Shown piece by piece: positions 1 to 64,000 of a DNA stretch of 64,000 nt (position 1 is the first letter of the stretch; each line of letters starts with the position of its first letter). The position numbers and the translations under genes were made by a program. A model generated the notes under the pieces. It had not been told where the DNA came from and made no database searches. It saw only the letters and a program-made list of their open reading frames with translations. This DNA comes from Comamonas sp. (lineage in GTDB: Bacteria; Pseudomonadota; Gammaproteobacteria; Burkholderiales; Burkholderiaceae_C). The stretch lies in contig JADMKK010000048.1 in assembly GCA_015478895.1 (NCBI GenBank), forward strand, positions 1-64,000. The letters are read 5' to 3'.

Positions 1-55
1 AACACTCGACCAACGGATTAAGAGTCCGCTGCTCTACCAACTGAGCTAAGAGCCC
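1..55 (-). tRNA. tRNA-Lys (anticodon CUU), partial at left edge
   Basis: The reverse complement reads as the 5' part of a tRNA: acceptor strand GGGCTCT, a D arm containing AGCTCAGTTGGTAGAGC, and an anticodon stem-loop whose seven-base loop is CTCTTAA. This gives anticodon CUU, which reads the lysine codon AAG. The T arm and the 3' acceptor strand lie beyond the window edge, so the gene is incomplete here. Confidence 0.93.
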
Positions 56-153
56 ACTTTTACTGCCTGGCAATCAAGCAAGACCGCTATTATGCACGAA
101 TTTTTTAAACGCTAAGGGAAAGTACGTGCCTTTGACTGCAAAGTCTTCAGGAT

Positions 154-1056
154 TTATTGCATGGCGTTACGGCTGGCAAGCTCAACAAACAGGCCGCTGT
201 GGTCGAGCTCTCCCAGACCGTGCTCGACGCCATCTGCGTAGAGTTGCTCAAACAGCTGCGTGATGGGCGCATCAAAGCCCACCTCTTCTGCAGTGGCCAT
301 GGCATTGCGCATATCTTTCAGCTGAACGGTCATTTTGCCGCGGGCAGCGAAGTCGCGTTCGACCATGCGCTGACCGTGTAACTGCAAAATTCGGCTGTCG
401 GCAAAGCCCCCGCTGATGGCCTCACGAACTTTGGCCGGATTCGCACCACCTTTTGCGCACAAGAGCAAAGCTTCCGCCACAGCTCCAATGGTGATGCCGA
501 CAATCATTTGGTTGGCAAGCTTGGCCAGTTGTCCCGCTCCGTGCGACCCCACATGCGTAGAGCGCCCCAATGGTTGAAACAGCAGCTGCGCCGCAGCAAA
601 ATCTTCGTCTCGCCCCCCCACCATGATGGCCAAGGTGCCCGCTTCTGCCCCCACCGTCCCCCCAGACACTGGCGCGTCCAGATGGCGCATGCCGCGCTCG
701 GTGAGGCGGGCTGCATGGTCTCGGGCTTCACGCGGCTGGATGGAGGCCATGTCGACAACCAAGGTGCCTTGACGCATTCCGTGAATTGCGCCGTCTTGCC
801 CCATGCCAAACAAGACTTCCCCGACGACACTGCCGTTTTCAAGCATGCTCAGCACCATATCAGCCTGTACACAGGCTTGCCGCGGGGTGTCATGCACCAC
901 AGCACCATGGGTTTTCAAGGGCGCTGCTTTGCTAACGGTGCGATTCCATACGTGGACTTCATGACCTGCCGCCAGCAAGCGAACTGCGATGGGCTGCCCC
1001 ATCAGGCCACAGCCCAGCAAGGCAATGCGCAAACGGGCAATTGATGCTTGTTTCAA
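154..1056 (-). CDS. NAD(P)-dependent oxidoreductase, 3-hydroxyisobutyrate dehydrogenase / tartronate semialdehyde reductase family
   Basis: A 300-residue beta-hydroxyacid dehydrogenase. The N-terminal Rossmann motif GCGLMG lies at residues 15-20, the substrate-binding signature DAPVSGG at 127-133, and the catalytic lysine in KLANQ at about 179. The family reversibly oxidises small 3-hydroxy acids with NAD(P); the actual substrate cannot be read from the sequence. The start is a TTG codon (TTGAAACAA) preceded by GGAGA at good spacing, and no ATG fits as well. It appears monocistronic. 3-Hydroxyisobutyrate dehydrogenase and GarR-like reductase are both possible. Confidence 0.85.
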   Translation of the reverse strand: MKQASIARLRIALLGCGLMGQPIAVRLLAAGHEVHVWNRTVSKAAPLKTHGAVVHDTPRQACVQADMVLSMLENGSVVGEVLFGMGQDGAIHGMRQGTLVVDMASIQPREARDHAARLTERGMRHLDAPVSGGTVGAEAGTLAIMVGGRDEDFAAAQLLFQPLGRSTHVGSHGAGQLAKLANQMIVGITIGAVAEALLLCAKGGANPAKVREAISGGFADSRILQLHGQRMVERDFAARGKMTVQLKDMRNAMATAEEVGFDAPITQLFEQLYADGVEHGLGELDHSGLFVELASRNAMQ

Positions 1057-1192
1057 GGTATGTGTCTCCGTTCATAGTTATGCAATGCTCGGACGACTCA
1101 ATACGATCCGGCATGCGTCAATGATGCGGATTTTTTTTCACACAGGCTTGCAATTGGCTTTCAAGCGCGTGCAAAACGATGTAACGGCTGAC

Positions 1193-1741
1193 TTAGTGCA
1201 AGCCGTGCGCATTGGTCTGCGCGTGCTTGCCGATCAGCAATCTAAAAGGTAGCAAAAGACCCACGGCCATCACCAGCTTGATGGCCAAATCTCCCAATGC
1301 CCAAGTGACCCAAGGCAAGTCTTGCCCGGCAAAGCCGACACCCCAGAAAACACAGGTATCGAGCACCGCCGCCAACATGGTGGCCAGCAGTGGTGCCCGC
1401 CACCAGCGGCTTTGGCGCAGCCGATCAAACACGCTGATGTCCAGCATTTGCGAGAGCAAAAATGCCAGGCCCGATGCAGCGGCGATGCGCGGTGGTGCTA
1501 GCAGCGCGGATGCCGCCACTGCCACAGCAAAGCCCACCCAGGCCACACGCCGCGCTTGGGTGGGCCCAAACGCCCGGTTGACTAACTCACTGACCAAGAA
1601 AGCAAATGGATAAGTGATGGCCCCCCACGTCAGCCAGTCATTGATGGCGTACTGCACCAAGATATTGGAGGACAGCACGACCACACCCATGGCCAATACG
1701 GCCAAGCCAGTTTGCAGCGAAGAAGGTTTGGGGAAATGCAT
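1193..1741 (-). CDS. VUT family (YhhQ-like) putative queuosine precursor transporter
   Basis: A 182-residue integral membrane protein with about six hydrophobic segments. It carries the family hallmark of a TYPFAFLVSELVNRAFG segment near residues 43-59, followed by a short basic turn (QARR). Members of this DUF165/VUT family, such as E. coli YhhQ, import queuosine precursors (preQ0/preQ1) across the inner membrane. A C-terminal aspartate in the LDTCVFW segment matches the family pattern. The stop lies 136 bp downstream of the oxidoreductase start, with no evident shared operon. Substrate is inferred from family only. Confidence 0.78.
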   Translation of the reverse strand: MHFPKPSSLQTGLAVLAMGVVVLSSNILVQYAINDWLTWGAITYPFAFLVSELVNRAFGPTQARRVAWVGFAVAVAASALLAPPRIAAASGLAFLLSQMLDISVFDRLRQSRWWRAPLLATMLAAVLDTCVFWGVGFAGQDLPWVTWALGDLAIKLVMAVGLLLPFRLLIGKHAQTNAHGLH

Positions 1742-1760
1742 AGCCGCGCCGTATTAAAAA

Positions 1761-3545
1761 TTACGCCATACCGCCTGAGTTGCGCACACCAGAGGACGGA
1801 ACATCCACACCAAGAATGGCACAGGCCACAGCTTCGCCCACTTTGATGCCATCGACACCCGCTGACAAAATACCGCCAGCGTAGCTCGCGCCTTCACCTG
1901 CCGGGTAGAGACCGCGCGTATTGACTGACTGAAAATCAGCCCCGCGCGCAATCTTGACGGGTGAGGAGGTGCGCGTCTCGACGCCCGTCAATACGGCATC
2001 GGTCATGTCATAGCCGCGAATTTTCTTACCAAATGCGGGCAGCGCTTCGCGCATGGCTTCAATGGCAAACGCTGGCAAAGCATGGTGCAAGCTGCCCCAC
2101 GTGATGCCCGGTTTGTAAGACGGGGGCACGCTGCCCACATCTGCAGAATCTTGCCCGGCCACAAAGTCGCCCACCAACTGGCCTGGCGCGTTGTAGTTAC
2201 GCCCACCCAGCAGGTACGCCTGAGATTCCAATTGCCGCTGGAAGACCACGCCCGATAGTGGGTGGTAGCTGCCTGGTGCCTGGTTTTCCACGCCATAAGT
2301 CTGGCCGTCAAACGCCCATGCAAACGACTTGGCGTCTTGCGGGTAATCGCTGGGCTCAATGGCGCAAACCATGCCCGCATTCGCATTGCGCTCGGCACGT
2401 GAATATTGACTCATTCCGTTAGTGACCACGCGCTCGGGCTCGCTGGTTGCGGCCACTACGGTGCCACCGGGGCACATACAGAAGCTATAAACCGCTCGTC
2501 CATTTTGCGCATGGTGCACCAGCTTGTAATCTGCCGCACCCAACAACGGATGGCCCGCATATTTGCCCCAGCGTGCCTTGTCGATCACGCTTTGCGGGTG
2601 CTCGATACGGAAACCCACCGAGAACGGTTTGGCCTCCATGTACACCCCACGCTCATAGAACATGGCAAACGTATCCCGCGCACTGTGGCCCAGCGCCATC
2701 ACCACATGCTCTGCAGGCAGGGTGTAGGTTTGCGCAGTCTGGTGGTCCAGTACATCCAGCGCCGTCACGCGGCGTTCATCGCCCTGGTCAGCCACGTGCA
2801 CATTGGTCACGCGTTGCTCAAAGCGAATTTCACCTCCCAGGCGAATGATCTCTTCGCGAATGCCCTCCACCACCTTCACCAGTTTGAAGGTGCCGATGTG
2901 CGGATGGGCCACATACATGATTTCAGGCGGCGCGCCATAGGTCACAAACTCCTGCATCACCTTGCGGCCCAGATAGCGAGGATCTTTGATCTGGCTGTAG
3001 AGCTTGCCGTCCGAAAACGTGCCGGCGCCGCCTTCTCCAAACTGCACATTGGATTCGGGCGACAGCTCACGTTTGCGCCACAGTCGCCATGTGTCCTTGG
3101 TGCGCTCCCGCACCTGTTTACCGCGCTCAAGCACGATGGGCTTGAAACCCATTTGCGCCAAGATCAAGGCCGCAAAAATGCCGCAGGGGCCAAAGCCCAC
3201 CACCACAGGGCGATGCTCCATGTGCGAAGGAGCGTTGCCCACCGGCGTCCACGACATATCGGGCGTGGGGTTGACGTGGGAATGGTCCGCAAATTGCGCC
3301 AGCAATGCGGCCTCGGCGCTGGCATCAACCAGGCTCACATCGACGATGTACACCGCCAGCAATTCAGCCTTGCGCGCATCAAAGCTGCGCTTGTGGACAT
3401 GCACCAGGTCAATGGCATCGGCGGTGATGCCCAGGCGCTGTGCCACCAGACGGCGCAGTTGCGCCTCAGGAAGATATTCGGTGTGGTTCTCGGGGTGGTA
3501 TTCCAGGGCCGAGAGAGGAAGTTTGAGTTCTGCGATACGGATCAT
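1761..3545 (-). CDS. COG2509-type FAD-dependent dehydrogenase
   Basis: A 594-residue flavoprotein. After an N-terminal domain of about 100 residues comes a dinucleotide-binding motif VVGFGPCGIFAAL (near 115-127) and an acidic strand end (VLERG). The segment FGEGGAGTFSDGKL near 170 and the C-terminal FAD motif GEGASYAGGILSAG are diagnostic of the conserved 'uncharacterised FAD-dependent dehydrogenase' family. The true substrate is unknown; related folds include HI0933/BaiN-like and geranylgeranyl-reductase-like flavoproteins. It is transcribed away from the SbcD-like gene across a 288-bp gap containing hairpins and a repeat. Its stop is 19 bp before the transporter gene, so the two may be cotranscribed. 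Confidence 0.85.
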   Translation of the reverse strand: MIRIAELKLPLSALEYHPENHTEYLPEAQLRRLVAQRLGITADAIDLVHVHKRSFDARKAELLAVYIVDVSLVDASAEAALLAQFADHSHVNPTPDMSWTPVGNAPSHMEHRPVVVGFGPCGIFAALILAQMGFKPIVLERGKQVRERTKDTWRLWRKRELSPESNVQFGEGGAGTFSDGKLYSQIKDPRYLGRKVMQEFVTYGAPPEIMYVAHPHIGTFKLVKVVEGIREEIIRLGGEIRFEQRVTNVHVADQGDERRVTALDVLDHQTAQTYTLPAEHVVMALGHSARDTFAMFYERGVYMEAKPFSVGFRIEHPQSVIDKARWGKYAGHPLLGAADYKLVHHAQNGRAVYSFCMCPGGTVVAATSEPERVVTNGMSQYSRAERNANAGMVCAIEPSDYPQDAKSFAWAFDGQTYGVENQAPGSYHPLSGVVFQRQLESQAYLLGGRNYNAPGQLVGDFVAGQDSADVGSVPPSYKPGITWGSLHHALPAFAIEAMREALPAFGKKIRGYDMTDAVLTGVETRTSSPVKIARGADFQSVNTRGLYPAGEGASYAGGILSAGVDGIKVGEAVACAILGVDVPSSGVRNSGGMA

Positions 3546-3586
3546 GGTGGCTTGTACCTATCAAGCAAGGGCTGGCATGGTACGGC

Positions 3587-3632
3587 AAAGGCCGCCCGCC
3601 GTGGCGGGCACCCGTGGGGCAGCCCCCACAGG
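3587..3632. repeat. GC-rich double hairpin in divergent promoter region
   Basis: Two adjacent inverted repeats, GCCCGCC/GGCGGGC and GTGGGGC/GCCCCAC-like arms (3614-3629), lie between the divergent COG2509 and SbcD-like genes. They sit just upstream of a long-form dispersed repeat. There is no flanking T-run on either strand, so a terminator is not supported. Confidence 0.4.
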
Positions 3633-3664
3633 CACTCGGGAAACTCCACGCCGGGCTATTCAAA

Positions 3665-3750
3665 AAAAGTAGCTGCTTGCCCTTGATTAAAAACGCTTTC
3701 CTTATGTTTTCTATTTGAAAGCCTTATTTCATAAGGGCAAGAAGCTCTCT
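3665..3750. repeat. Long-form dispersed palindromic element (copy A)
   Basis: A nested inverted repeat. The outer arms AGCTGCTTGCCCTT (3671-3684) and AAGGGCAAGAAGCT (3733-3746) match at 13 of 14 positions. The inner arms are GCTTTC (3695) and GAAAGC (3717-3722). The core ATGTTTTCTATTTGAAAGC (3704-3722) recurs nearly unchanged in the copies at 7697 and 37250. It occupies the intergenic space upstream of the SbcD-like gene. Confidence 0.75.
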
Positions 3751-3833
3751 TTTTTCAATCGTTATGATGCTTTGGCACAGCGCTGCGGGAGGCAGCTCTG
3801 CACGCACTCGGCACCTACCAAGGAAAACTCTTC

Positions 3834-4955
3834 ATGCCCCGTTTTCTGCACACGGCTGACTGGCAAATCGGCCGTGCCTACACCACGTTCGCCCCTGACA
3901 TCGCCCCCATCTTGGCCGAGGCGCGCTTTACCGCCGTACAGCGCCTGGCCGAACTGGCGCGCGAACATGCGGTAGATGCCGTGCTGGTGGCCGGCGATGT
4001 GCTGGATGCGCAAACGGTGTCCGACAAAACCATCCGCCGTCTTTTTCAGTGCATGGCTGCCTACAGCGGCCCTTGGCTGCTGATTGCGGGCAACCACGAT
4101 GCAGCACTGACCGAAAGCGTGTGGAGCCGCGCCCAGCGCCTGCAATGCGTGCCGCCCCATGTCCACCTGCTGATGCAGCCTGAAGTGAAGGTGTTTGCCG
4201 AAGCGGGCTTTGCTGTGCTGCCCGCCCCCCTCACCCAGCGCCACACCTACCACGACCTGACCGCGTGGATGGACGCCGCCGACACCCCGGCAGGCCTGCT
4301 GCGCATTGGCTTGGCGCATGGCAGCGTTCAAGGCTTGCTGCATGAAGGCATCGATTCCGCCAACCCGATTGCCCTTACCCGCTGCGACACGGCACGCCTG
4401 GACTGGCTGGCCTTGGGCGACTGGCATGGCGTCAAATCCGTCAATGACCGCATGGCCTATAGCGGCACGCCCGAGCCCGATCGTTTCCCCAACAACGAAC
4501 CCGGCTTTGCCTTGCTGGTCGACATTCCCGCCCCCGGCGCGCTGCCGCAGGTGCAGCGCCTTTTGGTGGGCCAATACCGCTGGCAGCGCATAGTGGTGGA
4601 TGTGCAGCACCCCAGTGATGTGGATGCGCTGCAGTTGCAATTGCAGCAACTCGGTACGCACGATGTCGTGCAACTGGTGCTGCGCGGCCAGCTCGACTGG
4701 GCACAGCACCAGCGGCTCCAGCAAGCTTTGGCCAACACAGAAGCCCGCGTGCGCTGCTTGATCACCGCGCAAGATGGGCTGCGTCTTGCGCCCACCGATG
4801 AAGACCTGGGCAGCCTGCAAGCCGACGGCTATGTGGGCGAGTTGCTGGCCGAGTTACGTGCGGAAAGTCTGGCCGGCCAAGAAGGTGCCCAAGCGGCCCT
4901 GCATGTGCTGGCCAGCGCGCTGTACCAACAACCACAGCACGGGAGTGCCGCATGA
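3834..4955 (+). CDS. SbcD/Mre11-like DNA repair metallophosphoesterase
   Basis: A 373-residue calcineurin-type phosphoesterase, expected to act as the nuclease partner of the adjacent SMC-like ATPase. Motifs in order: HTADWQIG (6-13), GDVLD (54-58), GNHD (86-89), AHG (161-163) and GDWHG (195-199). Relative to classical Mre11/SbcD, two metal ligands differ: the DxH histidine is Gln11, and the first histidine of GHxH is Asp196. The remaining ligands Asp9, Asp55, Asn87, His162 and His198 are present. Its ATGA stop/start overlap with the next gene indicates translational coupling. I believe these substitutions are typical of this branch but cannot verify it here. Confidence 0.82.
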   Translation: MPRFLHTADWQIGRAYTTFAPDIAPILAEARFTAVQRLAELAREHAVDAVLVAGDVLDAQTVSDKTIRRLFQCMAAYSGPWLLIAGNHDAALTESVWSRAQRLQCVPPHVHLLMQPEVKVFAEAGFAVLPAPLTQRHTYHDLTAWMDAADTPAGLLRIGLAHGSVQGLLHEGIDSANPIALTRCDTARLDWLALGDWHGVKSVNDRMAYSGTPEPDRFPNNEPGFALLVDIPAPGALPQVQRLLVGQYRWQRIVVDVQHPSDVDALQLQLQQLGTHDVVQLVLRGQLDWAQHQRLQQALANTEARVRCLITAQDGLRLAPTDEDLGSLQADGYVGELLAELRAESLAGQEGAQAALHVLASALYQQPQHGSAA

Positions 4956-7642
4956 ACCAGCCTGCCCCTCTGCTGCACATACAGCGCCTGCGCGTGGCCC
5001 AGCTGCGCAAGTTTGAAGACTTTGAACTACACGACCTGGACGCCGGCCTGAACATCATCGCCGGGCCCAACGGCGCGGGCAAAAGCACGCTCAACGCGGC
5101 ACTGCGCGCGGCTTTTCTGGTGCGCTATAGCTCCAATGCCTCAGCGGCAGACCTGCAACCTTCGGGTAACAGCGGTGCTGCGCCCACCGTGGAGCTGGAT
5201 TTTGCGTTGCAAGGCGTGCCGCACAAACTGGTCAAAACCTTCTTGAAGAAGAAGCGCTGCGACCTGCACATTGGCAGCCAGCAACGCAGCGAAGAAGCTG
5301 CGGAAGACTATTTGGCCCAGGCGCTGGGCTTTGGCTTTGCACCCCGCGGCGTGAAAGCGGATTTCCTGGGGGTACCGGGTCTGCTCTGGGTGGAGCAAGG
5401 CGCCCACCACGAGCGCTTTAGCCAAAGCGTAGGCTTTGCGGCGCAGCACTTGAACAAAGCGCTGCATGCGCAGTCATCCGCGGTCAGTAGCAGCAACGCG
5501 GGCAGCCTGGCCGCCACAACGGGCGATCGCCTCATTGGCCAACTGGACGCGGAGCTGTCCCAATACCTGGGCAAAAGCGGCAAACCCGTGGGTGCTTATG
5601 CACAACTGATAGAGCAAGCGGAGGCCTTGCGCACCCAGGTATACACCCAGTTGCAGCACATCGCCCTGTATCGCAGCCAGGTGGATGAGCTGGAAACGCT
5701 GCAACAACAAGCGCAGCAAGACAACGATCAGCAACTGGTGGTGCAATGGCAGCAGGCGCTGGAACACGCGCAGGCACAGCGGCAGCAAGCGCTGGCTGTG
5801 CAAGATGCGCACACCCAGACGCAATTGCAATTGCAGCATGCGCAAAGCCAGCTTGAAGTGCTCTCCCAAGTGCTGCAGCAGCACCAGCAACGCGCCCAAG
5901 AATTACAGCGCCGCACCCTCAGCGTGGAGCAAGCGCAGCAAGCTGTGCATACCGCTCAACAGACACACCAGCAAGCCCAGCAATCGCTGAGCGACACACA
6001 GCAACTGCAGCAGCAAGCCCACGCCCACACCAGGTTGGCAGAACAAGCGCGCCAGCACCAGCAGTTGCAGCAGCGTTTGCAGGACCATGAGCGCCAAAGC
6101 CAGCAACTGCAAAGTGCCTGGGTGCAGGCCCAGCAAGCCCTGAAGCAATTGGCACAAATTGCCCAGACCCTGCCCGCCTTGCGCGTAGAAAAAAGTGATC
6201 AACAACAACTGCGCAAGCTCGAAGAACACCTGCTGCGCGCACGCTTGCAGCATGAGGCGCTGGCCACGCAACTGCAATTTACGCTGCCGCAAGCCCAGCA
6301 ACTGCCTTGGCACAGCGGCGCAGAGCAGGGCGTGTGGCAGGGCGAAGGCCAGCAATGGCTGCACGGAGCCACCACCGTAGCCTTACCCGGTGGCGGGCAA
6401 CTGACCATCACTCCCGGTGGCAGCGATGTCGCCGGTGCTGCACAGCGCCTGGAAAGTGCGCAACTGGCGCTGCAGCAAGCCCTGCGCGATCTGGGCGTGG
6501 AGACGGTGCCGCAGGCGCAAGCGGCGCTGGAGCAGCGCAATGACTTGCAAGCGCAGCAGCAAATTGCCCAGTGCCTGCTGCACAGCCATGCACCGCAAGG
6601 TGCACAGGCTCTGAAACTGCAGTTGCAGCAAGCCGCGCAACGCAGTCAAGCCCTGCAGCAAGAGCTGGCCGCCTTGCCCGCGCCCACCGCAGCGGTGGAC
6701 TGGCAGCAAGCACAAACGGCGCTGCTGTCGACCAATACCCAGCTGGAGCATTGCCAAGTCCAGGAAGTTGCTGCGCGCCAGCATCTGGCCCTTGCGCAGC
6801 AGCACTGGCAAACGGCCAGCCAAGAACTTGCGGTGGTGCAGCAACAAGCACAAGATCCGAAGCAGCAAGCGCGGCTGGCGCAGGCCGAGCGTGAAGCGGC
6901 CTTGCTGCATGCGCAGCGCAATCAACTGCAAAGCCAAATCGCTCAGCATGCGCAGGCTCTGCAAACTTCCAACCTGCGCTTTGCTGAGCAAGACATTGAG
7001 CGCCTGCAACGCAGCCTGACCGCGCACCATGCGCAAGTGCAACAGCGCCATGTGCGCATGGCCAGTTTGCGCGCTGCACTGGAGCAAGCGGGCGCACAGG
7101 GGCTGGAAGAGGTGAACGCCCTGACCCAGGCAGAATTGGCCCATGCCGAGCGCCGCACCCAAGAAATCGCCCAGCGCAGCCAAGCTTTACAGACCGTGCT
7201 GCAGCGCCTCAAAGACAAACGCTCCGCCGCCTTGCGCCGCTTGCAGGCCCCCCTGGAAGCGCACATGCAGCACTACCTGCAACTGCTGCTGCCCGGCGGC
7301 AAGATGGAGCTGGACGCCCAGTTGCTGCCCAGCCGTGTGGTGGCCGACGCCACGGCAGATGCCGCCGCGCAACGCGTGACTGGGCACGTCGCGCAAATGA
7401 GCTACGGCACTCAGGAGCAGCTGGCCATCATCAGCCGCTTGGCCTATGCCGATCTACTGCTCAAAAGCGGCCACCCCACCTTGCTCATCCTGGACGATGC
7501 CTTGGTGCACAGCGATGTGCAGCGGCTGGCCCAAATGAAGCGGGTGCTGTTTGATGCCGCCACGCGCCACCAGGTGCTGCTGTTTACGTGCCGCCCTCAA
7601 GACTGGCAGGATGCAGGCGCGGTGGTGCGCATGCTGCCTTAA
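4952..7642 (+). CDS. SbcC/Rad50-like (YhaN-like) AAA ATPase with Gln-rich coiled coil
   Basis: An 896-residue ABC/SMC-type ATPase partnering the upstream nuclease. The Walker A motif GPNGAGKST lies at 38-46. Near the C-terminus come the signature-like SYGTQEQL (about 817) and the Walker B LLILDDALVHSD (844-855). Between them lie two long helical arms extremely rich in Gln, Ala, His and Leu. Instead of a CxxC zinc hook, the middle (about residues 440-495) holds a glycine- and beta-rich segment (ALPGGGQLTITPGG). This resembles YhaN-like proteins rather than canonical SbcC. Expected role: ATP-controlled opening and tethering of DNA ends for the nuclease. It overlaps the upstream gene by 4 bp. 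Confidence 0.82.
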   Translation: MNQPAPLLHIQRLRVAQLRKFEDFELHDLDAGLNIIAGPNGAGKSTLNAALRAAFLVRYSSNASAADLQPSGNSGAAPTVELDFALQGVPHKLVKTFLKKKRCDLHIGSQQRSEEAAEDYLAQALGFGFAPRGVKADFLGVPGLLWVEQGAHHERFSQSVGFAAQHLNKALHAQSSAVSSSNAGSLAATTGDRLIGQLDAELSQYLGKSGKPVGAYAQLIEQAEALRTQVYTQLQHIALYRSQVDELETLQQQAQQDNDQQLVVQWQQALEHAQAQRQQALAVQDAHTQTQLQLQHAQSQLEVLSQVLQQHQQRAQELQRRTLSVEQAQQAVHTAQQTHQQAQQSLSDTQQLQQQAHAHTRLAEQARQHQQLQQRLQDHERQSQQLQSAWVQAQQALKQLAQIAQTLPALRVEKSDQQQLRKLEEHLLRARLQHEALATQLQFTLPQAQQLPWHSGAEQGVWQGEGQQWLHGATTVALPGGGQLTITPGGSDVAGAAQRLESAQLALQQALRDLGVETVPQAQAALEQRNDLQAQQQIAQCLLHSHAPQGAQALKLQLQQAAQRSQALQQELAALPAPTAAVDWQQAQTALLSTNTQLEHCQVQEVAARQHLALAQQHWQTASQELAVVQQQAQDPKQQARLAQAEREAALLHAQRNQLQSQIAQHAQALQTSNLRFAEQDIERLQRSLTAHHAQVQQRHVRMASLRAALEQAGAQGLEEVNALTQAELAHAERRTQEIAQRSQALQTVLQRLKDKRSAALRRLQAPLEAHMQHYLQLLLPGGKMELDAQLLPSRVVADATADAAAQRVTGHVAQMSYGTQEQLAIISRLAYADLLLKSGHPTLLILDDALVHSDVQRLAQMKRVLFDAATRHQVLLFTCRPQDWQDAGAVVRMLP

Positions 7643-7696
7643 CCGACCCGCGCGGCAGGCGTTTCATCCCCAAGCACATGGCGCTTTCACCTAAAA

Positions 7697-7786
7697 AAAT
7701 AGCGCATTGCCCTCAGTATTGCTGGCAATGCGCATGTTTTATATCGGAAAGCTTTAGTTTTAAACGACAAGCTGCTATCTATTTCT
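7697..7786. repeat. Long-form dispersed palindromic element (copy C)
   Basis: Lies between the convergent SbcC-like and CobD/CbiB-like genes. It contains the core ATGTTTTATATCGGAAAGC (7734-7752), matching copies at 3704 and 37287. The outer ends are TAGCGCATTGCCCT and ACGACAAGCTGCTA. An extra internal hairpin GCATTGCC (7704-7711) / GGCAATGC (7724-7731) is specific to this copy. It may double as a convergent terminator. Confidence 0.65.
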
Positions 7787-8773
7787 TTACCCCAGCAAAC
7801 GCGCCAGGCTGAGCAGCGCGATCAGCAACATCCACACCACCACACTGCGCCACACCAGGCCCACCACGCTGCGCAGATGGCTGGTTTCGGCCTCGCGCCC
7901 GGGAGTGACGCCGGGTTCTTGCCAGGTATCTTCGTCGTCATAAATGGGGGCAACCTGCAACTCTTCGCGCATTTTGAGTGCGCTGCCACCTAAACGCACG
8001 TTGATGGCGCCGGCCGTTGCCGCCAAGATGACACCATCGTTGTCATTGGGAAAGTGCTTGGTGTGAAAGCGCCAGCCGTCAATCGCTTCCTCAAAACTAC
8101 CTACCATGGCAAAGCCCAAGGCGGTCATGCGCGCGGGTAGCCAGTCCAGCACCGTCCAGGCCTGCTTGGCAGACGCCTGCAACCGCTCGCTCACCGGTGC
8201 CGCGCCGCCAATTGAGTTGCGTGACCAGTAGCGCGACAGGTATTCCGCCATCCGGAACATGACCGCACCCGCTGGCCCCAGGCCCAGAGCGGCCAGCACC
8301 GTGAACCAGAACAGCACGCCAAACACATGGCGGTGGGCGCTGAGCACCGAATACTCAATCACATGGCGCACCACTTCGCTGCGCGGCACTTCAGAAGCAT
8401 CCACCTGCCGCCACTGGGCCAGGCCTTCGCGCGCCGCGGTTTCATCGCCAGATTCCAGCGCATCGCGAATGCGCGTGAAATGGTGGCTGAACTGGCGAAA
8501 CCCCAGCGTCACATACAGCACCAGCACATTCCACAACATTGCAATCGGCCAGCCCACCCAGCGCATCAGCAACCAATAGACGCCCGCAGCCAGCAATACG
8601 GCAGGCACCAGTGCCAAGCCCCACGCCACCCAGCCGTGGTGCTCGCGGCCTGCATCAAAATTTTGCCGAACCGTCACCGTCCAGGCCCGAATCCCGGCAT
8701 GAACAGGGTTAGCGCGCGACAGCGGTCGAGCTTGTTCCAGCAAAAGGGCAAACAAGATGGCAAAGAAACTCAT
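7787..8773 (-). CDS. CobD/CbiB family membrane protein
   Basis: A 328-residue inner-membrane protein beginning MSFFAILFALLLEQARPL. It has roughly four to five hydrophobic segments and the conserved internal block GSFEEAIDGWRFH typical of the CobD/CbiB-like and AmpE-like family of Burkholderiales. True CobD/CbiB makes adenosylcobinamide phosphate, but no cobalamin genes are nearby, so that reaction should not be assumed. The gene lies 55 bp downstream of the CoA pyrophosphatase gene and is transcribed in the same direction, so the two are probably cotranscribed. Function remains unassigned beyond the family. Confidence 0.75.
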   Translation of the reverse strand: MSFFAILFALLLEQARPLSRANPVHAGIRAWTVTVRQNFDAGREHHGWVAWGLALVPAVLLAAGVYWLLMRWVGWPIAMLWNVLVLYVTLGFRQFSHHFTRIRDALESGDETAAREGLAQWRQVDASEVPRSEVVRHVIEYSVLSAHRHVFGVLFWFTVLAALGLGPAGAVMFRMAEYLSRYWSRNSIGGAAPVSERLQASAKQAWTVLDWLPARMTALGFAMVGSFEEAIDGWRFHTKHFPNDNDGVILAATAGAINVRLGGSALKMREELQVAPIYDDEDTWQEPGVTPGREAETSHLRSVVGLVWRSVVVWMLLIALLSLARLLG

Positions 8774-8828
8774 GGGACGATGATACTGGCAAGCTTTGGC
8801 GTCATGCTATGAAAAACGTTTTTGCGGC

Positions 8829-9542
8829 TTATGCCGACATGAAGCAGTAGAAATTGCGCAGCATCCCAGCCGTTGCACCCCAGATGTAGCGCTCCTGCCC
8901 TGCATCGCTGAACGGCATGGAAAACCACTCCCTGTCACGCCCTTGCCAGTGCAGCCGGTGACGCTGGTGGTGTGCGGGGTTGAGCAGAAACCGCAGTGGC
9001 ACTTCAAACATGTCTGCCACTTCATAAGGATTGGCATGCAAGGGAGCATTCGGCTGCACCAGCGCCACCACCGGGGTCACCAGAAAAGAGGAGCCCGTCT
9101 CATACACAGGCAAGCTGCCCAGTACTTCGACATGCTGGGCATCCAGACCCACCTCTTCCTGCGCTTCGCGCAAAGCAGTGGCGGCGGCATCTTTATCCCC
9201 CGGATCTTGCCGCCCTCCGGGAAAAGCGACTTGGCCGGAATGCGTGGACAAATGCTCGGTGCGCTGGGTCAGCAGCACGGTCAATTCTTCGCGCAATACC
9301 AAAGACACCAAGACCGCAGCGTGGGCTGGCGTGCGGTCCATAAACTGCTCTTCTCGGCGCACCTCTGGCACCCAGTGCGGAGGACTGGCAAAGCGGGCTC
9401 GCAATGCCTGCGGCGTTAGCTGCGTGGCGGCAACCGCCGGCAAATGCGCATCGGTGCCAATGATGGGAACTTGGCGCGGGTCAAAACCGGGAATACTGGC
9501 GCTCAAAGAGGCAGGCCGTTGTGGTGCTGGAACAGAGGACAA
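8829..9542 (-). CDS. Nudix CoA pyrophosphatase (NudL-like)
   Basis: A 237-residue Nudix hydrolase. The coenzyme A-specific signature LLTQRTEHLSTHSGQVAFPG lies directly before the Nudix box, in which PGGRQDPGD and REAQEEVGL are visible. The family cleaves CoA and CoA esters to 3',5'-ADP and phosphopantetheine derivatives, using Mg2+ or Mn2+. It begins 75 bp beyond the rplS stop, but the strong terminator at 9562-9596 separates it from the ribosomal operon, so it probably has its own promoter. Confidence 0.85.
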   Translation of the reverse strand: MSSVPAPQRPASLSASIPGFDPRQVPIIGTDAHLPAVAATQLTPQALRARFASPPHWVPEVRREEQFMDRTPAHAAVLVSLVLREELTVLLTQRTEHLSTHSGQVAFPGGRQDPGDKDAAATALREAQEEVGLDAQHVEVLGSLPVYETGSSFLVTPVVALVQPNAPLHANPYEVADMFEVPLRFLLNPAHHQRHRLHWQGRDREWFSMPFSDAGQERYIWGATAGMLRNFYCFMSA

Positions 9543-9561
9543 AAGCAGTCTCCAAAGGCAT

Positions 9562-9596
9562 AAAAAAAGCCGCTACAGCAAACTGTAGCGGCTTTT
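9562..9596 (-). terminator. Intrinsic terminator after rplS
   Basis: A perfect 14-bp inverted repeat (AAAAGCCGCTACAG at 9565-9578 with CTGTAGCGGCTTTT at 9583-9596), followed on the minus strand by a run of seven T. It ends the rpsP-rimM-trmD-rplS operon. Confidence 0.9.
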
Positions 9597-9617
9597 GCCT
9601 GAAAGGCTTGACGCGTA

Positions 9618-10004
9618 TTACGCAGCTGCGACAGCAGCCTTCTTAACGCGTTGTGGCAGCTTTTCCTTGATACGTGCCGACTTGCCGCTGCGCTCACGCA
9701 GGTAGTACAGCTTGGCACGACGCACGTCACCACGGCGCTTGACTTCAACGCCAGCGATGATGGGCGAGTAAGTCTGGAATGTACGCTCCACACCTTCACC
9801 GGAAGAGATCTTACGCACTGTGAAAGCGCTGTTCAGACCACGGTTACGCTTAGCGATCACGACGCCTTCGAAAGCCTGTACACGCTTGCGTGCGCCTTCA
9901 ACCACGTTCACGGACACGATGACTGTGTCGCCAGGAGCGAAGGAAGGGATAGTCTTGTTCAGGCGAGCAATTTCTTCTTGCTCAAGAGTCTGCAACAGAT
10001 TCAT
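9618..10004 (-). CDS. rplS: 50S ribosomal protein L19
   Basis: A 128-residue L19, which sits at the 30S-50S interface. The start is placed at the ATG at 10004 ([17 protein letters not shown]), because the open frame extends upstream by 24 residues that do not resemble L19. Conserved blocks include [16 protein letters not shown] and [19 protein letters not shown]. The Ala/Lys-rich tail (AVAAA) is ordinary for the order. Last gene of the operon with rpsP, rimM and trmD; a strong terminator follows. Confidence 0.96.
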
Positions 10005-10116
10005 GGTTTCATCCAACTCGATCGTGTCCGCGCCAAAATTGGCAGGCCTCGGGATTGAGGCTATGGCTGCATTCAAACCGATGCAGCGGCCGGATATAGG
10101 ATCGAAGAACCGGGGA

Positions 10117-10887
10117 TTATAGCTTGACCGGGTTTTTTGCCAAAAACCCTTCGTCTTTGGTGTTCAGCAAACCGCTTTGGCGCGCTTGCTCCACCAGCTC
10201 AGGGCGGTGCTGGCTGGTAATGCGCAAACGCTGGTCACGGCGCCAGCGCTCAATATTGGTGTGGTGGCCGGACAGCAGGGCGGCAGGGACTTCCTGTCCC
10301 TCCCACACTTCAGGGCGCGTGTAATGCGGGCAATCCAGCAGGCCGTCTAGCGCAGGGTTAAAACTGTCTTGCTGAAAACTACCTTCGTCGTTGAGCACAC
10401 CCGGCTGCAAGCGTGTGATGGCATCCAGCATCACCATCGCAGCCAACTCACCACCGGACAGCACAAAATCGCCCAAGCTCACCTGGTGCGTGACGTGCTT
10501 GTCGATAAAGCGCTGGTCGATGCCTTCGTAGCGCCCACACAGCAAGATGGCGCCCTGGCTTTCGCCCCACTGCGCCACAACTTCATGCTTGAGCGTAGTA
10601 CCAACGGGGGAAAACAGCAGCACTGGCGCAGGTTTCGCTTCACCGGCTTGCGCACGTGCGGTGCGAATGGCATCCATGCAGTGTTGCAGCGGCTCGGCCA
10701 TCATCACCATGCCGGGACCGCCGCCAAAGGGGCGGTCGTCCACGCGGCGGTAATTGCCCTGAGCGTAATCACGCGGATTCCACAAATGCACGGCCACCTG
10801 CCCCGAGGCGTAGGCGCGGCGTGTCACTCCGCTTTCCAGGAAAGCGGTGAACATTTCGGGAAACAGGGTGATGATGTCAAAACGCAT
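10117..10887 (-). CDS. trmD: tRNA (guanine-37-N1)-methyltransferase
   Basis: A 256-residue SPOUT methyltransferase that uses S-adenosylmethionine to make m1G37 in tRNA, preventing +1 frameshifts. It starts [13 protein letters not shown]. The motif GGGPGMVM is followed by the trefoil-knot segments [24 protein letters not shown] and [13 protein letters not shown]. It lies 9 bp downstream of rimM and 112 bp upstream of the rplS start on the same strand, in the standard order. Confidence 0.97.
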
Positions 10888-10896
10888 GCGTTGTAC

Positions 10897-11466
10897 TCAG
10901 TAGTCCAGCTGCCAGTCAGCCACAATGGTTTTACCAGCCAGATCGACCTTGTCGATGTACGCATCCACAAACGGAATCATGCGTTCCAGCTCTTTGCCAT
11001 CCAACTCGTAGCTCAGCACCAGGGTTGTCTGCGGGCCGGTAGCCAACAAGTCTTTCACCACACCCAAGGCTTCGCCTTCACGGTTGGTGACCGACAGGCC
11101 CAACAGATCGACCCAGTAATACTCACCGTCATCGGTTTTGGGGAAGTGCTCGCGCGCGACAAAAATGCGTGCACCGCGCAGCGCTTCGGCGGCATTGCGA
11201 TCGGGTACAGCAGGCGACGTCGCAACAATCGTGTCCGAATGCGGGCGCACTTGCTGGATGGGCAGCAGCACGGTACCCACGAAGTTTTTCGCACCCTTTT
11301 CAGCAGGTAACAAAAACCATTGCTTGGCGGCGAACAAGGCTTCAGGGTCTGCGCTGTATGCCATGACCTTGAACCACCCCTTCACGCCCCAAGCATCCGC
11401 AATGCGTCCTACCTCCACAGCATCTTCGGGCAACGCAGTGGATTCAAGTTTAGGCATGTGGCTCAT
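10897..11466 (-). CDS. rimM: 16S rRNA processing protein RimM
   Basis: A 189-residue ribosome maturation factor for the 30S head (S19 region). The N-terminal domain carries VGRIADAWGVKGWFKV, and the C-terminal PRC-barrel domain carries EYYWVDLLGLSVTNREG and FVDAYIDKVDLAGK. Start ATG at 11466; a second in-frame ATG lies three codons later. Its leader holds the perfect hairpin 11503-11541 that separates it from rpsP. Confidence 0.95.
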   Translation of the reverse strand: MSHMPKLESTALPEDAVEVGRIADAWGVKGWFKVMAYSADPEALFAAKQWFLLPAEKGAKNFVGTVLLPIQQVRPHSDTIVATSPAVPDRNAAEALRGARIFVAREHFPKTDDGEYYWVDLLGLSVTNREGEALGVVKDLLATGPQTTLVLSYELDGKELERMIPFVDAYIDKVDLAGKTIVADWQLDY

Positions 11467-11502
11467 GACAAATCTACAAAAAACAAAGGCAAAGAAAAAG
11501 AA

Positions 11503-11541
11503 AAAACGGGTTCCGTCAGACTAGCCAACGGAACCCGTTTT
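11503..11541 (-). terminator. Strong intercistronic hairpin between rpsP and rimM
   Basis: A perfect 14-bp inverted repeat (AAAACGGGTTCCGT at 11503-11516 with ACGGAACCCGTTTT at 11528-11541). On the minus strand a T-rich tract follows. It looks like a full or partial terminator inside the operon, which would set a higher level of rpsP than of rimM, trmD and rplS. Confidence 0.75.
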
Positions 11542-11556
11542 CAATGGGAGTGCTGA

Positions 11557-11811
11557 TTAAGCAGCAACCTTTGCGGCAGCTTGCTTGAGCAGACGTTCAA
11601 CAGTGTCGGAAGCCTGGGCGCCAACGCCCTTCCAGTAAGCCACGCGATCCAGCGCCACGCGCAGAGTTTCTTCAGCGCCACGGGCTGTAGGGTTGTAGAA
11701 ACCCAGACGCTCGATGCAAGCACCGTCACGACGTGTGCGCTTGTCAACAGCGATGATATTGAAGAAAGGACGTGCCTTGGAGCCGCCGCGAGAAAGTCGA
11801 ATAACGACCAT
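11557..11811 (-). CDS. rpsP: 30S ribosomal protein S16
   Basis: An 84-residue S16, an assembly protein of the 30S body. It starts [19 protein letters not shown], with the conserved blocks VDKRTRRDG and IERLGFYNP and the helix [17 protein letters not shown]. Shine-Dalgarno AAGGAT lies just before the ATG. First gene of the rpsP-rimM-trmD-rplS operon, with a hairpin directly downstream. Confidence 0.97.
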
Positions 11812-11935
11812 GATTTATCCTTCGGGTGGTTGCAGCAAAATTTGCTGCAATAGTTTTTTCGGCGTTTGAGACACGCGACATGGCCACCCGGCCAGCGACA
11901 CGCCAAAACGAAGATTGTATAGGTTTTTAATTTCT

Positions 11936-12460
11936 ATGCCCACTATCCGTGCAAGCCAGCCTTTGGATTTACCGGCCATCACCGCCATTTACCGCCACCA
12001 TGTTTTGAGTGGCACGGGCACTTTTGAAATAGAGCCGCCAGCGCTGAGCGAAATGACCTCCCGCCGCCAAGACGTTTTAGAGAGAAACCTGCCTTGGCTG
12101 GTAGCGCAAGCCGATGACGGCACCGTGCTGGGCTATGCGTATGCCAACTGGTTCAAGCCCCGGCCGGCCTACCGCTTTTCGGCGGAAGACTCGGTCTATG
12201 TCGCAGAGCATGTGCGTGGACAAGGTATTGGCCGTTTGCTGCTGGATGCCTTGTGCCGTGAGTGCGAAGCCGCTGGCGTGCGCAAGTTGATTGCGGTGAT
12301 TGGGGACAGCCATAACCAGGGCTCGGTCAACGTGCATCGCGCAGCCGGGTTTGCGCATGTTGGCACGCTGAGCAATGTGGGCTGGAAGTTCGACCGCTGG
12401 CTGGATGTGGTGATGATGGAGAAGTCCCTAGGTACAGGATCAAGCACCTCGCCCGAATAA
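11936..12460 (+). CDS. GNAT family N-acetyltransferase (phosphinothricin acetyltransferase-like)
   Basis: A 174-residue acetyltransferase in the COG1247 group. It starts MPTIRASQPLDLPAITAIY; the frame is open from a TTG seven codons earlier, but the ATG fits homologues better. The acetyl-CoA pyrophosphate loop is VRGQGIGRLLL, followed by GDSHNQGSVNVHRAAGF and VGWKFDRWLDVVMME, all characteristic of Pat/Bar-like enzymes. Members acetylate phosphinothricin, methionine sulfoximine or other small amines; chromosomal homologues usually have unknown natural substrates. It diverges from rpsP, and the TM2 gene follows 7 bp later. Confidence 0.85.
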   Translation: MPTIRASQPLDLPAITAIYRHHVLSGTGTFEIEPPALSEMTSRRQDVLERNLPWLVAQADDGTVLGYAYANWFKPRPAYRFSAEDSVYVAEHVRGQGIGRLLLDALCRECEAAGVRKLIAVIGDSHNQGSVNVHRAAGFAHVGTLSNVGWKFDRWLDVVMMEKSLGTGSSTSPE

Positions 12461-12467
12461 TCAGTGC

Positions 12468-12914
12468 ATGAAAAACAAAACGTTGGCGGCTTGGTTGGCA
12501 TTTGTAGGCGGGCCTTTGGGCCTGCACCGGTTTTACCTGCACGGCCTGGGCGATACGCTGGGCTGGTTCTTGCCGATTCCTACCGCGCTGGGTTTGTATG
12601 GCATTCAACGCGTGCAGCAGTTTGGGCAAGATGACCAACTCAGCTGGGCCTTGATTCCGCTGCTGGGTTTTACCATCGCGGCGTGCGCGCTGGTCGCGAT
12701 TTTGTATGGACTGAGCAGCCCGGAAAAATGGAATGCACGCTTTAACCCGCAGTCAGCGCGAGAGGCTGCGCCCGGCAGCACCAACTGGTTCACGGTGGCA
12801 GCCATTGCGGTGTCGCTGATGGTGGGTGCCGCTGTGCTCATGGCCAGTTTGGCCTACAGCTTTCAGCATTACTTTGAATACCAAATTGAAGAAGCACGCA
12901 AGATTTCTCAATAG
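12468..12914 (+). CDS. TM2 domain-containing membrane protein
   Basis: A 148-residue protein opening with a TM2-like domain: a hydrophobic segment, the turn GGPLGLHRFYLHG, then two further hydrophobic segments (LIPLLGFTIAACALVAIL and VAAIAVSLMVGAAVLMASLA). TM2 proteins are small inner-membrane proteins of mostly unknown function. It follows the GNAT gene by 7 bp, so cotranscription is likely. A terminator-like hairpin lies about 50 bp after the stop. Confidence 0.7.
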   Translation: MKNKTLAAWLAFVGGPLGLHRFYLHGLGDTLGWFLPIPTALGLYGIQRVQQFGQDDQLSWALIPLLGFTIAACALVAILYGLSSPEKWNARFNPQSAREAAPGSTNWFTVAAIAVSLMVGAAVLMASLAYSFQHYFEYQIEEARKISQ

Positions 12915-12963
12915 TCAAAGTACTGGACAGCTATATAAAAAGTGAGCATCTTGCCGGCAAAGA

Positions 12964-13001
12964 AAAAGGACTTCAAAGTGTTTTCACCTTGAAGTCCTTT
13001 T
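12964..13001. terminator. Bidirectional terminator between TM2 gene and pit
   Basis: Inverted repeat AAAAGGACTTCAA (12964-12976) with TTGAAGTCCTTTT (12989-13001), flanked by an A-run and T-run on opposite sides. Positioned to end both the plus-strand TM2 gene and the minus-strand pit gene. Confidence 0.85.
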
Positions 13002-13045
13002 CCGTAGCGGGCTAAGCGCTCATCTATTTGCTAAGCACTTGCAGC

Positions 13046-14056
13046 TCAATACAGTTGCAAGCTGACCCAATACGCCACCGCAGCCACAAAGGCACTGGCG
13101 GGAATGGTCAAAATCCAGGCCCAGACAATGCCGCCCGCCACACCCCAGCGGACTGCGCTCATGCGCTGGGTGGAGCCCACGCCCACAATGGCACCCGTGA
13201 TGGTGTGTGTGGTGGAGACGGGAACGCCCAGGAAGGTTGCAAAGAACAGCGTAAAGGCACCGCCCGATTCCGCGCAGAAGCCACCCACGGGCTTGAGCTT
13301 GGTGATCTTCTGGCCCATGGTTTTCACGATGCGCCAGCCGCCCATCATGGTGCCCAGACCAATCATGGCGTAGCAGCTGATGATGACCCACAGCGGAGGC
13401 GCCTCGGCGTCCCCGGCCAAATAGCCGGTGGCCACCAGCAGCAGCCAGATAATGCCGATGGTCTTTTGTGCATCATTACCACCATGGCCCAGCGAATAAG
13501 CACCGGCAGACACCAGTTGCAGGCGGCGGAACCACTTGTCCACCTTGCTAGGGCGCGAACGGCGGCAGATCCAGGCCACGATCACCATCATCAGCGAGCC
13601 AAAGACAAAGCCCAGCAGCGGCGAGATCAATATAAAAGCCACGACCTTCAAGATACCGCTGGCGATCAGCGAACTTGTGCCAGCCTTGGCAATCACTGCG
13701 CCCACGATGCCGCCAATCAGCGCATGCGAGGAGCTAGAGGGAATGCCGTAGTACCAAGTAATCAGGTTCCACACGATGGCACCGGCCAGCGCACCAAAGA
13801 CGACGTGGGTATCCACAATGTCTGGCTGCACAATGCCTTTACCCACCGTGGCCGCCACACTCAGGTGGAAGACAAAGATCGCAATAACGTTAAAGAAGGC
13901 GGCAAAGACCACGGCCTGACCGGGCTTGAGCACCCCGGTAGAGACGACAGTCGCAATGGAGTTGGCGGCATCATGAAACCCGTTCATGAAGTCAAAAACC
14001 AGTGCCATTGCCACCAGCAAGATGACCACCCACAGGGCGGCTTGTACGGTTTCCAT
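13046..14056 (-). CDS. Pit-type inorganic phosphate transporter
   Basis: A 336-residue PiT family permease, with the duplicated signature GFHDAANSIATVVSTG (N-terminal) and GHGGNDAQKTIGI (C-terminal), and the re-entrant motif PSSSSHALIGG. It imports metal-phosphate (or divalent anion) using ion gradients at the inner membrane. It is shorter than E. coli PitA (about 500 residues), as usual for the compact bacterial form paired with DUF47. It lies 25 bp downstream of the DUF47 gene, and the operon is preceded by a Pho-box-like array at 14931-14981, suggesting induction by phosphate starvation. Confidence 0.92.
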   Translation of the reverse strand: METVQAALWVVILLVAMALVFDFMNGFHDAANSIATVVSTGVLKPGQAVVFAAFFNVIAIFVFHLSVAATVGKGIVQPDIVDTHVVFGALAGAIVWNLITWYYGIPSSSSHALIGGIVGAVIAKAGTSSLIASGILKVVAFILISPLLGFVFGSLMMVIVAWICRRSRPSKVDKWFRRLQLVSAGAYSLGHGGNDAQKTIGIIWLLLVATGYLAGDAEAPPLWVIISCYAMIGLGTMMGGWRIVKTMGQKITKLKPVGGFCAESGGAFTLFFATFLGVPVSTTHTITGAIVGVGSTQRMSAVRWGVAGGIVWAWILTIPASAFVAAVAYWVSLQLY

Positions 14057-14081
14057 ATTCAGGATTCCCTGTGCTGGTCGA

Positions 14082-14729
14082 TCAGGAGTTCTCGAGGACG
14101 ATGCCCTCGATGATGTTGGCTACGTCTTCGCACTTGTCGGTGATGGTTTCCATCAACTCGTACACGGCCTTGAGCTTGATCAGCTCACGTACATCGGCTT
14201 CTTCGCGGAACAATTTGCTCATGGCAGCGCGCAATACGCGGTCGGCATCGGATTCCAGGCGGTCGATTTCTTCGCAGGTCTTCAGCGCAGCTTCAGCCGT
14301 GGCTTGGTCGGCAATGTGGTTGAGCATCTTGACCGCATCACGCAGGCGCTCGCAGCACTTCAGACTTAAATCGGCCAGGCGACGAATTTCATCATTCATA
14401 GCACGGATGTCATACAGCGACATGGCCTCGGCAGAGTCCTGAATCAGGTCAGCCACATCGTCCATGCTGTTGATCAGGCTGTGGATATGTTCGCGGTCAA
14501 TCGGCGTGATGAAGGTCTGGTGCAGCGTCTTGCTGACTTCATGGGTAATGCGGTCGGCTGCGCGTTCCGCGTTGTCCACATCACTGTTGTACTTGTCGCG
14601 CAGGTGCGGGTCGTTGTAGTTGTCTACCAGCTGAGAGAAGGCGCGTGCGGCTTCCACAATGCGATCCGCATGCTGGTTGAACATTTCGAAAAAATTGCCT
14701 TCGCGCGGCAGCAGTTTGCCAAACAGCAT
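14082..14729 (-). CDS. DUF47 family PhoU-like accessory protein of Pit
   Basis: A 215-residue all-helical protein beginning MLFGKLLPREGNFFEMFNQH, the standard DUF47 opening. Acidic helices (NAERAADRI, DDVADLI, EEIDRLESDAD, EDVANIIEG) resemble the metal-binding helices of PhoU. Members are encoded next to Pit transporters and are thought to regulate them. First gene of the two-gene operon. Its promoter region contains five phased seven-base Pho-box units. Confidence 0.9.
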   Translation of the reverse strand: MLFGKLLPREGNFFEMFNQHADRIVEAARAFSQLVDNYNDPHLRDKYNSDVDNAERAADRITHEVSKTLHQTFITPIDREHIHSLINSMDDVADLIQDSAEAMSLYDIRAMNDEIRRLADLSLKCCERLRDAVKMLNHIADQATAEAALKTCEEIDRLESDADRVLRAAMSKLFREEADVRELIKLKAVYELMETITDKCEDVANIIEGIVLENS

Positions 14730-14930
14730 GAACGCTCCTTCAAGTTATATCTAGCGTTTGAAAAGTGAAACGGCCTGCACACTCGGTTGCGCAGACAGCC
14801 AAAACATGGGCCAAGGTCTAATTCAGCAGGCCCATGCTTGCATGGGTAAGTTCGTCCCTTGCGCGATATCTTCTAAGGCGCAAAAGCCGTTGGCGCAAGG
14901 CCAAAAAAGTGGAGATCGGCTGCATTGTCC

Positions 14931-14981
14931 ATGACAAGCACATGAAGATTTAATGAATTTTTTATGACATTAGTGTGACAA
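14931..14981 (-). promoter_or_regulatory. Five-unit Pho-box-like array upstream of DUF47-pit
   Basis: On the minus strand five seven-base units begin exactly every 11 bp: TTGTCAC (14981-14975), ATGTCAT (14970-14964), AATTCAT (14959-14953), TCTTCAT (14948-14942) and TTGTCAT (14937-14931). Four-base, mostly A/T-rich spacers separate them. A 7+4 phased repeat of CTGTCAT-like units is the PhoB binding architecture. The array lies about 200 bp upstream of the DUF47 start. The rest of the 430-bp gap 14730-15159 shows no gene. Confidence 0.75.
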
Positions 14982-15159
14982 GCACCCCGCCATTACGAAT
15001 AAATGCAAGCACCCACCATCGACAAACATCAATCACCATATTGAAATTGCTTGAAAAGCTAGAGAATTCAAAAGGTAGTTTATTTTGTTGCAATGCAGCA
15101 ACTGCACCCTGAGAAGCCGTGCATTACCCTCAATGCATTCGAGAATTTCCGCGTCAGCC

Positions 15160-16524
15160 TTAAGGCTTTCTGCGTTGCGCTGCTTGTTGATTTCGGGCCC
15201 GCAGATCCGCCAGCTTTTCACCGATCTTGATCTCCAGGCCGCGCGGTACTGGCTGGTAGAAATAGGGGTTGTCCATGCCTTCAGGAAAGTAATCTTCACC
15301 TGCAGCAAAACCATCGCCCTCGTCATGGGCGTAGCGATAGTCTTTGCCCCAGTCCATGTCTTTCATCATCTTGGTCGGTGCATTGCGCAAATGCATGGGC
15401 ACCGGCTGAGTGCCACCTGATTTCACCAGCGCTTTCATCTGGTTATAGGCTTTGTAGCCCGCATTGCTTTTAGGAGCCACTGCCAGATAAATGACAGCTT
15501 GCGCCAGCGCCAGCTCACCCTCGGGGCTACCCAAACGCTCATAGGTGGCGGCTGCATCATTGGCCATTTGCATGGCTCGTGGATCGGCCAGCCCAATGTC
15601 TTCCCAGGCCATGCGCACAATGCGCCGCGCCATGTAGCGCGGGTCGGCACCACCATCGAGCATGCGCACCAGCCAGTACAGCGCGGCATCGGGGTCGGAG
15701 CCGCGCACCGATTTATGCAATGCGCTGATGGTGTCGTAGAACTGCTCGCCGCCTTTGTCATAGCGGCGCATGCGCTCACCCAGCACTTGCAGCAGCCAGG
15801 CATCGGTGATTTGCGCCAGCTTGACCTGCTCCGCCGTCACAGACAGCATCTCCAGCGTATTGAGCAAGCGGCGTGCATCGCCATCCGCATAGGCAATCAA
15901 ACGCTCGACAGCATCACTTTCTATAGCAGGAACTGCTTTCAGTGCCTGGGCTTTGACTACTATTTGCTTTAAATCGTCTGCGGTCAGACTTTGCAGCACA
16001 TACACCGCAGCGCGTGACAGCAGTGCCGAGTTGACTTCAAACGACGGGTTCTCCGTGGTCGCCCCAATAAAGGTGAACAAGCCACTTTCTACATGCGGCA
16101 AAAAAGCGTCTTGCTGGCTTTTGTTGAAGCGGTGCACCTCATCGACAAAGACAATCGTGCGCTGCGGCATCAGACCGCTGCGGGCAGCTTCGGCTTTCTC
16201 TACGGCTTCGCGGATGTCCTTGACACCGCCCAGCACGGCACTGATGGAGAGAAACTGTGCATCAAACGCATCGGCCATCAAGCGGGCAATGGTGGTTTTG
16301 CCCACGCCGGGCGGCCCCCAAAGAATGCAACTGTGCGGTCGGCCCGATTCGAACGCCAGGCGCAGCGGCATACCGTCGCCCAGCACATGCCGCTGGCCCA
16401 CGACCTCACCCAGTGTGTGCGGGCGCAAACGTTCAGCCAAAGGCTGGAGCAGGCCAGCGCCACGATCTTGCGGAGAAGCTTGCAATTCAGACTCCAGCCT
16501 AGGGCTTGCTCTTAAAGTCGCCAT
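15160..16524 (-). CDS. rarA: Replication-associated recombination protein A (RarA/MgsA)
   Basis: A 454-residue AAA+ ATPase that acts at stalled replication forks. The start is set at the ATG at 16524 (MATLRASPRLE), since the 35 upstream residues of the open frame do not fit the family. LAERLRPHTLGEVVGQRHVLG is followed by Walker A GPPGVGKTT, Walker B IVFVDEVHRF, sensor GATTENPSFEVNSALLSR and the C-terminal MgsA domain (APKSNAGYKAYNQ). Residues about 185-203 use AT-rich codons unlike the rest. The lolA gene lies upstream on the same strand but is separated by brnQ. Confidence 0.94.
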   Translation of the reverse strand: MATLRASPRLESELQASPQDRGAGLLQPLAERLRPHTLGEVVGQRHVLGDGMPLRLAFESGRPHSCILWGPPGVGKTTIARLMADAFDAQFLSISAVLGGVKDIREAVEKAEAARSGLMPQRTIVFVDEVHRFNKSQQDAFLPHVESGLFTFIGATTENPSFEVNSALLSRAAVYVLQSLTADDLKQIVVKAQALKAVPAIESDAVERLIAYADGDARRLLNTLEMLSVTAEQVKLAQITDAWLLQVLGERMRRYDKGGEQFYDTISALHKSVRGSDPDAALYWLVRMLDGGADPRYMARRIVRMAWEDIGLADPRAMQMANDAAATYERLGSPEGELALAQAVIYLAVAPKSNAGYKAYNQMKALVKSGGTQPVPMHLRNAPTKMMKDMDWGKDYRYAHDEGDGFAAGEDYFPEGMDNPYFYQPVPRGLEIKIGEKLADLRARNQQAAQRRKP

Positions 16525-16820
16525 ATAACAGAAGTTTATATAAGGCAAAATAGGTACTTTAGCGGATCTTGTCGACACGCAGCCATACCACAGGCTGCTT
16601 GCGCACGCGCTCTGTGCCAGAAGCCACAAGCTTATCCGGCATGGTCACCCACTTCGCTGGTCGCCTTAGTCATCCTGGGCCGACAACGCCTATGAGCTTG
16701 GCTGCGCCTTACCCACACGGTTTGCAACCACTCACTACAAATCTCGATTTTCGCTGCTTTCCCAACACACCTGCTGCTGCACTGACCCGCAGCGGTCGAT
16801 GAGGTATTTCGGTCTTTCAC

Positions 16821-18131
16821 ATGAAAACACTCAAGACGCGGGACATTGTCGCCCTCGGCTTCATGACATTTGCTCTGTTCCTTGGCGCTGGCAACATCAT
16901 CTTCCCTCCCAGCGTAGGTCTGGCTGCTGGTGAATTCCAGTGGTCGGCAGCTCTGGGCTTTTTGCTCACGGGCGTGGGCCTGCCCTTGCTGGGCGTGGTC
17001 GCACTGGCCCTGGTCGGCGGAGGTTTGGACACGCTCACCAAACCAATTGGCAAGGTGGCAGGCACCTTGATGGGGCTGTCCATCTACCTGACCATTGGCC
17101 CTTTCTTTGCCACACCGCGCACCGCGACTGTGTCGTTTGAAGTGGGCATGGCACCGTTCACAGGCAACACCCCGGGCGCCTTGCTGGTCTTTACCGTGGC
17201 CTACTTTGCGCTGGTAATGGTGCTGTCGCTGTTCCCCGGCAAGCTGATGGACAACATCGGCAAGATCATCACCCCTGCGCTGCTCGCCGTATTGGCGGTA
17301 TTGGGTGTTGCCGCTTTTGTGGCGCCTGTGGGGGATATCGCTGCCGTAGCGGCCGCAGATTACGCCTCTGCCGGCAAAGCCCTGGCCCAAGGTTTTGTCC
17401 AGGGCTACCAAACCATGGATGCACTGGCATCGCTGGTGTTTGGCATCGTGATTGTGGCGACCATCAAAGCCGCAGGCGTGACCGATACCCGCCTGCACAC
17501 GCGCTACACCATCTACGCCGGTCTGATTGCTGCGCTGGGCCTGGGTCTGGTGTATGTGTCGCTGGTGTACCTGGGCGGCATGAGTGGCTCCGTAATTGAA
17601 CCGGGCACCAGCGGCGTGCAAATCCTGAATTACTACGTCAACACCACCTTCGGCACTTCGGGCATCTTCTTGCTGGCCGCCGTCATCTTGCTGGCGTGCT
17701 TGACCACCGGCGTCGGCCTGGTCAGCGCATGTTCCGCCTATTTCAGCGAATTGCTGGGCGTGAAATACCGCACCGTGGTGATCGTCATGTCGGTGTTCAG
17801 CGCTGCCGTGGCCAACCAAGGTCTGGCACAGCTGATCAGCGTGGCCGTGCCCGTGCTGGTGTGCATCTACCCCGTGGCGATTGCACTGATCGCCTTGGGC
17901 CTGATGTCCAGGCTGTGGAAGCACAAGGCCCGCGTTTTCATCCCCGTGATGACCGTCGCGCTGGTGTTTGGCGTGGTGGATGCCATCAAGGCCATCGGCT
18001 GGAGCGTGCCTGCCGTCTTTGACAGCCTGCCCGGCAGCAACATGGGCCTGGGCTGGTTGCTGCCCGTGGTGATCGTGCTGGTCATTGCAGGCGTGCTGGA
18101 CCGGGTGCGCCCGGTACCTGTCCAAGCCTAA
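16821..18131 (+). CDS. brnQ: Branched-chain amino acid transport system II carrier protein
   Basis: A 436-residue LIVCS-family symporter for leucine, isoleucine and valine, with about 12 hydrophobic segments. It opens MKTLKTRDIVALGFMTFALF followed by LGAGNIIFPP, the family signature, and has GPFFATPRTATVSFEVG near residue 93. Driven by Na+ or H+ gradients at the inner membrane. It is on the strand opposite to rarA and lolA, interrupting the ftsK-lolA-rarA order common in Proteobacteria. A strong terminator follows. The 296-bp upstream gap shows no gene. Confidence 0.94.
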   Translation: MKTLKTRDIVALGFMTFALFLGAGNIIFPPSVGLAAGEFQWSAALGFLLTGVGLPLLGVVALALVGGGLDTLTKPIGKVAGTLMGLSIYLTIGPFFATPRTATVSFEVGMAPFTGNTPGALLVFTVAYFALVMVLSLFPGKLMDNIGKIITPALLAVLAVLGVAAFVAPVGDIAAVAAADYASAGKALAQGFVQGYQTMDALASLVFGIVIVATIKAAGVTDTRLHTRYTIYAGLIAALGLGLVYVSLVYLGGMSGSVIEPGTSGVQILNYYVNTTFGTSGIFLLAAVILLACLTTGVGLVSACSAYFSELLGVKYRTVVIVMSVFSAAVANQGLAQLISVAVPVLVCIYPVAIALIALGLMSRLWKHKARVFIPVMTVALVFGVVDAIKAIGWSVPAVFDSLPGSNMGLGWLLPVVIVLVIAGVLDRVRPVPVQA

Positions 18132-18153
18132 GCGCCTGGCGCAGCCACCAAGA

Positions 18154-18188
18154 AAAAGCCCCGCTGGTTTGCGCCAGCGGGGCTTTTT
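18154..18188 (+). terminator. Intrinsic terminator of brnQ
   Basis: A perfect 15-bp inverted repeat AAAAAGCCCCGCTGG (18154-18168) with CCAGCGGGGCTTTTT (18174-18188), 22 bp after the brnQ stop. The A-run on the other side would let it act in the minus direction too. Confidence 0.92.
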
Positions 18189-18209
18189 AAATGGAATGGC
18201 GCAGATTGC

Positions 18210-18305
18210 AAGCTATTAAAAATAAAGCATCATCCCCTTGTCAATCAATCGTTTCAACACAAAATATTGCTTAAATCAAGGAAATATAACGGCTAGATGC
18301 TATCA
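18210..18305. repeat. Degenerate long-form dispersed element
   Basis: The AT-rich gap between brnQ and lolA has nested arms AGCATC (18226) / GATGCT (18296) and CCTTG (18236) / CAAGG (18277). Its layout resembles the long elements at 3665 and 37250, but the core sequence is not conserved. Membership is tentative. Confidence 0.35.
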
Positions 18306-18322
18306 ATTAAGAAGCGAACATT

Positions 18323-18958
18323 TTACTGCTGCATGATGTCCGCACCGGCAGGCACTTCAAACTTGAAGCTGCCTGCGGGCAAGGATGGCAGCACTTGCAG
18401 GTTGTTAAAACGGATCACCGAGCGCTGACCAAAGCCATCCAAGATGTCCATGGCCGCCAGGGTGTCGCCCGCAAAACCCACGCGCACGCTCTTGAGCTGA
18501 CCATCGGCCACCTTGGGCGTGGCTTCTACCCACTGCATGCCATCGGCATCGGGCGCTGATTTCAGCGCAAAGTCTTTCTTTAAGCCGGAAAGATCATGGG
18601 CCGACGCCAAAATCGCCGCCGGCGTGCTGCCCAGTGCATCCGCCTGTTTGCGCTGCGTGACCTGGTTCAAATCCACGTCATACAGCCACACCGTTTTGCC
18701 ATCGGCCACGATGGTTTGCTCAAACGGCTTGGTGTAGATGAACTTGAATTGCCCAGGGCGCTGGAACGCAAACTCTCCGCTGCTGGTCTTGCTGCGCGCC
18801 GTCTGCCCATCCTTGGCCGGAGCAGTCACGGTCTGCGTGAACTGCGCCTGGCCAGCCTGGGCATTGCGCATAAAGTTTTCCAGGCTTTGCAGGCCATCAG
18901 CCCACACCGCCAAAGGCAGGAATGCCCAGACGGTCAGTGCCGTCAACGTCTTTTTCAT
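18323..18958 (-). CDS. lolA: Outer-membrane lipoprotein carrier protein LolA
   Basis: A 211-residue periplasmic chaperone that takes lipoproteins from LolCDE to the outer membrane. The start at 18958 (MKKTLTALTVWAFLPLAVWA) is supported by AAGGAAA seven bases upstream and gives a clean signal peptide with cleavage after AVWA. The mature part shows QFTQTV, SGEFAFQRPGQFKFIYTKPF and IVADGKTVWLYDVDLNQVT, all LolA hallmarks. It lies 41 bp downstream of ftsK on the same strand, a conserved pairing. Confidence 0.94.
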   Translation of the reverse strand: MKKTLTALTVWAFLPLAVWADGLQSLENFMRNAQAGQAQFTQTVTAPAKDGQTARSKTSSGEFAFQRPGQFKFIYTKPFEQTIVADGKTVWLYDVDLNQVTQRKQADALGSTPAAILASAHDLSGLKKDFALKSAPDADGMQWVEATPKVADGQLKSVRVGFAGDTLAAMDILDGFGQRSVIRFNNLQVLPSLPAGSFKFEVPAGADIMQQ

Positions 18959-18999
18959 AGTAATTTCCTTTCGCCTCGCAGCCAAAAGCCACTAGGGAT

Positions 19000-21324
19000 T
19001 TATTCAGTGCGTGCTGGCACCAACACTTCACGTTGACCGCTGCTGGTGAGCGAGCTCACCAAGCCTGCGCTCTCCATCTGCTCCAGCAGATTGGCCGAGC
19101 GGTTGTAGCCAATGCGCAGCTTGCGCTGCACGTACGAGATACTGGCCTTGCGGTCTTTCAAAACAATCTCCACGGCCTGGTCGTACATGGGGTCTTTTTC
19201 ACCACCCTCAATGCCTTCGCCGTCGGCACCGCCCTCTTCCGAGCTCGCGGCCTCCAATACGCCGTCGAGGTAATCAGGCTCGCCTTGTTCCTTCAAGTAG
19301 CTCACGACCCGGTGTACTTCATCGTCCGACACAAAGGCGCCGTGCACCCGAATCGGCAAGCCCGTGCCGCTGGCCATGTAGAGCATGTCCCCCATGCCCA
19401 GCAGGCTTTCAGCGCCCATCTGGTCTAGAACGGTTCGGCTATCAATCTTGGATGACACCTGGAACGCAATACGTGTCGGAATGTTCGCCTTGATCAGGCC
19501 TGTAATCACATCCACGCTGGGGCGCTGGGTGGCCAAAATCAGGTGGATGCCCGCCGCCCGCGCCTTTTGCGCCAAACGGGCGATCAGCTCTTCAATCTTC
19601 TTGCCCACCACCATCATCAGGTCGGCCAGCTCATCAATCACGATGACGATGTGCGGCAGGCGCTGCAATGGCTCCGGCGACTCCGGCGTCAGGCTGAATG
19701 GGTTACCAATGATTTCACCCTTTGCGTGGGCTTCATTGATCTTGACGTTGTAGCCAGCCAGATTGCGCACGCCCAGCTTGGACATGAGCTTGTAGCGCCG
19801 CTCCATTTCAGCCACGCACCAGTTCAGGCCATTGGCCGCCTGCTTCATGTCAGTGACGACGGGAGCCAGCAAATGCGGAATGCCTTCGTAGACCGACATT
19901 TCCAGCATCTTGGGGTCGATCATGAGCAGGCGCACATCCTTGGCCTCGGCCTTGTACAGCAGCGACAAGATCATGGCGTTGATACCGACCGACTTACCGG
20001 AACCCGTGGTACCGGCCACCAGCACGTGCGGCATCTTGGCCAAGTCGGCCACTACGGGCTTGCCTTCAATGTCTTTGCCCAAACCCATGGTCAGCAGGCT
20101 CTTGGCCTCGTGGTAGACCTGCGAGCCCAGCACTTCCGAGAGGCGAATCGACTGGCGCTTGGCGTTGGGCAACTCCAGTGCCATGTAGTTTTTACCGGGA
20201 ATGGTTTCAATCACCCGCACCGACACCAGTGACAGCGAGCGCGCCAAGTCCTTGCCCAGATTCACCACCTGCGAGCCCTTCACACCCGTAGCAGGTTCAA
20301 TCTCGTAGCGCGTGACCACAGGGCCAGGCGTGGCCTGCACCACGCGCACTTCCACACCGAAATCTTTGAGCTTTTTCTCAATCATGCGGCTGGTCATCTC
20401 CAGCGTATCGGGGGAGACGGACTCCTGCTTGACCAGCGGGGCATCCAGCAAATCCACTTGGGGCAAGCTGCCGTCGCTGGGCAACTGTGCATTCTGGAAC
20501 AAGGGCTTTTGGCGCTCTTTGGCCACACGCTCACTCGGCACCACAGGCGCAACCTGGGGTGTCACGATCAGCACTGGCTCATGGTGCCCATCGTCAAACT
20601 CTTGGCGCTCTTCCTCGACCACCTTGGCGCGCTGGCGTGCAGCTTTGCGGCCTTCCACTTCATCTTTGAGCTGCTCACGTTTTTGCTGGTTGCGGTGCAC
20701 CAGACCTTCAAGGCGCCTACCCAGACTTTCTGCGGACTTGCCCCATGAGAAGCGAAACACCATGGACAGCGCCACCACCGAAAGCCCAATGCCCACCAGA
20801 CCAGAACCTGTAAAGCCCAGCCAGCGCACCCCGAACACGCCCAAGGTGTAACCCACCACGCCACCCGCATGTCCAGGCAGAAGCTCTTCAACCCGGTACA
20901 GGCGCGCCCATTCCAAAGCACAGCTCACTCCCACCAGCAACCACACACCACTCCACCAGCGCAAGCGCTCATGAATAGGGGTGTCGAGCATGCTTTGGCC
21001 GCGTACCCATCGCAGCGCAGACCGCGCTAACGTGTAACCACCGATGAGCAACAGCCACCAGGCGGAAAAGCCAAAGCCAAAGTAGCAGGCATCTGCCACC
21101 AAGGCACCCAGCCTGCCCATCCAGTTATTGACCAAGACGTTGTCGCTGCTACCCGAAGTGGACCAGGCCGGATCAACGATGGAGTAGCTCAGCATCGCCA
21201 ACAGCCAGAAAAACAGGCTCAAAGCGCCAGCGATCAAGCAAATTTCATGACCAAAGCGCGCAAACCCATTGCGGGGTGCGCCTCTGGCGGAATCAGCATT
21301 CAATGCATTCGAGGAATAAGTCAT
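19000..21324 (-). CDS. ftsK: DNA translocase FtsK
   Basis: A 774-residue septal DNA pump that resolves and segregates chromosome termini. Four hydrophobic segments occupy about residues 20-170, followed by a short charged linker. The motor domain has Walker A GTTGSGKS (about 438) and Walker [10 protein letters not shown] (about 561). The C-terminal winged-helix gamma domain (about 710-774, [20 protein letters not shown]) reads KOPS sites. The start at 21324 ([15 protein letters not shown]) is chosen because the 34 upstream residues look non-coding. It diverges from trxB across 287 bp and precedes lolA. Confidence 0.95.
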
Positions 21325-21602
21325 ACGCAGACAAGAGCTTACCTTAGCCCCAGACCCCTTAAACAAACGGTTGCAACCTCCAATGCAAGCACATGCAACA
21401 GTGCTCGGTGCAAAACCTGGTGGCACAGCGTTTTAGTTTCACGCTATGGCCGTGTTTATAGATACGCAGCCCAAGGGCACCGCCGGCTTTCTACAATGCA
21501 AGGCTAAGCCGTGCAAGCGTGGGCCGTGAGCCCCTGGCCCACTTTACGGCGGCCCCTTCAGTGTTCAACTGTGTGGCGCGACACGCGCGACACCTTTCAT
21601 AG

Positions 21603-22559
<957 letters not shown>

Positions 22560-22619
22560 AACCTTGAGCGGCGATGGCCATTTCAGGCTAAAGCCCTGCG
22601 CTACCACGTAAATTTGTGC

Positions 22620-22643
22620 AAAGCCCGTATAATCGCGGGCTTT
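22620..22643 (+). promoter_or_regulatory. TATAAT box within a short hairpin upstream of rpmB
   Basis: A consensus -10 hexamer TATAAT (22628-22633) lies in the loop of the inverted repeat AAAGCCCG / CGGGCTTT. It is probably the rpmB-rpmG promoter. No convincing -35 box is seen at the right spacing, and the hairpin could also end trxB. Confidence 0.45.
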
Positions 22644-22792
22644 GCTGCAATTAGCGTCTGTTTTTACAGACTGTGGATGCTACAAATTCGGGTTACCGCC
22701 ACCCTTTATCTGGCGAGGTGAGGTCTGTTGGCACATTGCGCATTCCGTGCAATTTCAGTGCTGATGGCCGTTTCAAATATCGGAGTGTCCAA

Positions 22793-23026
22793 ATGGCACG
22801 CGTATGTGAAGTTACGGGCAAAAAGCCCATGGTGGGCAACAACGTTTCCCACGCAAACAACAAGACCAAGCGTCGTTTCCTGCCTAACCTGCAGTACCGT
22901 CGTTTCTGGGTTGAAACAGAAAACCGCTGGGTGCGTTTGCGCGTTTCCAGCGCTGCTCTGCGTTTGATCGACAAGAACGGTATCGACTCCGTGCTCGCAG
23001 ACATGCGCGCTCGTGGCCAAGCTTAA
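22793..23026 (+). CDS. rpmB: 50S ribosomal protein L28
   Basis: A 77-residue L28 starting [20 protein letters not shown], with the family continuation [13 protein letters not shown]. The ATG at 22793 has GGAG at the expected distance; the frame is open 40 codons upstream, but that part is not L28. rpmG follows 20 bp later, the standard L28-L33 pair. Confidence 0.97.
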
Positions 23027-23046
23027 TTCCCTGAAGGAGAAACAAC

Positions 23047-23217
23047 ATGGCTTCCAAAGGCGGACGCGATAAGATCAAGCTGGCTTCGACTGCTGGCACA
23101 GGTCACTTCTACACAACGACCAAGAACAAGAAGACGATGCCTGAAAAGATGTCGATCATCAAGTTCGACCCCAAGGCTCGCAAGCACGTCGAGTACAAGG
23201 AAACCAAGCTGAAGTAA
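23047..23217 (+). CDS. rpmG: 50S ribosomal protein L33
   Basis: A 56-residue L33, read directly from the sequence. It starts [20 protein letters not shown] and ends in YKETKLK, and contains FYTTTKNKK and [21 protein letters not shown] precedes the ATG. It is the cysteine-free type of L33 (no CxxC zinc ribbon). Second gene of the rpmB-rpmG operon, followed by a terminator. Confidence 0.96.
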
Positions 23218-23235
23218 TTCAGTTTTTTCCCCTTC

Positions 23236-23272
23236 AAAAAACCGCCACAGCGCAAGCTTTTGGCGGTTTTTT
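23236..23272 (+). terminator. Intrinsic terminator of rpmB-rpmG
   Basis: Inverted repeat AAAAAACCGCC (23236-23246) with GGCGGTTTTTT (23262-23272), ending in a T-run 19-55 bp after the rpmG stop. Confidence 0.85.
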
Positions 23273-23308
23273 GTTGTCCGCACGATGTCACCCATGCGCT
23301 AAGGTGAC

Positions 23309-23338
23309 TTTACCGCCCATCGACAAACTGCCTACAAT
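23309..23338 (+). promoter_or_regulatory. Putative promoter of the FMN riboswitch-ribH transcript
   Basis: TTTACC (23309-23314) and TACAAT (23333-23338) are separated by 18 bp, about 35 bp before the riboswitch. The -10 box is good and the -35 matches four of six consensus positions. Confidence 0.5.
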
Positions 23339-23373
23339 TCGCTTTGTCGCTGCACCCTTGGTGTGGCGACATA

Positions 23374-23516
23374 CGTTCTCAGGGCGGGGTGCAATTCCCC
23401 ACCGGCGGTAAGCAGCCTATGGTTGCAAGCCCGCGAGCGCTTGCACGGCACTGCCATGCAAGGTCAGCAGACCAGGTGCGACTCCTGGGCCGACGGTCAC
23501 AGTCCGGATGAAAGAG
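23374..23516 (+). ncRNA. FMN riboswitch (RFN element)
   Basis: All hallmark blocks are present in order: CAGGGCGGGGTGCAATTCCC, ACCGGCGGTA, AGCCCGCGAGCG, GGTCAGCAGACC, GGTGCGACTCCTGGGCC, GACGGTCACAGTCCGGATG and a final AAAGAGA. It binds FMN and would switch off the downstream lumazine synthase gene when flavin is plentiful. About 120 nt of leader separates it from the chosen ribH start. I see no clear terminator there, so control may be at translation. Confidence 0.95.
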
Positions 23517-23637
23517 ATACGTGAAGCTCAGTTTTCCAGCCCGGTGCTGCGCGTGCGTTTTTTGCACGTCTGCCTTGGCTGCGCTTGCCTTCGCGCGCCC
23601 TGATTCATTTGTTGCACCTCACTTTTTTGAGCACACC

Positions 23638-24165
23638 ATGAATCAGAAGACCATGATCCCCACCGCTTCCGTTGCAGCCACCCAGGCCGCTCTGACCCAG
23701 GCACGCATCGCCATCATCAGCGCCAACTGGCACAGTGATGTCGTACATCAAGCCCGTGACGCAGCCACCCAGCGCCTGCAGGAGCTGGGCGCCGCACGCT
23801 CCAGCATCCAGCACATTGAAGTGCCCGGTGCTTTCGAAATCCCTCTGATGGCCCAAAAGCTGGCCGCATCTGGCCAGTTCGATGCCGTGATTGGCTGTGC
23901 CGTGATCGTTAACGGTGGCATTTACCACCACGAGTTTGTCTCCACCGCTGTGGTCGATGGACTCATGCGCGTGCAACTGGATACCGGCGTGCCCGTGTTC
24001 TCCGTGGCGCTGACGCCCTACAACTTCCAGCCCTCCGAAGATCTGCTGGGCTTTTTCCGTGCGCACTTCGTCAAGAAGGGCGAGGAAGCCGCCAATTCCT
24101 GCGCAGAGACACTGGCTGCGCATGCTGCAGTGGATGCCTTGTTACAAGAGGTCGCTGCCGCCTGA
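23638..24165 (+). CDS. ribH: 6,7-dimethyl-8-ribityllumazine synthase, type II (RibH2-like)
   Basis: A 175-residue lumazine synthase, condensing 5-amino-6-ribitylaminouracil with 3,4-dihydroxy-2-butanone 4-phosphate in the penultimate step of riboflavin synthesis. ISANWHSDVV, EVPGAFEIPLMAQKLA, VVNGGIYHHEFV and DGLMRVQLDTGVPVFSVALT follow the type II (Brucella RibH2-like) pattern rather than the classical icosahedral RibH. The frame is open from a GTG at 23521 touching the riboswitch, but the extra 39 residues do not fit, so the ATG at 23638 is used. No other rib genes are adjacent. An FMN riboswitch lies upstream. Confidence 0.88.
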   Translation: MNQKTMIPTASVAATQAALTQARIAIISANWHSDVVHQARDAATQRLQELGAARSSIQHIEVPGAFEIPLMAQKLAASGQFDAVIGCAVIVNGGIYHHEFVSTAVVDGLMRVQLDTGVPVFSVALTPYNFQPSEDLLGFFRAHFVKKGEEAANSCAETLAAHAAVDALLQEVAAA

Positions 24166-24166
24166 T

Positions 24167-24222
24167 TTCTAGTGTTTTAAGCCTCCAGCCTTTATGTAGA
24201 AAGGGCTTATAGCTATCAAAAA
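24167..24222. repeat. Short-form dispersed palindromic element
   Basis: Read on the minus strand: ATAGCTATAAGCCCTTTC, then AAAGGCTGGAGGC, then TTAAAACACTAG. The arms AGCCCTTT and AAAGGCT flank a short loop. It begins directly after the ribH stop and abuts the SRAP-gene terminator. Confidence 0.7.
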
Positions 24223-24248
24223 ATCCGCTGCAGTCTTCACTGCAGCGG
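24219..24248 (-). terminator. Terminator of the SRAP-like gene
   Basis: A perfect 10-bp inverted repeat CCGCTGCAGT (24225-24234) with ACTGCAGCGG (24239-24248), followed on the minus strand by six T residues. Confidence 0.8.
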
Positions 24249-24290
24249 ACGATATGGCTGGAGGCCTTCTGCAGCCAAGGCCAGCGAACC

Positions 24291-25097
24291 TCACATGGAA
24301 TCAAACAAGCCCTTGGGCTTTTTGTCTTTCTTGTTTTCCACCGGATTGGCCAGCATCCAGTTGGAAGGATAGGCACGCATGAACTCGCGCGCCTTGTCTT
24401 GGCGGGCGGTCAGCCAAGCGTCGTACGTACCTTCGCCCAGAATCGCCGGCATGCGCCGCTCTGCGCCTTCGTTGCCGTAGCGGCGCATCAATGCGTGGCT
24501 GTTGGCGTTGATGGTCAAAATGGCGTAACTCATCAGCTCCTCACCGGTTTCTGGATCTTTCCAGCTATTCCAGATCCCTGCCACCCCCATGGGCTGGCCA
24601 TCAACGCGTGCGATGCGGGTGGGAATGGCTTTTTTGCCGCTGCGCAGGTCGTCTTCATAAAACGCCTGCATGGGGATGATGCAGCGCTGGCCTGCCATCC
24701 ACGCATCGCGAAAGGCTTGCGTCGTGCTCACCGTTTCGTTGCGCGCTTCCAGCAATTTGATGGAGCGCAGGCGCGCATCAGAAACCGATTTGGACGCGTT
24801 GGGTACCAAGCCCCACTGCGCGGGCACCCATTCACGGATGACGCGAGGAGCAGTTTTTTTGCCCGCAGGCAAAGCTTCAGCGGCCTCTGCGCCTGCGGTG
24901 CTGACGCTGTCTGGCACTGGTGCAACAACATCCGAGGCAGCGGTGCTGTCAACCTCAGGCAACGCTTGGGCAGCGCCGCGGATAAAGCCACTCATGCGAC
25001 GCCCGCGCAGCTGGCGTTCAGGCAATTCGATGGGTGTTACTTTGAAAAAGTCAGTCCACATATCCAGCGTGGCGAGGTTTTCGTATTGGGTGGTCAT
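24291..25097 (-). CDS. SRAP (YedK/HMCES) family protein with degenerate active site
   Basis: A 268-residue protein of the SOS response-associated peptidase family, whose members shield abasic sites by covalent attachment through Cys2. The fold is recognisable from WGLVPN, RCIIPMQAFYED, GVAGIW, LTINANS and RRMPAIL. Key residues differ. The protein begins MTTQYEN, so residue 2 is Thr, not Cys. The usual NARxET is EARNET (Glu117), and the usual His before RMP is Glu213. Only the Glu of FYE (148) remains. An insertion rich in Ala, Pro, Ser and Val spans about residues 41-85. No upstream in-frame start restores a Cys. Probably not a conventional cross-linking enzyme. Confidence 0.75.
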   Translation of the reverse strand: MTTQYENLATLDMWTDFFKVTPIELPERQLRGRRMSGFIRGAAQALPEVDSTAASDVVAPVPDSVSTAGAEAAEALPAGKKTAPRVIREWVPAQWGLVPNASKSVSDARLRSIKLLEARNETVSTTQAFRDAWMAGQRCIIPMQAFYEDDLRSGKKAIPTRIARVDGQPMGVAGIWNSWKDPETGEELMSYAILTINANSHALMRRYGNEGAERRMPAILGEGTYDAWLTARQDKAREFMRAYPSNWMLANPVENKKDKKPKGLFDSM

Positions 25098-25163
25098 GCC
25101 CGAATGGTAGTGGCATGCAGCAACTCACTCCACCGACTCAGACAAAAATCACGCTGAAGACAA

Positions 25164-25199
25164 AAAATCCTCTCTGGTGACAGCACCAGAGAGGATTTT
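25164..25199 (-). terminator. Terminator of the glycine-zipper protein gene
   Basis: A perfect 16-bp inverted repeat AAAATCCTCTCTGGTG (25164-25179) with CACCAGAGAGGATTTT (25184-25199), followed by T residues on the minus strand. Confidence 0.87.
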
Positions 25200-25219
25200 C
25201 TCCATTCGCTATAACGGTC

Positions 25220-25714
25220 TTAGCCTTGGTTGTTGGTCACATAGGCGCGATTCGCACGTTCCCAAGCGGATTGCACGGCGGGCTCTGCATCTTTCCAGCG
25301 TAAACGGCCCTGGGCATGTTCTTCGTCCCAGCGGCGCTCCCACTCCGTGCGGGCATCATTCCAGTTGTCCCTGCCTTCCATACGGCTGGTGTAGCCTGCA
25401 CGGTAGGCAGGGGCGTAGTCATCAAAGGTGTAAGCGTCAGAGTAATAGGGCTCACGCACATAGGCGTTGCGCCAATACTCATCTTCCAAGGTGGGGTTGA
25501 TGGCTTCAGCAGCGCCCTTGCCCGCTAGGCCACCCACCACAGCGCCCACCACTGCACCGACTACAGAGCCCACCGGGCCAGCCACAGTGCCTACGGCAGC
25601 ACCGGTAATTGCGCCGCCTGCTGCGCCCACGGTAGTTCCAATGGGGTGGTCATTCAACTCGCCGCTTAACGGTGCTGGGTTATTGGGGTCCTGAGGATAT
25701 TGAGGATTTGTCAT
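25220..25714 (-). CDS. Glycine-zipper domain protein of unknown function
   Basis: A 164-residue protein. The ATG at 25714 is preceded by AAGGAGC and gives MTNPQYPQDPNNPAPL; the frame is open further upstream without similarity. Residues about 25-70 form an Ala/Gly/Val zipper (GAAGGAITGAAVGTVAGPVG and onward) able to insert in or pack at a membrane. A soluble C-terminal part follows, rich in Tyr, Trp, Asp and Arg (YWRNAYVREPYYS, AYRAGY, WERRWDEEHAQGRLRW). No signal peptide is seen. Similar proteins are common in Burkholderiales; function unknown. Confidence 0.72.
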   Translation of the reverse strand: MTNPQYPQDPNNPAPLSGELNDHPIGTTVGAAGGAITGAAVGTVAGPVGSVVGAVVGAVVGGLAGKGAAEAINPTLEDEYWRNAYVREPYYSDAYTFDDYAPAYRAGYTSRMEGRDNWNDARTEWERRWDEEHAQGRLRWKDAEPAVQSAWERANRAYVTNNQG

Positions 25715-25869
25715 CACGCGCTCCTTAGATCTATAACGCCCAAACGGCCCAATTGCCGTGGACTGGACTTTTATATTGAGTGCCAAATGGGCACCCGCGT
25801 GGTAGGCCACAGCCCTACTTACCTTCACTCACATTGCATACACTTCGAAAATAAACAAGCATTTTCATC

Positions 25870-25907
25870 CGATAGCCCTTGCTGCATCTGTATTTATAGC
25901 TATAAAA
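25870..25907. repeat. Short-form dispersed palindromic element
   Basis: Contains TAGCCCTTGCTGCATCT (25873-25889), a 17-base exact match to the copy inside the SDR gene (43374-43390), then TTATAGCTATAAAAA. It lies between the glycine-zipper and RsmB/NOP genes and merges into the latter's terminator. Confidence 0.72.
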
Positions 25908-25941
25908 AAAAGCCTCTTCATCGCTTGATGAAGAGGCTTTT
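25908..25941 (-). terminator. Terminator of the RsmB/NOP methyltransferase gene
   Basis: A perfect 15-bp inverted repeat AAAAGCCTCTTCATC (25908-25922) with GATGAAGAGGCTTTT (25927-25941), with a run of T on the minus strand. Confidence 0.88.
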
Positions 25942-25992
25942 GTAGGGCGAATCACTTAGCCATTAATAGGCCAAGCATTACGTTTTACGCAC

Positions 25993-27264
25993 TTACTTAC
26001 GCTGCCAAGCGGCAGCAAAGAAACCGTCCGTTTCGTGTGTGTGCGGCCACAGGCGAATGTATTGAGTACCTGTCTCGCCACCAGCGCACAGACCGAGGGC
26101 GTTTTCCACCTTCAATTGCGCCAGCGTTTCGCCGGCGTCCATCGGCACAAAGTCAGGGTGTACCTGCTGGAAGGCCTGGGCAATCAGTTCATTTTCTTCA
26201 GGCAGGATGGAACAAGTAGCGTAGACCAGGCGACCACCGCTTTTGACCATGCGCGCAGCGCTGGCCAAGATGGCAGTTTGCTTTGCGGTCAGTTCCGCCA
26301 CCGACTTTTCGTCCTGGCGCCACTTCAGATCAGGATTGCGGCGCAAAGTACCCAAACCGGAACACGGGGCATCGACCAGGACGCGGTCAATCTTGCCAGC
26401 CAGGCGTTTGACGCGCTCATCACGCTCGTGCGCCAAGGCGGCTGGGTGCACGTTGGACAAACCGCTGCGTGCCAGACGGGGCTTCAAGGCCTCCAGACGG
26501 TGGGCAGATACATCAAACGCGTAGAGGCGACCGGTATTGCGCATTTGTGCGCCAATCGCCAGGGTCTTGCCACCAGCTCCGGCGCAAAAATCCACCACCA
26601 TTTCGCCGCGCTTGGCATCCAGCAGCAAGGCCAGCAACTGCGAGCCTTCATCCTGCACTTCAATACGGCCTTCCTTGAAGGCGGCCAGCTTGGTCAGAGC
26701 GGGCTTGTCATCAATGCGCAAGCCCCAAGGGGAATAAGGGGTCGCCACCGTTTGGATGCCTTCGCGGGCCAGCTCTTTTTGTACAGCTTCACGCTTGGCG
26801 TTCAGGGCGTTGACGCGCAAATCCAGCGGTGCAATTTCCAGCATGCTGGCGGCCAGTTCTTCAAACTGGTCTCCGACCTGAGCTTGCAGGGCATCGGCCA
26901 TCCACTGGGGCAAATTGTGGCGGTGCTGCGGCATCAGCTCTTCGGGCTTGATGGCGTCGCACTCGTCCACCCACTTGATTTCCTGATCGCTCAGAGCGGC
27001 TTTGAGAAAAGTGCGGGGGCCATGAAAACCCAGGATGGCCAGACGGCGCTCTTTGGGGCCGGAGCCGGAGCGGGCCAGCGCTTCAAACAAGGTTTTCTTG
27101 CGCAGTACCGCATAAACGGTCTCCGCCAGAGTGCCGCGCTCACGCGGCCCGAGGTTACGGTGATCTCGAAAGTAGCGGGACACCACGGAGTCGGCCGGGT
27201 GTTGGAAAGTAAGGGTCAGCTTGACCAGTTCGGCGCAAGCGTCGAGGAGGGCTTTGGGGTGCAT
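25993..27264 (-). CDS. RsmB/NOP family class I SAM-dependent RNA methyltransferase
   Basis: A 423-residue RNA (cytosine-5) methyltransferase. The start at 27264 (MHPKALLDACAELV) replaces a 49-residue non-homologous extension of the frame. A NusB-like helical N-terminal domain (about 1-90) precedes the catalytic domain with VVDFCAGAGGKTLAIG (SAM motif I), the DAPCSGLGTLRRNPDLKW motif holding one active-site Cys, and ATCSILPEENE holding the nucleophilic Cys. Family members methylate rRNA C967 (RsmB) or other cytosines. This second type sits beside purN in related genomes as I recall, so the precise target is left open. Confidence 0.88.
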   Translation of the reverse strand: MHPKALLDACAELVKLTLTFQHPADSVVSRYFRDHRNLGPRERGTLAETVYAVLRKKTLFEALARSGSGPKERRLAILGFHGPRTFLKAALSDQEIKWVDECDAIKPEELMPQHRHNLPQWMADALQAQVGDQFEELAASMLEIAPLDLRVNALNAKREAVQKELAREGIQTVATPYSPWGLRIDDKPALTKLAAFKEGRIEVQDEGSQLLALLLDAKRGEMVVDFCAGAGGKTLAIGAQMRNTGRLYAFDVSAHRLEALKPRLARSGLSNVHPAALAHERDERVKRLAGKIDRVLVDAPCSGLGTLRRNPDLKWRQDEKSVAELTAKQTAILASAARMVKSGGRLVYATCSILPEENELIAQAFQQVHPDFVPMDAGETLAQLKVENALGLCAGGETGTQYIRLWPHTHETDGFFAAAWQRK

Positions 27265-27365
27265 AAGCTGTATTGTCCCACTGACCCCATTCCCCGGTGG
27301 GGCGCTGGCTGCAGCAGCTGTGCAAAATCCAAGACTTCGCCGCGTCAGCCAAGTAATTTTAAAGA

Positions 27366-27417
27366 ATTTTTGACCTCTAGCCCAGTACCAGCAAAGGCTG
27401 GCAGCTCTCATTTTTAC
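27366..27417. repeat. Short-form dispersed palindromic element
   Basis: Reads TTTTTGACCTCTAGCCC, a 9-bp loop region, then AAAGGCTGGCAGCTCTCA and TTTTTACA. Its right end is nearly identical to the copy at 44525, and its left end matches the copy inside the SDR gene (TTTTTGACC-CTAGCCC). It lies in the divergent gap 12 bp before the DUF1653 start. Confidence 0.75.
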
Positions 27418-27428
27418 ATCACCAAGTT

Positions 27429-27683
27429 ATGACATCTGAGCCATTACCCGAGTTCATCACCACCTCACCCGGTCTGTACCGCCACTACAAAGGCAATCTG
27501 TACGAGGTGATCGACACCGTGCGCCATAGCGAAACCATGGAACCGCTGACGCTCTACCGCGCCCTGTATGGCGAGCGTGGGCTGTGGGTGCGACCGGCCG
27601 CCATGTTCAACGAAACTGTGGTGATTAATGGTGTACAACAACCGCGTTTTGCCCGCTGCCCGGAAGGTACGCCCTCGACTTGA
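27429..27683 (+). CDS. DUF1653 domain protein
   Basis: An 84-residue small protein whose core matches DUF1653 almost throughout: GLYRHYKGNLYEVIDTVRHS, EPLTLYRALYGERGLWVRP, then AMFNETV and PRFARC. The domain occurs alone in many bacteria and has no established function. It has no signal peptide or membrane segment. It diverges from the RsmB/NOP gene and converges with purN, whose stop lies 11 bp away. Confidence 0.88.
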   Translation: MTSEPLPEFITTSPGLYRHYKGNLYEVIDTVRHSETMEPLTLYRALYGERGLWVRPAAMFNETVVINGVQQPRFARCPEGTPST

Positions 27684-27693
27684 AGATAAAGCT

Positions 27694-28275
27694 TCAGGCT
27701 TTTTGCAGCAACGCGGCCACTGCGCGCGGATAAATGACGTGCTCTTGCGTGAGCACCCGCGCGGCCAGTGTGTCTGCCGTGTCCTCGGGCAGTACCGGCA
27801 CCACCGCTTGGTCAAGAATAGGCCCGACATCCAGCTTTGCAGTGACACCGTGCACGGTGCAACCGGCAAACTTGCAACCCGCGTCAATCGCGCGCTGGTG
27901 CGTGTGCAAGCCGGTGAAGGCGGGCAGCAATGAAGGGTGGATATTGACTAGGCGGCCTTCAAAGTGCTGCACAAAGCCAGGCGTGAGAATGCGCATGAAA
28001 CCGGCCAGCACCACGACTGCGGGGTTGTGTTGGTCAATTACTTGGGCCAGCTTGGCATCAAACGCCTCGCGGCTATCAAATTTTTTGTGGTCCAGCACTT
28101 CCGTTGCGATGCCGTGCTCCCTGGCAAAAACCAGGCCTTTGGCATCGGCCTTGTTGCTCACGACCGCTGCCACACGGGCCCCATAGCGGTGTGCCCAGTC
28201 TTGCTGCTGGGCAGCTTTCACAATGGCAGCCATGTTAGAGCCGCCGCCAGAGATCAAAATCACGATGTTTTTCAT
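27694..28275 (-). CDS. purN: Phosphoribosylglycinamide formyltransferase
   Basis: A 193-residue GAR transformylase, transferring a formyl group from 10-formyl-THF in step 3 of purine synthesis. It starts [15 protein letters not shown], with [28 protein letters not shown], the catalytic HxxG-type segment [15 protein letters not shown], and [11 protein letters not shown]. The open frame extends more than 200 residues upstream, but that part is antisense to the next gene. The gene diverges from the yceH-like gene with only 21 bp between start codons. Confidence 0.96.
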
Positions 28276-28296
28276 TGCCGTGCGATTATCCCTGCC

Positions 28297-28962
28297 ATGA
28301 CCTTCGATCACCTGAACCAGCCCCTGTCTCCGACTGAAGCACGCGTGCTTGCCACCTTGATGGAAAAAGCGCGGACTGTGCCCGACAGTTACCCCATGAC
28401 GCTCAACAGTCTGCTGAGCGGCTGTAATCAGAAAACCAGCCGCGATCCGGTGATGAACCTGAGCGAGACCGACATCCTGAGCACGCTGGACACATTGCGT
28501 GACCGCCATCTGGTCATTGAAGTGAGCGGCCAGCGTGCTATGCGCTGGGAGCACAACTTTGAACGCGTACTGGGCGTGCCCAGCCAGTCCAGCGCGCTGC
28601 TGGGCCTGCTGCTGCTGCGCGGCCCCCAAACCGCTGCCGAGCTGCGCACCAATACCGAGCGCTGGCACCGTTTTGCCGATACCGGTTCGGTGGAGGCTTT
28701 TCTGGAAGAACTGCAAGACCGCGCGGAAGTCAAAGGCGGCGCGCTGGTGCGACTGCTGCCCAAAGCCCCCGGCGCACGGGAAGCCCGCTGGGCACAGTTG
28801 CTGTGCGGTGAACCGAGTCTGCCCAGCGCCAGCGCGCACAACCCGGCAACTGTGAGCAAGCAGGGTGAGAGCGAACGCCTTGAAGCGCTGGAAGCACGCA
28901 TTGCCGCCCTGGAAGCACAGGTACAACGCCTGTGCGCAGCCTTGGGCGAGGAGCAGGCTTGA
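28297..28962 (+). CDS. YceH family (UPF0502/DUF480) protein
   Basis: A 221-residue protein of two winged-helix domains. The first opens [20 protein letters not shown] and contains [17 protein letters not shown]; the second contains [19 protein letters not shown] and [17 protein letters not shown] short coiled coil ([20 protein letters not shown]) ends the protein. DNA binding is likely from the fold, but no target or function is established. Divergent from purN. Confidence 0.88.
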
Positions 28963-29083
28963 CCCCTATCAGGCACCTAAGCGACAAGTTCTCCGCGTTC
29001 CCCCTGTTGCAGTGCAATAGCTGAGGGCGGCACTCTCTGAATCATGTCGGGCAGCACGCCCGTTCTATTAGGAGAGCATCTGC

Positions 29084-30265
29084 ATGGACTTGGCATACAC
29101 GCCCGAAGAACAGGCCTTCCGCGAAGAAGTTCGCGCTTGGCTCCAAGACAACCTCGACCCCGCCCTGGCCGCCAAAGTGCGCGATGACCTGCGCCTGAGC
29201 CGCGAAGACATGCAAGGCTGGGCCAAGGTGCTGGGCCAAAAAGGCTGGTTAGCCAGCGCCTGGCCCAAAGAGTTTGGCGGCCCCGGCTGGACGGCCGTAC
29301 AAAAGCATTTGTTTGCCGAAGAAAGCGCCCGCGCCTGCGCGCCCGGCGTGGTGCCGTTTGGCCCGGTGATGGTGGCTCCGGTCATCATGGCTTACGGTAC
29401 GCCTGAGCAACAAAAGCGCTTTTTGCCCGGCATTGCCAGCGGCGAAGTGTGGTGGAGCCAAGGCTACTCAGAACCCGGATCGGGGTCGGATCTGGCCAGT
29501 GTCAAAACCCGCGCGGAGCGCCAGGGCGACCACTACATTGTCAACGGTCAGAAAACCTGGACCACGCTGGGCCAGTACGGCGACTGGATGTTTAACCTCG
29601 TGCGCACCAGCAACGAAGGCAAGCCGCAAACCGGCATCAGCTTCTTGCTGCTGGACATGAAGAGCCCCGGCGTGACCGTGCGCCCCATCAAGCTGCTGGA
29701 CGGTGAGTGCGAAGTCAATGAAGTCTTCTTTGACAACGTGAAAGTACCCGTTGACCAACTGATTGGCGAAGAAAACAAGGGTTGGACCTATGCCAAACAC
29801 CTGCTGGCGCACGAACGCACCAACATCGCCGACGTGAACCGTTCCAAACGCGAGCTGGAACGCCTCAAGCGCATCGCCAAGCAAGAAGGTGTGTGGGAAG
29901 ACAGCCGCTTTCGCGACCAGATCGCGCTGCTCGAAGTGGACATCATTGCGCTGGAGATGCTGGTGCTGCGCGTGCTTTCCGCCGAAAAGAGTGGCAAGAA
30001 TTCGCTGGACATTGCGGGCCTCTTGAAAATCAAGGGCAGCGAAATTCAGCAGCGCTATGCCGAGTTGATGATGCTGGCCGCTGGCCCTTACAGCCTGCCC
30101 TTCATCGAAGAAGCCATGGAAGCGGGCTGGCAAGGCAACTTCCCCGGTGGCACCGTGGGCAATGCCCCGCTGGCGGGCAGCTACTTCAATATGCGCAAGA
30201 CCACCATCTACGGTGGCAGCAATGAAGTTCAACGCAATATCGTGGCGCAGACCTTGCTCGGCTAA
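29084..30265 (+). CDS. pimC: Acyl-CoA dehydrogenase, pimeloyl-CoA dehydrogenase large subunit-like
   Basis: A 393-residue flavin-dependent acyl-CoA dehydrogenase. It starts MDLAYTPEEQAFREEVRAWL after AGGAGA. The flavin/substrate segment is WWSQGYSEPGSGSDLASVKT; the central beta domain includes GQKTWTTLGQYGDWMF, and the C-terminal helical domain ends KTTIYGGSNEVQRNIVAQT. It resembles the large subunit PimC of the dicarboxylyl (pimeloyl)-CoA dehydrogenase. It forms an operon with the small-subunit gene 15 bp downstream. Oxidation of long or dicarboxylic acyl-CoA in the cytoplasm is inferred; the natural substrate is unproven. Confidence 0.82.
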   Translation: MDLAYTPEEQAFREEVRAWLQDNLDPALAAKVRDDLRLSREDMQGWAKVLGQKGWLASAWPKEFGGPGWTAVQKHLFAEESARACAPGVVPFGPVMVAPVIMAYGTPEQQKRFLPGIASGEVWWSQGYSEPGSGSDLASVKTRAERQGDHYIVNGQKTWTTLGQYGDWMFNLVRTSNEGKPQTGISFLLLDMKSPGVTVRPIKLLDGECEVNEVFFDNVKVPVDQLIGEENKGWTYAKHLLAHERTNIADVNRSKRELERLKRIAKQEGVWEDSRFRDQIALLEVDIIALEMLVLRVLSAEKSGKNSLDIAGLLKIKGSEIQQRYAELMMLAAGPYSLPFIEEAMEAGWQGNFPGGTVGNAPLAGSYFNMRKTTIYGGSNEVQRNIVAQTLLG

Positions 30266-30280
30266 GAGGGAGACAACAAC

Positions 30281-31399
30281 ATGGATTTCGATTTTTCTGA
30301 CGATCAGCAGCAACTGCGTGATGCCGCTCGCCGCTGGGTAGACAAAGCCTACACCTTCGAACACCGCCGCACCGCGGTCAGCGCGGGTGGTTTTAGCCGT
30401 GACACCTACAACGCCTTGGCCGAGCTGGGCCTGACCGCGCTGAATGTGCCCGAGGACCATGGCGGCATGGGCATGGGCGCCGTGGAAGCCATGGTGGTGA
30501 TGGAAGAAATGGGCCGCGGCATGGTGCTCGAACCCTTGGCGCAAAGCTTTATTGCAGCCAAGGTGCTGTGCCACTATGCACCCGATGCGGTGCAGGCTGA
30601 CTGGCTGCCCCGCGTGGCCAGCGGTGAGGCGCTGGTGGTACTGGCGCACCAGGAACGTCGCTCCCGCTATCGTTTGGACGTTTGTGAGTCAAAAGCCTCA
30701 AAAGCCGTTGATGGGTATAGGATTACAGCTCACAAAAGCATAGTTCCAGTCGGCGATCAGGCCGATGCCTTCATCGTGCCCGCACAACTGGATGGCAAGC
30801 TGGCGCTGTTCCTGCTGGAGCGCACTGCCGCTGGCGTCACTGCCCGGGGCTACACCACCCAAGACGGCAGCCGCGCCGCCGAGGTAGAAGCCGAGCAGAG
30901 CCCTGCCACCTTGATCACCACCGAGGGTTTGGCCGCTTTGGAATTAGCGGTAGACATCGGCAGCGCGGCAGTCTGCGCCGAGGCCGTTGGGGTGATGGAC
31001 CAGGTGCTAAACATCACCGCCGACTACCTGAACCAGCGCAAGCAGTTTGGCGTGGCGATTGCCAGCTTTCAGGCCCTGCGCCACCGTTTGGCGGATATGA
31101 AGATGCAGCTGGAGCTGGCCCGCTCCATGAGCTACTACGCCAGCTTGCAGCTGAACCAGTCCGCCGATCAGCGCCGCCGTGCCATGGCGCGCGCTCGGGT
31201 GCAATTGAGCCAGTCCATGCGCTTTGTGGGCCAGCAGGCCGTGCAATTGCACGGCGGCATTGGCGTAACAGACGAGTACATCGTCTCGCACCAGTTCAAG
31301 AAACTGACCCAGCTGGAGATGACTTACGGTGACGGCCTGCACCACCTGGGTGAGCTGTCAGCACGCATGCAAGAAACTGCGGGCGTGGGCGAGGCATAA
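30281..31399 (+). CDS. pimD: Acyl-CoA dehydrogenase, pimeloyl-CoA dehydrogenase small subunit-like
   Basis: A 372-residue partner subunit, starting MDFDFSDDQQQLRDAARRWV after a GAGGGAG ribosome site. LGLTALNVPEDHGGMGMG and EEMGRGMVLEPLA fit PimD-like proteins. The C-terminal domain has TADYLNQRKQFGVAIASFQAL and QLHGGIGVTDEY. Within residues about 134-155 (ESKASKAVDGYRITAHKSIV) the codons turn AT-rich and rare (TCA, AGG, ATA, GGG) and the DNA resembles the short dispersed repeat. The frame is intact, so the protein is probably functional. Second gene of the pimCD-like operon. Confidence 0.8.
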   Translation: MDFDFSDDQQQLRDAARRWVDKAYTFEHRRTAVSAGGFSRDTYNALAELGLTALNVPEDHGGMGMGAVEAMVVMEEMGRGMVLEPLAQSFIAAKVLCHYAPDAVQADWLPRVASGEALVVLAHQERRSRYRLDVCESKASKAVDGYRITAHKSIVPVGDQADAFIVPAQLDGKLALFLLERTAAGVTARGYTTQDGSRAAEVEAEQSPATLITTEGLAALELAVDIGSAAVCAEAVGVMDQVLNITADYLNQRKQFGVAIASFQALRHRLADMKMQLELARSMSYYASLQLNQSADQRRRAMARARVQLSQSMRFVGQQAVQLHGGIGVTDEYIVSHQFKKLTQLEMTYGDGLHHLGELSARMQETAGVGEA

Positions 31400-31424
31400 G
31401 CCGCACGAGCTAATCACTACCCAA

Positions 31425-31452
31425 AAAAAGGCCACTTCACTGTGGCCTTTTT
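31425..31452. terminator. Terminator between pimD-like and bestrophin-like genes
   Basis: Inverted repeat AAAAAGGCCAC (31425-31435) with GTGGCCTTTTT (31442-31452), T-rich on both strands. It serves convergent genes. Confidence 0.88.
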
Positions 31453-31478
31453 ACATGCAGCCCAGCGATGGTGCCGCT

Positions 31479-32426
31479 TTACGTCAAGCGGCTGCCTTGG
31501 GGATGCATGGCTTCTGGGATCTCGGTATCGCCCAGCAAGTGCAGCGCATTCATTTCCATGGTGCGGCACATCGCATCCAGCGGCAGGTCATTGTTATCCA
31601 TGCCAAAAGGCTCCTCCAGCTCATCGCCTAGGGCATCCAGGCCAAAGAAGGTGTAAGCCACGATACCGACCACGAAAGGTGTCATGAACCCAGTCACATC
31701 CACCAAACCAAACGGCAGCAAAAAGCAATACATGTGCGCCGTGCGGTGCAGCAGCAGCGAGTAAGAAAACGGCATGGGCGTGTGGCGCAAGCGTTCGCAG
31801 CAGGCCGCTGCATACGTGATGTGCGTGAGGGTCTCATCCATCTTGTTGTAATTGATGGGGTCAATGCGACCTTCATGCATGCACTGCACCAAGTCTTGCG
31901 CGTTCGCTTGCACGATGGCGTCGCCCCGGAAACTCAAAGGTAAATTACGTACCTTGTTCCAATCCTCTTTGGTGAGCCAGCGCTCGACAGCGCGATCATC
32001 CATATGGCCGCGCAATTGCGCACGCAAAGCGTGGGAGTGGGCCAGCGTGCGATGCACCACACGCACGCGCACATCGCCTTCGCGGTTGTGCGGCTGCAGA
32101 GGCTCATCCATGCGAATCAAGCTCAGGCATTGGCGTGCCATGACACGCACGCGAATGTTCAGATCACCCCAGAGCTTGCGCCCTTCCCAATAACGGTCGT
32201 AGGCCGTGTTGTTGCGAAAGCCCAGAAAAATAGCCAGTGGCAGGCCAATCAAGGTAAAGGGAATGGTGGTGACGGTGATCTTGATATCGAACAGATAGCC
32301 GTGGGCAAACGTCACCAACACCGCCAGCAAGATATTGATGCTGAGCTTCCAACTGATGCGCTGCAACACCGACCCTCTCATGATGAGAAACAGGGTCAGC
32401 CCATTAGGACGCTCTTGAACAATCAT
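31479..32426 (-). CDS. Bestrophin-like (YneE family) membrane protein
   Basis: A 315-residue channel-like protein. The start at 32426 (MIVQERPNGLTLFLIMRGS) is preferred over a 15-residue extension. Family marks are RGSVLQRISWKLSINILLAV, PFTLIGLPLAIFLGFRNNTA, YDRYWEGRKLWG and, near the end, TPFVVGIVAYTFFGLDALGD with ELEEPFG. Bestrophin homologues form pentameric ion channels in the inner membrane; ion selectivity cannot be told here. It lies 54 bp downstream of the HNH endonuclease gene on the same strand. Confidence 0.88.
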   Translation of the reverse strand: MIVQERPNGLTLFLIMRGSVLQRISWKLSINILLAVLVTFAHGYLFDIKITVTTIPFTLIGLPLAIFLGFRNNTAYDRYWEGRKLWGDLNIRVRVMARQCLSLIRMDEPLQPHNREGDVRVRVVHRTLAHSHALRAQLRGHMDDRAVERWLTKEDWNKVRNLPLSFRGDAIVQANAQDLVQCMHEGRIDPINYNKMDETLTHITYAAACCERLRHTPMPFSYSLLLHRTAHMYCFLLPFGLVDVTGFMTPFVVGIVAYTFFGLDALGDELEEPFGMDNNDLPLDAMCRTMEMNALHLLGDTEIPEAMHPQGSRLT

Positions 32427-32480
32427 TGTGGTTGACACCAAGGGAAAACCCTTGATTTCACCACGCCGCAAATCTTCATT

Positions 32481-33080
32481 TCAGACATGACTGAAAGTTT
32501 CAAACCCAAGAGCATGGTCTTTAGCGGGCGCCAGCCGCGAGGTTTTGGGTACGTGCATGCGCAAGAACTCCATCTGATCAGCCAAGATGCGGCGGTTGCG
32601 CAAGATGAAATCTTCCCAGATGCTGGGCACATAGGGTGCATACAGCAGCGGCATGCACGCTTGCTCGGGCGTGCGTGGGCCCTTGCGGTGGTTACAGCTG
32701 GCGCAGGCTGTGACCAAGTTCATCCACGTGTTTTGGCCATTTTGGCAAATCGGCACAATGTGCTCGCGCGTGAGATGCTCCACCGCCAGGGTCTTGCCGC
32801 AGTAAGCGCACATATTGCAATCGCGGGCAAACAGCTTGGGGCCTGTCAGGCCCGGTGTCATCCCTTGCTGGTGGGTGCGGGGCACGCCACGTGTGCCGAT
32901 GATGCTGTGTACCTCAATGCAGGACTGCAGGCCCGAAACGGCATTGTGCCCACCGTGAAACACGGCCACTGAGGAGCCCATGGTCCAGCGCACATCGTCT
33001 GCGGCATAGTGCAGCACCGCCTCTCCCAGGGTGATCCACGACTGGGGCAAGCCATGGGCGGACAGCTTCAAAACTCTCAC
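32481..33080 (-). CDS. HNH endonuclease family protein
   Basis: A 199-residue protein. The start is a GTG at 33080 (GTGAGAGTTTTGAAG), chosen because AAGGAGG stands six bases upstream and the upstream open frame looks non-coding. The HNH zinc-binding core is clear: CAYCGKTL, then LTREHIVPICQNGQNTWMN, then ACASCNHRKG. This is the MCR-A-type HNH fold with two CxxC pairs around the HIVP histidine. Such stand-alone proteins are chromosomal in many proteobacteria and are not necessarily toxic or selfish. Divergent from ribF. Confidence 0.86.
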   Translation of the reverse strand: MRVLKLSAHGLPQSWITLGEAVLHYAADDVRWTMGSSVAVFHGGHNAVSGLQSCIEVHSIIGTRGVPRTHQQGMTPGLTGPKLFARDCNMCAYCGKTLAVEHLTREHIVPICQNGQNTWMNLVTACASCNHRKGPRTPEQACMPLLYAPYVPSIWEDFILRNRRILADQMEFLRMHVPKTSRLAPAKDHALGFETFSHV

Positions 33081-33236
33081 GTTCGGCCTCCTTGCACAAC
33101 AGCAGGTCGCAAGCTGCGGCCCACAGTCGGGCTCAGCGCGCCGTCTATCTACAGCGCAATATACTTGCTTTCGTTGACAAACTGCCGCCACGACCCGTCG
33201 GGCAGGTTTTGAGAGCTATAAAAACCAAAGCACACA

Positions 33237-34271
33237 ATGAAGATTTTTCGTGGATTCAAACACCCTGGCCTGGCCCCGCGCTGCGCGGTCACCATTGGTA
33301 ATTTTGACGGCGTACACCGTGGGCACCAGGCCATGCTGGCCTTGCTGTCTGCCGAAGCTGCGCAGCGCGGCATTCCTACCTGTGTGCTGACATTCGAACC
33401 CCATCCACGCGATTTCTTCGCTGCCAAATTCAAAAAGCCCGAGCTGGCCCCGGCCCGTGTCGGCACGCTGCGCGACAAGCTGTCGCAGCTACAGCACTGC
33501 GGGGTCGACCAAGTAATCGTGCTGCCGTTCAATGAAGCCTTGGCCAGCCAAACCCCGGCAGCATTTATTCAGGAAGTGCTGGTGGACGGTCTGGGCGCCC
33601 AGTATGTGCTGGTGGGCGATGACTTCAAATTTGGCGCCCAGCGTGCCGGTGACTACACCATGCTGGATGCCGCTGGCCAGCAACTGGGCTTTGATGTGGC
33701 CCGCATGAACAGCTACGAGGTGCATGGCGAGCGCGTCTCCAGCACCACCGTACGCGCTGCATTGGCAGGCGGTGACATGACGCTGGCGGCGCAAATGCTG
33801 GGCCACCCCTACACCATCTCCGGGCATGTAGTGCATGGCCGCAAGCTGGGGCGCCAATTGGCCGAATCCACGCCCGGCGCGCTGGATGGCTTTCGCACGC
33901 TGAATTTGCGCTTTAACCACTGGAAGCCTGCTGCCAGTGGCATTTTTGCCGTGCTGGTGCATGGCCTGCACGATCAGCCCCTGCGCGGCGTGGCCAACCT
34001 GGGTGTACGCCCCTCTTTGGACCCCCAGGACGTCAATGGCGGGCGCGTACTGCTGGAGACGCATTGCCTGGATTGGCCGTCTGCACTGGGTGGCGAAGGG
34101 GGCTACGGTAAAATCATCCGCGTGGAACTTTTGCACAAACTGCACGACGAGCTGAAATACGACAGTCTGGATGCCTTGACCCAAGGCATCGCCAAGGACT
34201 GCGATGACGCGCAGGCGTTTTTCGCGACCTACACTGAAACGCATCGCCAGACCACGCGCGATCGAATTTGA
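33237..34271 (+). CDS. ribF: Bifunctional riboflavin kinase / FMN adenylyltransferase
   Basis: A 344-residue enzyme that makes FMN and then FAD. The N-terminal nucleotidyltransferase domain has TIGNFDGVHRGHQ (19-31), TFEPHPRDFF and VGDDFKFGAQRAG; the C-terminal kinase domain has GHPYTISGHVVHGRKLGRQL and GVANLGVRPSLDP. It heads the conserved ribF-ileS-lspA cluster, with ileS 104 bp downstream. A sequence like one end of the short dispersed repeat (GAGAGCTATAAAAACC) lies immediately before the start. Confidence 0.96.
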   Translation: MKIFRGFKHPGLAPRCAVTIGNFDGVHRGHQAMLALLSAEAAQRGIPTCVLTFEPHPRDFFAAKFKKPELAPARVGTLRDKLSQLQHCGVDQVIVLPFNEALASQTPAAFIQEVLVDGLGAQYVLVGDDFKFGAQRAGDYTMLDAAGQQLGFDVARMNSYEVHGERVSSTTVRAALAGGDMTLAAQMLGHPYTISGHVVHGRKLGRQLAESTPGALDGFRTLNLRFNHWKPAASGIFAVLVHGLHDQPLRGVANLGVRPSLDPQDVNGGRVLLETHCLDWPSALGGEGGYGKIIRVELLHKLHDELKYDSLDALTQGIAKDCDDAQAFFATYTETHRQTTRDRI

Positions 34272-34375
34272 CGCTCCTCGCCTTCGTCAGCTCGGGCGCC
34301 GACATTGCGCTCGGTGCTCCACCCCTCGCTTTTTTCGCCCGGCCCTAACGCCCGGCATGCCTTCAAGGTTCCCCC

Positions 34376-37231
34376 ATGTCTGAACAGAAATCGAACAAGC
34401 CCGAAGCGTCTGTCTATCGCAGCACGCTGAACATGCCAGATACCGCCTTCCCCATGCGCGGCGATCTGCCCAAGCGCGAGCCTGCATGGGCCAAGGCCTG
34501 GGACGAGCAAGGCGTGTACAAAAAGCTGCGCGCAGCGCGTGCGGGCCAGCCCAAGTTCATCTTGCACGACGGCCCGCCCTACGCCAACGGCAAGATCCAC
34601 ATCGGCCATGCGGTCAACAAGATTCTGAAAGACATGATCGTCAAGAGCCGCCAGCTCGAAGGCTTTGACGCGCTGTACGCACCGGGCTGGGACTGCCACG
34701 GTCTGCCGATTGAAAACGCCATCGAAAAGCTGCACGGCCGCAACCTGCCGCGCGACGAGATGCAGGCCAAGAGCCGCGCATTTGCGACCGAGCAAATTGG
34801 TCAGCAGATGGAAGACTTCAAGCGCCTGGGCGTGCTCGGCGACTGGGACCACCCCTACAAGACCATGAACTACGCCAACGAGGCCGCTGAGTTGCGCGCC
34901 TTGAAAAAGGTCATGGAACGTGGCTTTGTCTACCGAGGTCTGAAGCCCGTGTACTGGTGCTTTGACTGCGCCTCGTCGCTGGCCGAATTCGAGATCGAAT
35001 ACCAAGACAAAAAGTCGCAAACGCTGGACGTGATGTTCCCGACGGCTGAGCCTGCCAAGCTGGCCGCAGCCTTTGGCCTGCCTCAGCTTTCCAAAGAAGC
35101 CTTTGTCGTGATCTGGACCACCACCGCGTGGACCATCCCCGCCAACCAGGCGCTGAACGTCAACCCCGATCTGGAATACAGCCTGGTGGACACCGAACGC
35201 GGCCTGCTAGTGCTGGCCTCTGCACTGGTCGAGAAGTGCTTGTCGCGCTGGAAGATCGAAGGCTCGGTCGTGGCCACCGCTTTGGGCAAAGCGCTCGACC
35301 ACATGCCCTTCAAGCACCCGCTGGCCCATGTGGACAAGGGCTTTGACCGCATCTCGCCCGTTTACCTGGCCGACTACGCCACCGCCGACGACGGCACCGG
35401 TATCGTGCACTCGGCCCCGGCCTACGGTGTGGATGACTTCAACTCCTGCGTCAGCAATGGCATGGACTACAAGGACATCCTGAACCCCGTGCAAGGCAAC
35501 GGCGTGTATGCCGCCGACCTGCCCATGTTTGGTGGCCAGCACATCTGGAAGGCCGTGCCCGTCATCTTGGATGCGCTGAAGGTGGCGAACCGCCTGATGG
35601 ACACCACCGGGCTGGAGCACAGCTACCCGCACTGCTGGCGCCACAAAACGCCGGTGATCTACCGCGCAGCGGCCCAGTGGTTCATCCGCATGGACGAAGG
35701 CGAAGGCGTGTTCACCGACCCCGCCCAAAAGCCTGCACAAACCCTGCGCCAGATTGCTTTGGCCGCGATTGAGCAGACCAGCTTCTACCCGCAAAACGGC
35801 CAGGATCGCCTGCGTGCCATGATCGCCGGCCGCCCAGACTGGTGCATCTCGCGCCAGCGTTCGTGGGGCGTGCCGATTCCCTTCTTCCTGCATGTGGACA
35901 CGGGCGCTTTGCACCCGCGCACGATGGAAATCATCGATCAGGCTGCGGCCATGATCGAAGAAGGCGGTATCGAGGCCTGGAGCCGCGTGACCACCGAAGA
36001 AATCCTGGGTGCCGAAGAAGCCAAGCACTACACCAAGAGCACCGACATTCTGGAAGTGTGGTTCGACTCGGGCTCCACCTTCTGGCACGTGCTGCGCGGC
36101 ACGCACCCTGAGCACCACCACAACGAAGGCCCTGAGGCCGACCTGTACCTGGAAGGCCACGACCAGCACCGTGGCTGGTTCCACAGCTCGCTGCTGCTGG
36201 CCTCGGCCATCTTTGGCCGCGCGCCGTACCGTGGCCTGCTGACGCACGGTTTCACCGTAGACGGCCAGGGCAAGAAGATGTCCAAGTCGGTGGGTAACAC
36301 CGTGGCGCCGCAGGACGTGTCCAACAAGATGGGCGCCGAAATCATTCGCCTGTGGGTGGCCTCGACCGATTACTCGGGCGACCTGGGCATTGACGAGAAA
36401 ATTTTGGCCCGCGTGGTCGACGGCTACCGCCGCATTCGCAACACCCTGCGCTTCTTGCTGGCCAACACCAGCGACTTTGATGCGGCCACCGAATCGGTGC
36501 CTTACGCCGACATGCTGGAGATTGACCAGTACGCGCTGGCGCGTGCGGCCGAGCTGCAAAAAGACATTCTGGCCCACTACAAGGTCTACGAGTTCCACCC
36601 CGTGGTCGCCAAGATCCAGCTGTTCTGCTCGGAAGACCTGGGCGGCTTCTACCTGGATGTGTTGAAAGACCGCCTGTACACCAGCGCACCCAAGAGCCTG
36701 GCACGCCGCTCGGCGCAGACCGCGCTGCACCAGATCACCCACGCACTGCTGCGCTGGATGGCACCTTTCCTGTCGTTCACGGCTGAAGAAGCGTGGAAGA
36801 TTTATGGCGACAGCGACTCCATCTTCCTGGAAACCTTCACCGACCTGCCCGAAGGCAGCGAGGCTTTGCTGGCCAAGTGGACACGCCTGCGCGCCATCCG
36901 CGATGTGGTCAACAAAGACATCGAAGATGTGCGCACCACCGGCACCGTGGGCTCGTCGCTGCAGGCCGAAGTCACGCTGACGGCCGAGCCCGAAGACCTG
37001 GCGCTGCTGCAAAGCTTGAAGGACGACCTGAAGTTTGTCTTCATCACCTCCGCAGCAACTGCCGTTGCAGGCGACGCACTGACTACATCGGTAAACGCCA
37101 GCGAAGCCGCCAAGTGCGAGCGCTGCTGGCATTACCGCGAAGACGTGGGTGTGAACCCTGCGCACCCCACCCTGTGCGGGCGTTGTGACAGCAACCTGCA
37201 TGGTGCGGGCGAAGTACGCACCCAGGCATAA
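34376..37231 (+). CDS. ileS: Isoleucyl-tRNA synthetase
   Basis: A 951-residue class Ia synthetase. [20 protein letters not shown] contains the HIGH motif at about residue 74, and [10 protein letters not shown] the KMSKS loop at about 633. The editing domain includes the [13 protein letters not shown] segment. The C-terminal zinc-binding tail has [12 protein letters not shown] and LCGRCDSNL. Length and motifs match the eubacterial type. Between ribF and lspA in the usual order. Confidence 0.97.
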
Positions 37232-37249
37232 GCACAGGTCTTGCAATAA

Positions 37250-37336
37250 AAGTAGCGGCATGCCCTAGTAAACATTGACTTTCCCTATGGTTTCATACGG
37301 AAAGCCAATCAACACTAGGGCATCTAGCTATGTTTT
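37250..37336. repeat. Long-form dispersed palindromic element (copy B)
   Basis: Outer arms GCATGCCCTAGT and ACTAGGGCATC, and inner arms CTTTCC (37279-37284) and GGAAAG (37299-37304), have the same spacing as copy A at 3665. The core ATGGTTTCATACGGAAAGC (37287-37305) matches copies A and C. It fills the gap between ileS and lspA and overlaps a possible upstream lspA start at 37330. Confidence 0.75.
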
Positions 37337-37362
37337 CTACAGCATCCTTTTTTAGGCCCCGT

Positions 37363-37896
37363 ATGACTGCTACACCTGCCCACCCTGTTGATGGACAGCC
37401 CCGCACCGCTGCTTACTGGCCCTGGCTGGTATGGGCGCTGGCGCTGATCGGTATCGACCAAGTGACCAAACAGTGGATTTTGAGCCTCTACCAGTATGGT
37501 GACTGGACGCCCGTCACCAGCTTCTTCAACATCGTGCGGGCACACAACACGGGCGCAGCGTTTTCCTTTCTGGCGGAAGCGGGCGGATGGCAGCGCTGGT
37601 TCTTTGTGCTGATTGGTGTGGTGGCTACGGTGCTGATCATCTGGCAGTTGCGCAAGCACCCGGCGCAAAAGTTCTTTTGCTTTTCCATCTCGTCCATCCT
37701 GGGTGGCGCGATTGGCAACGTGGTGGACCGCCTGCAGCATGGCTATGTGGTGGATTTTCTGGACTTTCACTTTGGCGGCTGGCACTACCCGGCGTTCAAC
37801 GTGGCCGACATGGCCATTTGCGTGGGCGCAGCTTGCCTGGTTCTGGACGAAATACTTCGCGCACGCAGGGCCAAACGCAGCGCAGCGTCTGCCTGA
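37363..37896 (+). CDS. lspA: Lipoprotein signal peptidase (signal peptidase II)
   Basis: A 177-residue inner-membrane aspartyl protease that removes signal peptides from prolipoproteins. Four hydrophobic segments are visible, with [28 protein letters not shown], and the two catalytic-Asp motifs [19 protein letters not shown] and [10 protein letters not shown]. The ATG at 37363 is preferred; another in-frame ATG at 37330 lies at the edge of a repeat and would add 11 residues. Last gene of ribF-ileS-lspA. Confidence 0.94.
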
Positions 37897-37920
37897 GCCA
37901 CAGGCCGACTCCGTAAACGT

Positions 37921-37949
37921 AAAAAGCAGGTGCATCACCTGCTTTTTTT
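37921..37949 (+). terminator. Terminator of lspA
   Basis: Inverted repeat AAAAAGCAGGTG with CACCTGCTTTTTTT around a three-base loop, 25 bp after the lspA stop. Confidence 0.88.
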
Positions 37950-38065
37950 AATGAGGCCCAGTCAATCCTGTATACAAACCGCACCCTATCGTGCGTTATT
38001 GGCATTGTCTGGCATCGGTCTTCGCGGGTCGGGCTTATATTCCTTGGCTTCCTTGCAGAGCGTAC

Positions 38066-39718
38066 ATGAAGCATTTATTGAATCTTTTGGCGGCGATAGC
38101 CCTCCTTGTTTGGGGCACTCAACTGGTACGAACCGGCATCTTGCGCGTGTTCGGTGCCAATTTGCGGCAACTCATTTCCCGGGGCGTCAGCACGCGCCTT
38201 ACGGCCGTACTCTCGGGAATTGGCGTAACGGCCATCGTGCAGTCCAGCACGGCCACCGCCTTGATTGTTTCGTCGTTCGTCGGGCAAGGAATGATCTCGC
38301 TCACCGCGGCCTTGGCCGTGATGCTGGGGGCCGATGTGGGCACCAGTTTGATGGCCGTGGTGTTCTCGCTGGATCTGTCGTGGCTGTCGCCCCTGTGTAT
38401 CTTTTTGGGCGTGGTAATGTTTGTCGCCCGCCAGGATGAGACGGTGGGGCGCGTCGGCCGCGTGCTGATTGGTCTGGGTCTCATGCTGCTGGCGCTGCGG
38501 CTGATTACCGAAGCGACCGCTGTGCTGACGCAAAGCCCGGTGATGGTGACGCTGCTGGAAGCGCTGACCAGCGACATCACCATGGAGGTGCTGACCGGCG
38601 CCATTTTGGCCATTATTTGTTACTCCAGCTTGGCTACGGTGTTGCTGGTGGCCACACTCGTGGCCTCGGGCGGTATTCCGGTGGAAGTTGCACTGGGCCT
38701 GGTGATTGGCGCAAATTTGGGCAGCGGTTTGCTTGCAGTGCTGACCACCCTGAAGTCCAGCATCCAGACGCGCCAGGTGCCCCTGGGCAATTTGATGTTC
38801 AAGATGATCGGCGTCGTGCTGATGATTCCGCTGATTAACCCGTGGCACACCTACATGAGCGGCGTGGTCAGCGAGACAGGATCGCTGGTGGTGCTGTTCC
38901 ACCTGGCTTTCAACCTGATCGTGGCCGTGGTCTGCATCATGCTGACCGGCAAAATTGCGTGGCTGGTGCAAAAGCTGCTGCCCACTGAAGTCGCTTCGCC
39001 TTCCAGCTCACGCCCACACCATCTGGATGTTTCCGCCTTGAGCACGCCTTCACTGGCGATTTCCTGCGCAGCCCGCGAAGCACTGCACCAGGCCGACGTG
39101 GTGGAATCCATGCTGAAGGGCTTGCAGAAAGTCTGGCAGACCGATGACCAGAAACTGGCGCAGGAGCTGCGCAAGCTCGACGATGAAGTGGACGATCTGT
39201 ACTCCGCCATCAAGTACTACATGACCAAGATCTCCCGCGCGGAACTCGATGAAAAAGAGGGCCGACGCTGGACGGACATCATCAGCTTCACCATCAACAT
39301 GGAGCAAGTGGGCGATCTGGTCGAGCGCGTGCTGCAGGACGTGGAAGACAAGAAGATCAAAAAGGGGCGCCATTTCTCGCAGGCCGGTCTGGAAGAAATC
39401 AACCTGCTGCACGCGCACCTAGTGGACAACCTGCGTCTGGCCATGAGCGTGTTCCTCAACGGTAATGTGCGCGATGCACAAAAGCTGCTGGAAGAAAAGG
39501 CACGTTTTCGGGATCTGGAGCTGGCTTATTCCGCCACCCACCTGGATCGCCTGTCGGAGAACACGGTGCAGAGCATTGAAACCAGCTCGCTGCACATTGA
39601 CTTGATCAGTGACCTCAAGCGCATCAACTCGCTGCTGTGCTCGGTGGCCTATCCAATTTTGGAGTCCGCTGGCGCGCTGGCACCCAACCGCTTGCGCGAA
39701 CCCCTGAACGACCGCTAA
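38066..39718 (+). CDS. Na/Pi cotransporter family protein with PhoU-like domain
   Basis: A 550-residue protein. The start at 38066 (MKHLLNLLAAIALLVWG) replaces a 25-residue extension. The first 320 residues hold two Na/Pi-cotransporter repeats, with QSSTATALIVSSFVGQG and the paired segment VIGANLGSG. The C-terminal 200 residues form a PhoU-like helical domain (EQVGDLVERVL, LISDLKRINSLLCS). This YjbB-like architecture is associated with phosphate movement across the inner membrane, often export. Single gene with a terminator downstream. Confidence 0.88.
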   Translation: MKHLLNLLAAIALLVWGTQLVRTGILRVFGANLRQLISRGVSTRLTAVLSGIGVTAIVQSSTATALIVSSFVGQGMISLTAALAVMLGADVGTSLMAVVFSLDLSWLSPLCIFLGVVMFVARQDETVGRVGRVLIGLGLMLLALRLITEATAVLTQSPVMVTLLEALTSDITMEVLTGAILAIICYSSLATVLLVATLVASGGIPVEVALGLVIGANLGSGLLAVLTTLKSSIQTRQVPLGNLMFKMIGVVLMIPLINPWHTYMSGVVSETGSLVVLFHLAFNLIVAVVCIMLTGKIAWLVQKLLPTEVASPSSSRPHHLDVSALSTPSLAISCAAREALHQADVVESMLKGLQKVWQTDDQKLAQELRKLDDEVDDLYSAIKYYMTKISRAELDEKEGRRWTDIISFTINMEQVGDLVERVLQDVEDKKIKKGRHFSQAGLEEINLLHAHLVDNLRLAMSVFLNGNVRDAQKLLEEKARFRDLELAYSATHLDRLSENTVQSIETSSLHIDLISDLKRINSLLCSVAYPILESAGALAPNRLREPLNDR

Positions 39719-39769
39719 GTCAGTTTCGCTGATCGATGAGTCTGTTCTTGCGCAGCCAAGTCTGTGACG

Positions 39770-39800
39770 AAAAAGCCGCTGAGTTTTCAGCGGCTTTTTT
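39770..39800. terminator. Bidirectional terminator between Na/Pi and Nudix genes
   Basis: Inverted repeat AAAAAGCCGCTGA (39770-39782) with TCAGCGGCTTTTTT (39787-39800) between convergent genes. Confidence 0.88.
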
Positions 39801-39823
39801 TATGGGGTGGGCATCCTTAACCC

Positions 39824-40630
39824 TTACAGCTTCAGGTACGCCGCCAGCACCAGGCTGGCTTCGGGGGTGAACTTGCCTTGCACCAGCCACTCCATCAGCG
39901 TGGCGGCGTCGAAGCACTGAAACTGCTGCACCTCGCCATCCTGATTGCGGGGCTCCATGTCGGCAGGCACCGTGGCGCTGAACCAGTCGATACGCTCCCG
40001 CATATAGGCAATGCCACCGGCCACTTCATCGCTGGGGCAAGCCATGTCCACATGCCCGCCGTATTCCAGTTTCAGCAGCTGGGTAACGTCCAGCCCCGCT
40101 TCTTCCTGCACCTCTCGGGCCAGTGCCTGTTTCAGGTTATCGGTGGCGGCCACCATACCGCCCATCAGCGTGTCCCACTGATGGGGATAGTGCGACTTGG
40201 TGGCACTGCGCTGCTGTACCCACATGCAGCCATTGGGCGCTAACCCGACTAGGTGCACGGCATGCGTGACCACGCCCAGCACGCGCACAGCGCCACGCTC
40301 CACCGTGGCCACACGCTGGCCCTGTGCGGTGCTCACGGCAATCTGCTCATCGCGCCACGGGCCAATGCTGCCCGCTTCGCGCAGCAACTGCGCCAAAGCG
40401 TTCAGACCAAAGCTGGCTTCCGGGGCCGTCAGACTCCATGCCTCTCCCATGCCGGGGGCTTTTTTGTGCGTCAAGGCAATGCGCTGGCCCAGCAATCGAT
40501 CGACTCTCAAGTTATCCAGCAAGCCCTGTGCCACTGTGCCAATGATTTGTCCATTCCACAGCAAGGGAACACGCGGTTTTGCGGGAGGGCACTGTGATTC
40601 ACTGCGAAGCTTTTCTAACCAATTCATCAT
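39824..40630 (-). CDS. DUF4743-Nudix hydrolase
   Basis: A 268-residue protein with an N-terminal DUF4743 region (about 1-115) and a C-terminal Nudix domain. The Nudix part shows QQRSATKSHYPHQWDTLMGG followed by MVAATDNLKQALAREVQEEAGL. This pairing is known from a family related to fungal/plant Nudix proteins linked to thiamine pyrophosphate metabolism, where damaged thiamine diphosphates are hydrolysed. That assignment is by family only. A second Met follows the first, so the start may be one codon later. Confidence 0.85.
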   Translation of the reverse strand: MMNWLEKLRSESQCPPAKPRVPLLWNGQIIGTVAQGLLDNLRVDRLLGQRIALTHKKAPGMGEAWSLTAPEASFGLNALAQLLREAGSIGPWRDEQIAVSTAQGQRVATVERGAVRVLGVVTHAVHLVGLAPNGCMWVQQRSATKSHYPHQWDTLMGGMVAATDNLKQALAREVQEEAGLDVTQLLKLEYGGHVDMACPSDEVAGGIAYMRERIDWFSATVPADMEPRNQDGEVQQFQCFDAATLMEWLVQGKFTPEASLVLAAYLKL

Positions 40631-40666
40631 CTCTCCTGGTGGGCCAATCTTCTGCGCTGCCTCAGC

Positions 40667-41659
40667 TTACAAGGTCAAAATACTTGACCCTGTGGTCTGG
40701 CGCGCCTCCAGCGCTACATGGGCTGTGCGTACTTCGTGCAAGGCATAGCGCTGGGATATATGAATCTGTACCTGCCCGCTTTGCACCACGCTGAACAAGT
40801 CGTCAGCCATCGCCTGTGTGGTCTCGCGGCTGTGCGCGTACACAAATACGCTGGGCCGCGTCACATACAGCCCCTTGGCCGCCAGCGCCGCCAGGCCGAA
40901 GGGCGGTACCACCCCGGAGGCATTGCCAAACGACACCATCAGACCCAGACGGCGCAAGCAAGCCAGCGAGCCTTCCCACGTATCTTTGCCCACGCTGTCA
41001 TACACCACTTTGACGCCCTGGCCGCCAGTGATCGCCTGCACCTGGGCGGCAAAATCCTGTGTGCGGTAATTGATAGCATGCGAGGCCCCATTGGCAAGGG
41101 CAAGCTGGCATTTTTCATCAGATCCTGCCGTGGCAATTAACTGCAACCCTAGCGCCTTGGCCCATTGGCAGGCAATCAAACCGACGCCGCCGGCGGCCGC
41201 ATGGAACAACACAAAATCTCCGCTTTGCAAACCTTGTGCGGGCAGACATTGTTTGAGCAGGTACTGCACCGTCAAGCCCTTGAGCATCATGGCGGCGCCC
41301 GTTTCAAAGCTGATGCTGTCGGGCAGCTTGCAGACATGCGTGGCAGGCATGACACGGCGCTCGCAGTAGCTGCCCGGAGGGTTGCTGGCATACACCACGC
41401 GGTCACCGATTTGGAGATGGGCCACGCCGTCGCCGACGGCCTCGACCACACCTGCAGCCTCCATCCCCAGCTGCAGTGGCAAAGGCAAGTTGTAGACACC
41501 CGAGCGCTGGTAGACGTCAATAAAATTGAGCCCGATAGCGTGGTGGCGCAACAGGATTTCTCCTGCGGCAGGCTGCCCGACGGGGCGCTCCACCAGTTCA
41601 AGAACCTCAGCCCCACCCGTGCGTGTAATTTGGACAGTTTTGCTCATTGCGCTGCTCAT
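40667..41659 (-). CDS. Quinone oxidoreductase (zeta-crystallin type)
   Basis: A 330-residue zinc-free medium-chain dehydrogenase. LNFIDVYQRSGVYNLPLPLQ and GMEAAGVVEAVGDGV lead to the nucleotide-binding AAAGGVGLIACQWAKALG, and VVYDSVGKDTWEGSL with GNASGVVPPF follows. Family members reduce quinones with NADPH. Start is Met1 or Met5. It lies 36 bp upstream of the Nudix gene on the same strand, so cotranscription is possible. Confidence 0.9.
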   Translation of the reverse strand: MSSAMSKTVQITRTGGAEVLELVERPVGQPAAGEILLRHHAIGLNFIDVYQRSGVYNLPLPLQLGMEAAGVVEAVGDGVAHLQIGDRVVYASNPPGSYCERRVMPATHVCKLPDSISFETGAAMMLKGLTVQYLLKQCLPAQGLQSGDFVLFHAAAGGVGLIACQWAKALGLQLIATAGSDEKCQLALANGASHAINYRTQDFAAQVQAITGGQGVKVVYDSVGKDTWEGSLACLRRLGLMVSFGNASGVVPPFGLAALAAKGLYVTRPSVFVYAHSRETTQAMADDLFSVVQSGQVQIHISQRYALHEVRTAHVALEARQTTGSSILTL

Positions 41660-41758
41660 GCTTTTCAGTCTCCTACAGTGTTTGATCCGCTGGCAAGTCT
41701 TCTATCGTGCCACGCGCGCGACGCATCACCGTGACACATGCGCGCTACCATCCGGTGG

Positions 41759-42670
41759 ATGAGTTCCCCATTGACATTCAGTACGGTTGCCATGCTGACC
41801 ATGGCCCCGCTGCTTTGGGCAGGCAACGCCATCGTTGGCCGCCTTGTTCACGATCTAATCTCCCCTTTTACGCTGAATCTGGTGCGCTGGTGCATTGCTT
41901 TTGTGCTGTTGTTACCACTGGCCGCCTACGTGCTACGCAAAAACAGTGCCATTTGGCAGTGCTGGAAGCAGTACGCCGTGCTCGGCATTCTGGGTATTGG
42001 CAGCTATAACGCGCTGCTGTATCTGGCGCTCAAGACATCGTCACCGTTGAACGTGACCCTGGTGGGTTCGAGCATGCCCATCTGGATGCTGCTGATTGGC
42101 CGCATCTGGTTTGGCACCGCCATCAGCGGGCGCCAGACCCTGGGCGCTATTTTGTCGGTGCTGGGCGTCGCGATTGTGCTGAGCCGAGGCGATGCCCAGC
42201 AACTCCTGAAGCTGCAACTCGTGCCGGGCGACTGGTTCATCTTGATGGCCACGATTGTGTGGTCGCTCTACAGCTGGCTGCTCTCGCGCAGCGCACAGTC
42301 CATGCCCAGCCAGCACGAGGTGCGCAGCAACTGGGCCGCATTCCTGATGGCGCAAATGGTGTTTGGCATTGGCTGGTCGGCGGTGCTGGCTGGCGGTGAA
42401 GCCGCGGTCGGTAGCCTGGTCTTCATCCCCAGCTGGAAGCTGGCTGCTGCCATGCTGTTCATCGTGATTGGCCCGGCCATTCTGGCCTACCGTTTCTGGG
42501 GCGAAGGCGTGCGCCGCGCAGGCCCGGCCACGGCGGGTTTTTTTGCCAATCTGATTCCACTGTTTACCGCTTTGCTGTCCATTCCCATCCTGGGGCAGAT
42601 CCCCCAGCTCTACCATGGGGTGGCTTTTGCGCTGATTGTGGGCGGCATCGTGGTGTCATCGCGCAGGTAA
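41759..42670 (+). CDS. EamA/DMT family transporter
   Basis: A 303-residue drug/metabolite transporter with ten hydrophobic segments in two EamA repeats. It starts MSSPLTFSTVAMLTMAPLLW, then AGNAIVGRLVHDLISPFTL. The second repeat ends TAGFFANLIPLFTALLSIPI. The frame is open from an ATG at 41738, seven codons earlier; the later ATG, following GGTGGA, is preferred. DMT proteins usually export metabolites or amino acids; substrate unknown. Divergent from the quinone reductase gene. Confidence 0.85.
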   Translation: MSSPLTFSTVAMLTMAPLLWAGNAIVGRLVHDLISPFTLNLVRWCIAFVLLLPLAAYVLRKNSAIWQCWKQYAVLGILGIGSYNALLYLALKTSSPLNVTLVGSSMPIWMLLIGRIWFGTAISGRQTLGAILSVLGVAIVLSRGDAQQLLKLQLVPGDWFILMATIVWSLYSWLLSRSAQSMPSQHEVRSNWAAFLMAQMVFGIGWSAVLAGGEAAVGSLVFIPSWKLAAAMLFIVIGPAILAYRFWGEGVRRAGPATAGFFANLIPLFTALLSIPILGQIPQLYHGVAFALIVGGIVVSSRR

Positions 42671-42687
42671 GCGGGTCAATTTTTCCC

Positions 42688-42715
42688 AAAAAAAGCAGCC
42701 TCAGCTGCTTTTTTT
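42688..42715. terminator. Bidirectional terminator between DMT transporter and SDR
   Basis: Inverted repeat AAAAAAAGCAGC (42688-42699) with GCTGCTTTTTTT (42704-42715), between convergent genes. Confidence 0.9.
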
Positions 42716-42732
42716 GTACGCGCGAGAGCGTT

Positions 42733-43557
42733 TTAGAACGTCCCGGCAAACAAACCGCCATCGGGCAGGATGTTCTGGCCCGTCATATAGCCGGCGTGCT
42801 GGCTGCACAAAAAGGCACAGATCGCGCCAAACTCCGCAGCATTGCCAAAGCGCTTGGCAGGAATTTGCGCCGATTGGAGTTGTCGAATGTCGGCCACCTC
42901 TTTGCCGCTCTTGCTGGCCGCAGCTTGGTGGGTGGAGGCCAGACGGTCGGTATCGAACTTGCCGGGCAGCAGGTTGTTGATGGTCACGCCCTTGGCGGCA
43001 ATGCCTGAACGCGCCAGGCCCGCTACAAAGCCCGTCAGCCCGGTGCGTGCGCCATTGGACAGGCCCAAAATATCAATTGGTGCCTTCACCGCGCTGGAGG
43101 TGATATTGACGATGCGACCAAAGCCGCGTGCTGCCATGCCATCGACGGTTGCCTTGATCAACTCAATGGGCGTGAGCATGTTGGCATCCACCGCCTTGAT
43201 CCAGTCCTCGCGCTCCCAGTCGCGGAAATCACCTGTCGGCGGGCCGCCAGCGTTGGTCACCAGAATGTCGAAATCGGTGCCCGGGCCACCGGCCACGCTG
43301 AACACCGCAGCGCGGCCTTCAGGCGTGGTGATATCACAGGCGACCGCCAAGACTTCTACGGCTTTTTGACCGCTAGCCCTTGCTGCATCTAGGCTGATAG
43401 CTCTCAATTGGGCAGCAGCCGTTTGCAGTGCAGCATCACCGCGCGCATTGATGACGACGTTCACACCCTCTTCGACCAGCGCCTTGGCGCAGCCATAGCC
43501 CAAGCCTTTGCTTGCGCCGCACACCAGAGCCCATTTGCCCGCAATACCTAAATCCAT
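42733..43557 (-). CDS. SDR family oxidoreductase with repeat-derived insertion
   Basis: A 274-residue short-chain dehydrogenase. The cofactor motif CGASKGLGYG lies at 13-22, the structural NAGG at 102-105, and NITSS with the presumed catalytic Ser at 151-155. Where YxxxK is expected, LSNGAR is found (166-171), so Tyr and Lys are replaced by Ser and Arg; I believe this is shared by a subfamily. Residues about 50-66 (QLRAISLDAARASGQKA) are encoded by a copy of the short dispersed repeat (43362-43408), which appears to lengthen the beta3-beta4 region by about ten residues without breaking the frame. Substrate unknown. It follows a DMT-transporter gene by 12 bp. Confidence 0.83.
   Translation of the reverse strand: MDLGIAGKWALVCGASKGLGYGCAKALVEEGVNVVINARGDAALQTAAAQLRAISLDAARASGQKAVEVLAVACDITTPEGRAAVFSVAGGPGTDFDILVTNAGGPPTGDFRDWEREDWIKAVDANMLTPIELIKATVDGMAARGFGRIVNITSSAVKAPIDILGLSNGARTGLTGFVAGLARSGIAAKGVTINNLLPGKFDTDRLASTHQAAASKSGKEVADIRQLQSAQIPAKRFGNAAEFGAICAFLCSQHAGYMTGQNILPDGGLFAGTF
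43362..43408. repeat. Short-form dispersed element inside the SDR coding sequence
   Basis: Reads CTTTTTGACCGCTAGCCC, TTGCTGCATCTAGG, CTGATAGCTCTCAA on the plus strand. TAGCCCTTGCTGCATCT (43374-43390) matches 25873-25889 exactly. The TTTTTGACC...CTAGCCC and AGCTCTCA ends match the intergenic copy at 27366. Confidence 0.75.
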
Positions 43558-43569
43558 GTGCCTTGCTCC

Positions 43570-44514
43570 TTAAACTTTTTGATCGGCTGTGGCCGGTTTT
43601 TTGGCCCAGCGCGTAAAGACAAAGATACCCACCATCACCAAACTGGTGCCCGCCACCATCCAGACATTGAGCTGCTCGTCCAGCAACCACACGCCCATCA
43701 AGATGGTGGAGAGCGGGCCAATCATGCCCGTCTGCGCCGTCATGCCCGCGCCAATGCGTTCAATGGCCATCATCACCATCAACACCGGGGCCACCGTACA
43801 GACGGTGGAATTGAGCAGCGACAGCCACAGCACCTGCGGCGCTACCTGCATGGCAGACAGGGGCTGCGTCAGCACAAACTGCGCAATACAAAAGAAGCAC
43901 GCCACGCTGGACGCCAGCCCCACCAACCGCAGCGAGCCCAGGCGCTTGACCATCTCGCCGCTGTAGACCATGTAAACGGCATAGCTGATGGCACTGCCCA
44001 GCACCAGCAATGCGCCCAGCGCGGCATTGCTGCCTTGCGCGCCCAGCTCATGGCCAAACACCAGCAGCACGCCGCTGTAACTCACCAGCATGCCTGCAAA
44101 CTGCCCCCACGTAATCCCGCGCTTGTAGACCACCCAGCCAAAGATCACCACCAGCGTCGGGTTGAGGTACAGGATCAGGCGCTCCAGCGCCGCAGTGATG
44201 TAGGCCAGCCCGGCAAAGTCCAGATAACTGGCCAGGTAGTAGCCCGAAAAGCCCAACCCGATCACGCCCAGCCAGTCCTTGCGCGTCAGCGCTGCCTTGC
44301 CGCGCCCGGCCCACCAGGCCATCAGCAAAAAGACTGGCAGCGCAAACAGCATGCGGTACATCAGCAGCGTGACGGCGTCCACGCCATAGCGGTAGGCCAG
44401 CTTGACGATGATGGCCTTGCCACTGAAGGCAATCGCGCCCAGCATGGCCAGCGTGAGCCCCAGCGCTATGCCTTTGTTAGCTACTGGCCCTGATGATTGA
44501 AGGTTTTCAGACAC
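43570..44514 (-). CDS. EamA/DMT family transporter
   Basis: A 314-residue ten-segment EamA transporter. It starts MSENLQSSGPVANKGIALGL. The first repeat includes GAIAFSGKAIIVKLAYRYG and ITAALERLILYLNPTLVVIF; the second includes TAQTGMIGPLSTILMGVWLL. It is distinct from the transporter at 41759. It is encoded 12 bp upstream of the SDR gene, so a shared mRNA is likely and may link export with a redox step. Substrate unknown. Confidence 0.86.
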   Translation of the reverse strand: MSENLQSSGPVANKGIALGLTLAMLGAIAFSGKAIIVKLAYRYGVDAVTLLMYRMLFALPVFLLMAWWAGRGKAALTRKDWLGVIGLGFSGYYLASYLDFAGLAYITAALERLILYLNPTLVVIFGWVVYKRGITWGQFAGMLVSYSGVLLVFGHELGAQGSNAALGALLVLGSAISYAVYMVYSGEMVKRLGSLRLVGLASSVACFFCIAQFVLTQPLSAMQVAPQVLWLSLLNSTVCTVAPVLMVMMAIERIGAGMTAQTGMIGPLSTILMGVWLLDEQLNVWMVAGTSLVMVGIFVFTRWAKKPATADQKV

Positions 44515-44524
44515 AATACTTCCC

Positions 44525-44565
44525 GATCTCTAGCAAACACAACGGCTAGCAGCTCTCATTTTTAA
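44525..44565. repeat. Short-form dispersed palindromic element overlapping a stop codon
   Basis: Reads GATCTCTAGCAAACACAACG, then GCTAGCAGCTCTCA and TTTTTAA. The right half matches the copy at 27366 at nearly every base. Its end supplies the TAA stop of the DUF3422 gene (44562-44564 on the minus strand). Confidence 0.68.
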
Positions 44566-45875
44566 TGTTTGCCACCAAATAAACGGTGGTGCAGACGGCG
44601 CAGCGACCACCACACGCTGAACGCCACCACGGGAATGGCAATCGCTGCCGTAATCTCGGGCGACAAGGGCCAGCCCAGCTTTTGCGCTCCCTTAGCCAGG
44701 TAGCTGATCAGCCCGGTGATGTAGTAGGTAATCGCCGCGACCGACAGGCCCTCGACCGTGGATTGCAGCTTGAGCTGCATACCTTGGCGGTCGTTCATCG
44801 TTGCCAGAATTTCCTGGTTGCTTTGCTGCTGCTCAATCTCCACCCGTGTGCGCAGCAAATTGCTCACGCGCGAGACGCGCTGCGACAGGGCGTTCTGGCG
44901 GTGTACGGCCCACTCGCAAGTGCTGCGCGCGGGCGACAAGCGCCGCTCCATGAACTCTTGAATGGTCAACAAGCCCGACAAGCGCTCTTCGCGCAAATCG
45001 TGAATGCGTTTGTCCACCAGCTCAAAGTAAGCCTTGCTGGCCGAAAAGCGCGAGTGCGTGGCTGCGTATTCGCTCTCTACCTGCCCGGCCAAGCGGGTCA
45101 GGCGGTCCAGCAAGTCGGGCTCATCTTCGCGCCCGGCTTCCCGAATGGCACGCGCCAGATCGGCCAAGTCTTTTTCTGCCGTACCCAGTACGGCCGCCGC
45201 TTTGCGCGCAGCAGGCAGACCCAACAAGGCTGCCATGCGGTAGGTTTCAATCTCCAGTACCCGCTGCACCAGCCGCCCCAGACGGCGCGGGCTGACGCTG
45301 GCCGAAGGTTTGACCAAAATGCGCGAATAGCCGTCTGCGTGAATCGCAAAGTCGGTACACAGCTCCGTGTGCCCCACATGCACTGAGGAGCCCGCCAAGG
45401 TGTCGTCATTGAGCATTTGCTGCACCAGGTGCCGAATGCCTTTGTGCTCGCACTGAATGTCTTGCACGATCCAGAGGTGCACGCTGCTCAGACACAAGCC
45501 AGGGATATCTTTGAGCCACTGCTGCGGCACTTCTTCAATCGCGCAGGCAGGCGAGCGCGCATTCAACGGCGCATCAGCAGGCAACGGCACCATGAACGTC
45601 CAGCAGACAAATTCTGTGTGCAGTTCCCAGCGCAAGCGAAACGCGCCAAAGTCCATGCGCAAATGCGTGCAATCGGCGTCGGGCCCTGTGCGGTGGTGGT
45701 CATGCATCAAAGTCGCCAGGTGCTGACGGCTTTGCTCACGCTGCTGGGCATCGACCAGCATCACCAAATGGGTAATTGCCGCGGGGCCTTGTTCAGCCTC
45801 TGCGGGCCGGGCGTGGACTTCATTGTGTAACAGGGCACGCAAAGGGTGCTGGGCGGCTTGGGGCAAAACTGGCAT
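44562..45875 (-). CDS. DUF3422 family membrane-anchored protein
   Basis: A 437-residue protein of unknown function. The N-terminal region (LRALLHNEVHARPAEAEQGP) and the following beta-rich domain are the standard DUF3422 opening. The middle is helical (DLADLARAIREAGREDEPDL, RIHDLREERLSGLLTIQEFM). Two C-terminal hydrophobic segments (ITYYITGLISYLAKGAQKLG and ITAAIAIPVVAFSVWW) precede a basic tail ending RRLHHRLFGGKH. The layout resembles CorA-like or sensor proteins anchored at the C-terminus. Its stop codon lies inside a dispersed repeat. Confidence 0.85.
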   Translation of the reverse strand: MPVLPQAAQHPLRALLHNEVHARPAEAEQGPAAITHLVMLVDAQQREQSRQHLATLMHDHHRTGPDADCTHLRMDFGAFRLRWELHTEFVCWTFMVPLPADAPLNARSPACAIEEVPQQWLKDIPGLCLSSVHLWIVQDIQCEHKGIRHLVQQMLNDDTLAGSSVHVGHTELCTDFAIHADGYSRILVKPSASVSPRRLGRLVQRVLEIETYRMAALLGLPAARKAAAVLGTAEKDLADLARAIREAGREDEPDLLDRLTRLAGQVESEYAATHSRFSASKAYFELVDKRIHDLREERLSGLLTIQEFMERRLSPARSTCEWAVHRQNALSQRVSRVSNLLRTRVEIEQQQSNQEILATMNDRQGMQLKLQSTVEGLSVAAITYYITGLISYLAKGAQKLGWPLSPEITAAIAIPVVAFSVWWSLRRLHHRLFGGKH

Positions 45876-45962
45876 AAAACGGGGAAAATCGGCACACGAA
45901 AACAGCTATTTAGCCGCTTATTGTGGGGCTTTCACCGTGCTGACGGCAGCGCAAACAAAGTA

Positions 45963-45979
45963 GCCCCGCATCGCGGGGC
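45963..45979 (-). terminator. Possible terminator of the first chemoreceptor gene
   Basis: Inverted repeat GCCCCGC (45963-45969) with GCGGGGC (45973-45979), followed on the minus strand by TACTTTGTTTG. It lies 58 bp after the chemoreceptor stop. The T tract is weak. Confidence 0.4.
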
Positions 45980-46036
45980 CAGGAATGTGCCGACCCAACC
46001 TGGCGGTTGGTCAGCCTGCCGCAGCAGGGCTGCCGC

Positions 46037-47776
46037 TTAAAAAGTTTCCCAATCGTCGTCACTCGCCGCCTTGGCCTGCGCGACTGCCTTGGTCTGTGCC
46101 ACCGCCTTGGGCTTTGCCTTGGCAATCATCGCTGCGGGCTTGTCTGCAGGCACCTTCTTGCTGGTGGAGCGCGGAGCGGATGCGCCCACGCTGACCGGTG
46201 CTGGCGTGCGGTAAGAGGCAGCAGGCTTGCTGTGGCCGACATCAAATTTCGACACCACTTGCAGCAAGCGATTTGCTTGCTCGCTCATGGCGTTCGCAGC
46301 AGCGCTGGACTCTTCCACCAAGGCAGCGTTTTGCTGCGTCATCTGGTCCAGGTTGCTGACCGCATGATTCACTTGGGAGAAACCATCGCGCTGTTCGCTG
46401 GCCGAGGCAGTAATCTCACCGATCAAGTCCGTCACGCGGCGCACGCTGGCCACAATCTCTTCCATGTTGCTGCCCGCTTGGGACACCTGCACAGCGCCAG
46501 CCTCCACACTGCTTACGCTGGCCGAAATCAGCGTCTTGATCTCCTTGGCCGCTTCTGCACTGCGACCGGCCAGGCTGCGCACTTCACCGGCCACCACGGC
46601 AAAACCACGCCCTTGCTCGCCAGCGCGCGCGGCTTCCACAGCGGCGTTCAGCGCCAAGATATTGGTCTGAAAGGCAATGCCGTCAATCACGCCAATGATG
46701 TCGCTGATCTTGCGGCTGGACGCATTGATCTGCTCCATGCTCAACACCACTTGCTGCACCACATCGCCACCCCGTGTGGCGGCTTGCACGGCGGTCGCTG
46801 CCAACTGGTTGGCCTGGCGCGAAGTATCGGCGGCTTGGTTGACCGAGGCGGTCATCTCTTCAATGCTGGCGGCAGTTTGCTGCAAGCTGGCCGCCGACTG
46901 CTCGGTGCGCGAAGACAAATCCTGATTGCCCGAAGCAATTTGGCTGGCCGCGGAAGACACCGCATCCACGCCAGTGCGTACCTCACCAATCACGGCACGC
47001 AACTTGCCGGCCATCTCGTTGAGCGCGCGCAGCAATTGCCCGAATTCATCTGCGCGATGGGACTTCACATTCACAGTGAGTTTGCCATCGCCAATGCTTT
47101 CTGCCAAAGACACGGCTTCTTTCAGCGGCTGGGTAATGCTGCGCACCAGCCACTGCGCCAAGAAAATACCAATCAGCAGTAACGCGGTAGAGACTGCCCA
47201 GCCCATCCATGTGGCCTGCGCACGCACTTTTTCAGCGGCATTGTTGACAATTTCCAACTGCGAACGCTGGAAATCAATGAAGCCATCAAAAGCTTGGTAA
47301 TAGGTATTCGCGCCAGCTGCATAAGGGCCAAAAGCAAAATTAGCGCGGCCGTAATAGTCCTCATCATTCAGATCTTTTTCGGCCTGCACACGCAGTGCTC
47401 GCAAATCTCCACGCAGTTTGGAAATTTTCGCGTATTGCTCTCGCTCGCTGTCCGTACTCAAAGACTCTTCCAGCTCCTTGAATGCAGCCACCGTAACTTT
47501 GACGTTCTCATTCAAACGCTTTCTGAGCTCTGCCTGCACCCGTTCTTCATTGCTACCGAATTGCGCGATACCAATTTCTGAAGCAGCCAAGGCCGTGCCA
47601 CGCACATATTGAAGCTGTGCAATTTTGCGTTCAATCTGCTGAATGTCTTGCAGTGATTTTTCCAGCGCATTTTCTGCAGAGCTACGCATCCACAGATTGC
47701 TCAAGAGCATCGCAACCAAAAGCCCCAAAATCGCGCCCCACAGCTTAGGTGCCACGCGCATATTCTTCAAATTCAT
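46037..47776 (-). CDS. Methyl-accepting chemotaxis protein
   Basis: A 579-residue transmembrane chemoreceptor. TM1 is at about 11-30, a helical periplasmic ligand domain at about 31-190, TM2 at about 191-211, and HAMP follows from about 212. The cytoplasmic signalling hairpin has the tip [20 protein letters not shown] with [20 protein letters not shown]. An Ala/Lys/Pro-rich linker ends in DDWETF, the type of C-terminal pentapeptide that tethers CheR/CheB. The ligand is unknown. No che genes lie nearby. The signalling domain is closely related to those of the two receptors at 59335 and 61254. Confidence 0.94.
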
Positions 47777-48016
47777 AACTCAACTTATTCTCTTCACCTA
47801 TCGTGGCCCCGTATGCAACCAAAGTGTTCACCGGGGGAAAATTTGCCAAAAACCACAACCAACGCAGCATCAGCAGTCTGCTTGCCCAGCTAAAGCCCCG
47901 CACCATCGACGATCAGTTTTAACCATTGGCAAACTTTCAACCGGGCGCCCCATTATGTTGTAACCAAGCGTTCGCCTAATGGTTACTACCAATTAATTCT
48001 TCTCAGAATTCCAAAT

Positions 48017-48042
48017 AAAAAGCACCCCGCGGGGTGCTTTTT
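48017..48042 (-). terminator. Terminator of tctBA
   Basis: A near-perfect palindrome AAAAAGCACCCC-GC-GGGGTGCTTTTT, 27 bp beyond the tctA stop, with T residues on the minus strand. The 292-bp gap 47777-48068 holds this and no gene. Confidence 0.85.
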
Positions 48043-48068
48043 ATTGAAGTAATTACCAACTTTCCGAA

Positions 48069-49580
48069 TTACTCTTCCACGAAGGCTTCTTCGCGCTTGT
48101 TCTTGATCGATGGCAAGCACACGACCACCAGCAACACCACAGCCAGGAACAACATTACGGCAGAGATGGGACGGGTCACAAAGACCGACCAGTCACCACG
48201 CGACAGCAGCAGTGCGCGGCGCAGGTTTTCTTCCATCATCGGGCCCAAGATAAAGCCCAGCAACAACGGTGCAGGCTCGGTACCCAGTTTGTAGAACACA
48301 TAGCCGATGAAACCGAAGATACCCACCATCCACACGTCGAACTCGGAGTTCTTCGTACCGTACACACCCACTGCGCAGAACAGCACAATCGCAGGGAACA
48401 ACCAGCGGTAAGGTACCGACAGCAACTTGATCCACATGCCAATCATGGGCAGGTTCAAGATGATCAGCATCGCGTTACCAATCCACATAGAGGCGATCAG
48501 GCCCCAGAACAGTTCTGGGTTGCTGGTCATCACCTGAGGGCCAGGCTGGATGTTGTGGATGGTCATCGCGCCCACCATCAGCGCCATCACAGCGTTCGGT
48601 GGGATACCCAGTGTCAGCAAAGGAATGAACGAAGTTTGCGAGCCTGCGTTGTTGGCAGCTTCAGGGGCTGTCACACCGCGGATATTACCTTGACCAAATG
48701 GAACTTCGCCGGGGCGCAGTTGGGTCTTCTTTTCGATGGTGTAAGCAGCAAACGCTGACAACATGGCACCACCGCCGGGCAAGATACCCAAGGAAGAACC
48801 CAGCAAAGTACCGCGCACCATGGCGGGGAACATGAGCTTCAAGTCTTGCTTGGTCGGCATCAGGCCCGTGACCTTGGCAGTAAAGACTTCGCGCTCATCG
48901 TCGGGCTTGGACAAGTTGGCAATGATTTCACCGTAGCCAAACACACCCATGGCGATCACGACAAAGTCGATACCGTCGGTCAGTTCTGGAATGTCAAAGC
49001 TGTAACGTGCCACGCCAGAGTTCACGTCCGTGCCGATCATGCCAAACAGCAGACCCAGCACGATCATGCCCACGGCCTTGAGCAGGGAGCCAGAGGCCAG
49101 CACCACGGCACCAATCAGGCCCAAGACCATCAGCGAGAAGTACTCTGCCGGGCCAAACATGAAGGCCACTTCAGTCAATGGAGGCGCAAACGCCGCCAAG
49201 ATCACAGTACCTACGCAGCCAGCAAAGAAAGAACCGATACCTGCTGCCGCCAACGCCGGGCCTGCTCGCCCTTTGCGCGCCATCTGGTAGCCGTCAATCA
49301 TCGTCACCACCGACGATGATTCACCCGGCAAGTTCACCAAAATGGCTGTGGTCGAGCCACCGTATTGCGCACCGTAATAAATACCAGCCAGCATGATCAG
49401 CGCAGCCACAGGCGGCAGCGAGTAAGTGGCGGGGAGCAGCATGGCGATCGTTGCAACAGGGCCCAAGCCCGGCAAGATACCAATCAACGTACCCAAGATA
49501 CAGCCAATCAGGCAGTACATGAGGTTTTGCGCGGTGAAAGCTACGCTAAACCCCAGCGATAAATGTTCAAACAATTCCAC
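48069..49580 (-). CDS. tctA: Tripartite tricarboxylate transporter large permease TctA
   Basis: A 503-residue permease with about 11-12 hydrophobic segments. TctA signatures are present: GTLIGILPGLGPVATIAMLL, YYGAQYGGSTTAILVNLPGE, and the mirrored repeat LGSSLGILPGGGAMLSAFAA with APEAANNAGSQTSFIPLLTL. It forms the large membrane unit of a tripartite tricarboxylate-type importer with TctB, using a periplasmic TctC binding protein. It lies 21 bp downstream of tctB. The substrate depends on a TctC partner that is not encoded here. Confidence 0.93.
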   Translation of the reverse strand: MELFEHLSLGFSVAFTAQNLMYCLIGCILGTLIGILPGLGPVATIAMLLPATYSLPPVAALIMLAGIYYGAQYGGSTTAILVNLPGESSSVVTMIDGYQMARKGRAGPALAAAGIGSFFAGCVGTVILAAFAPPLTEVAFMFGPAEYFSLMVLGLIGAVVLASGSLLKAVGMIVLGLLFGMIGTDVNSGVARYSFDIPELTDGIDFVVIAMGVFGYGEIIANLSKPDDEREVFTAKVTGLMPTKQDLKLMFPAMVRGTLLGSSLGILPGGGAMLSAFAAYTIEKKTQLRPGEVPFGQGNIRGVTAPEAANNAGSQTSFIPLLTLGIPPNAVMALMVGAMTIHNIQPGPQVMTSNPELFWGLIASMWIGNAMLIILNLPMIGMWIKLLSVPYRWLFPAIVLFCAVGVYGTKNSEFDVWMVGIFGFIGYVFYKLGTEPAPLLLGFILGPMMEENLRRALLLSRGDWSVFVTRPISAVMLFLAVVLLVVVCLPSIKNKREEAFVEE

Positions 49581-49601
49581 GATGCAAGTCTCCTGGGGGA
49601 A

Positions 49602-50105
49602 TTAGCCAACGATGAAGGTAGGCCAAACGGGGAACTGCAGGTTCAAAGCCCACACGAACACCGCATAGCTGCCAACCGCCAAGATCAAGGAAAGCACCAG
49701 CACTTCCTTGTAATTGACATTCTTACCGGCTGTACTGGCGATAAACACCAAACCGATGATGGCCACCATCAAGCCAAAGCCGGGAATGCCCAAAGCAGGC
49801 ACGCCGACCAGCAGCAAACCAAAGGTGAAGTTGGCAGCCAGCACGAAGAAGATTTGCTTCCATGCCCACTTGCCAATAGGGTCTCCGTCGCTGGGGCCCT
49901 GCAGCGTGGCTTTGAACGAAATCACCAGGCCAATCAGGGACAACAAGACACCCAAAATCAGCGGAAAGTAACCAGGCCCCATGCGCGCTGCGGTACCGAC
50001 GTTGTAGTCGATCGCACCGATAGCAAAAGCAAGGCCCACCACCAGATACATCAATCCGGCAAAGAAGTCTTTTTGACTCTTAATTTTCACGAAACGTCTC
50101 CACAA
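49602..50105 (-). CDS. tctB: Tripartite tricarboxylate transporter small permease TctB
   Basis: A 167-residue protein with four hydrophobic segments, starting MWRRFVKIKSQKDFFAGLMY. GTAARMGPGYFPLILGVLLS is the TctB hallmark. It pairs with TctA immediately downstream. The 225-bp upstream region shows no gene, and no tctC is adjacent. Confidence 0.9.
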   Translation of the reverse strand: MWRRFVKIKSQKDFFAGLMYLVVGLAFAIGAIDYNVGTAARMGPGYFPLILGVLLSLIGLVISFKATLQGPSDGDPIGKWAWKQIFFVLAANFTFGLLLVGVPALGIPGFGLMVAIIGLVFIASTAGKNVNYKEVLVLSLILAVGSYAVFVWALNLQFPVWPTFIVG

Positions 50106-50330
50106 AGGATTTGCGACCGGTGCAATTCTGTAAGCAAAGTGAAGGCAAATTTATGTGGGTTCCACCTACAGAGGTGATGAATATCTCTTTGTTTTACACG
50201 TGCTTATACGCGTTTACCCTCAAAAACACCCCATGCAGTCACAGCCTTAAACCTGATGAGGTGCGTCGGGATGTAACGCGGCAGCAACCTGTGCTGCGCT
50301 TTTGTCGCCAGCTCAAACAACGCTGTGCAG

Positions 50331-52139
50331 TTACCGCAAAGGTGGGGTGGTGGCGATGACTTCGGCCAAGGTGGTGATGCCTTCTGCCACCCGCAAAGCG
50401 CCCGACAGACGCAAAGGGCGCATGCCGTCTTGCACGGCTTGCCGGCGCAAGGCATCGATGGATGGCGTCTGGTTAATGTGCTGCTGCAGCGCCTGGCTGC
50501 TCAGCAACAGTTCATAGAGCCCCATACGGCCTTTAAAGCCGGTCATGCGGCAGGCTTCACAGCCTACGCCCGCGTAGGGTTTGGAGCTGCCACTGAACTT
50601 CCACGGCGCCATGAACTCCGCCAGCATTTCAGGCGTGGTCTCGGGGTCGGATTGCTTGCATTGCGGACACAACACGCGCACCAGGCGCTGCGCCAGTACA
50701 CCCAGCAAAGTGGCGTTGAGCAAATACGCAGGCACGCCCAGCTCCATCAGGCGACTCACTGCGCTGGGAGCATCGTTGGTGTGCAACGTTGAGAACACCA
50801 AGTGCCCCGTCAGGGCCGCCTGCACGGCCATCTCTGCAGTGGCGGTGTCGCGAATTTCTCCGACCATGATGATGTCCGGGTCCTGGCGCATCAGCGCGCG
50901 CAGACCTTCGATAAAGCCAAAGTCCAACTGCGGCTGAGCCTGCGTCTGGTTAAACGCAGGCTCAATCATTTCAATCGGGTCTTCAATGGTGCTGACGTTG
51001 ACTTCTTCGGTCGCCAGGCGCTTGAGCGTGGCGTACAGCGTGGTGGTCTTGCCAGAGCCCGTAGGGCCTGTGACCAAAATGATGCCGTGCGGGCGCTGCA
51101 CCAGCGTTTCCCAGCGCTGCGCATCGTGCGGGGTAAAACCGAGCTGGTCGAGCTGCTTGACCGTGTTGTCCGGGTCAAAAATACGCATCACCATCTTCTC
51201 GCCGAACGCCGTGGGCAAGGTGGACAGGCGCATTTCAATTTCTTCACCCCGCGGGTTGCGGGTTTTGATGCGGCCATCCAGCGGTCGGCGCTTTTCCACC
51301 ACGTCCATGCGGCCCAGTAATTTAATGCGCGCAATCATGGCGTTGAGCACGCCCATGGGCATGCGGTACACGGAGTGCAGCACGCCATCAATCCGGAACC
51401 GGATCACGCCCTGCTCACGCCGGGGTTCCAGGTGAATATCGCTGGCCCGCTGATCGAAAGCGTACTGCCACAGCCAGTCCACCACACGGATCACGCTGGT
51501 GTCATTGGCATCCAGCTGCTTGTTGCTGCGTCCCAGCTCCACCAGTTGCTCAAAACTGCCTGACTGCGGCGCATGGCCTGCTTTCTGGGCAGAACGCACA
51601 GAGTTAGCCAGCGCAAAAAACTCGCTGGTATAGCGTTGAATATCGGCCGGGTTGGCCATCACCCGGCGCACCGATTTGCGCGTCTGGCGCTCCACCTCAG
51701 CCACCCAGTGCACGACAAAGGGCTCGGCTGTGGCCACCACAATCTCGCTGTTGCCCACTTGCACCGGCAGCACCTTATGGCGCGTGGCATAAGGTGCGCT
51801 CATGGCATCGCCCACACGGGCCACATCCACTTTGAGCGGGTCAATGCGCAGATAGCCCATGCCAGTGCTGGCTGCCACAAAAGCCGTCAGGCTCTCCAGA
51901 TCCAAAGGCATGCCATCGCTGGAGCGGGCCACGCCCACGCTGGCCAGTCGCACCAGCGGGTGCTGGCTGCTTTCAGCCGTGGCGCAGCGCGCATGCACGC
52001 GCTCAGCTTCGGCAGCATCCACCACCCCATCTTCGCGCAGCCACTGCAGCACCAATCGCCATTCCAGCGCGCAGCCGCTGTGTGGCCCATCCACAGAACG
52101 AAGCGAGAGCGAGGCAGCAGAAGGCGTGATAGAGGTCAT
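50331..52139 (-). CDS. GspE/PilB-family secretion ATPase (orphan)
   Basis: A 602-residue AAA+ ATPase of the type II secretion/type IV pilus class. An N-terminal N1E-like region (about 1-170) precedes the catalytic half: VDWLWQYAFDQRASDIHLEP, Walker A GPTGSGKTTTLYATL, Asp-box region STIEDPIEM, Walker B PDIIMVGEIRD and HTNDAPSAVSRLMELG. The zinc tetracysteine is complete (LCPQC and GCEAC). The ATG at 52139 is preferred over a TTG three codons upstream. No other secretion or pilus gene is adjacent, so the machine it powers (pilus assembly, T2SS, or other) is unknown. Confidence 0.87.
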   Translation of the reverse strand: MTSITPSAASLSLRSVDGPHSGCALEWRLVLQWLREDGVVDAAEAERVHARCATAESSQHPLVRLASVGVARSSDGMPLDLESLTAFVAASTGMGYLRIDPLKVDVARVGDAMSAPYATRHKVLPVQVGNSEIVVATAEPFVVHWVAEVERQTRKSVRRVMANPADIQRYTSEFFALANSVRSAQKAGHAPQSGSFEQLVELGRSNKQLDANDTSVIRVVDWLWQYAFDQRASDIHLEPRREQGVIRFRIDGVLHSVYRMPMGVLNAMIARIKLLGRMDVVEKRRPLDGRIKTRNPRGEEIEMRLSTLPTAFGEKMVMRIFDPDNTVKQLDQLGFTPHDAQRWETLVQRPHGIILVTGPTGSGKTTTLYATLKRLATEEVNVSTIEDPIEMIEPAFNQTQAQPQLDFGFIEGLRALMRQDPDIIMVGEIRDTATAEMAVQAALTGHLVFSTLHTNDAPSAVSRLMELGVPAYLLNATLLGVLAQRLVRVLCPQCKQSDPETTPEMLAEFMAPWKFSGSSKPYAGVGCEACRMTGFKGRMGLYELLLSSQALQQHINQTPSIDALRRQAVQDGMRPLRLSGALRVAEGITTLAEVIATTPPLR

Positions 52140-52187
52140 GGTCAGCAAGCAATAGAAAGCAGTTTGTCCCTACTGTACTTGCTTGGA

Positions 52188-52985
52188 TCAGGCGCTTTTC
52201 GGCGGTGTGTCCATCACCTGCTTGAACACTTTGAGCCACTTGCTCGCCGGCAAACCAAAACGCGCCTGCACGGCCTCGGCGCGCACTTGCAACTCTTCGC
52301 GCGACAAGGCTGTGGGCACGCGCTGCGCCAGCACAATGGTGTTGCCTTCGCGTGTCGGCTTGAAAGCCCAGACGTGGCCCTGGCCAAAGGCCTCGGTGAT
52401 TTTGTCCAGACTGCGCTGGTAGCTTGATGCACGGCCAAACAGGTTTACTGTCATGCAACCTTCGGGCGTGAGCATGTTGCGGCAGTCGCTGTAGAACTCG
52501 ACGCTGTCGAGCACCGGCGCTGCAGCGTTGTGGTCGTACAAATCGACCTGCAGCGCATCGACCGCGCCCTGCCAGCGGGGCTTCAGGATTTCCATGGAGG
52601 CATCGCCCAGCACCACTTCCAGCATGTCGTTGTCGTGCGGCAGCTTGAACCAGGTGCGGCAGATGTTGACGACCAGCGGATTGATCTCCACCGCCGAGGT
52701 GTGCATCTTGAGCTTCTTGTAGTGAAACTTGGTCAGCGCCGCAGCGCCCAGACCCAGTTGCACGGCCTTGCGCTCGGTGAGGGTGTCCAGGTCCACAAAC
52801 AGCAGCCACGCCATCATGCGCTGCACGTATTCCAGATCAATCTCAAACGGCTCCTTGAGCTTCATGGAGCCCTGCACCCACGGCGTACCCAGATGCAGAT
52901 AGCGTGCGATGCCGTCGTCCGACACACTCACTTGCGGCATTTCTTCTTCCACGGTTCCGCTGGAAATTTTCTTGCGTGCAGCCAC
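52188..52985 (-). CDS. Spermidine synthase-like protein
   Basis: A 265-residue Rossmann-fold protein of the spermine/spermidine synthase superfamily. The cofactor-site region reads AVQLGLGAAALTKFHYKKL and SAVEINPLVVNICRTWF, then GDASMEIL and DALQVDLYD, with TPEGCMTVNLFG later. The canonical aminopropyltransferase segment DxxDPxGP is absent; DLYDHNAAAPV stands there instead. True spermidine synthase activity is therefore doubtful, and a methyltransferase-like or unknown role is possible. It lies 48 bp upstream of the GspE-like gene and 12 bp downstream of the glycosylase gene, on the same strand. Confidence 0.75.
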   Translation of the reverse strand: MAARKKISSGTVEEEMPQVSVSDDGIARYLHLGTPWVQGSMKLKEPFEIDLEYVQRMMAWLLFVDLDTLTERKAVQLGLGAAALTKFHYKKLKMHTSAVEINPLVVNICRTWFKLPHDNDMLEVVLGDASMEILKPRWQGAVDALQVDLYDHNAAAPVLDSVEFYSDCRNMLTPEGCMTVNLFGRASSYQRSLDKITEAFGQGHVWAFKPTREGNTIVLAQRVPTALSREELQVRAEAVQARFGLPASKWLKVFKQVMDTPPKSA

Positions 52986-52997
52986 GTCTTTGTCTTT

Positions 52998-53522
52998 CTA
53001 TAAAAGGCCTGCGGCCTGCATTACGTCACGCCACGCGCTGAGTTTGCGCTCCAAACTCCAGCTGGCATTGGCCGGACTGGTCGATGGCAGCTTGTACACC
53101 TGCAGCCCCAAGCCCGTCAGTTTGCTGGCGTGCTTAAAGCTTTCGCCACCGTTGTGCGCCACCGCCTGCAGCATGGGGCAATGCACGCGCAGCGCGGCAA
53201 AGTCATTGACCTGCGGGGTGCGAATGGCGCTGTCCAGACTGCCTGTGCGCTCGCAGCTGTCATACACGTCCCACAGGCCCAAACCGCGCGCCAGCAACCA
53301 TTCACAGCGGGCGGCGTAGTCGCTGCGCGGCGGCTGTGGAAACTGGGGCCATAGCGCAGCCAGAATGGGCCACAGCTTGTTTTGCGCGTGCGCATAGTAC
53401 TGCTGCGCCTGCAGCGAGGCAACGCCGGGAAAGCTGCCCAGAATCACCAGCCGCGTGCGCGCATCGGCCACGGGCGGCAAACCTTGCAGTCGAGAGGAGG
53501 CATCAAAAGGTGGCAGGGTCAT
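52998..53522 (-). CDS. DNA-deoxyinosine glycosylase (uracil-DNA glycosylase superfamily)
   Basis: A 174-residue protein of the UDG superfamily branch that removes hypoxanthine (deaminated adenine) from DNA. LVILGSFPGVASLQAQQYYA and NKLWPIL carry the active-site motif, and LPSTSPANASWS forms the C-terminal motif. ARGLGLWDVYDSCERTGSLD lies between. The start at 53522 (MTLPPFDASSRLQG) is preferred over a nine-residue extension. First of a minus-strand trio with the spermidine-synthase-like and GspE-like genes. Confidence 0.87.
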   Translation of the reverse strand: MTLPPFDASSRLQGLPPVADARTRLVILGSFPGVASLQAQQYYAHAQNKLWPILAALWPQFPQPPRSDYAARCEWLLARGLGLWDVYDSCERTGSLDSAIRTPQVNDFAALRVHCPMLQAVAHNGGESFKHASKLTGLGLQVYKLPSTSPANASWSLERKLSAWRDVMQAAGLL

Positions 53523-53573
53523 GGCTGAACATTGTGCGGGCAAACCCATGCTGCATGCCCGGTGTGGAGTTTA

Positions 53574-53627
53574 CAAAAATATAGCTACCTGCCCTTTATC
53601 TATCAAGGCTACAGGCATAAAAGACTA
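53574..53627. repeat. Short-form dispersed palindromic element overlapping the tatD stop
   Basis: Reads AAAAATATAGCTACC, TGCCCTTTATCTATCAAGG, CTACAGGCATAAAAGACTA. It closely parallels the copy at 24167 (ATAGCTA, GCCCTTT, AAGG, AGGC, TAAAA, ACTA). Its terminal CTA is the TAG stop of the TatD-family gene on the minus strand. Confidence 0.72.
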
Positions 53628-54437
53628 AAAAACTGGCAGCCCACGCAGCGCATGGCGGGCGTTGTGCGACGTCGCCTGCGCCAATGCATCCACAGAGATA
53701 TTGCGCAAGGCGGCCACTTCCTGCGCAATGCGCGGCAGCTCGGCGGGGCTGTTGCGGCCCTGTGCTTGGCCTGCGGCGCGCTCTTGGGCCGTGGTGTAGA
53801 TCCAGTGGGGTTGAATGTCGGGCGCATCGGTTTCCATGACGAGGCTCTCCAGCGGCAGCGTGGCCGCCAGCTCGCGCAGCTTGAGCGCGCGCTCATACGT
53901 CACCGCACCGCCAAAACCCAGCTTGAAACCCAGCTCGATAAACGCCTGCGCCTGCTGCGCGCTGCCATTAAAAGCATGGGCAATGCCGCCCACCACCGGC
54001 CTGGCGCGCAGGGTTTTGAGCAATCGGTCGCTGCTCTTGCGCACATGCAAGATCACGGGCAAGCCAAAATCACGGGCAACTTGAATTTGCTGCTCGTAAA
54101 ACCAGATTTGCCGCTGCGCATCAAGCCCCGGCACGAAAAAATCCAGGCCTATTTCGCCCACCGCCACCAAGTGTGGATCGCTTTGCACTTCGTCCAGCAG
54201 CGCCCTCAATGCACCAATATCGCTGTCTTGCGCATGCGGGGTGTACAGCGGGTGGATGCCCAGCGCGTAACTGTCACCGTGCCGGTGCGCCAACGCGATT
54301 ACCTCGCGCCAGTGCGCACGGGTTACGGCCGGAATCACGATGTGCCCGACACCTGCTGCCTGCGCCGCCGCACGTACGGCATTGCGGTCCGCATCAAACT
54401 CGGCAGCGTCCAGGTGGCAATGGGTGTCGATCCACAT
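53625..54437 (-). CDS. TatD family metal-dependent hydrolase
   Basis: A 270-residue TIM-barrel hydrolase. The start at 54437 (MWIDTHCHLDAAEFD) places the HxH metal motif at residues 5-9. EIGLDFF, LPVILHVRKSSDRLL, GGIAHAFNGS and ESLVMETDAPDIQP complete the metal site. TatD proteins are 3'-5' DNases acting in repair and DNA turnover. The last residues (PVF) and the stop overlap a dispersed repeat. Downstream of lolCD on the same strand. Confidence 0.92.
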   Translation of the reverse strand: MWIDTHCHLDAAEFDADRNAVRAAAQAAGVGHIVIPAVTRAHWREVIALAHRHGDSYALGIHPLYTPHAQDSDIGALRALLDEVQSDPHLVAVGEIGLDFFVPGLDAQRQIWFYEQQIQVARDFGLPVILHVRKSSDRLLKTLRARPVVGGIAHAFNGSAQQAQAFIELGFKLGFGGAVTYERALKLRELAATLPLESLVMETDAPDIQPHWIYTTAQERAAGQAQGRNSPAELPRIAQEVAALRNISVDALAQATSHNARHALRGLPVF

Positions 54438-54448
54438 AAAATTTAAAA

Positions 54449-54506
54449 AATGAGCGGCATGCCCTTGCATTTGCTTGATTTCAGCTACTTTTATATCCGG
54501 AATCGA
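54449..54506. repeat. Truncated long-form dispersed element
   Basis: GAGCGGCATGCCCTTGC resembles the left arm of copy B (AGCGGCATGCCCTAG), and TTTTATATCCGGAA resembles the core of copy C. The nested arms are incomplete. It lies between the TatD-family gene and lolD. Confidence 0.45.
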
Positions 54507-54534
54507 GCAAACACGCCGGCACCCTGCTCTGGTT

Positions 54535-55212
54535 TTATGCCAACTGACCTTGCACCAGCCGCACCATGCGGTCGCACTTGGCAGCCAGCGATTCGTCGTG
54601 CGTCACCATCACAAAAGCCGTGCCGTGGTTGCGCGCCAGCTCCAGCATCAAGGCGAACACGCCGTCGGCGGTGGAGCGATCCAGATTGCCAGTGGGCTCA
54701 TCGGCCAGCACACAGGCCGGCCGCGTGACCAGCGCCCGTGCAATCGCCACGCGCTGGCGCTCACCGCCAGACAACTCTGCGGGCCGGTGCAGCATGCGCT
54801 CTTTCAAGCCCACGGCTTGCAGCATGTTGGCGGCTTGCGCCTGTGCGTCGGCTTTGAGATCGCGGCGAATGCGCAGCGGCATGGCCACGTTGTCCAGCGC
54901 ACTGAATTCGGGCAGCAGATGGTGGAACTGGTAGATAAAACCCAGATGCTGGTTGCGCAGCGCGCCCTGTCTTGCAGGGCTGAGCGTGTGCAGCGGCTGG
55001 CCGAGCAGATTCACACTGCCTGCGCTGGGGCCATCCAAGCCGCCCAGCAGATGCAGCAAAGTGCTTTTGCCCGAGCCGGAAGCACCCACAATTGCCAGCG
55101 TTTCCCCAGCATGCACCTGTAAATCTACGCCCTGGAGCACCTGCACATTCAGGCGACCATCTTCAAAGCGCTTGGAGAGCTGGCGCGCGTCCAGAACAAC
55201 TTGATTACTCAT
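54535..55212 (-). CDS. lolD: Lipoprotein-releasing ABC transporter ATP-binding protein LolD
   Basis: A 225-residue ABC ATPase. Walker [20 protein letters not shown], a Q-loop in [18 protein letters not shown], signature [15 protein letters not shown], Walker [13 protein letters not shown] and the switch MVTHD are all present. The [11 protein letters not shown] segment is typical of LolD. It overlaps the end of the lolC-like gene by 8 bp, so translation is coupled. It powers release of lipoproteins from the inner membrane to LolA. Confidence 0.94.
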
Positions 55213-56458
55213 AACGCAAGGCCTCCGCTGGGTTCACGCGGCTGGCACGCCAGCTGGGGTAAATGGTGGCCACAAAAGACAAAATCAAAGAAATCACCGC
55301 AATTGGCATGATGTCGCTGTACTGCGGCTCACTGGGCATTTTGCTGATCAGGTAAATGTCCTTGGGCAAGAAGGTGGCGCCCAGCGCCTGCTCAATGGCC
55401 GGCACGATCACATCAATATTGAAGGCAATACCCAAGCCCAGCGCCAGCCCGGCGAAGGTGCCAATCACCCCCACCATGGCGCCTTGCACCATGAAGATAC
55501 CCATGATGGACGCGGGCGATGCCCCCAGCGTGCGCAGGATAGCGATGTCAGCGCGCTTGTCGGTCACGGTCATCACCAAGGTGGAGACCAGGTTGAACGC
55601 TGCCACGGCCACGATCAGCGTCAGGATGATGAACATCATGCGTTTTTCCATCTGCACGGCGGCAAACCACGTCTTGTTTTGCTGTGTCCAGTCGCGCAGG
55701 TACAAAAATTCCGTGATCATGCCCGCCAGCTCCTGCGCCACGCGCGGGGCTTCGTGCAAGTTTTTCAGTTGCAGGCGAATGCCCGTCGGCCCTTCCAGGC
55801 GGAAGATGCGCTGCGCATCCTCGTGGTGCAGCATGACCATGGCCGAGTCATATTCGTAGTGGCCCGAGTCAAACGTGCCCGCCACCGTCATTTGTTTGAG
55901 GCGCGGCACCACGCCCGCAGGCGTTACCTGCCCGCTGGGCGCGATCAGCGTGACACTATCGCCCGCCCCCACGCCCAGCTGCTTGGCCAATTCCTGGCCC
56001 AGCACGATGTTGAAAGTGCCCGGCGTGAGCAGCTGGAGCACCTGCGCGTTGGTGGCCGCCAGCTCGGTCACTTCGCCTTCGAGCAGCGGGTCAATGCCGC
56101 GCACGATGGCGCCTTTCATATCTTCACCGCGTGCAATCAGGCCTTGTGCGGCCACAAAGGGCGCAGCGCCCACCACCTCCGGGTGTTGTTTGGCCTGGCG
56201 CAAGGTGGTGTCCACATCCAGCATGGCCTGACCGTTGGGTGCAAAAATTTCGATGTGCGACACCACGCTGAGCATCCGGTCGCGCACTTCCTTCTGGAAG
56301 CCGTTCATGACGCTCAGCACAATGATGAGCGCCGCCACGCCCAGGGCGATGCCCAGCATGGACACCCCGGAAATAAAAGAAATAAAGCCATTGCGCCGCG
56401 TAGCGCGGCCAGCGCGCGTGTAGCGCCAGCCCAGAGCAAGTTCGTAGGGAATTTTCAT
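55205..56458 (-). CDS. lolC: Lipoprotein-releasing ABC transporter permease LolC/LolE family
   Basis: A 417-residue permease. The start at 56458 ([15 protein letters not shown]) replaces a 21-residue extension. TM1 is at about 26-48 ([20 protein letters not shown]), a periplasmic domain at about 50-265, then three further segments. [20 protein letters not shown] and the C-terminal [18 protein letters not shown] are family hallmarks. Only one LolC/E-type permease is present here, consistent with a homodimeric LolF-like arrangement with LolD. lolD follows with an 8-bp overlap. Confidence 0.92.
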
Positions 56459-56546
56459 ACGTGGGCCGCATTGTGGCATTGGCGCAAGCACTGGCTTGTC
56501 ATATAAGGTCAACGCTTGCACTGCCGTTTAGCGACAATACAAGGCT

Positions 56547-57536
56547 ATGCCGCTTTCCGAATTGCCCGTGTTTCCCCTGCCGTTTGATACGGCGACTGCG
56601 CCCCCCGCGGCGCACCACCACGTCATCGTGCCCTATGCGGCCTTAAACAATGAAAGTTGTCAGCATGTACTGCAGGGCCTAGCACTGCCGCAGCTTGAAA
56701 GCTTGATGCAGGCCCTGAGCCCTTTGGAGCTGGATGAGGGCGCGGACGACAGCACCACCCCACCGCATGAACGCGCCGTGGCGCGCCTGTGGGGGCTGAA
56801 CCCGCAGGCACCCGCCTGGGCCGCCTTGGCCAACGCACAGGCCGATTCGCCGTGTGCCTGGTTCAGCCTGTGCCACTGGACCGCAGGGGCCGATCAAGTG
56901 CGCATGGATGACCCCGCCCGTCTGCCGCTGGACATGCACGATGCCCGCGCCCTGCACAGCATCTTGCAGCCGTGGTTTGCGCAAGACGGCTTTACGCTGA
57001 CGATTGTTCAACCCGGACGCTGGCTCATCAGCGGCGCAGCGCTGCAGGCTCTGAGCACGGCATCGATGGACCGCGTGCTGCTGCGCGATGTCACCGCATG
57101 GCTGCCCGACGCCCACACGGCCCGCCAGCTGCACCGCCTGCACAGTGAAGTGCAGATGCTGCTCTACACCCATGCGTTCAACCAGGATCGCAGCGAGCAT
57201 GGCCTGCAGCCTATCAACGCTTTCTGGTTGCATGGCGCGGGCAGCTTGAGCACTGCCCAATTGCAGCAACCCCGCCCTGCTGTACAGGTGCTCGACGGCC
57301 TGCGCCAGGCCACGCTGCGCCAGCACTGGCCGGCCTGGAAACAAGCCTGGGAACAAGCCGATGCTGGCCCGCTGGCCGAACTGGCGCGCCATGTGGCCGC
57401 AGGCGGGCAGGCCACCTTGACGCTGTGCGGCGAGCGCCATGCCCGCAGCTACACCACGGCACCGCGCAGCCTGCTGCAAAAAATCAGGAATGTTTTCAGC
57501 CCCCAGCGCTTTGCTGGCTTACACCAAGCGCTATGA
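56547..57536 (+). CDS. RpfE-like conserved protein encoded with recJ
   Basis: A 329-residue cytoplasmic protein of the COG4255-like group, sometimes annotated as RpfE-type regulatory protein or phosphoglycerate mutase. No catalytic motif of phosphoglycerate mutase is visible to me. Recognisable blocks are ARLWGLNPQAPAWAALANAQ, WFSLCHWTAGADQVRMDDPA, SEVQMLLYTHAFNQDRSEHG and PINAFWLHGAGSL. Its TGA overlaps the recJ ATG (ATGA), implying coupled translation with the exonuclease. Function unknown. Confidence 0.72.
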   Translation: MPLSELPVFPLPFDTATAPPAAHHHVIVPYAALNNESCQHVLQGLALPQLESLMQALSPLELDEGADDSTTPPHERAVARLWGLNPQAPAWAALANAQADSPCAWFSLCHWTAGADQVRMDDPARLPLDMHDARALHSILQPWFAQDGFTLTIVQPGRWLISGAALQALSTASMDRVLLRDVTAWLPDAHTARQLHRLHSEVQMLLYTHAFNQDRSEHGLQPINAFWLHGAGSLSTAQLQQPRPAVQVLDGLRQATLRQHWPAWKQAWEQADAGPLAELARHVAAGGQATLTLCGERHARSYTTAPRSLLQKIRNVFSPQRFAGLHQAL

Positions 57537-59242
57537 AGATTATTGAGCGAGAGATTCCCTCTGTCACCGTGCAGGCGCTGGTGCAAGCGGGCATCAGCCC
57601 CTTGCTGGCACGCCTGTATGTGGCGCGCGGTGTGCAGTCCTTGGACGAGCTGGACACGGGCTTGGCCAAGTTGCTGCCACCTTCAGGCTTGCTGGGCATC
57701 CAGACTGCGGCCCAGGTGCTGGCCGATGCCATTGCGCAGCAACGCCGCATCTGCATCGTTGCGGACTACGACTGCGACGGCGCTACAGCGTGCGCCGTCG
57801 GTGTCCGTGGCTTGCGCATGCTGGGCGCCCAGCATGTGAGCTACGAAGTGCCCGATCGCATTGTGGATGGCTATGGCCTGTCCGCCGCCATTTCGCGCCG
57901 CGTGCATGCTGCCGGGCACGAATTGCTGCTGACAGTAGACAACGGTATTGGCAGCGTGGAGGGTGTGGCCGAGGCCCAGCGACTGGGCATGACCGTGGTC
58001 GTTACCGACCACCATTTGCCCGGCGACGCGCTGCCCACGCCCCACGCCATGGTCAACCCCAACCAGCCCGGCTGCACGTTCGAGAGCAAAGCCATGGCGG
58101 GCTGCGGCGTGATGTTTTATGTGCTGCTGGCGCTGCGCGCCGAACTGCGCGTGCGCGGCACCTTCACCGCGCAAAACCAGCCCAAGCTTGATACCCTGCT
58201 GCCACTGGTCGCACTGGGCACCGTGGCCGACGTGGTCAAGCTGGATGCCAACAACCGCCGCCTGGTGGCGCAAGGGCTGCAGCGCATTCGCAAAGGCCAT
58301 ATGCAGGCGGGCATTCGCGGTCTGTTTGAAGCGGCGGGCAAAGACTTCCGGCAGGCCTGCACGTCTGACTTTGGCTTTGGCCTGGGCCCGCGCATCAACG
58401 CCGCAGGCCGTCTGGCCGACATGACCATTGGCATTGAATGCCTGCTGACCGATGACGATGGCGTGGGGCTGGAGCTGGCGCGCACCCTCACGCGCATCAA
58501 CCGCGAACGCCAGGAAATGGAATCGGGCATGCGCATGCAAGCCTTTGCCCTGGCCGATGAGCTGTTTGAAGACGGGGTGACGCCGCCCGCCGCCATCAGC
58601 GTGTTTGACCCGGAGTTTCACGAAGGCGTGGTGGGCATCGTCGCCTCACGCGTCAAAGACCGTCTGCACCGCCCTACCTTTGTGTTTGCTGCCAGCCAGG
58701 CCGAGGGCAAGGCGCATGAACTCAAAGGCTCAGGCCGCTCCATCCCCGGCTTTCACCTGCGTGATGCGCTGGACCTGGTGGCCAAGCGCCACCCCGGCGT
58801 GCTGCTGCGCTTTGGCGGCCACGCCATGGCGGCAGGCTGCACCATTTTGGAAGATCACTTTCACACCTTCGAGCGAGCTTTTGCCCAGGTGGCGCAAGAG
58901 TGGCTGGACGCCAAAACCCTCACGCGCTGCGTCGAAACCGACGGCCCGTTAGACCCGGCGTTCCGCCAGTCCGAAGTGGTGGAGCAGTTGAACCTGGAGG
59001 TCTGGGGCCAAGGTTTTGCCTACCCAATGTTCAGCGAAGATGTGGAAATCATCTCCCAGCGCCTGGTGGGCGAAAAGCACCTGAAGCTGCAGGTGCTGCA
59101 CCGCGGCGATGTGGTCGACGGCATCTGGTTTGGCCGCACCGAGCCGCTGCCCAACTGGGTACACATGGCGTTTCGGCTGGACATCAATGAATTTCGTGGT
59201 GAGCGCAAAGTGCAGTTTCTTGTCGAAGGCACCCAAGGCTGA
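57533..59242 (+). CDS. recJ: Single-stranded-DNA-specific exonuclease RecJ
   Basis: A 569-residue 5'-3' ssDNA exonuclease of recombination and mismatch repair. The DHH-domain motifs VADYDCDGATA (about 76-86), VDNGIGS, VTDHHLPG and VALGTVADVVKLD are followed by the DHHA1 motif RFGGHAMAAG (about 425) and a C-terminal OB-fold region (VDGIWFGRTEPLP). The start at 57533 (MKIIEREIPSVTVQAL) overlaps the preceding stop; the longer open frame upstream is read within that gene. A long-form repeat follows the stop. Confidence 0.95.
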   Translation: MKIIEREIPSVTVQALVQAGISPLLARLYVARGVQSLDELDTGLAKLLPPSGLLGIQTAAQVLADAIAQQRRICIVADYDCDGATACAVGVRGLRMLGAQHVSYEVPDRIVDGYGLSAAISRRVHAAGHELLLTVDNGIGSVEGVAEAQRLGMTVVVTDHHLPGDALPTPHAMVNPNQPGCTFESKAMAGCGVMFYVLLALRAELRVRGTFTAQNQPKLDTLLPLVALGTVADVVKLDANNRRLVAQGLQRIRKGHMQAGIRGLFEAAGKDFRQACTSDFGFGLGPRINAAGRLADMTIGIECLLTDDDGVGLELARTLTRINRERQEMESGMRMQAFALADELFEDGVTPPAAISVFDPEFHEGVVGIVASRVKDRLHRPTFVFAASQAEGKAHELKGSGRSIPGFHLRDALDLVAKRHPGVLLRFGGHAMAAGCTILEDHFHTFERAFAQVAQEWLDAKTLTRCVETDGPLDPAFRQSEVVEQLNLEVWGQGFAYPMFSEDVEIISQRLVGEKHLKLQVLHRGDVVDGIWFGRTEPLPNWVHMAFRLDINEFRGERKVQFLVEGTQG

Positions 59243-59249
59243 AGCTCCT

Positions 59250-59335
59250 ATAAAAAGAGCTATATGCCGTTGCCAATGCTTGTTTTCAGATAGCTATCTA
59301 CCTGAAACGATGCAATAGCAACGGCAAGCTGCTCC
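59250..59335. repeat. Long-form dispersed palindromic element (copy D)
   Basis: Outer arms GCCGTTGC (59266-59273) and GCAACGGC (59318-59325) lie inside AGCT ends; inner arms TTTCAG (59284-59289) and CTGAAA (59302-59307) surround TAGCTATC. It has the same nested layout as copies A and B, though the core sequence differs. It occupies the gap between convergent recJ and a chemoreceptor gene, where it may act as a terminator. Confidence 0.65.
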
Positions 59336-61101
59336 TAAAAGTTTTGCCAATCGTCTTCAGCACTCTCTGTCGCTTTGCCGGGCTTGGAGGCTGGAACTGC
59401 TGACAGCTTGAGCGAGGCACTGGGCGCAGGCGCTGAAGTGGTTTTGTGCGGCTTAGCCTGCCCCAAAGAACCTGGCCCATTGGCATTGGCGCGGCGCGGT
59501 ACGCTGGCCTGGGGCGGCGCTACTGACTGGCTGCGCACGACAGAGCGGTGCGCCAGATCACCAACATTGAACACCGACACCACATCAGACAGACGCTGCG
59601 CTTGCTCGCTCATCGCCATGGCAGCGGCGCTGGACTCTTCCACCAGCGCGGCGTTTTGCTGCGTCATCTGATCGAGGTTGCTCACCGCCTGGTTGACCTG
59701 CGAGATGCCGTCGCGCTGCTCGGTCGAAGAGGCGCTGATCTCACCAATCAAATCCGTCACGCGGCGCACGCTGGCCACAATCTCCTGCATGCTTTCCCCT
59801 GCCTGGGCTACTTGCGCCGTACCTGCATCCACATTGCCAACGCTGGCGGTAATCAGCGCCTTGATTTCTTTGGCAGCTTCTGCGCTGCGCCCTGCCAGGC
59901 TGCGCACTTCACCGGCCACCACCGCAAAGCCACGCCCCTGCTCACCCGCACGTGCGGCTTCTACCGCAGCGTTCAACGCCAAAATATTCGTCTGAAAGGC
60001 AATGCCGTCGATCACGCCGATGATGTCGCTGATCTTGCGGCTGGAGGTGTTGATGTGCGCCATGCTCTGCACCACTTGCTCCACCACCGTGCCGCCCCGC
60101 TCGGCGATTTGCACAGCGGTGCTGGCCAGCTGGTTGGCTTGTCGGGCAGTATCCGCAGACTGGCTGACCGTGGCCGTGAGTTCTTCAATGCTGGCGGCGG
60201 TTTCTTCCAGGTTGGCCGCCGTTTGCTCGGTGCGTGCCGACAGGTCATGGTTGCCCGTGGAAATTTGGCTGGCTGCGGAAGAGACGGCATCGACCCCATT
60301 GCGCACTTCGCCCACTACCGTGCGCAGTTTTTGCGTCATGGCACTCAGGCTGCGCAACAAATGCCCTAGTTCGTCTTTGCGCGTATCGTGCACATCCACC
60401 GTTAAATCACCGGAAGCGATGGTGTCCGCCAGATGCACCGCCCGATCCAGCGGTCGCGTGATGGAGCGCACGATCATGCCCGCCAGCACCAGACCCGAGC
60501 CCACCAGCAGCAAGCTCAAAGCGCCCGCCCACCAGTAGGCCGTTTGACGTTCGTGGGCCGCTTGCTCGCGCAGCGCAATGCGCTTTTGCTCCTGGAGTTT
60601 GATGAGTTCCTCTTGCGAGGCCACGTACACCTGTGCCGCAGGCCGCAACTCATTGACGGCAATGCCCATAGCCTGCAAAACGTCGCCTTCTTCCCGTGAT
60701 TTGTTGATTTGCGCCGCAGCGCCCAGCGCCTTGGCACGGTTGGCGGCAACCACCGCCAGCTGCGCACGCTCCTCGTCAGAATCAGCCTGCGCTTCTACGT
60801 CTTTTTGCAGGGCAGTGACCCCCTCAATGCCTTGCTTGGCCAATCCAGACATCTCCTGCACCAGTTGAGACTCGGAGGACATGGCGCTGACCACCACCCG
60901 CTCCACCGTGATTTCTGTCAGCGCTTTCCAGCGCATGGTGGTGGCGATCCGCTGATCTGCCAGCTGCGTTTTTGCGAAAGCGCGTTCCTCCATGCGCTCC
61001 GAAAATGCCAGCAAGCCCAACGCCAATGCCAGCATGGAACCCATGCACCCCAACACCACGCCCCAGAGTTTTCCGCCCACAGGAATATTTTTCAAACGCA
61101 T
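59335..61101 (-). CDS. Methyl-accepting chemotaxis protein
   Basis: A 588-residue chemoreceptor. The start at 61101 ([18 protein letters not shown]) is chosen over a 14-residue extension. TM1 is at about 11-29, a helical periplasmic domain at about 30-190, TM2 at about 191-213, then HAMP ([20 protein letters not shown]). The signalling hairpin tip is [20 protein letters not shown]. The tail is Pro/Ala/Ser-rich and ends EDDWQNF, a variant of the CheR-tethering pentapeptide. It is in tandem with the receptor at 61254, 152 bp away. Confidence 0.93.
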
Positions 61102-61253
61102 GTTCGTCTCTCGATTTTGTGTCTCTGTGGCGCTATGCACCACACGCCGTCCCTAGTCACTTGCATCACCAGAAAACGTTTCAGGTTTTCACAAAATCGA
61201 TGGGTTTGCCTAGAGCTAGCTAACCCTGTCTTGACAGCTTGGCAACAGCGATT

Positions 61254-63032
61254 TCAGAAGGTCTCCCAGTCGTCTTCACCACCCGTGTCGCTTTGCATGG
61301 CGGGTTGAGCGGCGGGCTTTTGCAGCGGCCGGGGTGCTGCTCGCTGGCTGTCTGCGCCTCTTGCGCGTGGCACGGCGGTCTTCAACGTGGAGGGTGTTTG
61401 TGTTTTTAGCAACGGTGCGCGCTGGGCAAGCGGCTTGGTGATCGCTGGCGCAGCCATGGGGCTGGCCTGCACGGATTGCGAAGTGCCATTTTCGACATGG
61501 AACACGGACACCACTTGCGCCAGGCGCTGGGCTTGTTCACTCATGGAGGTCGCTGCCGCGCTGGACTGCTCCACCAAAGCGGCGTTTTGCTGGGTCATCT
61601 GATCAAGTTGGCTCACTGCTTGGTTGACTTGCGTAAAACCATCACGCTGCTCACTGGTTGCTGCGGTGATTTCACCAATCAAGTCAGACACGCGGCGCAC
61701 ACTGCTGACGATTTCCTGCATGCTCTCTCCAGCCTGCGCGACCTGGGTGGACCCCGTGTCGACATTGGCCACGCTGGTGGTGATCAGCGCCTTGATTTCC
61801 TTGGCAGCCTCAGCGCTGCGCTGGGCCAGATTACGCACTTCGCTGGCGACCACCGCAAAACCACGCCCTTGCTCACCCGCTCTTGCGGCTTCCACGGCCG
61901 CATTGAGCGCCAGGATATTGGTCTGAAATGCAATCGAGTCAATCACCCCGATGATGTCGGCAATCTTGTGGCTGCTGCTGGTGATTTGCTGCATGCTGGC
62001 CACCACTTGCTGCACCACCTGGCCACCGCGCGTAGCCGCCTGCACGGCTGTCGTGGACAGCTGATTGGCTTGCCGCGCAGTATCTGCAGACTGCGAAACC
62101 GTGGCCGTTAGCTCTTCAATACTGGCTGCGGTTTGCTGCAGGTTGGCGGCCGATTGCTCGGTTCTGGCCGAGAGATCATGGTTTCCGGTGGCAATTTGCG
62201 AGGCAGCGCTCGATACCGATTCCACCCCATGGCGTACCTGGCCCACCACGTCACGCAAACGCTGGTTCATCTGACCCAGACTGCGCAGCAAATGCCCCAG
62301 TTCATCTTTGCGCTCATCGTGCACCTCGGTCGTCAAGTCCCCCTCAGCGATGGTCTGGGCCAGCGTGACTGCTCTATGCAAGGGCTGTGTGACTTGGACA
62401 ACCACCATGCGAGCAGCCAGCAAACCCAGAGCCACGACCATTGCTGCCAGTAAAGCACCCATCCAAAGGGTTTGGCGGTACTGCGCATTGCCTTGCACGA
62501 TCATCTCGTCGCGCAGGCGCTCCTGCAAAGTCACCAGCTCTGCCAAGGCATCCTTGTAAACCACCACGGAGGGCAGTAAGTCACGCTTGAGCATTTCTTG
62601 CGACTCCATGAACGCACTGTTATCGCGTGCATCTATGACTTTTTTGATGAAATTCATCACGGTGGACTGCTTTTGCACAATCACCGCCAACTGTTGCTTG
62701 GCTTGCACCTGCTGCAGCACCGCCTCCAGTTTTTGCTGCAGCTGTGTGGCCTGCTCCAGGCTTTGAGCGGATTGCTCCTGCAGTACTGACCATACGTGCT
62801 CTTCTGCAGACATGGCACCCGCAACGGCATTACTTACCGCCAGCTCAGTGACGCCGCGCCATTCCACGACCATGCGGATGCGTTGCTCATAGTCCAAAGC
62901 CTCTGTCTGGACTTGCTGGCTCACACGATGGAGCTGATACACCAAGGCCGTACTCAGGCCAATCAGGATGATGGTGGTCATCAGCACCAGCGACCAGATT
63001 TTTGTGCCTACCGACCAATTTCTCAACTGCAT
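61254..63032 (-). CDS. Methyl-accepting chemotaxis protein
   Basis: A 592-residue chemoreceptor starting [20 protein letters not shown]1 is at about 12-32. The helical periplasmic domain (about 33-185) is Gln- and Val-rich ([20 protein letters not shown]). TM2 is at about 190-212, then HAMP and the conserved signalling hairpin ([40 protein letters not shown]). The tail ends EDDWETF. It is upstream of and co-oriented with the receptor at 59335. The ligand-binding domains differ while the signalling domains are near copies. Confidence 0.93.
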
Positions 63033-63211
63033 GCCGCATCCTTACTATTCATGGTGAAAGTGGCTCGCTTGATTCGTTACCTGTATTTGTCTGAAATCAA
63101 TACGCTGACCTTGTGTATGAATGTAAAAAAAATTAGCGTTTCCGTGACAGGTATTAGTCCCTATCAAATAATGAATAAACCGCCCACTCCTTCTGCGCCC
63201 TAGCGTTTTCC

Positions 63212-64000
63212 ATGCCATTGAATTACCTCAACGCTGACTTGCACTGTCATTCGACCTTTTCCGATGGGACGCTAACGCCCGTTCAACTGGCCGAACGGGC
63301 CAAGGGCAAGGGCACCGACTTGTGGGCGCTGACCGATCACGACGAAATCGCAGGCCTGGCGCAGGCTCAAGCTGCCGCCCACAGCCAGGGCCTGCAATTT
63401 CTAACGGGCGTGGAAATCTCCGTCAGCTTTGCCAGCACGACGGTGCACATCGTTGGTTTGGGTTTTGATGCGCACCACCCCGTCCTGCAGCAAGGCTTAC
63501 ACGGCCTGCGCAATCAACGAGGTCCGAGAGCCAAGGCCATGGCGGCGCAGCTTGAAGCAGTTGGCATTGCCAACGCCTACGAAGGTGCTTTGCGCTATGT
63601 GGGCAATCCCGATCTGATTTCACGCACCCACTTCGCTCGTTTTTTGGTGGAAAGCGGCGTGTGCAAAGACACCTACGAGGTGTTCCGGCACTATTTGGTG
63701 GAAGGTAAACCCGGCTATGTGCCCCAGCGCTGGGCCAGCTTGAAAGAAGCGGTGCAATGGATTCGTGAATCCCAAGGCGTAGCAGTGATTGCGCATCCGG
63801 CGCGCTACAACCTCAGTCCCAATGAAGAACATGCGCTGTTTAGCAGCTTCAAAGACTATGGGGGCCAGGCTGTGGAAGTGGTCACCGGCAGCCACGCGCC
63901 CCACGAATATGCGGTGTACGCGGCCGTAGCCAAAAGTTTTGGATTGGCCGCCTCGCGTGGCAGTGACTTTCACAGTCCCCAGGAATCCAGAGTGGATTTT
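63212..64000 (+). CDS. PHP-domain phosphatase (3',5'-nucleoside bisphosphate phosphatase-like), partial
   Basis: The first 263 codons of a PHP-domain hydrolase, open to the right edge. It starts MPLNYLNADLHCHSTFSDGT; the frame then shows LWALTDHDE, TGVEISVS, HIVGLGFD, IAHPARYN and ASRGSDFHSP, the complete set of PHP metal ligands. This is the TrpH/YciV (RNase AM) type, which removes phosphate from nucleoside 3',5'-bisphosphates and trims RNA 5' ends. The C-terminus is outside the window. Confidence 0.9.
   Translation, partial: MPLNYLNADLHCHSTFSDGTLTPVQLAERAKGKGTDLWALTDHDEIAGLAQAQAAAHSQGLQFLTGVEISVSFASTTVHIVGLGFDAHHPVLQQGLHGLRNQRGPRAKAMAAQLEAVGIANAYEGALRYVGNPDLISRTHFARFLVESGVCKDTYEVFRHYLVEGKPGYVPQRWASLKEAVQWIRESQGVAVIAHPARYNLSPNEEHALFSSFKDYGGQAVEVVTGSHAPHEYAVYAAVAKSFGLAASRGSDFHSPQESRVDF

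Follow-up and report, generated by a model that had tools for sequence, protein, structure and literature searches.

We investigated a 64,000-nt stretch of Comamonas DNA (the window) in which a gene for an SDR family oxidoreductase carries, in frame with its ORF, a copy of an imperfect palindromic element of ~55 bp. The gene, the repeat copy within it and the codons that set the encoded protein apart from its shorter orthologues are as follows.

42733..43557, minus strand: ORF of an SDR family oxidoreductase, 274 aa (Pfam adh_short_C2, E 1.2e-35; PDB relatives 5vps and 5idx)
43359..43413 (R1 match: 43360-43414), minus strand: in-frame copy of the ~55-bp palindromic element, SDR residues ~49-66, located by the R1 covariance model and a profile
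43363..43389, minus strand: codons of SDR residues 57-65, the nine residues absent from 265-aa Comamonas orthologues according to orthologue and PDB alignment

The covariance model R1 was built from an alignment of 18 copies, none of which is any of the 11 coding copies described below. R1 scores the SDR copy at 41 bits (E 2.2e-5 for the whole genome), and a profile from 150 copies outside the 11 genes scores it at 21.9 bits, a value reached by 0 of 1,000 synonymous recodings, bearing out the proposal of a first-pass annotation that a repeat element sits in frame inside this gene. The segment had also seemed about ten residues too long, and it indeed exceeds that of the 265-aa Comamonas orthologues by nine residues and that of PDB 5vps and 5idx, in the two alignments shown, by ten. 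A clean gap in orthologues was the proposed test; the gap found measures 27-30 nt against ~18 codons (~55 nt) for the element, so that the element exceeds the length difference. In a predicted structural model (pLDDT ~94-96), the element would fall at the last turns of helix 41-62 and in the loop before strand 69-73.

The SDR copy belongs to a large family in the studied Comamonas genome (G000; 3.2 Mb in 61 contigs), whose place in the genus rests on SDR rows of G036, G024 and G012 that equal those of records named Comamonas across all columns compared. Searching G000 with the SDR segment returned 23 places including itself at E up to 10, and R1 produced 150 scored matches out of 2,106 first-look candidates, all with E < 1e-3, at least two pairs of these matches being a single place counted on both strands. 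A profile search of stretches fetched from G000, which had been selected for containing element hits, yielded 162 non-overlapping copies, including partial ones, at E < 0.01. In all, this genome has ~160 recognised copies of what is a REP-like hairpin element, the stretch in the SDR gene among them. Its consensus, TTCAAAATTAATAGCTACTAGCCCTTGCTGCATAAGGGCTAGAGGCCTATTTGACTTAAAA, is ~55 bp long with 40% GC in G000, carries ~47 bits of information (0.85 bits x 55 positions) and has the stem AGCCCTT/AAGGGCT (CTAGCCCTT...AAGGGCTAG) with the stem foot CTAG. Elsewhere in the genus, 28 of 36 further genomes have R1 matches, against 0 of 24 genomes of other families, both counts being lower bounds because of stricter filters and a model trained on G000.

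Most of the ~160 copies are extragenic and typically lie right past stop codons. By gene calls based on codon usage and not curated, the genes on either side are tandem for 93 of the 162 copies, convergent for 35 and divergent for 12, and a further 11 copies are inside genes and 11 near stretch ends. Copies of the tandem class begin at a median of 15 nt past the upstream stop, in either orientation (49 same strand, 44 opposite). Further copies and fragments in the window are listed below.

24167..24222, minus strand: intergenic copy beginning 2 nt past the stop of ORF 23521-24165 (42.2 bits, E 1.3e-10)
53570..53630, plus strand: copy between minus-strand ORFs 52998-53549 and 53625-54470, overlapping the 3' end of the 53625-54470 ORF (35.0 bits)
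27359..27418, minus strand: copy cited in the first-pass annotation (27366; 27.9 to 33.0 bits)
3659..3693, plus strand: half element facing the 3722..3756 half (20-22 bits)
3722..3756, minus strand: half element on the opposite strand to 3659..3693 (18-22 bits)
44539..44567, minus strand: partial copy immediately upstream of an EamA transporter gene (43570-44514, minus strand; Pfam EamA) (12-18 bits, E 0.007-0.4)
25859..25906, minus strand: degenerate fragment containing the 17-mer TAGCCCTTGCTGCATCT (E ~170; below family-profile recognition)

The first reading had named two sister copies of the SDR element, of which the one at 27366 is a true family member and the one at 25873 is a degenerate fragment only, scoring 3.4 bits. 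The 17-base identity that it reported for the latter is exact, linking 43374-43390 with 25873-25889, and a scan of the window allowing up to 3 mismatches revealed no third match (0.20 further matches expected by chance). The half elements at 3659-3693 and 3722-3756 form an inverted pair with 28 nt between them. An FMN riboswitch (23371-23524, 108.6 bits) lies upstream of ORF 23521-24165, the ORF that the intergenic copy at 24167-24222 follows, and a tRNA truncated by the window edge occupies 1-55 on the minus strand. Rfam returned no match to the element in the window at gathering score, and none in seven element loci at E up to 1.

In-frame copies are carried by at least 11 genes of G000, all eleven with Pfam domains: SDR, AroE, a Sulf_transp protein, PurL, PrmB, an LRR-kinase, a CobC-like histidine phosphatase, a fused carboxyltransferase C-D/A-B, MutL, SelO and a CysN-like GTPase, whose copy lies at the protein's N-terminus. 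The names PrmB (Pfam: methyltransferase), CobC-like and CysN-like were assigned by inference, and when more coding signal was demanded of the flanks, ten of the 11 remained and the GTPase dropped out. With the profile from copies outside these genes, all 11 coding copies score 21-50 bits, none of 1,000 synonymous recodings per peptide equalled the observed score, and 2.72 Mb of recoded window CDS held no match of at least 20 bits (best 9.3 bits). Relaxed ORF candidates without a Pfam domain (L003, L198, L163, L042, L189, L045 and L146) were dropped, and L043 was set aside, its element preceding the HAD domain. In the fused carboxyltransferase (L157:77-1840, minus strand), the in-frame element lies in the linker between both domains. 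Orthologue comparisons covered SDR, AroE, SelO, PrmB, CobC and MutL; for MutL, 26 of 30 loci could be aligned and the linker is highly variable.

Orthologue loci were the best 30 places per search for SDR, AroE, SelO and PrmB and all 24 for CobC, supplemented for SDR by the best 80 of 566 named relatives. Element signal was scored with a profile whose training set combined 25 of the 150 G000 copies with copies from stretches of three relatives and with others flanking SDR loci, some of which sit at a transporter gene's start. The 30 best Comamonas SDR loci comprise forms of 274-275 aa and of 265 aa. Among the best 80 of 566 named relatives, a similarly extended segment is found in most Acidovorax, in Giesbergeria and Simplicispira and in one Diaphorobacter, and a segment of middle length in most Polaromonas and Rhodoferax. 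Element-like DNA occupies the same SDR codons in all six of these genera, leaving a recent clean insertion in this gene unsupported. Of 110 orthologue rows, 32, belonging to several Comamonadaceae genera, have a signal that exceeds the synonymous null, indicating that the SDR site is old (the rows represent 106 distinct genes, 30 of them distinct with signal, and all rows were retained in the test).

Signal in the SDR orthologues tracks loop length, occurring in 22 of 44 long loops (>=34 residues), 10 of 25 middle loops (28-30) and 0 of 41 short loops (<=27), that is, in 32 of 69 extended versus 0 of 41 short loops (Fisher 1e-8). Ten outgroup rows (eight from other families, two divergent ones from the same genus) include nine with loops of 24-25 residues and one of 45. 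The loop extension is tied to the element, yet it is older than this species. On an SDR tree computed with the loop columns left out, 17 changes are required to explain where the element is present (28.5 on average after shuffling), implying that losses or gains are frequent; the 265-aa clade (12 rows) adjoins the G000 group on this tree and has likely lost the element. Outside G000, signal at the SDR site is present in 5 of 18 relatives with at least nine R1 matches versus 0 of 11 with fewer, and the SDR score shows no rank correlation with genome copy number (rho 0.11).

Copies also accompany SDR in other species. In species of the 265-aa clade, an intergenic copy with strongly diverged arms stands at a common place upstream of SDR, found by profile in L021, L022, L026, L029 and L032 and seen by eye in L017, L020, L023-L025 and L028. 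Other loci (L062, L064, L069, L075, L098, L104, L105, L110, L114, L127, L128 and L132) have copies ~1.0-1.2 kb upstream of SDR at a common place near the 5' end of a putative transporter gene, and in some of these the element may code for the transporter's N-terminus, if the gene and its reading frame are as we read them.

Segment lengths in the other comparable enzymes follow a different pattern, with no gain in G000 over nearly all its Comamonas relatives. The SelO segment has 33 residues in 19 of 19 Comamonas rows including G000, and the PrmB segment has 33 in 23 of 24. CobC is shorter in G000 (33 residues) than in the remaining 22 Comamonas rows (35-37), and AroE has 34 residues in 14 of 24 Comamonas rows including G000, 38 in nine and 33 in one. 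The expectation of clean gaps in element-free relatives thus failed within Comamonas for all four proteins. The nine longer AroE carry 4 extra residues that read like the element tail, and 8 of the nine have signal. In other families, the SelO segment is mostly longer, at 35 residues (8 of 11 rows) or 42 (two rows), with one row at 30; the PrmB segment has 31 (6 of 6 rows) versus 33 in G000; and the AroE segment has 30-35 (6 rows) versus 34 in G000. Since these PrmB and AroE segments tend to be shorter than in G000, both genes may have undergone a small, old insertion.

Element signal beyond the synonymous null was detected in 11 of 30 AroE, 8 of 30 SelO, 15 of 30 PrmB and 6 of 24 CobC rows, all of them Comamonas, and its distribution follows the abundance of the repeat. 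With G000 left out, relatives with at least nine R1 matches, a cut chosen by us, have signal in 10 of 13 cases for AroE, 7 of 11 for SelO, 12 of 13 for PrmB and 5 of 13 for CobC, versus 0 of 10, 0 of 7, 2 of 10 and 0 of 9, respectively, in relatives with fewer. Coding-site scores likewise rise with genome copy number (rho 0.80 for AroE, 0.90 for SelO, 0.61 for PrmB and 0.55 for CobC). Where G000 differs from most of four relatives in the four coding copies, 22 changes bring the sequence closer to the G000 consensus, 7 take it further away and 4 do neither; the SelO share of these is 5 closer and 4 further away. A run of 14 residues in SelO differs at 8 from the nearest relative, G010, as would be expected of tract replacement. 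CobC retains the ancestral peptide LQRC with element-like synonymous codons, a retention that could reflect selection in place as well as conversion.

The element is spelled differently in different genomes. The left-arm stem is GCGCTT in the copies of G024 and G016 and mostly GTCCTT in G001, and the 162 copies of G000 comprise 106 with GCCCTT, 3 with GCGCTT and 53 with neither. Each of four genomes was given a profile of its own copies, equal in size to the others, and 15 coding sites from four genes of these genomes were scored against all of them; the dialects of G024, G001 and G016 rest on 13, 9 and 8 copies found with the G000-trained model. Twelve of the 15 sites match their own genome's dialect best, by profile HMM and position matrices alike; 200 sets of synonymous recodings that preserved gene codon use, protein and base composition gave a mean of 5.3 and a maximum of 9. 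The three failures are PrmB in G016 and CobC in G016 and G001. The four compared genomes differ in stem and loop spelling, and orthologous coding copies mostly follow the spelling of their own genome. In the parts of the open-access PMC literature consulted, we found no account of coding copies following a genome's repeat dialect without insertion.

Paired stem changes are visible at an orthologous site near cobC that in G000 is not part of any called gene. With position and orientation unchanged, this site reads GCCCTT/AAGGGC in G000, GCGCTT/AAGCGC in G016 and GTCCTT/AAGGAC in G001, each being the dialect of its own genome, and weaker matches are present in G002, G003, G010 and G022. The dialects suggest that dispersed copies, and the coding ones with them, are being made uniform within each genome, by a mechanism that we infer.

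The explanation that we favour, with confidence and doubt in equal measure, is that old REP-like element sites are kept homogenised within a genome, coding copies included, with protein selection filtering the results. A homogenising process would continually rewrite element copies inside a genome, most probably through ectopic, non-reciprocal conversion of short tracts between copies, and coding copies would survive protein selection only in tolerant loops or linkers and in stop-free frames. In SDR, an early copy would additionally have lengthened the loop; in SelO, in CobC and, within Comamonas, in PrmB, the element would have taken over pre-existing codons. Somewhat more hesitantly, with doubt having the slight upper hand, we propose that this family-wide hairpin repeat represents concerted evolution reaching protein genes, in which existing enzyme codons are overwritten without insertion and stem changes in a lineage carry the coding copies of unrelated genes along, altering amino acids. 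The evidence for conversion is all comparative, drawn from one genome per species with no event caught directly, and fifty bp is short for homologous conversion, which counts against this reading. Also weighing against it are the three coding sites that miss their own dialect, the SelO polarity count, the LQRC codons of CobC, the PrmB and AroE lengths of other families, the lack of correlation between SDR score and copy number, the 17 changes on the SDR tree and the small numbers of copies behind three of the dialects.

The rival that survives best, which we regard as unlikely although a serious contender, is that selection or biased uptake acts on the element as a DNA or RNA site, such as a terminator, a protein-binding site or an uptake-like sequence with dialects, and that point mutation, with no copying of tracts, produces the observed spellings. 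The occurrence of the element in either orientation near 3' ends, the conserved LQRC peptide of CobC with its element-like codons and the increase of site scores with copy number in AroE, SelO, PrmB and CobC would all suit such a site, and the DNA uptake sequences of Neisseriaceae, in the parts of PMC3630211 that concern them, show both dialects and intragenic copies. An element of ~47 bits is nevertheless too long for easy origin by point mutation, and any change in a trans factor would need matching changes in a large number of stems. Uptake sequences reach densities far above that of this element, and ~160 recognised copies in 3.2 Mb, with 11 of 162 in genes, are far sparser. We favour short-tract conversion over a drive by selection or uptake that works through point mutation, given the length of the unit and its block-wise change in SelO.

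Clearly less probable again is a selfish element of the Rickettsia palindromic element (RPE) type, with in-frame insertions of various ages that each lengthened its gene. This proposal draws on the additional 9-10 residues of the SDR loop, on the restriction of SDR signal to extended loops and the short loops of nine of ten outgroup rows, on the element-tail-like residues in nine Comamonas AroE, and on the mostly shorter PrmB and AroE segments of other families. The lack of a length gain in G000 (SelO 19 of 19 rows, PrmB 23 of 24, AroE 14 of 24, CobC shorter) contradicts it in SelO and CobC and, as far as Comamonas goes, in PrmB and AroE as well, and matching dialects at orthologous sites would be unexpected from independent old insertions. 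Finally, that peptides are coded fortuitously by repeat-like DNA, through chance or protein-level similarity, can be dismissed as having next to no probability, for although the SDR copy is among the weaker coding copies, the genome-wide E value from a model built without it and the recoding nulls for all 11 copies and for the bulk CDS refute it.

Parts of this family are already in print. The section on motifs in PMC5217627 reports a motif pair in Acidovorax ebreus, GCTTAT(N)5AAGCG, with 114 copies of which 5 are in genes, and one in Polaromonas naphthalenivorans, ATAGCT(N)22CAAAAG, with 125 copies of which 18 are in genes, each as a potential novel motif, the former unexplained. By its letters, the Acidovorax ebreus motif is of the same repeat family, so that the repeat itself has been published, and an exact GCTTAT(N)5AAGCG is present in two SDR genes, L059 and L089; the Polaromonas motif probably belongs to the family as well, given that its ATAGCT half matches the element consensus. 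Like the element, these motifs are tandem or convergent, mostly within ~50 bp of genes and in a few cases intragenic. That section gives motif counts and placement and does not cover coding orthologues, dialects or mechanism. Beyond these motif pairs, we found no account of the element in the parts of the open-access PMC literature consulted; palindromic-repeat mentions in the relevant passages of PMC2755013 concern CRISPR.

In-frame copies have precedents in RPE and REP, going by the portions of the literature cited here. RPE, described in passages of PMC2229807 as insertions of 105-146 bp, resemble the element in being palindromic and in occurring both between genes and in frame within conserved proteins. 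The likeness to RPE drawn in the first-pass annotation holds for the in-frame copy, the extended loop and the presence of copies in several further proteins, and breaks down over a recent clean insertion; the element also differs in its length of ~55 bp and in the absence of a G000 length gain in SelO, PrmB, CobC and AroE over nearly all Comamonas relatives. REPs of the GTAG/CGTC type, as treated in sections of PMC3733652, share small palindromes near 3' ends, tandem or convergent intergenic placement and some copies within ORFs, and two Xanthomonas have REPs at a similar position in recB. The stem foot of the element is CTAG, neither GTAG nor CGTC, and in contrast to REPs the element has no RAYT transposase gene linked to it in the loci fetched. 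A Y1_Tnp protein is encoded once in 22 of 25 Comamonas genomes, not at all in two and twice in one (G000:C8:87206-87433 in the studied genome; L414-L426 in relatives), and among 13 fetched Y1_Tnp loci, 12 lack the element, one has it ~2.4 kb away and none is flanked by it, leaving RAYT-driven mobilisation unsupported.

With the DNA uptake sequences of Neisseriaceae, going by the features set out in parts of PMC3630211, the element shares species dialects, intragenic copies and inverted pairs, the dialects being common here to coding and non-coding copies (12 of 15 own-best). It differs in being much longer, itself a hairpin, far less numerous and mostly intergenic, and the likeness is one of sequence features. 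The beta-proteobacterial repeat element (BRE) of Bordetella is ~90 bp long, has 69% GC and is sometimes tandem, and the likeness to it is that of Comamonadaceae repeats that are usually intergenic and in some cases wholly coding (BRE passages of PMC3110155). At ~55 bp and 40% GC, the element is set apart from BRE by that description.

Bacterial protein-coding repeats are usually explained by insertion. The mostly own-dialect codons of the orthologues studied here point to a process that copies, or continually selects, a short non-coding sequence in conserved proteins. With such a process, molecular drive on proteins would become open to direct test, and odd loops in Comamonadaceae enzymes and part of Pfam DUF1010 would be explained. 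A DUF1010 ORF on plasmid pCTX-M3 (L437, NC_004464.2 66199-67257) matches the element consensus; it lies in the cassette flanked by dfrA12 and aadA2, which we take to be a class 1 integron cassette. This ORF contains an in-frame antisense copy (48.1 bits, E 1.5e-12 with the family profile) covering residues 31-51, where the Pfam match has its first 21 positions. Consensus matches extend to 1,743 plasmid records, and nine of ten of the matches listed are annotated DUF1010.

We checked seven DUF1010 loci from Comamonas (L438-L442, L444 and L445) and one from another family (L443). All five Comamonas loci above the family cut-off have the antisense element over approximately the first 20 positions of the Pfam model, and the two weaker ones likewise overlap a copy (7 of 7 Comamonas in total); the locus from the other family has no element overlap. 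The position of the element over the start of the DUF1010 model in both plasmid and Comamonas loci indicates that part of DUF1010 is a translated repeat and suggests that the dfrA12-aadA2 DUF1010 cassette is of Comamonadaceae origin, its Pfam motif being the translated repeat. In G000, 7 of the 13 DUF1010 places listed (of 17 counted) overlap places matched by R1.
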